DNA of 40,002 nucleotides, taken from IMG/VR virus record IMGVR_UViG_3300017917_003207, positions 1-40,002 of that record; one strand, given 5' to 3'. The translations under genes and the position numbers were made by a program. This DNA comes from a virus. The notes beneath the pieces are model-generated. The model did not search any database, was not told the DNA's origin, and saw nothing but the letters and a program-made list of their open reading frames with translations. Below, piece after piece: positions 1 to 40,002 of this stretch (positions are counted from its first letter, which is position 1; each line of letters opens with the position of its first letter).

Positions 1-782
1 GATTCAATCACCGCTTGTTTCTCTTCGATGGATTTCTTAGCTTCCTCTATTTTCAGCATCTGCTCATCAACTACTTTTAATAGTCTAGCAGTTTCACTCT
101 TCTCATTTAAGTAAGAAGATTGATATTCTGAAGCGAAAGCTTCGAAAACTCGTTTACCAAAGTTGATTTGTCTAGCAGCAGTGATGTCTTCTTTTAATTG
201 AGTTAATTCTTCACCCAATTTTTTAGTCACTGCGTCTTCAACCACTTTGGCAGATTTAGTAATAAAAGCTTCTTTCAATTTTTTCATTTGAGCTTTAGCT
301 TCTTTTACTAATTTAACTTTAGTTTCCACAACATCTTTTTTGTCTGCGTGGAATTCTTTGATTTCTTTAGCAAGAGCACTTACTACAAATTCTTCTAATT
401 TTGTAAAGTTTTCGTGTACACTCTTTCTATCAACATTAAGCTCGTTAAGCTCTTCTGCTAATTTGTTCATCACAAATGATTCTAATTTTGCAGAATGTTT
501 GCCTACGTTTTCTTTGTATGTTGCTTTTTCCATTGCAAGTGCTTTTCTGTCTTCAACGAACTTGGTGATTTCTTCACTCAACTTGTCAGTCATCATCTTG
601 TCGATGGCTTCTACCATGTTGTTTTTGTCGTGCTCGTATCTCTTAGCGAATTCTTCTCTAAGTTCAGCAGCAGCCTGCTCTTTGTTTTCTTTAACTTTGT
701 TTTCCCAAGCTTCTTGGATAGACTTTTGAGTTTCTTCTCCGATAACGCCTGATTCAACCAGTTTTTGTATTGCGTCGAACAT
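1..782 (-). CDS. 22: Prohead core scaffold protein, gp22-like (partial, C-terminus beyond left edge)
   Basis: About 260 codons are visible on the minus strand, open to the left edge. The protein begins MFDAIQKLVESGVIGEE and is almost wholly charged and helical, rich in Glu, Lys and Ala with long predicted coiled-coil stretches and no Cys or obvious enzyme motif. This fits the T4 internal scaffold gp22 (about 270 residues), around which the capsid assembles before proteolytic removal. The start codon overlaps the stop of the upstream protease gene by one base (TAATG), so the two are translationally coupled. The order portal, core protein, protease, scaffold is the T4 order and predicts the major capsid gene gp23 just outside the window. 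The assignment rests on composition, length and synteny rather than a diagnostic motif. Confidence 0.8.
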   Translation of the reverse strand, partial: MFDAIQKLVESGVIGEETQKSIQEAWENKVKENKEQAAAELREEFAKRYEHDKNNMVEAIDKMMTDKLSEEITKFVEDRKALAMEKATYKENVGKHSAKLESFVMNKLAEELNELNVDRKSVHENFTKLEEFVVSALAKEIKEFHADKKDVVETKVKLVKEAKAQMKKLKEAFITKSAKVVEDAVTKKLGEELTQLKEDITAARQINFGKRVFEAFASEYQSSYLNEKSETARLLKVVDEQMLKIEEAKKSIEEKQAVIE

Positions 783-1411
783 TATTTTAGGTCCTTTATT
801 ATGTTGGTTAGCGCCTCTTTGAGGTACTTCTGTGCTTTTTTATCATCTCTAATCTCAGCAGCCAGACCCATTGCTCTATTTCCGCCCTTTGTATTCAACA
901 AATGTTCGTAAATTGCAGTTGGGTAAGCACCCGGTGCTGAAGGTTGTGCCACTACGTCCACTGTTATAATCTCGAAATCACTAACTTGTCCTCCGCCGTA
1001 TTCTGAAACGTTGCCAGAACCTCGGCTGGATACACCTAGTTTAACTCCAGACTCTAACATAGTTTTCACTAGTTGGCCCATTGGTGTTGGCAGGATTTTC
1101 ATCTTGCCGTATCCATTTGGACCGTCCATCCACATATCAGTAATCATGTGACTAACACGGTCCAAATTAATTTTTAAATCATCGGGGTGATCCACTTCTC
1201 CTAAAACAGAATAACCTGATGTGATCTGATCATTAAGAGTTTTTACTGCTTTTTGAATTTCAGTAATTGGGTAAACTCTTTGATTGGCATTTTTAATGCC
1301 GCCTTGGATGCAGATACCTTTCATGTAAAGGTCCTTGCCTTCCTTGCCTTCGTGCAAGACTTCCATCCTAGCCTGATCGTAGGTTAAATGTTCTCTTAGA
1401 TACAGTGACAT
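782..1411 (-). CDS. 21: Prohead core protease, gp21-like (peptidase family S77)
   Basis: 209 residues, close to T4 gp21 (212). This serine protease sits in the prohead core and cleaves scaffold, core and capsid proteins during head maturation. Visible signatures are GEVDHPDD (candidate catalytic His75), GVSSRGSG (Ser128/129) and ITVDVVAQPSAPGAYP (Asp152). The spacing of the His, Ser and Asp matches the family triad. The N-terminal KGICIQGGIKNANQRVYP block is also typical. A GGGAG-like element lies upstream of the ATG. The gene follows the acidic core protein and overlaps the scaffold start by one base. In this family the protease is itself cleaved and expelled; that is known from T4, not seen here. 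Confidence 0.95.
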   Translation of the reverse strand: MSLYLREHLTYDQARMEVLHEGKEGKDLYMKGICIQGGIKNANQRVYPITEIQKAVKTLNDQITSGYSVLGEVDHPDDLKINLDRVSHMITDMWMDGPNGYGKMKILPTPMGQLVKTMLESGVKLGVSSRGSGNVSEYGGGQVSDFEIITVDVVAQPSAPGAYPTAIYEHLLNTKGGNRAMGLAAEIRDDKKAQKYLKEALTNIIKDLK

Positions 1412-1439
1412 TTCCGCTCCCTTTTTTCTCTATTATTGC

Positions 1440-2384
1440 TTACTTCTTAGCAGCAGTAATTGGAGATTTTGCTGATTTGTCAGAACCATCAGTATTGCTA
1501 GCTTTTACTTCTTTTTTGAAAGAAGTTGCTTTGTCTTTACCTGGTTCATTTTCAAATGTAACACCCATATCTTTTGCTTTTGCAACAGATACTTTAGCAT
1601 TATCTTCCTGAGCTTGAGCTACGTTTTTAGCAGTTCCGCCCATGTCGTTTTTCTTAGCGACTGGAGATTTTGCAGATTTGTCTGAATGGTCAGCTGTGTC
1701 AGCGTTTTTCTTAATTTTGTACTCTTTCACAGTTTCCTTTTTCATATCATCTTTTTTAGCTTCTTGTGCTACAGCTACTTGTGCTTGAGCGTCTTGAGCT
1801 GGTTGAGCAACTGCTACTGATTCTTCTGATTTCTCTTCTGAATCTTCGCCTTTGTCTCCACTCATCATTTTTTCGAATTCTGCTTTTAATTCTTCTAAAG
1901 CATCTTCTAAGTCAACGATTTTATTTTCGATTTCTGCATCACCTTGTGCATCGTCAGCAGCTGGTTCTTCACCATTTGCTTCTGCACCTTGTTCTGCATC
2001 ACCTTTTTCGTCAGCTGAAACGTCAGCAATTAAATCATCAGTAGCATCGCCACCAACTTCTTCAATTGATTCTTCTTCTTTTGAAGTTTCTTCGATTTCA
2101 ACTTCTTCGTCAACTGATTCGTCTTTTGAATCTGTTTTTTCAGTTTCTTTTACTGTTTCTTCTGCTTTCGCTTCAGATTTTTCAGTTTCTTTAACTTCTT
2201 CTTTAGAGTCTTCTTTTGATTCTTCTTTAGCTTCTTCAACAGCAGTTTCGCTATCTACTAAGCCTTCATAGATGTCTCTAGATTTTTCTACAACGATTTC
2301 GTGGAATAACGCTTGCGCTTTGTCATTCTCTTCGTTGATTAATAATTCAAGCAATTGCTCGAACTTGTTTGTTGATTGTGTCAT
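1440..2384 (-). CDS. Acidic prohead core protein, gp67/gp68-like
   Basis: 314 residues. The first 45 or so are ordinary and contain ALFHEIVVEKSRDIYEGL, a block typical of T4-like prohead core proteins of the gp68 kind. The middle (about 45-175) is extremely rich in Glu, Ser, Asp and Lys with imperfect EES/KEE repeats. The C-terminal third carries two copies of SDKSAKSP and two related KxxDMG blocks. T4 gp67 and gp68 are small internal head proteins encoded between portal and protease, as here, and are protease substrates. A strong Shine-Dalgarno (AAGGAG) fixes the start. The gene is much longer than T4 gp67 (80) or gp68 (about 140) and may combine both roles; that is inference. Confidence 0.75.
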   Translation of the reverse strand: MTQSTNKFEQLLELLINEENDKAQALFHEIVVEKSRDIYEGLVDSETAVEEAKEESKEDSKEEVKETEKSEAKAEETVKETEKTDSKDESVDEEVEIEETSKEEESIEEVGGDATDDLIADVSADEKGDAEQGAEANGEEPAADDAQGDAEIENKIVDLEDALEELKAEFEKMMSGDKGEDSEEKSEESVAVAQPAQDAQAQVAVAQEAKKDDMKKETVKEYKIKKNADTADHSDKSAKSPVAKKNDMGGTAKNVAQAQEDNAKVSVAKAKDMGVTFENEPGKDKATSFKKEVKASNTDGSDKSAKSPITAAKK

Positions 2385-2429
2385 TGCACGTGCTCCTTAT
2401 TGGCAAGTTGTTTTTACTTTAAAGTGTAG

Positions 2430-2437
2430 TATTTAAG
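2430..2437 (-). promoter_or_regulatory. Possible variant late promoter (CTTAAATA)
   Basis: Read on the minus strand the octamer is CTTAAATA, two bases from the T4 late consensus TATAAATA. It lies about 46 bases upstream of the acidic core protein start, in the only sizeable gap (about 100 bases) of the head operon, leaving room for a leader with the AAGGAG site. It could give extra transcription of core, protease and scaffold. The match is weak in such AT-rich DNA. Confidence 0.3.
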
Positions 2438-2468
2438 CGGATAGCGAAATAAAGCGGTACTTTTAGGC

Positions 2469-2486
2469 CAAAAACGGTGGTTTTTG
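2469..2486 (-). other. Small hairpin just after the stop of the 2488-3114 gene
   Basis: CAAAAAC and GTTTTTG form a perfect 7-bp stem with a 4-base loop, starting 2 bases after the stop codon in the minus-strand reading direction. It could be a weak terminator, attenuator or RNA-processing site. No run of U follows beyond the 3' arm, so strong termination is doubtful. Confidence 0.35.
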
Positions 2487-2487
2487 A

Positions 2488-3114
2488 CTAAGATTGTACT
2501 TGTATATTATGTATCTTTAGAAATTCATCAATATCTAGGTGTTTAAAGTTGGCACTAAACTCTAGATCGTGTGGTTTAAAAGCATCTTTACGTATTACTC
2601 TGCGGAATTGAATTTCTGGATAATCTGTAAGCACTCTCTTGGTTTGATTTAACCAATTTCCATGATAGGTAGCTTCGTCTGAGCTTTTTTTATAGTTTCT
2701 AGTGTCTTTGAACACATTATTAAAGCTGAATCTTTTGTTTTTTGCATCCTTTACGTGTCCTTGATAGTCAAAGCCCAGTATGTAAATCATGGTAAATTTT
2801 TTATCTGCTGCCATTTTTAGAGCAGTGGGACCTGAACTCCAACCTAGGCTGGGTTGAAACCATTTGATATAATTCTTGGCATTTTCGTTTTTTGAATACT
2901 GATGATTGTAATTGGTCCATACTTGGTGTGTTTTAGGATAATCAGTTTCAGCAATTTCCAGTATCATTTTGGGATCTACCGCTATGAGATAGTCGGGTTC
3001 CTCGGTTCTGTATACAGCATTACAAGCAAACACCGTGCCGTGTTGTTTTAAATCTGCTATTCTTATACCTTTGCGTGATTCGCCGTTGCCTAATACAAAT
3101 GCTACGCTGGACAT
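2488..3114 (-). CDS. Putative glycosyltransferase-like protein (GT42/DUF115-like N-terminus)
   Basis: 208 residues, beginning MSSVAFVLGNGESRKGI followed by a short helix and VFACNAVYR. A hydrophobic strand, a GNGxSR loop and a later 'xxCN' strand recall the nucleotide-sugar-binding start of GT42 sialyltransferases and of DUF115/MAF proteins (GNGPSL...RCN). Further along are DYLIAVDPKM, WSSGPTALKMAA and IYILGFDY, which fit an alternating alpha/beta fold. No signal peptide or membrane segment is seen. It sits between the portal-linked small gene and the prohead core gene, 4 bases after the former's stop, so it is co-expressed with head proteins. T4 has no counterpart here. The enzyme assignment is tentative; the substrate is unknown. 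Confidence 0.5.
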   Translation of the reverse strand: MSSVAFVLGNGESRKGIRIADLKQHGTVFACNAVYRTEEPDYLIAVDPKMILEIAETDYPKTHQVWTNYNHQYSKNENAKNYIKWFQPSLGWSSGPTALKMAADKKFTMIYILGFDYQGHVKDAKNKRFSFNNVFKDTRNYKKSSDEATYHGNWLNQTKRVLTDYPEIQFRRVIRKDAFKPHDLEFSANFKHLDIDEFLKIHNIQVQS

Positions 3115-3118
3115 TATA

Positions 3119-3364
3119 TTAAAGTGTTAGATTATCATCCTGCGCTGGCTGTTGACCATACATTTTTTGTACAAATTCTGCTTGTTCTCTTTGATCTTGA
3201 TCGTGTGCTTCACTAGCTAAACGCATTTTGTTAATATCTCGTAATTTTAAACGAGTTTTACGTGTATCGTCAGAGTCTAATACAGAAATATCATCTTCTG
3301 CATTGTAATTTTTGTTCTGTTCAAATCCTTGCGGAGTATATGACCACATCTCTTTCAAGTACAT
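3119..3364 (-). CDS. Small conserved head-operon protein, function unknown
   Basis: 81 residues, hydrophilic, with MYLKEMWSYTPQGF at the N-terminus and a VLDSDDTRKTRLKLRDINK block in the middle. The C-terminus is Gln/Asp-rich. It directly follows the portal gene (15-base gap) and ends 4 bases before the next start. Marine T4-like phages usually carry a small gene of this kind next to the portal; T4 places gp67 here, but this protein is only mildly acidic and I see no clear similarity. No Shine-Dalgarno is evident, so it may be translated by coupling from the portal gene. A structural or head-assembly role is inferred from position only. Confidence 0.75.
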   Translation of the reverse strand: MYLKEMWSYTPQGFEQNKNYNAEDDISVLDSDDTRKTRLKLRDINKMRLASEAHDQDQREQAEFVQKMYGQQPAQDDNLTL

Positions 3365-3379
3365 AATGCTATTTAAGCC

Positions 3380-5095
3380 TTAGACGGTCGCTCCACCACC
3401 TGGTGTGGTACCCGGAGTTCCACCTGTGGATGGTGTACTGCCTGGTCCTGGTGTTGGTGTGCCCGGCGTTGGCGCTCCTTCTTCTGGAGTTGGGTTTTCA
3501 AATTGATCTAGATCTGATTGTACTCCTGCTTGGCTAATTCCTGCAGTTCTCAATTGTGTAGTTTTCGTTTGTTTTTTCTGTGCCACTGCATTCTCTTCAG
3601 CCCATAATGTGCTGTTTTGAGCCATTTCTTCTTCAGATAATCCTAAAAATCTTTTTAAAGCAAAACGTTTGCTCATGTAAGGTAATTCTGCTACCTGCAC
3701 GAATGTGCCCACTCGGCTTTGATCCATTTCTGTCTGTCTGTACTGTGCAAAGTTTTGTGGCGGATTGAATTTAATTTCAAATGTGCTGTTGTCTATGGTG
3801 TAGCCTTTGTGTTTGATCCATAATTTAAACTCTTCGTCAAATACCGGAGCAATTAGACTCTGTAATCTTTCGCAGTATTTGTTAAATCTCAATTCTTGGA
3901 TGTATGCTGTGCCCACTCGTCCGTCATTGTATTGTTGAGCTCCATCGTCTGCTCCTGTCGGCAAGTACGAGCTTGGAATTCTTAAACCTCTGTACAATTT
4001 GTTGGTGAAATATCTTAAATCGTCAATCTCTCCAAGATTAGTTCCGCCTGGCAATGTGTCCACTTTAGATCCTCGACCTTCCGCTGTTTGAGGGAAGAAG
4101 TAATCTTCGTTGATACTCATCGGGTTATATGTAGCATCGATATAGCTGCTACCACCTGTGGTACTTGGAATTCTTCTCTGATTAATCTCGTTTTTAACTC
4201 GCTCAACGAATTGCATCGCTAAGTGTGTTGGCATGTTACCCACATCAATATAGAACACTCTTCGCTCTGGTGCTCTCTGTACTCGATAAATGATGATTGC
4301 GTCTTCTAATAACTCTTTTTGTTTGTAAACTTTGAACACTTGCTCCAACACTGACTGACCAAACGGAAATAGATTGTCCATACCGTCTGATAGACTCATA
4401 TGCACCACATGCTCAGCATTGATAGCATACTGATTCATAGTTCTGTAGAATCTACCGCCGGTACCACCTGTAGGATAACTCATACCCATACCTTGTCCTG
4501 TGCCCATATAGTTTTGATTATATGGTCCACCAGTAGTACCGCCATACAGTTGATTTGGTGTAATCTGTGTAGCAGATAATTTTTGTAAATTAGGATTAAT
4601 ATCTCTTATGATATATTGTTCTGGAACCTTTCCATCTGATTCGTTTACAATAATTCTATCGATTTTAGCAGGATCCATATACAACCATTTGTCGGTTTCA
4701 GAATCTCTCACAAAGAAACAATCACCGTATTTCAAACAGTTTCTAAAGATACGGAATATTCTTCTGCCGAATCTGTTAGATTTGGTCCACTGTTGTAGAG
4801 CTTTTTTTAATAATTTAACTTCTGTTTCTGTGACATCGTCTTTGAATATTAAATCAAATGGTGTTTCATTTTCGTCATTGCTCTGTGTGCAAAATTCTGC
4901 AAGAATATCTAGAGCTGCATTGATTTCTGAATCATTGTCCATTTGGTCATATTGAAAATATCTTTGTATTCTATTCGGGTGTCCTGTGTACACATCAGGC
5001 AGATAAGATGAATAATTTCTTTTGGCAAAATTAGGAGTTTTATCTCCACTGATCGGACTTAAATTAGGTTCTTTGAAATATTTTTTCCAGCTCAT
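3380..5095 (-). CDS. 20: Portal vertex protein, gp20-like
   Basis: 571 residues; T4 gp20 is 524. The portal forms the dodecameric ring at one capsid vertex through which DNA is packaged and to which the neck joins. Family blocks are visible: YFQYDQMDNDSEINAALDILAEFCTQ (about 46-70, cited in shortened form as QMDNDSEINAALDILAEF), LKYGDCFF (about 120), YRVQRAPERRVFYIDVGNMP (about 270-290), LPGGTNLGEIDDLRYF (about 350) and YNDGRVGTAYIQE. The C-terminal 40 residues are a Pro/Gly/Thr low-complexity tail not found in T4. The gene lies 13 bases downstream of the tape-measure-like gene and is the second gene of the minus-strand head operon. The start ATG has no clear Shine-Dalgarno. Confidence 0.97.
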   Translation of the reverse strand: MSWKKYFKEPNLSPISGDKTPNFAKRNYSSYLPDVYTGHPNRIQRYFQYDQMDNDSEINAALDILAEFCTQSNDENETPFDLIFKDDVTETEVKLLKKALQQWTKSNRFGRRIFRIFRNCLKYGDCFFVRDSETDKWLYMDPAKIDRIIVNESDGKVPEQYIIRDINPNLQKLSATQITPNQLYGGTTGGPYNQNYMGTGQGMGMSYPTGGTGGRFYRTMNQYAINAEHVVHMSLSDGMDNLFPFGQSVLEQVFKVYKQKELLEDAIIIYRVQRAPERRVFYIDVGNMPTHLAMQFVERVKNEINQRRIPSTTGGSSYIDATYNPMSINEDYFFPQTAEGRGSKVDTLPGGTNLGEIDDLRYFTNKLYRGLRIPSSYLPTGADDGAQQYNDGRVGTAYIQELRFNKYCERLQSLIAPVFDEEFKLWIKHKGYTIDNSTFEIKFNPPQNFAQYRQTEMDQSRVGTFVQVAELPYMSKRFALKRFLGLSEEEMAQNSTLWAEENAVAQKKQTKTTQLRTAGISQAGVQSDLDQFENPTPEEGAPTPGTPTPGPGSTPSTGGTPGTTPGGGATV

Positions 5096-5108
5096 ATATT
5101 ATCTATCA

Positions 5109-7331
5109 TTATACAATAGAAGGTCCTACTTTATCAACCACTTTAGAAGTTTTTTTGGTATTCTTCTCTGTGGCCATGTTAATGTTAACCAACGTATTTA
5201 ATGCTTTGTAGTTGGCTTTTTGCAGCTCTAATGCTTCTTTAGCAGTCATATTATACTGTGTCATTTGGGCATTTAGTTGTGCATATTGTGAGCTTGCTCC
5301 TGAACCTTCAGCATTGTAATCTTGTGCTTCCTGTCTGCTCAGTACTCGTTCACCCGCTTCCACATGTAATAGGCTAGTTTTAGGTTCAAATGGTAAACCT
5401 GTTTCACCGAAAGTACCTGTGGATCTTTTCTTGATGTCTTCTCCAGCAGCTCCTCCTATTACTCCAGATATACCTCCAACTAGAGCACCAATACCTGCAC
5501 CAAAAGCAGTACCAACACCTGGAATCACTGAACCTATAGTAGCACCTAATGCAGCACCCGATAGTGCAGAAGTTCCTACACCAGCTGCTTTGCCTGCTAG
5601 TGTATCTGATTGATATGCCATAGCAGTACCTCCAGCTACTCCTGCAGCCGATCCTATGCCTCCAACAACTTTTAATCCTGTACCAACCTTGCCTCCCAAT
5701 AAATCTCCTACTCCACCTGCTCCGCCCATGCCTCCACCAGCTAGTCGAATACCAGCAGCAGTACCTGCAGCTTGTATGGCTATTTGTCCGCCTTTATCTA
5801 GGAAGAATCCTCCAATGGTTTTACTCATGAACAGCAGAGCTTTGGTACCAGCACTTAAACCGTTGATCCCATCTGCTATATCTTTTACACCATTATTGAG
5901 TTGATTGCCTGTGGTTCCTATAAATTTTCCTAATACTGTGTAGAATCCTGTTTCAATCGATTGAAAACTTGAACTCAGTCTTTTGGTAGAATCTTGAAAC
6001 AGTGCAAGAGCTTTGGTAGCTTTGTCTTGTTCTGCTCTCTGTTCTTCGGTGACTTCTTTTAGATTAAGTTCGGCTGATGCAAGTTTAGTAACTTCGCTGT
6101 ATAGTCTTGCAAATCCTACTTGACCAGTCACTGCAACCCCAGCTAAAAATTTATTAGATCTTTGAGCAGCGTCTCTCAACATTATCATAGCCTGAGCAGA
6201 ATCTAAAGTACCTGCTGTCAATTGTTGTATGATGCCGCTGGCTTCTGGTATGTTCTGTACTAACATTCTTGCTGATTCAGTCACCGGAGCTCCTGAGTTG
6301 GCAATTAAATCTTGAAAACCTTCTTTTAATCCCGGTGCTAATTCACCAATAGATGCAGTGAATGCACTCAATCTTTGACCAGTTTCTTTACTCTGTGTGC
6401 CTAAGAATGCAGTGAATCTCTCGTTGGCCATCTGAGACTCTATCTGTTTGGCTAGTTGAGTTCTCTGTTGTCCTGTCAGTTTAGATAATTTGTCTAATTC
6501 TGTTCCTAAACTTTCTGCTGATTTTATTTGCTCTTGAGTTGAATCAGCAACAAAGGTACCTGTTCTTCTCTGTAGGTTTAGTGTGGTCAGTAACACATCG
6601 TTTAACTCGTCCACTGTGAATCCCAGTGGTCCTAAACGTTCAATACTGGTTCTTCTAAACTGTTCGCTGAGCTGAGAAAATCTTTTTGCTCCTAGAGTGC
6701 TGCTACCATAAAGAGCTGCTAGACTTTCACTGTTGGAAGAAATTAATTTAACAAAGTCTTGCAGTGGTAGAGCTGCACTGGCAGCAGTTTCTCTCAGTGT
6801 GAATAAATTCTGTCCAAACGATGCTCCCACATTGGACAGTGTGCGGAATGCATCTAGAGAAGTGTCAGCAAAATTACCAAAATTTTGTAGGCCGGTACCT
6901 ATGAGACCCAGTCGATCTTTGAAAGCACTGGTGAATTCTGTGATAGAACCTTTGCCTTCGTATGCAGCTTTGCCTAGTTTTTCTAAAACTTCAGCAGTGC
7001 CTGTGGCATTGTCTGCTTGTTTTTGAGCTGCAGTTTCGTTTAATCCTAACTGTCTATATAGGCTATAAAACCTATTGTTTAATCCTTTGGTGGCTTCGAG
7101 TTCTTTTCTTTTGGCATCTAATAAATTAGCAATGGTTTCGTTTAATTTTTTTTGATCCCCATCGTTTAACTTTAAATTTTTGGTTAAACTATTCAAAGAA
7201 TCATTGACTCTTTTTATCTGTGATGCACTGAGAATGGGTGCTTTACGCAGCTCGTTGATTAGTCTGGTAATTTCCTTGGCTTGATCTTGATTGGATTTGG
7301 CCAATATCCTCTGCAGTTCCTGTTCGTCCAT
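5109..7331 (-). CDS. Putative tail tape measure protein
   Basis: 740 residues. The N-terminal 130 or so are charged and helical (coiled-coil-like); the centre is long and alpha-helical with few aromatic residues. About 535-630 is rich in Gly/Ala with glycine-zipper patterns such as GSVIPGVGTAFGAGIGALVGG, a hydrophobic segment able to enter membrane. Near the end, LLHVEAGERVLSRQEAQDYN resembles the conserved C-terminal block of many tape measure proteins. It is the promoter-proximal gene of the head operon, with a TATAAATA late promoter on its strand about 60 bases upstream and AGGGG before the ATG. T4 gp29 (590 residues) has this role but shows no obvious similarity here. A large structural protein of another kind is the alternative. 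Confidence 0.6.
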   Translation of the reverse strand: MDEQELQRILAKSNQDQAKEITRLINELRKAPILSASQIKRVNDSLNSLTKNLKLNDGDQKKLNETIANLLDAKRKELEATKGLNNRFYSLYRQLGLNETAAQKQADNATGTAEVLEKLGKAAYEGKGSITEFTSAFKDRLGLIGTGLQNFGNFADTSLDAFRTLSNVGASFGQNLFTLRETAASAALPLQDFVKLISSNSESLAALYGSSTLGAKRFSQLSEQFRRTSIERLGPLGFTVDELNDVLLTTLNLQRRTGTFVADSTQEQIKSAESLGTELDKLSKLTGQQRTQLAKQIESQMANERFTAFLGTQSKETGQRLSAFTASIGELAPGLKEGFQDLIANSGAPVTESARMLVQNIPEASGIIQQLTAGTLDSAQAMIMLRDAAQRSNKFLAGVAVTGQVGFARLYSEVTKLASAELNLKEVTEEQRAEQDKATKALALFQDSTKRLSSSFQSIETGFYTVLGKFIGTTGNQLNNGVKDIADGINGLSAGTKALLFMSKTIGGFFLDKGGQIAIQAAGTAAGIRLAGGGMGGAGGVGDLLGGKVGTGLKVVGGIGSAAGVAGGTAMAYQSDTLAGKAAGVGTSALSGAALGATIGSVIPGVGTAFGAGIGALVGGISGVIGGAAGEDIKKRSTGTFGETGLPFEPKTSLLHVEAGERVLSRQEAQDYNAEGSGASSQYAQLNAQMTQYNMTAKEALELQKANYKALNTLVNINMATEKNTKKTSKVVDKVGPSIV

Positions 7332-7358
7332 GCTTTAAAAACCCCTAAAATATGCTCA

Positions 7359-7366
7359 TATAAATA
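7359..7366 (+). promoter_or_regulatory. T4-type late promoter (TATAAATA) for gp26
   Basis: A perfect TATAAATA on the plus strand, 43 bases before the gp26 start. It is the consensus -10 element used by RNA polymerase with gp55, whose gene lies in this window. It faces the minus-strand copy at 7392-7399. Confidence 0.8.
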
Positions 7367-7391
7367 GTGACAAGCACATTAATATAATGTA

Positions 7392-7399
7392 TATTTATA
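7392..7399 (-). promoter_or_regulatory. T4-type late promoter (TATAAATA) for the head operon
   Basis: TATTTATA on the plus strand reads TATAAATA on the minus strand, 60 bases before the tape-measure-like gene. It is the likely driver of the whole minus-strand head operon. It points toward the plus-strand late promoter at 7359-7366, so the two initial transcripts would overlap. Confidence 0.78.
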
Positions 7400-7409
7400 G
7401 AATATAAAA

Positions 7410-8267
7410 ATGGTAGAAAACACAAACCCGTTAAAACGCTATTATAGACAGCCGCAGATCAGCATACGTTTGCCCAGCGGTGAAAAATACTATTCTGAGG
7501 CAGTGGTACAAAAGACCACCACAGGTGAACACCCTGTGCTGCCCATGACTGCCATGGATGAGTTGGCATTCCGTACACCAGACAGCATGATGAATGGTCA
7601 AGCCACAGTGGATGTAATTAAAAGTTGTATACCTACCATACAGGATCCATGGCAACTGGTCAATCATGACATCGACACTGTGCTGATTGCTATCAGAATT
7701 GCCAGCTATGGCGAGACCATGGATGTCACAGCAGGAGTGCCTGGAACCAATGAAACACAGACTCACACTGTGAACCTACCGCAGATGTTGGACACCATTA
7801 GACAGGAAAAAATCACAGATCACTGTGTGCTGCAGGATGGGTTGACTCTGCATATTGCTCCCCTAACCTACAAACAGATCACAGATGCACAATTAAAAAC
7901 ATTTGAACAACAGAGAATCTATGCACAGGTATCTCAGAGCAATCTCAGCGCAGAAGAAAAAACCAAACGTTTCACTGAGAGTTTTCGAGTGCTGAGCGAT
8001 CTCAACATCAGTCTATTGATCAATAATATTCAACGAATTCAACTGCCCACAGGAGAAACTGTGACTGACAAAGCAGCCATTTTAGATTTTATCAAAAATG
8101 CAGATGCTAAAATTGTTAGAGAACTGGAAAACAAACTGGGAGATATTCGTCAACAGGGTTCTATCAAACCTTTCAAAGTCAAAGCCACAGAAGAACAGAT
8201 CAAAGCTGGCGCTCCCGCAACCTACGAAGTGCCCATCACTTTTGATAACGCAAATTTTTTCGTATAA
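7410..8267 (+). CDS. 26: Baseplate hub assembly protein, gp26-like (T4 baseplate family)
   Basis: 285 residues. Landmarks are QISIRLPSGEKYY, a PVLPMTAMDELAFRTPD block and CIPTIQDPW, all typical of the T4 gp26/gp51 baseplate family (Pfam T4 base plate protein). T4 gp26 (208 residues) acts in building the central hub. The C-terminal half is helical and charged and ends in a short strand, ITFDNANFFV. The last codons contain AAATTTTTTC, a classic -1 slippery site, and a long open -1 frame without its own start follows, so a fraction of ribosomes probably makes a longer form. The gene has its own late promoter and is divergent from the tape-measure-like gene, the natural client if gp26 acts as a tail assembly chaperone. 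That role is inference. Confidence 0.88.
   Translation: MVENTNPLKRYYRQPQISIRLPSGEKYYSEAVVQKTTTGEHPVLPMTAMDELAFRTPDSMMNGQATVDVIKSCIPTIQDPWQLVNHDIDTVLIAIRIASYGETMDVTAGVPGTNETQTHTVNLPQMLDTIRQEKITDHCVLQDGLTLHIAPLTYKQITDAQLKTFEQQRIYAQVSQSNLSAEEKTKRFTESFRVLSDLNISLLINNIQRIQLPTGETVTDKAAILDFIKNADAKIVRELENKLGDIRQQGSIKPFKVKATEEQIKAGAPATYEVPITFDNANFFV
8252..8261 (+). promoter_or_regulatory. Putative -1 programmed ribosomal frameshift site in gp26
   Basis: In the gp26 frame the bases read A AAT TTT TTC. This contains two overlapping canonical X-XXY-YYZ heptamers, A-AAT-TTT and T-TTT-TTC, three bases before the gp26 stop. Slippage by -1 from either continues for 76-77 codons to the stop at 8489. Only a weak 4-bp stem follows closely (ATAA 8264-8267 with TTAT 8273-8276), so no strong stimulatory structure is evident. 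Confidence 0.7.
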
Positions 8268-8491
8268 AGCTCTTATCGCTCTCGGAATCTGACCTCATAA
8301 AATATCTAAAAGATCTTGAAAATGAAGGTAAAAGTATCAAACATGAGCTGTTTAAAATCTGTTGGTACATGCGAGGTGGAGTTACCTATCAAGAAGCACT
8401 GGCACTGAGTCCATCGGATCGCGATATAGTGTCTCGTATAGTTAAAGACAATTTAGACGTTACTAAAAAAACCGGACAGCCATTCTTTTAA
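8261..8491 (+). CDS. Frameshift-dependent C-terminal extension of gp26 (gp51-like domain)
   Basis: In the -1 frame relative to gp26 the sequence is open from within gp26 to TAA at 8489-8491. It encodes about 76 residues beginning RIKLLSLSESDLIKYL and ending DNLDVTKKTGQPFF, with a central YMRGGVTYQEALALSP block. The strongly patterned helices and the GQPFF end look like a real protein domain, resembling short gp51-like baseplate proteins next to gp26 in relatives. There is no ATG, GTG or TTG in this frame before an internal ATG at 8369, which would remove half the domain. Expression therefore most likely needs a -1 shift on AAATTTTTTC, giving a fusion of about 360 residues. Re-initiation at a rare start is the alternative. 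Confidence 0.7.
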   Translation, partial: RIKLLSLSESDLIKYLKDLENEGKSIKHELFKICWYMRGGVTYQEALALSPSDRDIVSRIVKDNLDVTKKTGQPFF

Positions 8492-8508
8492 CAGTTGCAA
8501 TCCTAACA

Positions 8509-8527
8509 AGATGTGCTACGCACATCT
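8509..8527 (+). repeat. Perfect hairpin, 8-bp stem
   Basis: AGATGTGC and GCACATCT pair perfectly around a TAC loop, 18 bases after the stop of the gp26 extension frame. There is no following U-run, so a classic terminator is unlikely. It may protect the 3' end of the gp26 messenger or belong to a larger RNA structure. Confidence 0.7.
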
Positions 8528-8579
8528 GAAACTTCGCTTGCGCTCGTTTCCTTTTAGATCTGGATACAATGATTGTTAA

Positions 8580-8601
8580 GCGCGATGCGATAGCATCGTG
8601 C
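8580..8601 (+). repeat. Hairpin, 9-bp stem with one G-U pair
   Basis: GCGCGATGC pairs with GCATCGTGC (one G-U) around a GATA loop. It is very GC-rich for this genome and lacks a terminal U-run. Confidence 0.7.
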
Positions 8602-8606
8602 GCCTT

Positions 8607-8686
8607 ATGTGCTAGATGAGCAGTCACAATTCGGCTATTGCTAGCCGAATCGACCGAACCTGCATATGTGCTGAGTTCGCAGTCAC
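8607..8686 (+). repeat. Imperfect 21-base direct repeat (ATGTGCT-N6-GCAGTCAC)
   Basis: ATGTGCT, six variable bases and GCAGTCAC occur at 8607-8627 and again at 8666-8686, with a third ATGTGCT at 8511-8517 inside the first hairpin. The two full units flank the 8629-8650 hairpin. Conserved ends with a variable centre suggest protein-binding or structural elements rather than chance. Confidence 0.6.
8629..8650 (+). repeat. Perfect hairpin, 9-bp stem
   Basis: ATTCGGCTA and TAGCCGAAT pair perfectly around a TTGC loop. It is the strongest simple hairpin in the window and lies between the two copies of the 21-base repeat. Confidence 0.75.
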
Positions 8687-8786
8687 CATACATCGCTGCT
8701 GTCGCCGGGCGGTTGTGCTGTACCCGTTAGCTCATTCATTACAACGCGAACCCACATGGTCTTTGTATGATAATCCCACGTGGATC

Positions 8787-8815
8787 TGGAGTTGGATCTG
8801 TTTCCCAGAGCTCCA
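8787..8815 (+). repeat. Imperfect hairpin
   Basis: TGGAG (8787-8791) pairs with CTCCA (8811-8815), extended by a T-G and a T-A pair, then an internal loop and an inner CTG/CAG stem around TTTCC. A GGATCTG direct repeat (8782 and 8794) overlaps it. Confidence 0.45.
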
Positions 8816-8942
8816 TCCTTTTTGCCTGTTGCGTCAAGTGATTCGCCGCCCACGCTAATGGGAGTAGTTCACTGTTTTACCAAAGACGCTATAGAGCCTA
8901 ATAGAAATTGTGATTATTTTTAGTGTGCCTTTTTCACATGTA

Positions 8943-8948
8943 TATAAT
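8943..8948 (+). promoter_or_regulatory. Putative sigma70-type -10 (TATAAT) for the nuclease gene
   Basis: A perfect TATAAT with a poor -35 candidate (TTAGTG, 8920-8925, 17-base spacing). Predicted transcription start is near 8955, inside the 8944-8961 inverted repeat. This makes the ATG at 8960 an unlikely start and favours 8993. The hexamer is common in AT-rich DNA. Confidence 0.45.
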
Positions 8949-8961
8949 ATGCGTATATTAT
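8944..8961 (+). promoter_or_regulatory. Inverted repeat over the nuclease gene promoter (operator-like)
   Basis: ATAATAT and ATATTAT form a perfect 7+7 inverted repeat around GCGT. It overlaps the -10 element and predicted start of transcription, a position suited to repressor binding; as RNA it would be only a weak AU hairpin. Confidence 0.45.
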
Positions 8962-8992
8962 GATTGGCAGTTTCTTGAGTTTAAATACTGAC

Positions 8993-9424
8993 ATGCAGTG
9001 GATTTATAGAAATGAACCAGTAACCGAATTACCAAAAGACTGTGTGGGATTCGTGTATCTAATTACCAACATAGAAAATGGTCGCATGTATGTGGGTAAG
9101 AAATTATCCAGATTCAAAACTACGCGATATAAAATGCACACGCAAAAAAACGGAAAAAAAGTACGCAAAAAAATTAAAGGCGCTGTGGACAGTGATTGGC
9201 AAGATTATTACGGCAGCAGTGATCAATTAAATCGAGATATAGAAACACTAGGTAAGGACCGATTTCGTAGAGAAATACTTTATTATTGTCGTAGCAAAGC
9301 AGAATTGAATTATGTAGAAGCTCGAGAACAATTTGCTAGAAAAGTGTTAGAATCAGACCAGTACTATAACGGACATATTCGTGTGCGAGTGCATGGATCG
9401 CTTATTATCGATAAAAATCTATGA
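8993..9424 (+). CDS. GIY-YIG family endonuclease
   Basis: 143 residues from the chosen start, MQWIYRNEPVTELPKDCVGF. The GIY-YIG core is visible as VYLIT (21-25) and MYVGKK (32-37), followed by a basic segment and DWQDYYGSSDQLNRDIETLG, FRREILYYC and a helix NYVEAREQFARKVL holding the expected catalytic Glu. Such small GIY-YIG nucleases are widespread in T4-like phages, as homing-type or host-DNA-cutting enzymes; which applies here is unknown. An in-frame ATG at 8960 would add 11 residues, but it lies inside an inverted repeat at the likely transcription start, and relatives begin with M-x-W-x-Y. The stop overlaps the next gene by four bases (ATGA). Confidence 0.85.
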   Translation: MQWIYRNEPVTELPKDCVGFVYLITNIENGRMYVGKKLSRFKTTRYKMHTQKNGKKVRKKIKGAVDSDWQDYYGSSDQLNRDIETLGKDRFRREILYYCRSKAELNYVEAREQFARKVLESDQYYNGHIRVRVHGSLIIDKNL

Positions 9425-9681
9425 AACGATACGGAAAACTTAGAGTTATAGGCGAATTAAAAACATTAGGTTATTACGAAGATACATTTCAAGCACAATT
9501 ATTATTCGAAGGATGGTTGGCACATTTTCCACATGTACAAGAATTATATCTAAAGAATCTCTGTGAGCTATCGTTTGAACCAACCTGCATAGTGGTAAGA
9601 GCCAAATTCACTGATAAAGAATGGACCATGTGGTGTTTGAAACATAAAACGCCTGTAGCACGGCGATGGTTTAGCTCATAA
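9421..9681 (+). CDS. Small protein of unknown function
   Basis: 86 residues, beginning MKRYGKLRVIGELKTLGYYEDTF. It has a short beta-like N-terminus, a helix FQAQLLFEGWLAHFPHVQEL and an aromatic, basic C-terminus (EWTMWCLKHKT...RRWF). No signal peptide, membrane segment or enzyme motif is visible. It overlaps the GIY-YIG gene by four bases, so the two are translationally coupled and probably functionally linked; a terminator follows directly. I do not recognise the family. Composition and coupling support a real gene. Confidence 0.75.
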   Translation: MKRYGKLRVIGELKTLGYYEDTFQAQLLFEGWLAHFPHVQELYLKNLCELSFEPTCIVVRAKFTDKEWTMWCLKHKTPVARRWFSS

Positions 9682-9715
9682 AAAAAGCCTGCACATTTGC
9701 ATGCACAGGCTTTTT
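9682..9715. terminator. Bidirectional rho-independent terminator
   Basis: AAAAAGCCTG (9682-9691) pairs perfectly with CAGGCTTTTT (9706-9715), giving a GC-containing stem with a U-run in both directions; inner bases can extend the stem. It begins right at the stop of the 9421-9681 gene and lies 19 bases past the stop of the convergent histone-like gene, so it serves both. Confidence 0.9.
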
Positions 9716-9733
9716 AAATTCCAAAAGTATTAA

Positions 9734-9928
9734 CTAGGCTGCTGCGTTTTTTTCAGCGTTTTTAGTTTCTTGGATTTCTTTTCTTCTTGCTTTAACTAGT
9801 TTTCCTAATTCAGCAAGAGCTTTTCTGGCTCTAGTTCCTGAAGCTTTAACGCCTTTTTCAGTGAACTTTTGGTTCTCTTCAGAGTAAGTCTGAATAGCTG
9901 CCATAATCGATTCATGTGTATTTGACAT
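9734..9928 (-). CDS. Small histone H1-like (Hc1-like) DNA-binding protein
   Basis: 64 residues, with about a fifth Lys or Arg. The core EKGVKASGTRARKALAEL followed by GKLVKARRKEIQ closely resembles the chlamydial Hc1 and related bacterial/phage histone-like family, where a basic helical pair binds and compacts DNA; the C-terminus is Ala/Lys-rich. A near-perfect Shine-Dalgarno (AAAGGAG) lies 7 bases before the ATG and a sigma70-like promoter with a palindrome lies upstream, suggesting strong, separately regulated expression, perhaps early. It is convergent with the nuclease operon and lies downstream of gp46 on the same strand. In infection it could organise phage DNA or displace host nucleoid proteins; that is inference. 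Confidence 0.7.
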   Translation of the reverse strand: MSNTHESIMAAIQTYSEENQKFTEKGVKASGTRARKALAELGKLVKARRKEIQETKNAEKNAAA

Positions 9929-9942
9929 GTATTCTCCTTTGT

Positions 9943-9958
9943 TGTATTAATTAATACA
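9943..9958 (-). promoter_or_regulatory. 16-bp perfect palindrome over the histone-like gene promoter
   Basis: TGTATTAATTAATACA is self-complementary over 16 bases. It covers the -10 element (TATTAA, plus-strand 9951-9956) of a minus-strand sigma70-like promoter with TTTACA as -35 (plus-strand 9973-9978) and 16-base spacing. The Shine-Dalgarno and ATG follow closely. Its position is that of a repressor operator. Confidence 0.5.
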
Positions 9959-9995
9959 TCTGTATTGTAAGCTGTAAAAAAGAGATAGTCAACAG

Positions 9996-11789
9996 TTAAA
10001 TGATAATGTCAACATCATTAGCATAACTGGTAAAACCATTTTCTTTTACCACTTTTAATACAGAGTTAACTCTAGATATCAACTCATCTTTGTGTGATAT
10101 CAAGAATATGTTTTTTGATTGTGTTCGGCTCATCTCTTTTAAAACTGCCATAGAGCTTTCCACGCCAGAGGTATCCATACCTGCATCAATTAATTCGTCA
10201 ATGAATAATAGGTTAATTTGTTGGTAAAGTCCTTCCCAAACATCTCGGAATGCCCAACTCAAACTCAAAATCAATCGGTTTCTTTCTCCGCGACTTAGAT
10301 TATCAAAGTCTAATTCTCTGCCCAATTCTTCAATCCTCACATTTAAGTCTGACAAGAATACCACAGTGTGTGGTAATTTAACCTGTGATAGATAGAATGC
10401 TAATCTTTGGTTAAGATAAGTTAAATTCTGTTCAATAATTCTTGTTCTAATAAATGAATCTTTGGCAGTTAATAATTTATATAAGAATTCTTGATGTTTG
10501 AATAGGTCTTCCATCTCATTGGCTTTGACATAATCCACTTTCTGCACAGCACTCTTTGTTAACTCATCAATTTGTTCTTGGTATGGATTCTCTTTTGCAC
10601 GAGTTTGTTCTAATTGTCTTTTTAAATCTTCCACAGAGCCTTTGTGATTGTATGCTTCGTCGATAGAGTCATAATAAGTGTCGGGCACAGTGCCTAAATC
10701 TCCAATAGCTGTTATACTATTTTGTATTTCTTTTAATTTTACGGACAGTGTTTGTTCATACTGTGTTTGCTCTTCAAGATCTTTCTTAAGTTCATCCACA
10801 AGATGTTGGTGTTTTTCTCCGTGTAAATCTTGCTCACAGGTAGGACAAGTGGCTTTTTCAGCATATTCTAAATCTTTTACGGTTTGTTCTTTCTGTTTGA
10901 TAGCTTTGGTTAATGAATCTTCATGATAGCTCTTCTCTTTTTCTAGATTTCTTAGAGTTTTAGAATCGTCTGTGTGTTTGGCCAATCGTTTATGACTTTC
11001 TAATTCAGTTTGGATATCCACTCGCTCTAATTCTTCTATGGCAGACTCAAATTTTGCAATATCTTGATTTTTCTGTGTCTGCCACGCACTACTTCTTAAT
11101 TCAAATGTTTTAATAGATTCTTCTACTTTTTTATTACTAACTAGAATAGCATCCAGTCGCATTTTTTCTTCGGCTAATTCTTGTTTGGTCACTCGCATCT
11201 GCTCTTTTAGTAGCTCTGCTTTTTCACTCAATAAAGTTATACCCAATAATTGCTCTATAATTTCTCTTTGTTCTGCTTGTTTGGTTGCTAAAAATGGTTG
11301 TGTGTAAGTGTTGAGAGCTATGATATTCTTAAACATGGCATGAGTCATGCCCAACAATCTATTAATCTCTTCTTGTGTTTCTCGATTCTCTCCTTGTGCT
11401 TCATTATTATCTTCAGAACCGTCTGCTCCTGAGTTTTGTTCCACTTCGTTGATAAAGAATTTTAATACCTGTGGTTTTCTACCTCGCTCGATCTTGTAAC
11501 TTACACCGTTCTTCTCAAAATTCACAGTGACCAACATGTCTTTGTTGTTGGTTTTATTCACTAGATTGTCTCTTCTAATTTGCGTAAGTGCCTCACCAAA
11601 AAACACATAACTGATAGCATTTATAATGGTAGTCTTACCAGTACCATTTCGAGCACCAGCATCATCGCCGCCCAAATCCATGTTCTCACCAATAACCAGC
11701 ACTAGATTTTTGCCAGCAAAATTTACTGCTTGGGTATGATTACCCACGCTCATAAAGTTTTTTACTGTGAGATCTCTAATTGTTAACAT
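9996..11789 (-). CDS. 46: Recombination endonuclease subunit gp46 (SbcC/Rad50-like ATPase)
   Basis: 597 residues; T4 gp46 is 560. With gp47 it forms the Mre11-Rad50-type complex that resects DNA ends for recombination-dependent replication and host DNA breakdown. Visible are a Walker A (GARNGTGKTT, about 45-54), long coiled coils, a zinc-hook CPTC (Cys315, Cys318), the ABC signature LSRGERNRL (about 496-504) and a Walker B LLFIDE (about 527-532) followed by a D-loop-like DAGMD. An unusual acidic Asn/Glu-rich insert (about 115-140) follows the N-terminal lobe. The start lies within the end of gp47 (14-base overlap), so the two are coupled. All key residues are present, so it should be active. 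Confidence 0.97.
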   Translation of the reverse strand: MLTIRDLTVKNFMSVGNHTQAVNFAGKNLVLVIGENMDLGGDDAGARNGTGKTTIINAISYVFFGEALTQIRRDNLVNKTNNKDMLVTVNFEKNGVSYKIERGRKPQVLKFFINEVEQNSGADGSEDNNEAQGENRETQEEINRLLGMTHAMFKNIIALNTYTQPFLATKQAEQREIIEQLLGITLLSEKAELLKEQMRVTKQELAEEKMRLDAILVSNKKVEESIKTFELRSSAWQTQKNQDIAKFESAIEELERVDIQTELESHKRLAKHTDDSKTLRNLEKEKSYHEDSLTKAIKQKEQTVKDLEYAEKATCPTCEQDLHGEKHQHLVDELKKDLEEQTQYEQTLSVKLKEIQNSITAIGDLGTVPDTYYDSIDEAYNHKGSVEDLKRQLEQTRAKENPYQEQIDELTKSAVQKVDYVKANEMEDLFKHQEFLYKLLTAKDSFIRTRIIEQNLTYLNQRLAFYLSQVKLPHTVVFLSDLNVRIEELGRELDFDNLSRGERNRLILSLSWAFRDVWEGLYQQINLLFIDELIDAGMDTSGVESSMAVLKEMSRTQSKNIFLISHKDELISRVNSVLKVVKENGFTSYANDVDIII

Positions 11790-12798
11790 CTAAATTATTA
11801 TAAATTGCCATTAATACTTTTTTATCATAAGTTTGTGAATCCACTGCTTCCAATTGTTTGATCACAATCTGATCCACAGAGTCAAATTTTTCCACTTTAA
11901 CCATGGGTTGATCTGCTTGATCCAGTTGTTCTGGTATCAATTGTAATTCTCTCAACTGATATTTTTCCATAAATGTTTCTCTGATAAAATTAGCCTCTTC
12001 ATAGGAAATTTTAATATCCAATCCTACACGCACATACATTTTAGGTGCTAATATACCATCGGCATCTGTTAATAGTTGTGATATTTTTACATGTCTATAT
12101 TTTGGCATCCCGGGCCAGTTGATATATTTGGGCTGTCCGCCATATTCCAACACCATCATACCACGCTCATCATCGCCAGCATCAGCATAGTTGTGAGGAA
12201 ATGCATTGCCGATGTAGTGTATGTTGTTTCGTATCTGTCTCTTATGGAAGTGTCCTGTGAACACATACTCTTGATTCACAAAGTGTTCTGCTTTGATAGT
12301 GCCTACATCTGGCATGTCTACCATGGCATTCATTTTAAAATAAGGTAATTCAAAATGTCCAAAAATATATCTCTGTTTTAGATCTTTTATTTGACGCCAC
12401 TCATCTTGCACAATCCAAGGCACAATAGCCACGTCATCGGCCAATAACCAATCATTCACAATTTTTATGTTAGGAATATTTCTACAGTATTCCATACTGT
12501 TGATTTCTCTCTTGTCTCTGTAGAATAAATCGTGATTGCCCATCATTACATAGACTCTTTCAAATGCTTGGCCCAATCTTTCCATGTTGCTCACAGTATA
12601 ATTCATAGTGCTAACATTGGTAGACGATCTGTGATGATGCCAATCACCTAGGAATATGCAAGTTTCACAACCGTGTGCTCGGGCTTGTTCAATAAACCAA
12701 TAACAGAATGCTTCTCCGTCGTCGTTGTGAATTCGACTGTTGCCTTTTAATCCAAAATGTATATCAGTAAAACAAGCAGCCTTTTTAAAAAACGCCAT
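11776..12798 (-). CDS. 47: Recombination endonuclease subunit gp47 (SbcD/Mre11-like nuclease)
   Basis: 340 residues, equal to T4 gp47 (339). It is the calcineurin-type Mn-dependent phosphoesterase of the gp46/47 complex. The metal-binding motifs are in order: FTDIHFG (Asp12, His14), FLGDWHHH (about 49-56), MMGNHDLF (about 85-92), FGHFE, and FTGHFHKRQ (about 186). The C-terminal third (after about 240) would be the capping and Rad50-binding part. It follows gp55 by 9 bases and overlaps gp46 by 14 bases, forming a gp55-gp47-gp46 operon as loosely seen in T4. No clear Shine-Dalgarno is seen, consistent with coupling from gp55. Confidence 0.97.
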   Translation of the reverse strand: MAFFKKAACFTDIHFGLKGNSRIHNDDGEAFCYWFIEQARAHGCETCIFLGDWHHHRSSTNVSTMNYTVSNMERLGQAFERVYVMMGNHDLFYRDKREINSMEYCRNIPNIKIVNDWLLADDVAIVPWIVQDEWRQIKDLKQRYIFGHFELPYFKMNAMVDMPDVGTIKAEHFVNQEYVFTGHFHKRQIRNNIHYIGNAFPHNYADAGDDERGMMVLEYGGQPKYINWPGMPKYRHVKISQLLTDADGILAPKMYVRVGLDIKISYEEANFIRETFMEKYQLRELQLIPEQLDQADQPMVKVEKFDSVDQIVIKQLEAVDSQTYDKKVLMAIYNNLDVNN

Positions 12799-12807
12799 AG
12801 TTAGATA

Positions 12808-13737
12808 TTATTTTGTTTTATTGTCATCTGCAAGTGATAATTTGCCAGATTCTTTCAGCTGTCGGTTTAGTTCTTTAATAGCCGCTTTGCTGTAGACTTT
12901 AACTTCACCATGCAATTCTTTTTGTCTTTTCTTTGCTGCCACAGTCTCACTCTCATTTTTGGCTTGTCGAGTATAACTAGGCATCATCTCATTCATTTCT
13001 AAAATATCATCACGAATATTTTGATTTTTCTTTTCAATGTTTAGAATTCTTGTGAATGAGTTTGTGATAGCCGCTGTATAATAAGCAAAAGGATTCTCAG
13101 ATTTGCTTTCGTCAAACTGTAAACCAATTTGACTCAATTGTACCAATGCTTGTGAACGCATTTCATCCACATAGGTATATCCTCTCCAGTTGCTTCTTTG
13201 GCTATATCTCTCTGCTAGTTTTAAAAACATGTTTGCCAGAGTAGGAGTGATCTTGCCGTGATCGTTGCTGAAGTGTCCGTTGTTCATACCACCAATCCAG
13301 TGTGATTTACCCACACATACTGTCTGTCCTTTTTCATTGATTCTGTAGTGTTGAAAAGGAGGAAAATTAACTTTAGTATGATGGTCAGCTCGAGTTTTAG
13401 GATTTTTTTTCCTTTCACTATCAGTGGTGATGTGATCAAAAGTCATAACTCGAAACACTAGATCTGTTTTTTTTACTTTTCTTGGAGATACTTCATAGTC
13501 ACTCATTTTGATTCTTTTATTACCTGATTTTTTGGCTGCTTCCCAAGCTCGTGCAGTTAATCTTTTGGCCTGTATCTTTCTTGCTTTAGCAATGTTAGCA
13601 TTGTTAATCTTTTTGATATCATTAACAATCATGTCATAATCACTGTCTTCAGGATTAACGTATGAGCAATAGGTATTTTTACTTTTGTGAATTTCGGACA
13701 ATAAGTCACGATTGTTTAGATAGTTTACTTTTTTCAT
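12808..13737 (-). CDS. 55: Late promoter sigma factor gp55-like
   Basis: 309 residues; T4 gp55 has 185. It is the sigma70-related subunit that directs host RNA polymerase to TATAAATA late promoters. The conserved sigma region 2-like part is about 185-245: YVDEMRSQALVQLSQIGLQF, then NPFAYYTAAITNSFTRILN and QNIRDDILE. The N-terminal 165 residues are unusually long, basic and Lys/Arg-rich with a HHTKVNFPPFQHYRI block, unlike T4. The C-terminus is helical and charged; T4 gp55 uses a short C-terminal clamp-binding motif, which I cannot identify with certainty here. AAAGGA precedes the ATG. It is divergent from the baseplate block, whose perfect late promoter lies about 70 bases upstream of this gene on the other strand. 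Confidence 0.92.
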   Translation of the reverse strand: MKKVNYLNNRDLLSEIHKSKNTYCSYVNPEDSDYDMIVNDIKKINNANIAKARKIQAKRLTARAWEAAKKSGNKRIKMSDYEVSPRKVKKTDLVFRVMTFDHITTDSERKKNPKTRADHHTKVNFPPFQHYRINEKGQTVCVGKSHWIGGMNNGHFSNDHGKITPTLANMFLKLAERYSQRSNWRGYTYVDEMRSQALVQLSQIGLQFDESKSENPFAYYTAAITNSFTRILNIEKKNQNIRDDILEMNEMMPSYTRQAKNESETVAAKKRQKELHGEVKVYSKAAIKELNRQLKESGKLSLADDNKTK

Positions 13738-13806
13738 TTTTTTAATCCTTTAATTTTTGAACTTTTTGGGTGTTTTTGAGCTATAAAGTGCGCCTAAAAT
13801 AATGCC

Positions 13807-13814
13807 TATAAATA
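13807..13814 (+). promoter_or_regulatory. T4-type late promoter (TATAAATA) for the baseplate block
   Basis: A perfect TATAAATA on the plus strand, 25 bases before the gp48-like start. It is the only exact late consensus seen ahead of the long plus-strand baseplate block, so it probably drives much of it. It lies in the 102-base gap between gp55 and gp48. Confidence 0.85.
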
Positions 13815-13839
13815 CAGTTGTTATTATAATAAATTTTTT

Positions 13840-14721
13840 ATGGATTTACAACCTAATATTGAAGAAGAAAATTCCAGTACAAACACCTTAGGTAAGGTGC
13901 TGACTAACGTGGGCGGTAATATCTTTAATCGCACACTGGGTAGGCTATTCGGTAATGGATTAAACAAGGGTGCAGAAGCCAATATGAAGATGCGCGGATC
14001 AGCACAGTGGACTGTACGCAGCGACAAGCAAGATTTTAGAGTAAAAGTAGTTTTACCTACAGATAGCGAATTACAATCAATATTTTTTGAATCAGGCAGA
14101 GACGACGATGGCGGAGTTTTAAGAAATAACATACTGGCACCATTGGCAGAAACAGGAGGAGTAACATTTCCAATCACTCCATCGATTGTGATCAATCATT
14201 CAGCATCTTACAATGCTATGAGTCTTACGCACAATAACTATCCATTCTATGCTTATTCGCACAGTGAAATACCTAGTTTTACAGTGGTGGGAGAATTTCC
14301 TGTACAGAATCAAGAAGATGCACGCTATTGGATTGCCATGTTGCATTTCTTTAGATCTGTAACCAAAATGTTTTTTGGTGGTGACAATAATGCATTAAAA
14401 GGAAATCCACCTCCTATACTGAGTCTTTCTGGCTATGGAGCATATGTGTTTAATAAAGTGCCAGTACTGGTTACAAATTTCAGTGTGGATCTAAGAGCTG
14501 ATGTTGATTATATCTGCACCACACAGAGTACTAATGTTAGACAATCATTTATTGGACCTCAATTATTATTAACTGATAAAAATACTTCTTGGGCACCAAC
14601 AATGAGTCAAGTTACATTGCAATTGCAACCAATCTATTCTAGAGAATCAGTTAAAAAATTTAATATGCGTGATTTTATCAGTGGTGGATTGAATGATAAA
14701 AACGGAATAGGATATATCTAA
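13840..14721 (+). CDS. 48: Baseplate tail-tube cap/initiator, gp48-like
   Basis: 293 residues. In T4, gp48 and gp54 sit on the baseplate hub and start tail tube polymerisation. Conserved blocks include VTFPITPSIVINHSASY, LTHNNYPFYAYSHS, ARYWIAMLHFFRSVTKMFF, GNPPPILSLSGYGAYVF and LQPIYSRESVKKF near the C-terminus, all typical of the marine gp48 family. The N-terminus has a Gly/Asn-rich LGRLFGNGLNKGA segment. It is the first gene after the perfect late promoter, with a leader of some 20 bases and no clear Shine-Dalgarno. The stop and the next ATG overlap by one base (TAATG). A separate gp54 is not seen, so this protein may cover both roles. Confidence 0.88.
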   Translation: MDLQPNIEEENSSTNTLGKVLTNVGGNIFNRTLGRLFGNGLNKGAEANMKMRGSAQWTVRSDKQDFRVKVVLPTDSELQSIFFESGRDDDGGVLRNNILAPLAETGGVTFPITPSIVINHSASYNAMSLTHNNYPFYAYSHSEIPSFTVVGEFPVQNQEDARYWIAMLHFFRSVTKMFFGGDNNALKGNPPPILSLSGYGAYVFNKVPVLVTNFSVDLRADVDYICTTQSTNVRQSFIGPQLLLTDKNTSWAPTMSQVTLQLQPIYSRESVKKFNMRDFISGGLNDKNGIGYI

Positions 14722-15020
14722 TGGCCAAATACAGTAATACATCTCCATATTTTAATACCAGCGAAAATAATATTAGTTTGGATTTTTTAGTGCCTCGCAC
14801 AATCACAGCGGAAGAAGATGATGTTAAGTACACCATCACAAGAACCTATGCTTATAGACCAGACTTGTTAGCATTTGACTTATATGGTACTCCAAGGCTA
14901 TGGTGGGTGTTCGCTCAAAGAAATCCAGACGTGATTGAAGATCCAATTTATGATTTTGCTCCAGGAAGAACTGTTCAGTTACCCAAATTGAGTAATCTTA
15001 AAAATGATTTAGGCATATAA
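14721..15020 (+). CDS. 53: Baseplate wedge protein, gp53-like (short form)
   Basis: 99 residues; T4 gp53 has 196. The core YRPDLLAFDLYGTPRLWWVFAQRNPD (shortened: LLAFDLYGTPRLWWVFAQRN) and DPIYDFAPGRTVQLPK match the LysM-like baseplate wedge family. T4 gp53 clamps neighbouring wedges and helps join them to the hub. AGGA lies 8 bases before the ATG, which overlaps the gp48 stop. The protein is close to the minimal conserved domain, lacking the extra T4 segment. Confidence 0.9.
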   Translation: MAKYSNTSPYFNTSENNISLDFLVPRTITAEEDDVKYTITRTYAYRPDLLAFDLYGTPRLWWVFAQRNPDVIEDPIYDFAPGRTVQLPKLSNLKNDLGI

Positions 15021-15024
15021 AAAT

Positions 15025-17166
15025 ATGGCTTCCGAAGAAATTACATATGACATAAGACCTGCAATGACAGGAGCGACCATTAATAAAGGTTCTTCTAATA
15101 ATCAAGATTCTGCAGAAAAAAATGTGTTACATGAATATGCTTCCTACAATTATGTTTGGACATTGTCAGCACTGTCACAAGAAGATTTAAAAAAACCTCA
15201 ATCGATAGCAAAAAATAAACCACGAGATATTATTGCTAAAAGTTCTGGTATTGGCACAGAAGGAAATTTTAGTCCTTTTAATGCAAACGGATCAGTAAGA
15301 GGAGCCAAAACAGTGGTAGATGCAGAAGACAACGGAATACAGTACAGCGAATATAAACACAAAGATTCTGTTATTAGAGCAAGAGCATCGTCTAATGAAA
15401 TTTTAACAAGAGGACACGACATATTTTTTGAAAAAGTAGTAATAACAGGAATACATAGGCCCAACGAGCAGAGAAAAATGATGAATTTTACAAAGATAGA
15501 AATGGTATTGCAAGAACCATTTGGTGTTACACTGTTTGAAAAATTAAAAGCTGCTGCTTTCAACAATAAATTTATGGATCATATAGATGCACCCTATCTA
15601 TTAACACTGGAATTTCGAGGTTATGATAATTTAGGAAATCCTAAAACTGTGATTACAAAAAGAGTATTGCCGATTAAAATAACCAATGCGGAGATGGAAA
15701 TTACAGCAGGAGGAACTGTTTATACAATGACCGCTGTGCCTTGGACAGAGTTCGCAATGACAGATAGATTTTTATACATAAGAGGATCTGGGTCGACCAA
15801 CTGGAAAACTCCTTTTAATACCAAAACAGGAGAAACATTGAGGCAGGCAATGGATAGATTGGCCGATACTCTCAATAAGATGCAAGACGTAGAGATAGAA
15901 AGAAAGATGAGAGAATTAAAAGACACCTACGAAATAAACATTGTAAATGTGCCAGTGACCAACACCGGAAGCGGTAACTGGAATTTAGGATCGTTAGGAT
16001 CAAAATTTCAAGTCAGTGTAAGACCTAACGAAAGTATTGCCAAAGTAATCACTGATTGTGTACAACAAGCAGACGGTTTTAGAAACATTGGAGAAATAGT
16101 TAAAAAATACTGGCAACAGGTAGGAGAAGAACAAGAGTCCAAGTACAATCAAATGGAAGGACAAACAGAACAGCCATCATCGGGTAAAGAACCTTATGTG
16201 CCGTGGTTTAAAGTAGTGACCAATGTTGAAACAGATACAGCTCAATTTGATAAAATTTTAGGAATGCATCCAAAAAAAATTACATATACCATTGTTCCTT
16301 ATGCTGTTCACGTAATGAATTTTACTCTGCCAGGTTTGAGTGCTTCTCCATTATGGGGCAAAACAGTCAAAAAGAGATACAATTATATCTATACTGGTGA
16401 TAATAATGATATATTAGATTTAAAAATAAATTATAAATTTGGGTATTTCCAAGCAGCATTAGTTGACGGTACAGGAGCCGATGCTCAAAAGAAAAAAGAA
16501 GTCAAAGATCTTAGTTTACAAGAATTAGTTCAAACATATAGATCTTATGTGGTAGACCAACCAGAGGGAACATTACCTCTACGTAGATATCCTTCTTATT
16601 CAAAATCAGCTGATCCATCTACCGGTGCAGGTGCTAGTAAAACACAAGTAGATGAATTTTATGAATATCTAACAGCACCTATGGGAGATATGGTTAATGT
16701 ACAAATGACCATATTAGGTGATCCTGCATTTATAGGACAAGATTTTGCTCTACCTTATGAAAATAAAAATTCAAGTACTTCATCTGATTTTGCTTCATTT
16801 AACGGTAAAGCATGGGATAAAGACCTAGGTTGTTTTAATTTTGATCAAGCAGAACCATTTATTACACTAGATTTTAGGTTTCCTACAGACATCGATGAAA
16901 AAAAGAGTGTAATGAATTTTAAAAATTTAGAGAACATTGTGTTTAGCGGCTTATATAAAGTAGTATCAGTAGAAAGTGTTTTTGATGGAGGAAAATTTAC
17001 TCAAGTGTTGGATTTGGTTAGATTTAATAATCAAGGCAAAGAAATGACTTCTGTTGCAACAATTGCAGAAATGCAAAAAATTATTAAAGATAAGAAAGCA
17101 GAAGCTACAGCTAAAGCTACAAGTATTATTCCTAATATTACTGATACCGAAGGATTTACTAATTAA
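15025..17166 (+). CDS. Large virion protein, putative baseplate hub (gp27 position)
   Basis: 713 residues, no signal peptide or membrane segment. Notable blocks are FEKVVITGIHRPNEQRKMM, YLLTLEFRGYDNLGNPK with IKITNAEMEITAGGTVY (about 190-235), an acidic helical stretch near 275-300, IVPYAVHVMNFTLPG (about 430), and a C-terminal VVSVESVFDGGKFTQVLDL, a form often found at the end of phage hub/late-control proteins. It lies between gp53 and gp5, and gp27, the trimeric partner of gp5 in T4, is otherwise missing from this cluster, so it may be the functional equivalent. Direct similarity to T4 gp27 (391 residues) is not visible; large marine phages encode similar proteins labelled only as structural. 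Confidence 0.6.
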   Translation: MASEEITYDIRPAMTGATINKGSSNNQDSAEKNVLHEYASYNYVWTLSALSQEDLKKPQSIAKNKPRDIIAKSSGIGTEGNFSPFNANGSVRGAKTVVDAEDNGIQYSEYKHKDSVIRARASSNEILTRGHDIFFEKVVITGIHRPNEQRKMMNFTKIEMVLQEPFGVTLFEKLKAAAFNNKFMDHIDAPYLLTLEFRGYDNLGNPKTVITKRVLPIKITNAEMEITAGGTVYTMTAVPWTEFAMTDRFLYIRGSGSTNWKTPFNTKTGETLRQAMDRLADTLNKMQDVEIERKMRELKDTYEINIVNVPVTNTGSGNWNLGSLGSKFQVSVRPNESIAKVITDCVQQADGFRNIGEIVKKYWQQVGEEQESKYNQMEGQTEQPSSGKEPYVPWFKVVTNVETDTAQFDKILGMHPKKITYTIVPYAVHVMNFTLPGLSASPLWGKTVKKRYNYIYTGDNNDILDLKINYKFGYFQAALVDGTGADAQKKKEVKDLSLQELVQTYRSYVVDQPEGTLPLRRYPSYSKSADPSTGAGASKTQVDEFYEYLTAPMGDMVNVQMTILGDPAFIGQDFALPYENKNSSTSSDFASFNGKAWDKDLGCFNFDQAEPFITLDFRFPTDIDEKKSVMNFKNLENIVFSGLYKVVSVESVFDGGKFTQVLDLVRFNNQGKEMTSVATIAEMQKIIKDKKAEATAKATSIIPNITDTEGFTN

Positions 17167-17172
17167 AAACAT

Positions 17173-19329
17173 ATGACCATATACGGAGACGCATCAACAC
17201 CAGAAAAACAGTTTAGGACCACTGCTTATACTGAAATAGATCCAGGCCCATACATTGGTATTGTTAAAGACAATGTCGATGAAACTAGAATGGGCGGATT
17301 AAAAGTCATGATTCCCAGTCTTTCAGGCACAGACGAAGGACCATCCAGTATGTTGTATGAAGTAAAATATCTAACACCATTTTATGGTGCAAAAAGTCCT
17401 AGTGCAACAACCAAAACCAGTCCTTATGATTTTGATGACAGTCCACACAGTTATGGAATGTGGATGGTACCACCAGACATTGACACAAGAGTTCTAGTAA
17501 TATTCGTTGAAGGAAAAATATCTCAAGGATTTTGGTTTGGCTGTGTGCAAGATCCCTATACCAATCACATGGTGCCGGGTATTGCTGCCAGTCCTCATAC
17601 TGCTATGTCATCGGATGCAGGGTTTGAATCAAATGAAACAGTAGAAAGCACGTATGGAACCAAAGAAGTACCGGTTTCTGAAGTTAATAGAACCACATGG
17701 TCTGCAGCAAGCAATGTTGGAGGACTTGATAAACTTAAAAAACCCATTCATCCTTTTGCTGACACATTACGTAAACAAGGATTAATAAAAGATAAAGTAC
17801 GAGGAACAACCACAAGTTCTGCTAGAAGAGAAAGTCCTAGTGCAGTATTCGGAATCAGTACTCCAGGAAGATTGGATAAAAAGAGCAAGAAAAAATTTAA
17901 ATTAGGACCCACAGATGCAAATCCTGAAACCACAGTGGTTAGAGAAGCTGGACACACATTTGTAATGGACGATGGTGATGCTGCAGGCAATAATGAATTA
18001 GTTAGAATAAGAACCAGCAGTGGACATCAATTATTAATGCACGACAGTAAAGGTGTTGTGTATCTTGCCAATGCATCAGGCAATGTTTGGATGGAATTCA
18101 GTGCCAATGGTGCCATTGATATCTATTCTGGAAATACAGTGGCTCTGAGAGCAGTGGGCGATATTGATCTACACAGCGATAACAATATCAATATGTTTGC
18201 CAAAGGACAAATTAAATTAAGTGCCATGAATAAATTGGTGCTTGATGGAGGAGCAATTCAAACATATTCTGATACCGACACACAGATTCAATCCGGAGGA
18301 TCATTTACTAACAAAGCATTAACAGGATCAATCATAACTTATGCTGGTATGACACAATTGCACATGGCAACTGGACAACACCACTTAACAGGTGAACAAG
18401 TGCATTTTAATAGTATTCCTGGTAGTCCAGAAATGATAGCCACATATGAAAGAACAGCATTTTATGACGAAAGCGGAACAGGAACATTGAGAGAAACCAA
18501 ACCAGATGTAGATGTGACTAAAAAAGGATTAAATGCACCCCTTGAATGGACACCAGAAGGAAATGTTTCTATGTCAGGTTTAAGAATGCCAACTCATGAA
18601 CCATTTCCTGGTCACTGGGATGATATTGTGTCATTTGCAGGAACCGAAGATGCAACAGATAGTGATGTACCGGGCACAGTGGGATTTTTAGCTCAACAAT
18701 GTAGAGAAAGTGATAATTCTACTCTAAGAATAGGACAGTGTCAAGCAGATTTAGCAGCCTTTATGGCCAAACAAGATATTCCTGTAACAGATGTTAAAAA
18801 ATTACAATCAGTAGCAGAAGATTTTATTAAAAATTATAATAAAAGATATAATTTAACAGACAATGGACCTTTTTCAATATCTCCAATAGCAGAAGGAGTA
18901 AGTTCTACTATTAAACAGACTGTTGAATCTATTTCTGGATCATCACTAAATTTATTGAAAGATCAGGTGTTTATAAATCAAGGAGGAATTTTATACAGTT
19001 CGGGCAATCTAGCACAATCGATTACAGGATCGGTTACTGGAGTAATAAATGATTTAAGTTCAGGCAAAGGAGTATTCACCACAGCAGGCAATGTATTGGG
19101 TGGAGTGTCCAACAATATAAACAGAATATCAGGTATAATACCCGGAGCTAACCAAATGAACAATGCATTAGGATCTGTAAATATTGTAAATAACGTTTAC
19201 AAATCTGTGATGGGTACTAATATAACTGCAGTCACAGAGGTGAGAAGTGTGGTGGGAATGGTAGGCAATCAAATACGTTCTACTATAGCCACAGTGGGCA
19301 GAAGTATAGGTAAGATTTTTGGATTTTAA
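17173..19329 (+). CDS. 5: Baseplate central spike protein, gp5-like, without lysozyme domain
   Basis: 718 residues. The N-terminal OB-fold (about 22-130) shows YIGIVKDNVDETRMGGLKV and VLVIFVEGKISQGFWFGCV, as in gp5/VgrG. A linker with SPSAVFGISTPGRLDKK follows (about 215-235), then a second conserved block HTFVMDDGD...ELVRIRTSSGHQLLMHD and a beta-helix with repeats such as GAIDIYSGNTVALRA and DIDLHSDNNINMFAKGQI (about 255-410). The C-terminal 230 residues include MPTHEPFPGHWDD and a low-complexity Ser/Gly/Asn tail. In T4 a lysozyme domain lies between OB-fold and helix; nothing resembling its catalytic Glu-Asp-Thr pattern is seen here. The spike pierces the outer membrane during infection. 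Confidence 0.9.
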   Translation: MTIYGDASTPEKQFRTTAYTEIDPGPYIGIVKDNVDETRMGGLKVMIPSLSGTDEGPSSMLYEVKYLTPFYGAKSPSATTKTSPYDFDDSPHSYGMWMVPPDIDTRVLVIFVEGKISQGFWFGCVQDPYTNHMVPGIAASPHTAMSSDAGFESNETVESTYGTKEVPVSEVNRTTWSAASNVGGLDKLKKPIHPFADTLRKQGLIKDKVRGTTTSSARRESPSAVFGISTPGRLDKKSKKKFKLGPTDANPETTVVREAGHTFVMDDGDAAGNNELVRIRTSSGHQLLMHDSKGVVYLANASGNVWMEFSANGAIDIYSGNTVALRAVGDIDLHSDNNINMFAKGQIKLSAMNKLVLDGGAIQTYSDTDTQIQSGGSFTNKALTGSIITYAGMTQLHMATGQHHLTGEQVHFNSIPGSPEMIATYERTAFYDESGTGTLRETKPDVDVTKKGLNAPLEWTPEGNVSMSGLRMPTHEPFPGHWDDIVSFAGTEDATDSDVPGTVGFLAQQCRESDNSTLRIGQCQADLAAFMAKQDIPVTDVKKLQSVAEDFIKNYNKRYNLTDNGPFSISPIAEGVSSTIKQTVESISGSSLNLLKDQVFINQGGILYSSGNLAQSITGSVTGVINDLSSGKGVFTTAGNVLGGVSNNINRISGIIPGANQMNNALGSVNIVNNVYKSVMGTNITAVTEVRSVVGMVGNQIRSTIATVGRSIGKIFGF

Positions 19330-19331
19330 AA

Positions 19332-19742
19332 ATGAGTGAAAAAGAAAAAAACAATTTTATAGCAAATGGTCAGCAAACCTTTAGAGGATTCAGCTCTAGA
19401 GCTGATAGAAGCAATTATAAATTGTATGATTTTGAATTAATCAAACAGGATCTTATCAATAGATTAAGTGTGAGAAAAGGAGAAAGAGTAGAAAATCCTG
19501 ATTTTGGTACTATTATCTATGATGTACTGTTTGAACCATTAACTGATGCAACCAAACAAGCAGTAGCAGATGATATTGCACAAAATCTTAATGCTGATCC
19601 TAGAATAAGCACCAGAGAGATACTAGTAAGTGAAACAGAGCACGGAATATCGATTCAAGCCACTATTACCTATATACCATACAATATAACTGAAAAACTC
19701 ACCTTTAGTTTCGACGAAAACGCCGCTTTGCGCCTTTCTTAA
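19332..19742 (+). CDS. 25: Baseplate wedge protein, gp25-like
   Basis: 136 residues; T4 gp25 has 132. It joins the inner baseplate to the first sheath ring. FRGFSSRADRSNYKLYDFEL, IKQDLINRLSVRKGERVENP and PDFGTIIYDVLFEPLTD are characteristic of the GPW/gp25 fold shared with type VI secretion TssE; the RKGE(R)xxxPDFG motif is intact. It begins two bases after the gp5 stop with no Shine-Dalgarno, suggesting coupling, and is followed by gp6 as in T4. Confidence 0.96.
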   Translation: MSEKEKNNFIANGQQTFRGFSSRADRSNYKLYDFELIKQDLINRLSVRKGERVENPDFGTIIYDVLFEPLTDATKQAVADDIAQNLNADPRISTREILVSETEHGISIQATITYIPYNITEKLTFSFDENAALRLS

Positions 19743-19771
19743 TCTACGCATATAATAAAAACAATAAATAT

Positions 19772-19789
19772 CCATAGTTTAAACTATGG
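19772..19789 (+). promoter_or_regulatory. 18-bp perfect palindrome containing the gp6 start codon
   Basis: CCATAGTTTAAACTATGG is fully self-complementary; its last arm contains the gp6 ATG at 19786-19788. It is preceded by AATAAATA (19763-19770), a one-base variant of the late promoter. The gene lacks a Shine-Dalgarno here. A transcription-factor site or messenger fold that hides the start codon are both possible. Confidence 0.55.
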
Positions 19790-22700
19790 CCACCACTGAC
19801 AGACAAAATCGATTGCTTGTAGCCGAAGATTGGCGCAAAATTTATACTGCTTTCCAACAAGCAGATTTCAAATCTTACGATTTTGAAACTCTAAGAAGAA
19901 CCATGGTGGCCTACCTTAGAGAAAATTATCCAGATGATTTCAATGATTTTGTTGAGAGTTCAGAATATATTGCTCTCATAGATCTTATTGCTTATATTGC
20001 TCAAAGTTTAAGTTTTCGAGTAGACTTAAATGCTCGAGAAAATTTCTTAGAAACTGCTTCTAGAAGAAACAGTATTTTAAGATTAGCAAGATTAATTAAT
20101 TACAATCCCAAAAGAAATTTAACAGCCACTGGTCTTTTAAAAATAACTTCTGTATCAACCACTCAAGATATTAGAGATAGTAGCGGTAACAGTTTAATAA
20201 ATTCTACAATTGTTTGGAATGATCCGTCAAATACAAATTACAGAGAACAATTTATTGATTTATTAAATGCAGCCAACGTTGAAGGACAGAGATTTGGTAA
20301 ACCAAAAGAAAGTGATTCTATTGGAGGCACACCGACAGAAGTTTATACATTAGATTCAACTAACACTGATGTGCCAATATTTGTTTTTAATAGATCAGTC
20401 AGCGGAATATCTAGACAGTTTGAAATAGTTCCAGCCACTATTTCTAATTCAGAATCAATATATGAGCAGGATCCGATTCCTGGAACAGGATTTACATATC
20501 TATATAGAACAGATGGAGCAGGTGATACCAGTCCAAATACAGGATTTTTTGTTTTATTCAAACAAGGGTCTCTAGGCAGTACAGAGTTTTCAATAACTCA
20601 ACCAACCACAAATTATGTTCAACCTATCACTATCAATAACATTAACAATACCGATGTTTGGTTGTACAAACTAGATGATTTTAATCAGTTAGAAAAATTA
20701 TGGACCAAGGTGCCAGATCTTTCTGGCAGTAACGTGATCTATAACAGTCTAGCATCTGACGTAAGAGACATCTATAACGTAGTAACCAAAAATAATGATA
20801 CAGTGGATTTAGTTTTCGGAGATGGAAATTTTTCTAATATTCCTTTGGGCAGTTTTAGATTATATTATAGAACCAGTGACAATGCCAAATATTCTATACA
20901 ATCAGCAGACATGCAAGGCATAACTTTTGTAGTACCTTACAAAGATAAGAGCGGTGGAGAACAATCGCTCACTATAACCTGTGCTCTACAACAGTCAGTT
21001 TACAATTCAGCAGCATCGGAATCAAATGAGAGTATTAAAACCAAAGCATCTCAGGTATATTATTCTCAAAATAGAATGATCACTGCTGAAGATTATAACG
21101 TGGTACCATTAGCATCATCACAAGAAATTATTAAAATTAAATCAACCAATAGAACAGCGAGCGGAGTTAGCAGATCAAGAGAAATTATAGATCCAACTGG
21201 TGCTTACAGTAATGTTTCTGTTTTTGCAGATGACGGAATATTATATAGAGAAGAAACCATTCCACAATTTACTTTTACATTTACAAATAGAAATGAAATT
21301 TTAGATATTATTAATAGACTAGTAGAAGGAAAATTAAAAGAAGCATACTCAAGACAATTCTTCTATTTAAAATACGGAACCAAAGATTTAAGTGCTTTAT
21401 CAGCCGGCTGGATTAGTACTACTACGGGAACTAATACCAATACTGGATATTTCAATGCAGCTGGACCATTAACACTGGGAGATTATGCAACCAGTAATTT
21501 AAAATATGTCAAAGTTGGAGCATTGGTTAAATTCACATCACCAGACACTAGAGAATTTTTAAATGGAAAATTAGTAACAGCAGGTACAGATCTAGCAGAA
21601 GACAGAGCTTGGGCAAAAATATCAGCAGTGGTGTTAGATGGTGCTAACCAAGGAGAAGGCAATTTAGAAAATGGACAAGGACCAGTTACATTGAATGACA
21701 TTATACCAGAGAATGCAGTGGCTAGTGCTGTATATCCTACATTTACAACCATTTTTGACACTGAATTAAAAACAGATATCATAGATAGAATAGAATCATA
21801 TGAAGAATTTGGTCTAAGATATGACGAAGAAGAATCAACATGGAAAGTTATTACAGCAGTTAATTTAAGTAATGATACCGATTTTTCTATAGATTATGCT
21901 GGTGATATATCACAAAATAATTTAGATGCCAGCTGGTGGTTTAAATTCACAACAGATGGTAGTGTTTATACAGTAAATTATAGAGCATTAAATTATATTT
22001 TTGAAAGTGAAAAAGATAATAAATTTTATTTTGATAAAACTGATAGAGTTTATGATTATATCACAGGAAAAACAGTCAAAGATGTTGTTAAAATATTAAA
22101 ATCTAACACTGTGCCTAGCACAGGATTAGGTATAGGTTATCCGATCGAATGGCAGATTGTAGACACAGTGGAAGAAGCAGACGGATATCAAGACAACAGA
22201 AAAGTTAAAGTAGGATTTTATGATAACGATGATGACGGGGTGGTAGATAATCCAGATATTTTTGATATCATTGTAGAACCCGATACTAATGTCAGCACAA
22301 AATTTGTATTTTTTGAAAAATATTTAGGATACAACGATATTGAAAGATATAGGCCATATGATGCTACTAACTTTGTTGTAACACAAAACGAATCTTCTAT
22401 TGTTCTTCCAGGATCTTATGAAGACGGACAATTATTTTATTTTTATGATATTGACGAAAATGTTATTAAAAAATTTAATGCTGAATCTATAACTTTAGAA
22501 ACTACCACAGATTATATTGCAAGAAAAGGTAGAAGTAATATAGAATTTTTATACAAACACACTGCTAGTCAAAACACAAGAATAGATCCTGCACAAACTA
22601 ACATAATGGATATCTATATTTTAGAACGTACATATGATCAATTATTTAGAACTTGGTTAAGTCAAGGAGGAGAAGAACCCACACCTTCCACATCGGATCA

Positions 22701-23271
22701 ATTGAGAATTAGCTATGCTAACACATTAAATCCTATCAAAGCATTGTCTGATCAAATAGTATTTCATCCTGTGAAATATAAAGTATTGTTCGGAATTCAA
22801 GCAGATGAACAATTTCAAGCCACATTCAAAGTGGTTAAAAATGCATCAACCAATGTTACCAATGCCGTGATTAAGACTCGAGTAATTCAAGCAATTAACG
22901 AATTTTTTGCTCTAGATAATTTTGATTTTGGTGATACTTTTTATTTCACAGAGCTTGCAGCGTATATCCATACTCAACTTGCTCCTGATTTATTAACAGT
23001 GGTTATAGTACCAAATCAAGCAGGACAGGGATTTGGTTCATTGTTCCAAATCAGTGGAGCAGCAGATGAAATTTTTGTTAATGGAGCAACAGTTGATGAT
23101 GTAGCAATTATTGATGCTATTGGTGCTAATCAATTATTAGCCAGCGGCAATGTAGTAACAAATACTACCGGATTGACCACTAACACAAGATCAACTTCTG
23201 CAGTATCATCTGTGACAATTTCTAAATTAGGTTCTGGATCTAGTACTGGCAGTAGTGGAACAGGGTACTAA
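19786..23271 (+). CDS. 6: Baseplate wedge protein, gp6-like (extended)
   Basis: 1161 residues; T4 gp6 has 660. gp6 forms the dodecameric ring core of the baseplate wedges. The N-terminal 110 residues hold the family signature: FETLRRTMVAYLRENYPDDF, SSEYIALIDLIAYIAQSL, FRVDLNARENFLETASRR and RLINYNPKRNLTATG. A middle baseplate-J-like part has YYSQNRMITAEDYNVVPLAS (about 425). An acidic, aromatic insert-rich region (about 640-960) accounts for much of the extra length. The C-terminus KYKVLFGIQADEQFQATF and FALDNFDFGDTFYFTELAAYI (shortened) is gp6/J-like, ending in a Ser/Gly tail. It follows gp25 by 43 bases that hold a palindrome, and ends two bases before the giant gene. Confidence 0.94.
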   Translation: MATTDRQNRLLVAEDWRKIYTAFQQADFKSYDFETLRRTMVAYLRENYPDDFNDFVESSEYIALIDLIAYIAQSLSFRVDLNARENFLETASRRNSILRLARLINYNPKRNLTATGLLKITSVSTTQDIRDSSGNSLINSTIVWNDPSNTNYREQFIDLLNAANVEGQRFGKPKESDSIGGTPTEVYTLDSTNTDVPIFVFNRSVSGISRQFEIVPATISNSESIYEQDPIPGTGFTYLYRTDGAGDTSPNTGFFVLFKQGSLGSTEFSITQPTTNYVQPITINNINNTDVWLYKLDDFNQLEKLWTKVPDLSGSNVIYNSLASDVRDIYNVVTKNNDTVDLVFGDGNFSNIPLGSFRLYYRTSDNAKYSIQSADMQGITFVVPYKDKSGGEQSLTITCALQQSVYNSAASESNESIKTKASQVYYSQNRMITAEDYNVVPLASSQEIIKIKSTNRTASGVSRSREIIDPTGAYSNVSVFADDGILYREETIPQFTFTFTNRNEILDIINRLVEGKLKEAYSRQFFYLKYGTKDLSALSAGWISTTTGTNTNTGYFNAAGPLTLGDYATSNLKYVKVGALVKFTSPDTREFLNGKLVTAGTDLAEDRAWAKISAVVLDGANQGEGNLENGQGPVTLNDIIPENAVASAVYPTFTTIFDTELKTDIIDRIESYEEFGLRYDEEESTWKVITAVNLSNDTDFSIDYAGDISQNNLDASWWFKFTTDGSVYTVNYRALNYIFESEKDNKFYFDKTDRVYDYITGKTVKDVVKILKSNTVPSTGLGIGYPIEWQIVDTVEEADGYQDNRKVKVGFYDNDDDGVVDNPDIFDIIVEPDTNVSTKFVFFEKYLGYNDIERYRPYDATNFVVTQNESSIVLPGSYEDGQLFYFYDIDENVIKKFNAESITLETTTDYIARKGRSNIEFLYKHTASQNTRIDPAQTNIMDIYILERTYDQLFRTWLSQGGEEPTPSTSDQLRISYANTLNPIKALSDQIVFHPVKYKVLFGIQADEQFQATFKVVKNASTNVTNAVIKTRVIQAINEFFALDNFDFGDTFYFTELAAYIHTQLAPDLLTVVIVPNQAGQGFGSLFQISGAADEIFVNGATVDDVAIIDAIGANQLLASGNVVTNTTGLTTNTRSTSAVSSVTISKLGSGSSTGSSGTGY

Positions 23272-23273
23272 TA

Positions 23274-26200
23274 ATGGTAGACAAACCTTTAGATAGTCAA
23301 TCAAATTATGACGTTGTTACTGATGAAAAAGGAGTAACACTTCGTAGATCAGTTGCACATCTACCTGCCTTTTACAGAACTGATGTCAACGAAAGATTTT
23401 TAAATACCACATTAGATCAATTAATTCAACCAGGCAGTTTGGTTAGATTAGATGGATATGTTGGTAGAAAAGATTGTTATACTAGATTAATTACAGACAA
23501 ATATATTGAATCTAGTATTGAAGACAGAGATAATTATCAATTAGAACCTACAGTAACATACACAGACAAAGACACCTCTTCAATAAATCCAGAAGATCAA
23601 GTAAAATTTACTGCTACCTATGATGATTATATCAATCAAATAAAATTCTTTGGAGGCGATGTTACTAATCATGATAGACTTAATAAAGAAAAAGTTTATT
23701 CATGGGATCCGGCTATAGATTTCGACAAATTAATCAATTACAGAGAATATTATTGGATGCCGGAAGGACCAAATCCTATCCTAATACCTAACAATGGAAC
23801 CAACACAGTTTCAGAAATTGCAGTAACACATACAGGACAATCTGCATATAATTTTGGAATATATCCAGGAGTGAACAATCCTTCTATTACTTTAAGCAAG
23901 GGCAATACTTACAAATTTATTTTAGATACAGCAGGTCATCCATTCTATATCATGACCGAACCATTCAAAACCGGTATAGCAGAAGATGGCAGTACTTCAG
24001 TTATATATTCTACAGGAGTGTCAGGCAACGGAACAGAACAAGGCACATTAACTTTTACTGTACCAACAGGTGCTCCTGATGTTTTATACTATCAATGCGG
24101 AAATCATGCAGACATGCATGGTGTATTCACAATAAGAACCATAAGTGAAACGACCAAGATTGATGTTGAACACGAAATTATCGGAACAAAAAATTACACT
24201 TTAAAAACAGGTACCAAATTATCAAATGGTATGAAGGTAAGATTTGAGGATAATGTTGCTAATTCTGCTTACGCTAGAAAAGAATTTTATGTTGAGGGTG
24301 TGGGATCATCGATCACACTAACAGATACAGCAAACTTAATTGTGACTGGGTCGTATACCGAAGAATCTACAGAACCATATGATGATGTACCCTATGCTGA
24401 TAGACCATATTCAGTTAGTTTTTATAGACCAGTAACTCCTGATTATATCACTATCAAAAGAGACAGTATCGATGGTAATGCATGGAGCAGATACAATAGA
24501 TGGTTTCATAAAGCAGTGATAGAAGCCACGGCTATAGAAAATGGATACACACCAATTTTACTAGAAACAGACAGAGCCAAAAGACCTATTATAGAATTTG
24601 ATTCTGGATTATCTTTATTCAATCACGGAACCACTGCTAAAAAATCAGTAGCATTAATTGATACAGTGACCAAAGATGTTTTTTCAAAAATGGTCAACCA
24701 AACAGGATATATTGTGGATGGTGTACCTTTGAGAGATGGTATGAGACTATTGATTACTGCAGATACAGATCCTTTAGTTAATAATAGAATTTATGTCGTT
24801 AATTTTGTTACTATAGCAGGATCGGAAGTAACCACTCTAAGATTGACTGAAGACTCGGATGCTCTACCATTAGATGGAGATGCAGTAACAATTGAATTAG
24901 GAACAATTAATCAAGCAAAAACATTTTATTACAGTACCAGTCAAAAAGCATGGATAGAAGGACAGAGTAAATTTTCTGTTAATCAACCACCTTTATTTTC
25001 TTTATTTGATGAGAATCACAAAGCATTCAATGATAATGAAGTGTATCCAAACTCTACTTTTACAGGATCTAAACTTTTTGAATATAAAACTAGTTCAATG
25101 TCGCCGGTAGATCCTATATTAGGATTACAAATAAAGTATAACACAATAAAAAATGTAGGAGACATTGTTTTTACTTCTGATTTTGCTACAGAATCTTTTC
25201 AATATAATATTAATGATAAATCTTACTCAAAAAACTTTAATACAGGTCATGCTCATCAAGTACTTGGCAGAGATAATCATGTAAGTAGATGTGGGTGGAT
25301 CGAAAGAAAAGAAGAAAGTAGACAAAGAGTTATAAGAATATTCACAGTAACCAGAGACGAATTAAAATTATTTCCTGTGGATGTTTTTGAAAATAGCAAA
25401 TCATTATCTGATTTATCAGTAACTGTAGATGTTAATCACATAACTCAAAATTTAGGAACAGATTATACTTTAGTAGATGGGTTAACTTACAAATATGTAA
25501 AATTTACTAAAGATTTAAATGTAGACGATTTAATTAAATTATGTTGTTACAGCTCAGCAAAAAAAATTCCTAGTAAAGGTATATATGAAGTTCCTGAAAA
25601 CATATCAGTAAATCCATTTAATGAACAATTGTCAAATTTTACATATGGACAAATATTAAATCATTTACACGACATTAATGAAAAAAATGTTGAAATGATT
25701 GGAGATACTCCAGGAAGTAGCAATTTAAGAGATATAGGAGATGTAAGATTAGAAGGAGGATCTATAATTCAGCATGGTTCGGCTCTGCCACAAGCTATGT
25801 TCTTATTAATAGATCAAAATGCTAATGCTATTAAATCGATAGAATATTGTAATAATGAATATCAAAGATTTAAAGAAAACTTTTTGGCCAATACCCAAGG
25901 AACAACACACGAAGGATTGGTATCAGATAGAGTTGATGAGATAATCAAAAATATTTCTAACAATAAAAATACAAGTTTTCCTTTCTATTATGATGATATG
26001 ATAGGTTATGGAGAAAAACTTACTGTGAGAAATTATACAGTGCAAGATCCTGAAGAAATAGAATACGCTATTGATTCACAGTTTGATGTCACTGTGCCTA
26101 GCACAAGAGCAGTATATGTTTATCTCAATGATGAAATATTACTTTTAGGATACGATTATACTTTTAGCAAAGAATCAGACGGTGTAACCATAACAACCGT

Positions 26201-29200
26201 TTTAAATGCCGGAGATAAAATCACAATTAAAGATTACGAAAATACTGCAGGAAGTTTTGTGCCTCCAACACCAACAAAACTAGGAATGTATCCAAAATTT
26301 AAACCAGAAAAAATTATTGATAATACTTATAGAACACCTGTAGAAGTTATTGTAGGACACGATGGTAGCAGAACTATTGCTTTTGGAGATCATCGCGATG
26401 ATTTATTATTAGAATTAGAAAAAAGAATCTACAATAATTGTAAAACAACTTTTAATACAGAATTATTATCAGAAGATGATGTAAGACCTGGAGTATTTAG
26501 AACTACAGAATACAACAACAGTGAAGTTAACAACATATTAAGTTTAGATTTTTACAACTGGGCAGGACAGAACGGTATAGAATATCAAAATAATTTAAAT
26601 TATGATGAAAATGATTATTTTACTTTTAATTATAGTAAGAATAAAAATATCATAAATGGTGAAGCTCTTCCAGGGTATTGGAGAGGTATATTCAAATATT
26701 TCTATGACACAGATAAACCACACACTCATCCATGGGAAATGTTAGGTTATAGTGAACAACCAACATGGTGGGAAGACACCTATGGACCAGGACCTTACAC
26801 AGCGGGCAATGAATTATTATGGAATGATCTAGCAGCAGGATATGATACAGGTCTAGAAGAGACTGTAAACAAATATAAAAGACCAGATTTATTAAATTAC
26901 GTTCCTGTGGATGAACAAGGCAATTTAAAATCACCCATAGCTATAGGATTGATAGATCAGTATCAAAATCTTGGAGTTAATGAAAAATGGAAATTTGGAG
27001 ATCAAGGGCCAAGTGAAACTGCATGGCGTAGAAGCAGCCAATATCCTTTCAGTATATTGAAATTATTAGCACTAACTAAACCAGCAAAATTCTTTGGATA
27101 TTTTTTAGACAACAGTAGATTAGGAAAGAATGTAGCAGGAAATTATGTTAACATTGAAACAGAAGTGGCACCAACACTTAAATCTACCACATACTATTTA
27201 GAAACAACTGGCGGATCCGAAATAGGAATCACTGCTGGATATCAACCTTTTATAGTTAACTATCTAATTAAGAATGGATTAGATCCTGCTCCTTTCTTCT
27301 ATGATAAATTAAAAAATCTCAATGTACAATTGGCATATAAATTGGGAGGATTCACTGATAAAGAAAATTTAAAAGTTTTAACAGACAGCGTAAGTCCAGG
27401 ATCCACATCAGGGTCTCAATTTATACCTAACGAAAACTATAAAGTTTTATTTAGAATCAGTAATCCTGTTAGGGATTATGACTATTCAGGAGTGTTGGTT
27501 GAATTAAATTCTAACGTCACTGGTGATGGCAGCACATTAGAAGGTGGTTACAAAGTTATTGGTTATAACACAATCAAACCTTATTTTAGAATATTAAATC
27601 CGGTAGAAAATAAAAATGCTCATTCAATCACGGTTGGAAACAGCAGTGCAATTGTTTACAACGATTGGAGCGAAAATGAAACTGTTATTCCTTACGGCAC
27701 TGTGTTCAAAACTGTTCAACAAGTGATTAATTTTTTAATTGGATATGGAAAATATTTAGAATCTCAAGGATTTATATTTGACAAATTTAGTAACGAAATA
27801 AGAGAAATAAACAATTGGGAAACCAGTGCTAAAGAATTCTTATATTGGACTAGACAAGGATGGGCTCCAGGTTCAGCAATAACATTGAGTCCAGGTGCTG
27901 CTGGATTTGTTCTAGCCACAGATAACAGTGTTATCAGCAAATTTCAAAACTCTTTGGGACAATATTCAGTTTTAGATTCTGCTGGTCGCGCCATAGAAAC
28001 TCAATATATTTCAACCAAACGTGTTGGTAACAAATTCTCTATTGCTATAAAAAATACTGAAGCAGGCATTTATAATATTTCAATGAATGCTGTACAAAAA
28101 GAACAGATTATACTTTTTGACAACATCACAGTGTTTTCCGACATAATATTTGAATTAGTCACAGGATTCCGTCAACAGAGATTAAAACTTGTAGGATGGA
28201 AAACAGGTGACTGGAATGGCGATTATTATTCTCCTGGATTTGTATTTGATGAAGCTAAAGTGGATAGATGGGTTGCAAATACAGATTATCAAATAGGAAA
28301 CACAGTAGAATATGCTAATGGTTTCTATGTGGCCAAACAAAATCATAATTCTGGTACAAAATTTGATTTTGAAAAATGGACCAAGAAAAAATCTAAACCA
28401 TCAGCTCAATTAATACCTAACTTTGATTATAAAATTTCTCAATTTAATGATTTTTATAATTTAGAAACCAATAATTTTGACGAAACACAACAAAGACTAG
28501 CTCAACATCTTACAGGATATCAATCTAGATCATATTTAGAAAATCTTTTCTTAAATGATGTTTCTCAATACAAATTCTATCAAGGATTTATCAGAGAAAA
28601 AGGCACACAAAATGCTATCGACCGATTGGTTAAAGCCAAATTCTATGGAGAAAATATCAATTTAAAAGTTTATCCTGAGTGGATGATAAAAGTTGGAGAG
28701 TTTGGAAATTTAGACGGTAATAAATCAATACAAATTACACTATCTGACAATGAATTCACAAGTAATGCTCAAAGTATTGAATTATTAAATGATGATAATG
28801 ATACTAAAGATTACACTAGATCATTGTCTGTAACCGCTGATAACTTTTATTCTAAACCCTTAGAGTACACAGCATCGGAAACATTCAAACAATATGATTA
28901 TACTCAAGCTGGATATGATAGAGAATTTGTTCAAAAATATAAAACTGCGGGATATGTAAGAATATCTGACACTCAACACACTGCATTCAATGAAACAGAT
29001 CTATTAAACTTAGACGTTAATGGAATCAATAACAAAGATTTAATATGGATAGCAAAAAAAACTAATAATGATTGGGACGTGCAAAGAATAACCTATACTG
29101 GACTTAATATTATCTCACTGAAACCTATAAACAACAACACTCAAGTGATTTTAGAATTCAATGGAGTACATGGTTTAGTGATAGATCAATACATAGCGAT

Positions 29201-32200
29201 AAGCAACAGTCAATTTTCTCTTCTAAATAAAGTTTATCAGGTTAAAAACGTTATAAATTCCACATCTGTGCTAGTTAATTTTGCCAATGCTTCGACCATC
29301 AGCAGATCTTTTAGTGAAATAGACGAGTCAACGCTGTCAACGTATGGTAACCTATATCGTTTTATAAGTGTAAGATTGTCTTCTTTAGACAATGTCAATG
29401 ACATTCTACCGTATAACGAATATCAAATTGCAGACACCGTTAATCAGTTGCCTGGAGATAAAATTTTTGTAGATAATGAGGGATCTAATTGGAAAATTTA
29501 CGAAAAAATTGATCCTTATGAAACTTTTAGAATAGGATCTCCAGACACAGAAGACAATCAAGAATTTGGTTACAAAACAATTGCTAGATCTGATGGAAAA
29601 TTTCTTATAATTTCTGCTCCTGGCAGTAGAGGAGCAACAGCTCAAGGATCGATATATTTCTTTAGTAGAAGTGCAAATATTCCAGGATTAGCATTTTCAC
29701 TTACTAACAGTTATACCATGGATGACAGTACCACAGGTACAGGTAGATTAGGTCATAGCTTATCTATGAGTACAGATGAAAATTTTGTTGTAGCAGGAGC
29801 GCCACTTGCTAATATTTTATCAGCAGATGGCAGCACAAGAATTTTAAAAGCTGGTTTAGTAAAATTATTCATATGGGAACCCATAACAAAATCTTATAAT
29901 GAATTTACAACAATTAAACCGTCGGATGATAGCTCATCGGCAAATATAAATTTTGGTTGGTCTCATGCATTAGCAGAACCAATCACAGACAGTGACAAAT
30001 ACACTAGACAAAAATATCTTTTGGTTGGTGCTCCAGGATATGCTAACGACACAGGAATAGTTTATCTATATACATATACTCCTGTTGAAGACAGTACATT
30101 TGCAGCATGGACACAAGATAATAGTGTTATTAGTAGTCAATCTGGAATCAATAAAAGATTTGGTCATAGAATGGCTATTAATGACAACGGTGACATATTA
30201 GCAGTATCTTCAGAAAGTCCAGATGATGCTGGTATGGTAGAAATTTTTGTTAGAACCAGTCCAAGCAATGATGACAGTACTGTTTTAGGATTTACTCATG
30301 TGCAAACACTCAAAGGAGTATCAGCTGACGACAGCACATTAAACACAGCATTTGGAGAAGGATTAACCATGAGCAAAGACGGATCAACATTAGTCATCTC
30401 CGCCCCAGGTAGAGACAATCTGTCACAGGCAGATGCAGGTGTTGTTTACATTTATGAATGGAATGCAGACGGATCAACTAACACTTATACTTTACAACAA
30501 ACAATCTATGCTCCAGAAACTGCAACCAACATGCAGTTTGGATCCACAGTGCATCTTAATCATGATGCCAATAGATTAGTTATAGGAGCAGAAAAATTTG
30601 CAAATAATCGAACAGTAAAATTTGATAATGGACTAACCACATTTGATTTACAAGATACACAAATAGTGGATCTTAACATAGGATCCGGAGGAGTGTTTAC
30701 AGCAACCAAATACAATAATAATTTTGTTTTAGATGGCAAGTTAATAACTTCTAATGTATCAGCCAATGATGATTTTGGTAGATCTGTTTTTGTAATCAAT
30801 GACAGTGTATTTGTGGGTGCACCAGGAGATGACACTAAATTTTCTGATAATTCTACTCGTGAAAATGATGGTATGGTTGCTGTGTTTGATTTAACAACAT
30901 CAGGATCATACAGTTGGAAAGTAGCACAAGAAGAAGAATCATTAATTGATGACAGATTAATAGATTCGGCTTTTATTTTTGATAGAGCAGAACAAAAAAT
31001 CAAATCATATATTGATTATTATGATCCTATCAAAGGTAGAATATTAGGCATAGCCGACAGAGAAATCAATTATAAAACTGAATGGGATCCAGCAGTTTAT
31101 AATTTAGGCACAGAAGAAGTTAATGTAAAACCAACCATGTCTTGGGCCGAAGAACACATAGGAGAAGTTTGGTGGGATTTGAGCAAAGTTCGATGGATAT
31201 GGTATGAACAAGGCAATCAAGAGTATAGAACAAAAAATTGGGGCAAACTTTTTCCAGGCAGTGAAATTGACATTTATGAATGGGTAGAAACCACTCTATT
31301 GCCATCAGAATGGAATCAGTTGGCAGACACACCAATGGGATTGAGTCAAAAAGTATCAGGAAAACCATTATATCCAGATAATACTGTGTTTACATTGAGA
31401 CAGAAATACGATTCTCGTCTAGACGGATTTGTAAATTATTACTATTATTGGGTAAAAAATAATGTTTTCTTACCAGATACTGCAAAAAGTGTTGCTACTA
31501 GAAAAAATACTACCGGTTACATATCCAATATAATAAGCAATCCTAGAGGATCAGGAATTAGACATTTTGCAGTGTCCGATACAAACAAATTGATAGCATT
31601 TAATATTAAAAATGATATCATCAATGACAACACTGTATTAAATGTTACCTACAAAGACACAGTTAAAGAAGGTGATGCTCATTATGTTTGGAAACTGATC
31701 AAAGAAGGAGACAAAAATGATGCTCCTAACGCACAGATTGAAAAGAAATGGTGGGACAGTTTAATTGGTTCGGACGAAGCAGGCAATGAAGTGCCGGATA
31801 TATCATTGCCGTTAAACCAAAGGTATGGTAATAAAGTTAGACCAAGACAGAGCTGGTACGTGGATAGAATTGCTGCTTTAAAAGAAATTATAGATTATGT
31901 TAATTCGGTATTGGCAAAAAATCAATTGGCAGATAATATTAGATATGACAATTTAAATTCAGCTGAACCTGAACCAAATGCCATATCTGGAGAATGGGAT
32001 GACACAGTAGAAACCTATGACGATTTAACCTATATTGATACCAGAGATATTAGTGGCACAACAAATATATTAGTAAAGAATGATCAAACATTTAGTAATG
32101 GTTTTTGGGCTATCTACAATTGGAATGGATCTGAATGGGTTAGAACCAAATTACAAACTTATAAAACCAGTGCTTATTATGATCGTGTTGATTGGTATAA

Positions 32201-35200
32201 TGAATCATTCGATTATGATGCAAGCATTGAAAAACAATTAAATTATCAGTACGAATTAGACGCATTATCTTTAGAAAATGGCCAGTATGTTAAAGTTTTA
32301 ACAGCTGATACAGGTGGTTGGAAAATATTCGAAAGCACCACAGAAGGATTTAAAAATATTGCTACACAAAATGGTACTATTCAATTAAAAACTTCTCTGT
32401 ATGATTATTCGATTGATAATACAGGATTTGATGGAGAAGATGCTTTTGATGTCAATTTCTTTGATACTGAACCCAAATTAGAATTAAGAAAAATATTAAC
32501 AGCTATAAGAGATGACTTATTCATAGGAGATTTAAAAGTAGAATACAATAATATTTTCTTTATAGGTTTAAGAAAAGTTTTAGAGCAACAGAAATATGTT
32601 GACTGGTTAACAAAAACAGCATTTATTAATGTGTCTAACATTTTAAGAGAATTAGATCAAAGAAAAAGTTATAGAGTTACTACAGAAGATTATGTTGAAG
32701 ATTATATTAACGAAGTAAAACCATATCATACCAAAATTAGAGAATATCGATTGGGTTATACCGGTTTAGATACTGAAGACGGTATCTACACAGATTTTGA
32801 CTTGCCTGCTTTCTATGATGGAGATATTATTAGAAATGTAGATGTTTCTAATGATGTTGCAGTATTGAGCACATATCCATATCGTTTTTGGAGAGACAAT
32901 TATAAAAAATATGTGGACACTATCACAGTGATAGACGGTGGTAGCGGATATGTTACTGCTCCCACAGTTACTCTAGTAGGTGGTACTACAAAGACAGTTG
33001 GACCATTCACAGTGTTAGGAACCAGCACACAGGGTGCTTCTTCCGGGCAATATGGATATTTTTATCCTCTATATACTGCCAAAGTGGATGCTGACCTTGC
33101 TGACTCACAAGCAGGAGGATCTGGAAACAGTGAAATATTCACATTCAGTGAATTCTCGGGTATTGAATTTTATATGCCTATCACAGGGCAGAATATTGCT
33201 CAAACAGATAGACCAGAAGGTTATGAAGTTTACACTCTGTCTGATGTGACACAAGCCACAGCTAGAGCAGTAATTAAAGAAGGATCAGTGGTTAGAATAG
33301 TGGTATTAACTCCTGGAAAAAATTATACTTCAACGCCAAGAGTGGTTATAACAGGTGGAGGAGTCAACGGTAATACACCTGCTGACACAGCAAGAGCATA
33401 TGCAAATCTTAGAAATGATGTTGTGAGAGACATTAGTACCACAATCAAATTTGACCGAGTTCAATCCACAGCCACAGTGTTACAATGGACCAGCAATACC
33501 ACTTATGCTTATAATGATTTAGTTAGATACGACAATAAACTTTATAAAGTTATTGCAACATATACAAGTACAGAAAATTTTGATGATGGAATAACGAATC
33601 TTTTAAGATTAAGAGGAGACGAACCATATATCACAGCAGCAGAAAGAACATTGGGATTATATGCTCCAGATACTGGTATGCCAGGCAATGAGTTATCTCA
33701 AGTGATGACAGGAGTAGACTATGGTGGAGTAATGGTCACAGGTTTGGCTTTTGATAGTGGTCAAGGTTGGGATAGAGCTCCATGGTATGATTTGCCATGG
33801 GATGGTTTTGGTTTAAGCAGAGTTAAAGTATTCTACGGAGATGGATCTACAACTGATTTTACTTTTGATTTTGCTCCGCAACCAACAGATGTATACACAG
33901 TTTATTTTACTGATATCAGTGATTCATCAGCTCAATATCCAGCAGCCACTGCCAATGTTAATAGAGTGAGACAGAGAACTCAAGTGTTAAGAGGAGATGG
34001 CACTACTAAAACATTTACCATAGTGGGAGATGATGGAAATCCTGCTCCTGCAAACACAGTTATTGAGTTAATACCTTTTGATGATGATGGAGTTTTGACA
34101 CCTACTGATGATAAGACTTTGGATACTTTGATCAGCGGAGGATTATTTAAATCAGCATTAGGAGTATCTCCTAGTGATATTATTGTGGAAGGAGATGCTT
34201 TTATTACACCTGAAACTAGTTACGCTCCAGAAGAAAATTTACCTGGCAGTATTTTTGATACAGTGGATATTCGAGTTTACACTGCTCCAACATCTGGAGT
34301 ACCTTTTATTATACAAAAAAATTATATCGGAGATGGAGCAACTACAACATTTTCAATAGGACAATTAGCAGGCACTCAATCATCTGTGATAGTTTCTTTA
34401 GACGGAGCAACACAAACATTAAATTCTGAATACACAGTAGATATTCAAAACAAAACAATTACATTTGTGTCAGCACCGGCTGTTAGCAGTAAAATTTCTA
34501 TAAAAAGTTTTGCTATATCTGGCAGCAATTATATGGTTCTAGATACATTTGTTGGCGATGGCTCCACATATTCTTTTGCAACTAAGAGTAGAGAAACTTA
34601 TCAGTTAGACAGTTCAATGAGTCAATTATTTGTCACTGTGGACGGCATTCCTACCACAGATTACACTTATACAGTAAACAATAGAGATATAACTATAAGT
34701 TTACATACAGGGGATGGATCCACAGCAAATCCTCCAGCTGTGGGTACAAGTATACAGGTTGCATCATTCAATCAACCTGCAGGCAGCGGAAGAGCATACG
34801 CTGAAATACGATCACAAGAAATTCTGTATGATGGTAGCACAGACACTTATACATTATCGTATCCTCCAGGTTCGATAGGACCTTATTCGAGTTTAACTTT
34901 ATTAGAACATCAAGGAAAAATTTTAAGAGGACCAGATAACACTTATTATTTAGGTGATGGAACTAGCAATACTTTTTCATTTGCTGGTTATGCAGGATCT
35001 ACAGAAGATGATAGCACATCAACAGGCTATGTGGATACAAAATTTGGTGAAAAAACCGGAATTCTTAATGCACCTAGCACAATAGATTCGTGGGTTTATA
35101 CAGAATATGACAGTGCTTGGTATATGGCAATCACAAGAGACGAAGTTTCAGGAGAACTAGCTACTGCCAAATATTCTTTGGTTCACAATGGCTCAACTGC

Positions 35201-37214
35201 CGTTGTAAGTACTTCATCTATCACTCAAACTGGAATAGCTGAACACATCACTGTTGATGCTTCGAAAGCTACAGGTATAGTGTCATTGATAGGTACAGGT
35301 AATTCTGTATTAAATTCTGTTTCTTGGTATAGAATAGGATTAGGTCTTAATACAGTGGATACGACAGGAGCTCAGGTAGTAAAACATAGGCTACCTTTTT
35401 TAGATTCTGTTACTGTACCACTTGAAGCTCCGGGTTGGGATAAAAATCTTCATAGAGGAGCCAAATATTTTATATCGGTAGATGCAATTAATACAGCAGA
35501 AACTAGTAATATAGAGGCTCTAATAGTGCATGATGGAACAAATGCATATGTTACTTCTTATAATATAGTGAATACAGGACCAACGGACATGGTTACAATT
35601 TCAGGTGATATAGTTGCAGATAAAGTAAGATTATTAATAGCATCTAACGTAGGTGATTGTAGAGTTAGAGCTTATAGAATATTACTTCGAGATGGAGATA
35701 TTAGTGATGGAAGTAATTTTGTTGGCTCAACCACAATTTCGAGTGGTGAAACCACAATAGATAGTTTTCAAACTTCTGATTATGTTGGAGCTCATTACAT
35801 TGTGACAGCGTATAATGCAACCGAAGCATCAGCATCAATATCAGAAGTAACACTGGTAGCAAATTCTTCTGAAGTGTATACTAACACTGCACCGCATCTA
35901 AGTACTAAAGGATCAGATCAAGTATCATTCAGTGGGTCAATCGCTGGAAGTACAATATCTTTCAAAGCAAGTTCAACATCAGGATCAAATACCGTTGTTA
36001 GTGTTTATAGATTTGGATTATTACGTAATCCTGGCGGAGCAGTAATTGATCCTAGCAAAGTAAGAGTATACTTAAATGGTATTAAAAAAGATCAATATAC
36101 TGATTATAGTGTTAACATTGATGCAAAATCGGTTACATTCAATGACGCTCCAGCAAGTTCTGATTTAATTGCAATATCCACACTGGTAGGAACACATTAT
36201 TTTGATAAAAATGATCAAATAGTTTTACAACCAGACAACATGGCAGTGGATGGTATTACTCTTGCTGAAGGAGACACTATCACAGCAACAACATTTAACA
36301 ATGCTGTGGGAATGAATCAACGCAGAGAAGATTTTAAAGGCAACGATTCTAGAGAATATTATCTGTTTCAAACTCCTCTAAACAATGACTATGTGTTTGT
36401 TTGGGTCAATGGAGAAAATCTAGTGCAAGGTTTTGATTGGATAATAACAGGTAATAAGATTACAATTACTAGATCATTAACAATCAACGATAGAGTTGAT
36501 GTGATGTATTTTGTTACTGAAGGTAATAATTTTTCAACTGGTTTTAGAATATTTAAAGACATGCTCAATAGAACATTTTACAAGAGAATTAGCCAAACCA
36601 ATACAACAACATTGGCAGCGGATTTATCAATAGATGATAAAACAATCACTGTAACAGATGGCAGTGTGTTAAGATCTGTAGACGGTAGTACATTATTGCC
36701 TGGAGTAATTTTTATTGACAATGAAAGAATAGAATATCTTTATAAAGATGGCAATACATTATCTAATATTAGAAGAGGCACACTAGGAACTGGAATTAAA
36801 AATTATGTTGCAGGAGTAGAAGTGGTTGATGCATCTGGACAACAAACTATTCCTTATGCTGATACCATATACACTAAAAAACACATTGCTGATGGATCAA
36901 CCACAGCATTTATTTCATCGCAATCTGTAAGTTCTCCTCATGAGGTTGATGTGTTTGTGGGAGGGAGAAGATTACCATATCTCAATGAAGACAGCAGTAC
37001 CAATTACACAGTGAACACATGGGATGGTAGTTCAGCCAATATTATATTAAGCGAGCAACCTGCTGCTGGAGTAGAAGTAAAAATTATACAAAAACGTGGA
37101 CAAATATGGTATAATAGGGGAGAAACAACTGCTGCTGATGGTAAAGGATTAGGTAAATCCAACACAGCACAAGCCAAATTCATAGCTGGAGAACCAACAA
37201 ATGTACCTGAATAA
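23274..37214 (+). CDS. Giant baseplate wedge protein (4646 residues) in the gp7 position
   Basis: One uninterrupted frame of about 14 kb. The N-terminus (LPAFYRTDVNERFLNTTLDQ, IQPGSLVRLDGYVGRK, NYQLEPTV, YSWDPAIDFDKLINYREYYW) is that of the large marine T4-like virion protein that follows gp6; T4 gp7 has 1032 residues. Modules seen: cupredoxin-like domain (about 200-290; His222, Cys275, His278, Met281); carbohydrate-binding-like segments (about 1665-1705 and 3405-3440); a seven-blade FG-GAP propeller (about 2098-2545); GGSGYxxxP beta motifs (about 3220-3400); GDGST-type beta repeats (about 3518-4614) with three Tyr-Arg-ended repeats (about 3944-4252). The N-terminal part presumably holds the wedge; the later modules probably project outward to touch the cell. 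A fusion of gp7, gp8 and fibre functions is plausible but inferred. Confidence 0.85.
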   Translation: MVDKPLDSQSNYDVVTDEKGVTLRRSVAHLPAFYRTDVNERFLNTTLDQLIQPGSLVRLDGYVGRKDCYTRLITDKYIESSIEDRDNYQLEPTVTYTDKDTSSINPEDQVKFTATYDDYINQIKFFGGDVTNHDRLNKEKVYSWDPAIDFDKLINYREYYWMPEGPNPILIPNNGTNTVSEIAVTHTGQSAYNFGIYPGVNNPSITLSKGNTYKFILDTAGHPFYIMTEPFKTGIAEDGSTSVIYSTGVSGNGTEQGTLTFTVPTGAPDVLYYQCGNHADMHGVFTIRTISETTKIDVEHEIIGTKNYTLKTGTKLSNGMKVRFEDNVANSAYARKEFYVEGVGSSITLTDTANLIVTGSYTEESTEPYDDVPYADRPYSVSFYRPVTPDYITIKRDSIDGNAWSRYNRWFHKAVIEATAIENGYTPILLETDRAKRPIIEFDSGLSLFNHGTTAKKSVALIDTVTKDVFSKMVNQTGYIVDGVPLRDGMRLLITADTDPLVNNRIYVVNFVTIAGSEVTTLRLTEDSDALPLDGDAVTIELGTINQAKTFYYSTSQKAWIEGQSKFSVNQPPLFSLFDENHKAFNDNEVYPNSTFTGSKLFEYKTSSMSPVDPILGLQIKYNTIKNVGDIVFTSDFATESFQYNINDKSYSKNFNTGHAHQVLGRDNHVSRCGWIERKEESRQRVIRIFTVTRDELKLFPVDVFENSKSLSDLSVTVDVNHITQNLGTDYTLVDGLTYKYVKFTKDLNVDDLIKLCCYSSAKKIPSKGIYEVPENISVNPFNEQLSNFTYGQILNHLHDINEKNVEMIGDTPGSSNLRDIGDVRLEGGSIIQHGSALPQAMFLLIDQNANAIKSIEYCNNEYQRFKENFLANTQGTTHEGLVSDRVDEIIKNISNNKNTSFPFYYDDMIGYGEKLTVRNYTVQDPEEIEYAIDSQFDVTVPSTRAVYVYLNDEILLLGYDYTFSKESDGVTITTVLNAGDKITIKDYENTAGSFVPPTPTKLGMYPKFKPEKIIDNTYRTPVEVIVGHDGSRTIAFGDHRDDLLLELEKRIYNNCKTTFNTELLSEDDVRPGVFRTTEYNNSEVNNILSLDFYNWAGQNGIEYQNNLNYDENDYFTFNYSKNKNIINGEALPGYWRGIFKYFYDTDKPHTHPWEMLGYSEQPTWWEDTYGPGPYTAGNELLWNDLAAGYDTGLEETVNKYKRPDLLNYVPVDEQGNLKSPIAIGLIDQYQNLGVNEKWKFGDQGPSETAWRRSSQYPFSILKLLALTKPAKFFGYFLDNSRLGKNVAGNYVNIETEVAPTLKSTTYYLETTGGSEIGITAGYQPFIVNYLIKNGLDPAPFFYDKLKNLNVQLAYKLGGFTDKENLKVLTDSVSPGSTSGSQFIPNENYKVLFRISNPVRDYDYSGVLVELNSNVTGDGSTLEGGYKVIGYNTIKPYFRILNPVENKNAHSITVGNSSAIVYNDWSENETVIPYGTVFKTVQQVINFLIGYGKYLESQGFIFDKFSNEIREINNWETSAKEFLYWTRQGWAPGSAITLSPGAAGFVLATDNSVISKFQNSLGQYSVLDSAGRAIETQYISTKRVGNKFSIAIKNTEAGIYNISMNAVQKEQIILFDNITVFSDIIFELVTGFRQQRLKLVGWKTGDWNGDYYSPGFVFDEAKVDRWVANTDYQIGNTVEYANGFYVAKQNHNSGTKFDFEKWTKKKSKPSAQLIPNFDYKISQFNDFYNLETNNFDETQQRLAQHLTGYQSRSYLENLFLNDVSQYKFYQGFIREKGTQNAIDRLVKAKFYGENINLKVYPEWMIKVGEFGNLDGNKSIQITLSDNEFTSNAQSIELLNDDNDTKDYTRSLSVTADNFYSKPLEYTASETFKQYDYTQAGYDREFVQKYKTAGYVRISDTQHTAFNETDLLNLDVNGINNKDLIWIAKKTNNDWDVQRITYTGLNIISLKPINNNTQVILEFNGVHGLVIDQYIAISNSQFSLLNKVYQVKNVINSTSVLVNFANASTISRSFSEIDESTLSTYGNLYRFISVRLSSLDNVNDILPYNEYQIADTVNQLPGDKIFVDNEGSNWKIYEKIDPYETFRIGSPDTEDNQEFGYKTIARSDGKFLIISAPGSRGATAQGSIYFFSRSANIPGLAFSLTNSYTMDDSTTGTGRLGHSLSMSTDENFVVAGAPLANILSADGSTRILKAGLVKLFIWEPITKSYNEFTTIKPSDDSSSANINFGWSHALAEPITDSDKYTRQKYLLVGAPGYANDTGIVYLYTYTPVEDSTFAAWTQDNSVISSQSGINKRFGHRMAINDNGDILAVSSESPDDAGMVEIFVRTSPSNDDSTVLGFTHVQTLKGVSADDSTLNTAFGEGLTMSKDGSTLVISAPGRDNLSQADAGVVYIYEWNADGSTNTYTLQQTIYAPETATNMQFGSTVHLNHDANRLVIGAEKFANNRTVKFDNGLTTFDLQDTQIVDLNIGSGGVFTATKYNNNFVLDGKLITSNVSANDDFGRSVFVINDSVFVGAPGDDTKFSDNSTRENDGMVAVFDLTTSGSYSWKVAQEEESLIDDRLIDSAFIFDRAEQKIKSYIDYYDPIKGRILGIADREINYKTEWDPAVYNLGTEEVNVKPTMSWAEEHIGEVWWDLSKVRWIWYEQGNQEYRTKNWGKLFPGSEIDIYEWVETTLLPSEWNQLADTPMGLSQKVSGKPLYPDNTVFTLRQKYDSRLDGFVNYYYYWVKNNVFLPDTAKSVATRKNTTGYISNIISNPRGSGIRHFAVSDTNKLIAFNIKNDIINDNTVLNVTYKDTVKEGDAHYVWKLIKEGDKNDAPNAQIEKKWWDSLIGSDEAGNEVPDISLPLNQRYGNKVRPRQSWYVDRIAALKEIIDYVNSVLAKNQLADNIRYDNLNSAEPEPNAISGEWDDTVETYDDLTYIDTRDISGTTNILVKNDQTFSNGFWAIYNWNGSEWVRTKLQTYKTSAYYDRVDWYNESFDYDASIEKQLNYQYELDALSLENGQYVKVLTADTGGWKIFESTTEGFKNIATQNGTIQLKTSLYDYSIDNTGFDGEDAFDVNFFDTEPKLELRKILTAIRDDLFIGDLKVEYNNIFFIGLRKVLEQQKYVDWLTKTAFINVSNILRELDQRKSYRVTTEDYVEDYINEVKPYHTKIREYRLGYTGLDTEDGIYTDFDLPAFYDGDIIRNVDVSNDVAVLSTYPYRFWRDNYKKYVDTITVIDGGSGYVTAPTVTLVGGTTKTVGPFTVLGTSTQGASSGQYGYFYPLYTAKVDADLADSQAGGSGNSEIFTFSEFSGIEFYMPITGQNIAQTDRPEGYEVYTLSDVTQATARAVIKEGSVVRIVVLTPGKNYTSTPRVVITGGGVNGNTPADTARAYANLRNDVVRDISTTIKFDRVQSTATVLQWTSNTTYAYNDLVRYDNKLYKVIATYTSTENFDDGITNLLRLRGDEPYITAAERTLGLYAPDTGMPGNELSQVMTGVDYGGVMVTGLAFDSGQGWDRAPWYDLPWDGFGLSRVKVFYGDGSTTDFTFDFAPQPTDVYTVYFTDISDSSAQYPAATANVNRVRQRTQVLRGDGTTKTFTIVGDDGNPAPANTVIELIPFDDDGVLTPTDDKTLDTLISGGLFKSALGVSPSDIIVEGDAFITPETSYAPEENLPGSIFDTVDIRVYTAPTSGVPFIIQKNYIGDGATTTFSIGQLAGTQSSVIVSLDGATQTLNSEYTVDIQNKTITFVSAPAVSSKISIKSFAISGSNYMVLDTFVGDGSTYSFATKSRETYQLDSSMSQLFVTVDGIPTTDYTYTVNNRDITISLHTGDGSTANPPAVGTSIQVASFNQPAGSGRAYAEIRSQEILYDGSTDTYTLSYPPGSIGPYSSLTLLEHQGKILRGPDNTYYLGDGTSNTFSFAGYAGSTEDDSTSTGYVDTKFGEKTGILNAPSTIDSWVYTEYDSAWYMAITRDEVSGELATAKYSLVHNGSTAVVSTSSITQTGIAEHITVDASKATGIVSLIGTGNSVLNSVSWYRIGLGLNTVDTTGAQVVKHRLPFLDSVTVPLEAPGWDKNLHRGAKYFISVDAINTAETSNIEALIVHDGTNAYVTSYNIVNTGPTDMVTISGDIVADKVRLLIASNVGDCRVRAYRILLRDGDISDGSNFVGSTTISSGETTIDSFQTSDYVGAHYIVTAYNATEASASISEVTLVANSSEVYTNTAPHLSTKGSDQVSFSGSIAGSTISFKASSTSGSNTVVSVYRFGLLRNPGGAVIDPSKVRVYLNGIKKDQYTDYSVNIDAKSVTFNDAPASSDLIAISTLVGTHYFDKNDQIVLQPDNMAVDGITLAEGDTITATTFNNAVGMNQRREDFKGNDSREYYLFQTPLNNDYVFVWVNGENLVQGFDWIITGNKITITRSLTINDRVDVMYFVTEGNNFSTGFRIFKDMLNRTFYKRISQTNTTTLAADLSIDDKTITVTDGSVLRSVDGSTLLPGVIFIDNERIEYLYKDGNTLSNIRRGTLGTGIKNYVAGVEVVDASGQQTIPYADTIYTKKHIADGSTTAFISSQSVSSPHEVDVFVGGRRLPYLNEDSSTNYTVNTWDGSSANIILSEQPAAGVEVKIIQKRGQIWYNRGETTAADGKGLGKSNTAQAKFIAGEPTNVPE
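23906..24150 (+). other. Cupredoxin-like domain within the giant protein
   Basis: Translation shows YKFILDTAGHPFYIMTE, then FTVPTGAPDVLYYQCGNHAD followed by MHGVF. His222, Cys275, His278 and Met281 occupy the order and spacing of a type 1 copper site (His, then Cys-x2-His-xn-Met). The beta-rich surroundings fit. Similar CxxH modules occur in other marine phage virion proteins, where copper binding is unproven. Confidence 0.65.
29565..30905 (+). other. Seven-bladed FG-GAP beta-propeller within the giant protein
   Basis: Seven successive units start with F/LG and carry a hydrophobic strand plus a GAP-like turn: FGYKTIARSDGKFLIISAPG, LGHSLSMSTDENFVVAGAPL, FGWSHALAEP...LLVGAPGY, FGHRMAINDNGDILAVSSES, FGEGLTMSKDGSTLVISAPG, FGSTVHLNHDANRLVIGAEK and FGRSVFVINDSVFVGAPGDD. 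Asp/Asn-rich loops suggest calcium sites as in integrin alpha propellers. Seven repeats make a closed propeller. Confidence 0.75.
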
Positions 37215-37890
37215 ATATAACGAAATGACAGAACAAAGTAAACAAGAATCAACCAATGAAAAAACAATGAAAGAATCCAAACCACAAGATAACTCAGGAA
37301 TTAAAGTAGAAGGACATATTAAAATATGGGATCCGACTACAGGGGAAGTGATAGTGGACAAAAGAAATGCTATTCATTATGAAAATATGAGTATAGCACT
37401 GGCCAATAGTTTAGCTCACAAGACCACAGGATTTATTCATGAAATGGCATTCGGTAATGGAGGAACCACAGTGGATCCTACAGGTATCATAACATATCTA
37501 ACTCCGAATACATCTGGCAGCAATGCCACTCTATATAATCAAACTTATTATAAAGTAGTAGACGATAATTCATCATCTAACAAAGATACCACAAGAAATA
37601 AAATGGAAGTAAGACATACTACAGGAAACAAATACACAGATATCGTTGTAACCTGTACATTGGACTACGGTGAACCAGCTGGACAAGCAGCATTTGATAA
37701 TACAACAGATTTTAATGACACATACGTGTTTGATGAGTTAGGATTAAAATCTTGGGAAGGCACAGAGAATGGATCTACAAATAAATTATTAACTCACGTG
37801 ATATTCCATCCTGTACAAAAAAGTTTGAATAGATTAATACAGATAGATTATACGTTAAGAATACAATCATTAACAACATTTACGGAATAA
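37201..37890 (+). CDS. Conserved virion structural protein, possibly gp8-position wedge or fibre-attachment protein
   Basis: 229 residues from the first ATG. An in-frame ATG at 37225 would give 221 residues. The first start overlaps the giant gene by 14 bases and has GGAGA 9-10 bases upstream, so it is preferred, though the second lies just past the giant gene stop. The first 30 residues are polar and Lys/Glu/Gln-rich; then GHIKIWDPTTGEVIVDKRNA, HYENMSIALANSLA and FIHEMAFGNGGTTVDP form a conserved block known from marine T4-like phages. The C-terminus VFDELGLKS...HVIFHPVQKSLNR is beta-rich. No enzyme motif or signal is seen. Position after the gp7-like gene suggests a baseplate or fibre-linking role. 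Confidence 0.75.
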   Translation: MYLNKYNEMTEQSKQESTNEKTMKESKPQDNSGIKVEGHIKIWDPTTGEVIVDKRNAIHYENMSIALANSLAHKTTGFIHEMAFGNGGTTVDPTGIITYLTPNTSGSNATLYNQTYYKVVDDNSSSNKDTTRNKMEVRHTTGNKYTDIVVTCTLDYGEPAGQAAFDNTTDFNDTYVFDELGLKSWEGTENGSTNKLLTHVIFHPVQKSLNRLIQIDYTLRIQSLTTFTE

Positions 37891-37895
37891 TTTAA

Positions 37896-39119
37896 ATGCC
37901 TTATACAGTAAACAAAACAGACTCGACAGAATCACCCAATCAATACACAGTACAAGATTCTGTTTTGAATACTCAAACAGATGTTTCTTTAATAGGAAAA
38001 GGTTACGCTGGTTATGGGGAAGTTATAGCAGAAAACTTTCTACATCTTTTAGAAAATTTTAGCAGTTCAACAGCACCGAGCAAACCTATCAAAGGACAGT
38101 TATGGTATGATTCCAGTACACAAAAATTAAAAATATTTACAGGAACAACCTTTCAACCCGTAGGAGGAGCAAACTATCAAAATACTGCTCCAACAGGATT
38201 GAATGCTGGAGATTTATGGGTTAATTCTACCACTCAACAGTTATATTTTAACAATGGTACTGAAGATGTTTTGGTTGGTCCAGCAGCAACCACAGATAGC
38301 GGATTTTCTTTTGGTACAATTCTTTCATCAACAGATCAATCAAAAAACATAACCTATTTAAAAAACAACAATGTACTCATAGCGATTATTAGTGAAGAAG
38401 AATTTATTCCTAAAATTGCCATTCCAGGATTCCCCACAATTAAAAAAGGAATAACTCTTACTGAAAATATAGTAGGAGTAGCATTCGCTGGTACAGCATC
38501 AAGTGCCAGCAGTTTAGCAGGTGTAGACCCTGATAACTTTTATTTAAAGACAGGTGGAAACATCACAGGAAAAGTCAATATCAAAACCGATGAAGGATTA
38601 CAGATAGGTGCTGATGATGATTTTAAAATTTCAGTTGAGCCAAATGGCAATGTTTCTATAACCAACAGTACCAATAATGCAGATATTAGTTTTACAATCA
38701 AAGATGGTGGTACAATAACCACAGTAATGACCATCGATGGAGCTACCTCTAGAGTAGGTATTGGCACCATTACTCCTTCCTCAACATTGGAAGTTAGTGG
38801 AACAGTAAAAGCCACGGCATTCACAGGACCAATCACAGGAGCAATCACAACTACAGGTATAGAAGTTACAGATGGGGGAGCAGTAAATTTTGATGGAACA
38901 ATAGATGACAGCAATATGACAGTGTTAACAGCAGCAGAACCCACAGGCAATAACACAATTACTTTGCCCAACAGATCAGGCACAGTGGTTACTACTGGTG
39001 ACGTTAATGGTAATGCTTCAATCAGTGGTAATATGTTTAAAAGTAAAACCACATTGAGTATTTTAGATTCAAGTGGTGCAACATTAACTACACTTTATGC
39101 TCCAGGATCTAATACTTAA
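37896..39119 (+). CDS. Tail fibre-like protein
   Basis: 407 residues. The N-terminal 90 residues carry GKGYAGYGEVIAENFLHLLE and KPIKGQLWYDSSTQKLKIF, a module common at the start of marine myovirus fibre proteins and repeated in related form as GLNAGDLWVNSTTQQLYF. The rest is beta-rich with repeat-like segments VGIGTITPSSTLEVSGTVKA and GNNTITLPNRSGTVVTTGDV, as in trimeric fibre shafts. No intramolecular chaperone domain is visible at the C-terminus. It follows the previous gene by five bases. A role in host recognition or as short fibre is likely; the receptor is unknown. Confidence 0.8.
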   Translation: MPYTVNKTDSTESPNQYTVQDSVLNTQTDVSLIGKGYAGYGEVIAENFLHLLENFSSSTAPSKPIKGQLWYDSSTQKLKIFTGTTFQPVGGANYQNTAPTGLNAGDLWVNSTTQQLYFNNGTEDVLVGPAATTDSGFSFGTILSSTDQSKNITYLKNNNVLIAIISEEEFIPKIAIPGFPTIKKGITLTENIVGVAFAGTASSASSLAGVDPDNFYLKTGGNITGKVNIKTDEGLQIGADDDFKISVEPNGNVSITNSTNNADISFTIKDGGTITTVMTIDGATSRVGIGTITPSSTLEVSGTVKATAFTGPITGAITTTGIEVTDGGAVNFDGTIDDSNMTVLTAAEPTGNNTITLPNRSGTVVTTGDVNGNASISGNMFKSKTTLSILDSSGATLTTLYAPGSNT

Positions 39120-39132
39120 TACTACTTTAATG

Positions 39133-39161
39133 TTGACAATGTTTTATTTTTCATTTATTAT
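39133..39161 (+). promoter_or_regulatory. Putative sigma70-type promoter
   Basis: TTGACA (39133-39138), 17-base spacer, TATTAT (39156-39161), followed by TTTAAATAGG. The gap of about 60 bases after the fibre gene is the largest in this part of the block. A host-type promoter here would give the last gene separate expression; the TTTAAATA-like stretch may instead be a variant late promoter. Confidence 0.45.
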
Positions 39162-39181
39162 ATTTTTAAATAGGAACGTTT

Positions 39182-40002
39182 ATGACTGTTAGAACCCCTT
39201 TATATTATGATGATACATCGTCTTCATCTACACCTATTTTAAAAGAGATGTCTGCAGGACAAATCAATGAAATAAAAAATGCTTTTAAACAATTATATTT
39301 TCAATCTCCATCTGTGAGATTAGACGTTCTTGCAGCAGGCGGTGGTAATATGAAATTGCCTGACAGCAGTGCAATGACAAACACTAGATTAATAGCAGGT
39401 GCTTATTCTACTAATCCTACCTCTTTCCCAACCGAAGAAACAACGCAAGAACCACAAATACAAACAGTGGAGTATGATAGATTAGATCAAACGATTGAGT
39501 CAGTAACTCAACCAGCCAACACTAATAATATTGAATATCCAATCTATTATTACACTGATGGATCTTCGCAACCAGTTTTAAAATCAATGAGTTTACAAGA
39601 TATGTACGATACTTTTGCACAAGATGTGGTTACAAATGATCTTTCTGTGGGAGGCGCTGTATACACAGTATCAACCAGCACAACAGAAGCAGGATATACA
39701 GAAGTCAGCGGTGACGGAACTCCAATCTTTTTAGATACCAGAGCCAATCCTGCAGGTTATAATGCAGCTGAAATTCCAGAAACTGAAGATTCCACAACCA
39801 CACAAGAAGTGCAAAATTATTATCTACATAAAAAAAGTTATGTTACACCCGCTTATCAAGCACCAGCTAGATTAACGTCAGCAGGCAATATTATTACTCC
39901 AACTACAGAAACTTGGAACACTGTGTTTCAATCTATCATACGTTATGTAGCAGCCAATGTGGAAGGTTATAGATTACGTTATTCTATCAATGGTAGTGGT
40001 GC
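39182..40002 (+). CDS. Virion structural protein (partial, continues beyond right edge)
   Basis: At least 273 codons, open to the window end. It begins MTVRTPLYYDDTSSSSTPIL followed by KEMSAGQINEIKNAFKQLYF, and repeats this theme at about 120-140 with YPIYYYTDGSSQPVLKSMSL and QDMYDTFAQDV; the paired 'P-L/I-Y-Y-x-D...LK-x-M' units suggest an internal duplication. The rest is Ser/Thr/Asn-rich and beta-like. AGGAA lies 6-7 bases before the ATG. It resembles large marine phage virion proteins located after the fibre genes. T4 would have gp9-gp11 here, but no direct similarity is seen. Confidence 0.8.
   Translation, partial: MTVRTPLYYDDTSSSSTPILKEMSAGQINEIKNAFKQLYFQSPSVRLDVLAAGGGNMKLPDSSAMTNTRLIAGAYSTNPTSFPTEETTQEPQIQTVEYDRLDQTIESVTQPANTNNIEYPIYYYTDGSSQPVLKSMSLQDMYDTFAQDVVTNDLSVGGAVYTVSTSTTEAGYTEVSGDGTPIFLDTRANPAGYNAAEIPETEDSTTTQEVQNYYLHKKSYVTPAYQAPARLTSAGNIITPTTETWNTVFQSIIRYVAANVEGYRLRYSINGSG

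Follow-up and report, generated by a model that had tools for sequence, protein, structure and literature searches.

The production of short and long tail assembly chaperones by -1 frameshifting is established in lambda and many other phages, and the genes for these chaperones usually lie directly upstream of the tape measure gene. The lambda gpG/gpGT and P2 gpE/E+E' chaperones have other slip sequences and another gene order than the locus described here. Closer to it are the T4-like phages, for which a study by Vladimirov, Gautam and Davidson (2022, Virology 566:9-15) reportedly identified the chaperone genes, naming 26 and 51 in its abstract and describing frameshifting as retained by several of the T4-like groups. 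A review of T4 counts gp26 and gp51 among the hub assembly chaperones and describes gp51 as required but not present in the particle (PMC3004832). Some T4-like phages are described in PMC10885494 as having one short and one fused longer gene in place of frameshifting, and PMC12846349 presents poly-T slip sites as known in TAC-N genes of T4-like phages. The latter source also covers the TAC locus of the Vandenendeviridae and Andersonviridae (phage Adele), which resembles the present one in its conserved poly-T -1 site ending TAC-N and in an extension that is usually misannotated as a separate gene, but differs in its GTTTTT motif and belongs to other phage families (PMC12846349). A frameshifted gp26 chaperone is, in short, not new in T4-like phages, and the locus described here is a further case, very clean and well conserved.

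The window analysed is a stretch of 40,002 nucleotides from a marine virus of bacteria (IMG/VR record IMGVR_UViG_3300017917_003207). Its gp26-like gene (positions 7410-8267, plus strand) codes for a protein of 285 residues that matches PF12322 (T4_baseplate; E 1.9e-11, 44.5 bits, above the gathering cut-off of 24.5) and the baseplate hub family phrog_150 (E 5e-14). Read in the zero frame from 8250, the 3' end of the gene is GCA AAT TTT TTC GTA TAA, with the stop codon of the short form at 8265-8267. As proposed in the initial annotation, these final codons contain two overlapping slippery heptamers, A_AAT_TTT (8252-8258) and T_TTT_TTC (8255-8261), and both keep to the codon register of the gp26 zero frame. 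A TAA at 8246-8248 bounds the -1 frame on its upstream side. This frame is open from 8249 to 8488 and ends with the TAA at 8489-8491; it adds 77 residues counting from the second F (8258-8491), in agreement with the 76-77 further open codons previously noted. A slip at either heptamer would yield the identical predicted joint, ANFF-RIKLL. The first ATG, GTG or TTG of this frame is the ATG at 8369, so that the earlier statement that no start precedes this position holds for the window, but not for some relatives, which do carry start codons. Among 20 other open reading frames of the window that were checked, only one (9734-9928, minus strand) carries a heptamer in register within ~40 nt of its end; it was rejected as a second frameshift gene, its -1 frame closing 20 nt past the stop and giving no real extension.

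Searching IMG/VR with the gp26 protein as query yielded 69 loci on viral contigs, 50-94% identical to it. The sequence CAAATTTTTTCG is invariant at the gene end in all 69 and in the window, and T_TTT_TTC is accordingly found in 70 of 70 marine loci. The frame relation is also identical across the 69 relatives, with a -1 frame that is already open ahead of the site and stays so until exactly 224 nt past the stop (two loci, L016 and L026, were considered as exceptions with a shorter extension and discarded, because their contigs just end there). Synonymous pair differences, analysed codon by codon in 58 distinct genes, have an observed/expected ratio of 0.89 gene-wide, but of zero at the four slip codons GCA/TCA, AAT, TTT and TTC; no other column for which more than 500 pairs are expected is free of synonymous variation. 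All 57 distinct complete relatives carry the two heptamers at this position, A_AAT_TTT without synonymous variation, whereas no other in-register position of gp26 has a heptamer in more than 7 of them. The A at 8252, which is required by the first heptamer only, is fixed in the relatives as well. This shared placement is not due to chance, and the alignment of related loci that had been suggested as a check has borne out the conservation of slip site, frame relation and extension, together with strong synonymous constraint.

Every complete relative has the same 77-residue extension, open to the same point, and over 57 distinct sequences it contains neither indels nor stops. Counted in the -1 frame, the first, second and third codon positions have a diversity of 0.28, 0.14 and 0.54 in these sequences, a pattern resembling that of gp26, which indicates that the extension evolves as coding sequence under purifying selection. 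The marine extension is homologous to the extensions of jumbo phages (E 1.4e-21). At the junction, the extension alignment shows no variation at F1, R2 and L5, and translation must therefore enter the extension from gp26.

In T4, gp26 and gp51 both match PF12322 (E 9e-64 and 4e-52) and, by this homology, are paralogues without and with a C-terminal extension, respectively. Genes 26 and 51 are separate and lie on opposite strands, and the end of T4 gene 26 (AAA GAG TTC TTT GAG TTA CTA TAA) has no slip heptamer. When profiles were compared, the fused cyanophage product aligned with T4-type gp51 over the full length, its extra C-terminal stretch included (probability 97.7, E 1.5e-12), and the marine fusion aligned with the cyanophage one through the junction (probability 91.5, E 9e-7). 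The direct profile comparison of the marine fusion with T4 gp51 was below detection, so the link runs via the cyanophages; the isolated marine extension gave no profile match to the C-terminus of either the cyanophage product or T4 gp51, the relationship being seen only with full-length fused profiles. From this homology, the -1 frame of the window is assigned to the C-terminal domain of a predicted long form equivalent to gp51. Both systems would thus have homologous short and long proteins, gp51 aligning with the fused cyanophage product, but T4 has two divergently transcribed genes without a slip heptamer at the junction, whereas the window has one frameshifted gene. These relationships speak for a common origin of T4 genes 26 and 51 from a single frameshifted gene. 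The initial annotation had called such a frameshift not standard for gp26/gp51, which is correct for T4 itself, with its two divergent genes, but not for other T4-like groups, whose frameshifting has already been published. Its proposal of a gp26/gp51 pair acting as short and long chaperones agrees with the T4 paralogy, the listing as hub chaperones and the alignment of the cyanophage fusion with gp51; the window, on the other hand, has no separate gp51 gene.

The structure model of the gp26-like protein (mean pLDDT 83) strongly matches predicted T4-like baseplate hub assembly proteins, with E-values down to 8e-23, and matches some annotated tail assembly chaperones weakly (Molivia, probability 1.00 but E 0.018). 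A fold search of the PDB with this model gave no match with E <0.5, and a search of solved structures by sequence returned nothing relevant. The neighbouring gene at 5109-7331 (minus strand) codes for a 740-residue product that matches the tail length tape measure family phrog_794 (E 1.2e-6), as expected from the divergent tape-measure-like neighbour noticed initially, and a divergent virion structural gene is found at the same place in PA5oct, RaK2, 121Q, XaC1 and GAP32. The product of 5109-7331 is probably the client of the chaperone. This gene is adjacent to gp26 but divergent, while the tape measure gene of HTVC008M is on the same strand, two small ORFs later. With the T4-like TAC genes reportedly described in 2022, the present locus shares the gp26 family, the poly-T -1 site at the 3' end and, by prediction, the short and long forms; it differs from them in that its clade adds the overlapping A_AAT_TTT and in that the tape-measure-like gene is divergent, not downstream.

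An in-register T_TTT_TTC followed by a -1 extension is also found at the end of gp26 in all eight jumbo isolates considered (Atu_ph07, Phosso, PA5oct, RaK2, Vibrio phage 2.275, 121Q, XaC1 and GAP32). The same heptamer, again with a -1 extension, ends gp26 in both cyanophage isolates, Synechococcus phages S-RIM8 and S-WAM1, and in all 80 cyanophage-like contigs examined, and it is present in three 121Q-like loci. T_TTT_TTC is the conserved core of the slip site. The site reads T_TTT_TTT in HTVC008M, Melnitz-1 and Ochrobactrum phage OC, and T_TTT_TTG in RHph_N34. A_AAT_TTT is absent from the jumbo and cyanophage isolates, only T_TTT_TTC being kept beyond the close clade. The zero-frame stop is shifted further downstream in XaC1, GAP32, RaK2 and the 121Q-like loci L183/L184, with the slip site unmoved; L183 and L184 had been taken to lack the heptamer until T_TTT_TTC was found 40 nt before the stop. 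The present locus adds a widespread clade of marine phages, in which conservation is nearly perfect, to the range of the gp26 frameshift. In the annotations of S-RIM8, HTVC008M and Melnitz-1, the extension appears as a separate gene with an internal start codon, named "baseplate hub assembly catalyst" or "hub assembly". Likewise, three annotated cyanophage-like gp51 genes with an internal start (L080:3505-3642, L082:3753-3890 and L083:2250-2393) are the 3' part of a gp26 frameshift extension, indicating that what is annotated as a small "gp51" gene in the cyanophages examined is no gene of its own but a frameshift extension. The -1 extension of gp26 is retained in Ackermannviridae and related Vibrio phages (L088, L089, L090; Vi01, BX-1, K351), although they lack a canonical heptamer; in BX-1 and K351 an ATG follows closely on the gp26 stop, and phages of this type may reach the long form by another route.

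It is very probable (about 0.92) that programmed -1 frameshifting makes short and long tail assembly chaperones (TAC-N and TAC-NC) from the gene of the window. Site, register, codon-level selection, coding extension and homology are features of the gene itself, and we infer from them slippage, its rate and the chaperone function. Most ribosomes would end at 8267 and release the 285-residue short form, the TAC-N equivalent of T4 gp26, while a fraction would slip back one base at AAATTTTTTC (8252-8261), where tRNA-Phe could re-pair from TTT/TTC onto TTT/TTT; in the marine clade, the preceding AAT-TTT pair would offer a second chance to slip. Translation by the slipped ribosomes would continue up to 8491 in the -1 frame and give a long form of ~360 residues, joined as ...NFF-RIKLL..., which would be the TAC-NC equivalent of T4 gp51. 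Together, the two forms would serve the tape measure protein and the baseplate hub as their tail assembly chaperone, and T4 would obtain the same pair from two duplicated genes, 26 and 51.

Alternatively, the -1 frame could be a separate gene, translated by reinitiation or from a non-standard start just past the gp26 stop into a free protein made of the C-terminal domain. The -1 frame of Atu_ph07, Phosso, 121Q, YB07 and D527 has an ATG that coincides with the stop or follows it closely, and in roughly half of the marine loci the extension has its first start codon, a TTG, at codon 5. In the others, however, it may be as late as codon 38, as in the window, and there is no start codon anywhere in the extension frame of PA5oct and none for 71 nt in that of RaK2. 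No clear Shine-Dalgarno sequence was found ahead of gp26 itself in the marine clade, so the test for an independent start of the extension is uninformative, and a missing Shine-Dalgarno is no argument against a separate start. The freezing of the 12-mer slip sequence at the codon level, the conserved junction residues FR and the in-frame fusion of the same domain in T4 gp51 nevertheless make a separate gene very unlikely.

The programmed ribosomal slip also has to be weighed against two readings that place the frame change elsewhere. Runs of six T are known to make some polymerases slip, and the frame could be changed by RNA polymerase stuttering on the T-run and not by the ribosome; the frozen codons, however, match heptamers in codon register, including the A at 8252, which is outside the T-run, and the established route for tail assembly chaperones is ribosomal, so that transcriptional slippage appears even less probable than a separate gene. 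The homopolymer-rich site is, moreover, a usual place for sequencing errors, and the true gene might be one continuous frame, misread or decayed, but the same site and frame relation recur in 70 contigs and in finished isolate genomes, and purifying selection acts at the codon level on both sides of the site. By this conservation, an error or a decayed gene is to be regarded as already refuted.

No conserved downstream pseudoknot, stem-loop or other stimulator of frameshifting was detected in the marine clade. The alignment gave no consensus fold and no pairs over 45-120 nt downstream, the single-sequence fold downstream of the slip site has a z-score of 0.20, with no signal of structure, and z-scores against triplet-shuffled sequences range from 0.0 to 0.45. 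An exhaustive search for helices of 5-8 bp found none that covaries, returning essentially pairings between T-runs and A-runs plus two weak upstream helices. Codon 11 of the extension is TCT in all 56 relatives with Ser at this position and CCT in the one with Pro, although other conserved Ser positions are mostly AGY or TCA. Together with the next codon, this invariant TCT forms the element TCTGA (8288-8292) and creates a +1 stop, TGA, that 56 of 57 relatives share, while the next most common +1 stop is found in 23. The signal of the marine clade could tentatively be seen as a structure-free pair of tandem heptamers, both selected, plus the frozen TCTGA as a guard stop in the third frame or as some other short element, a reading that we consider possible and rather doubtful. 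If true, tandem heptamers with a TCTGA guard stop would constitute a distinct signal design for chaperone frameshifting; no earlier description of the tandem heptamer and frozen TCTGA was found. Codons 7-9 of the extension are also unusually constrained.

The extension is followed by a non-coding stretch of 468 nt (8492-8959) with strong local hairpins, ATTCGGCTA/TAGCCGAAT among them, and two 25-nt segments that resemble each other. Its fold z-score is only -1.3, and it has no Rfam match and no tRNA. At 8960-9424, close downstream of the gp26 gene, there is a SegE-type GIY-YIG protein (PF19835, E 4e-34), and in T4, segE likewise lies in the broader vicinity of genes 25, 26 and 51. Further along the window, a single reading frame of 4646 residues extends from 23274 to 37214, very large for a phage protein.
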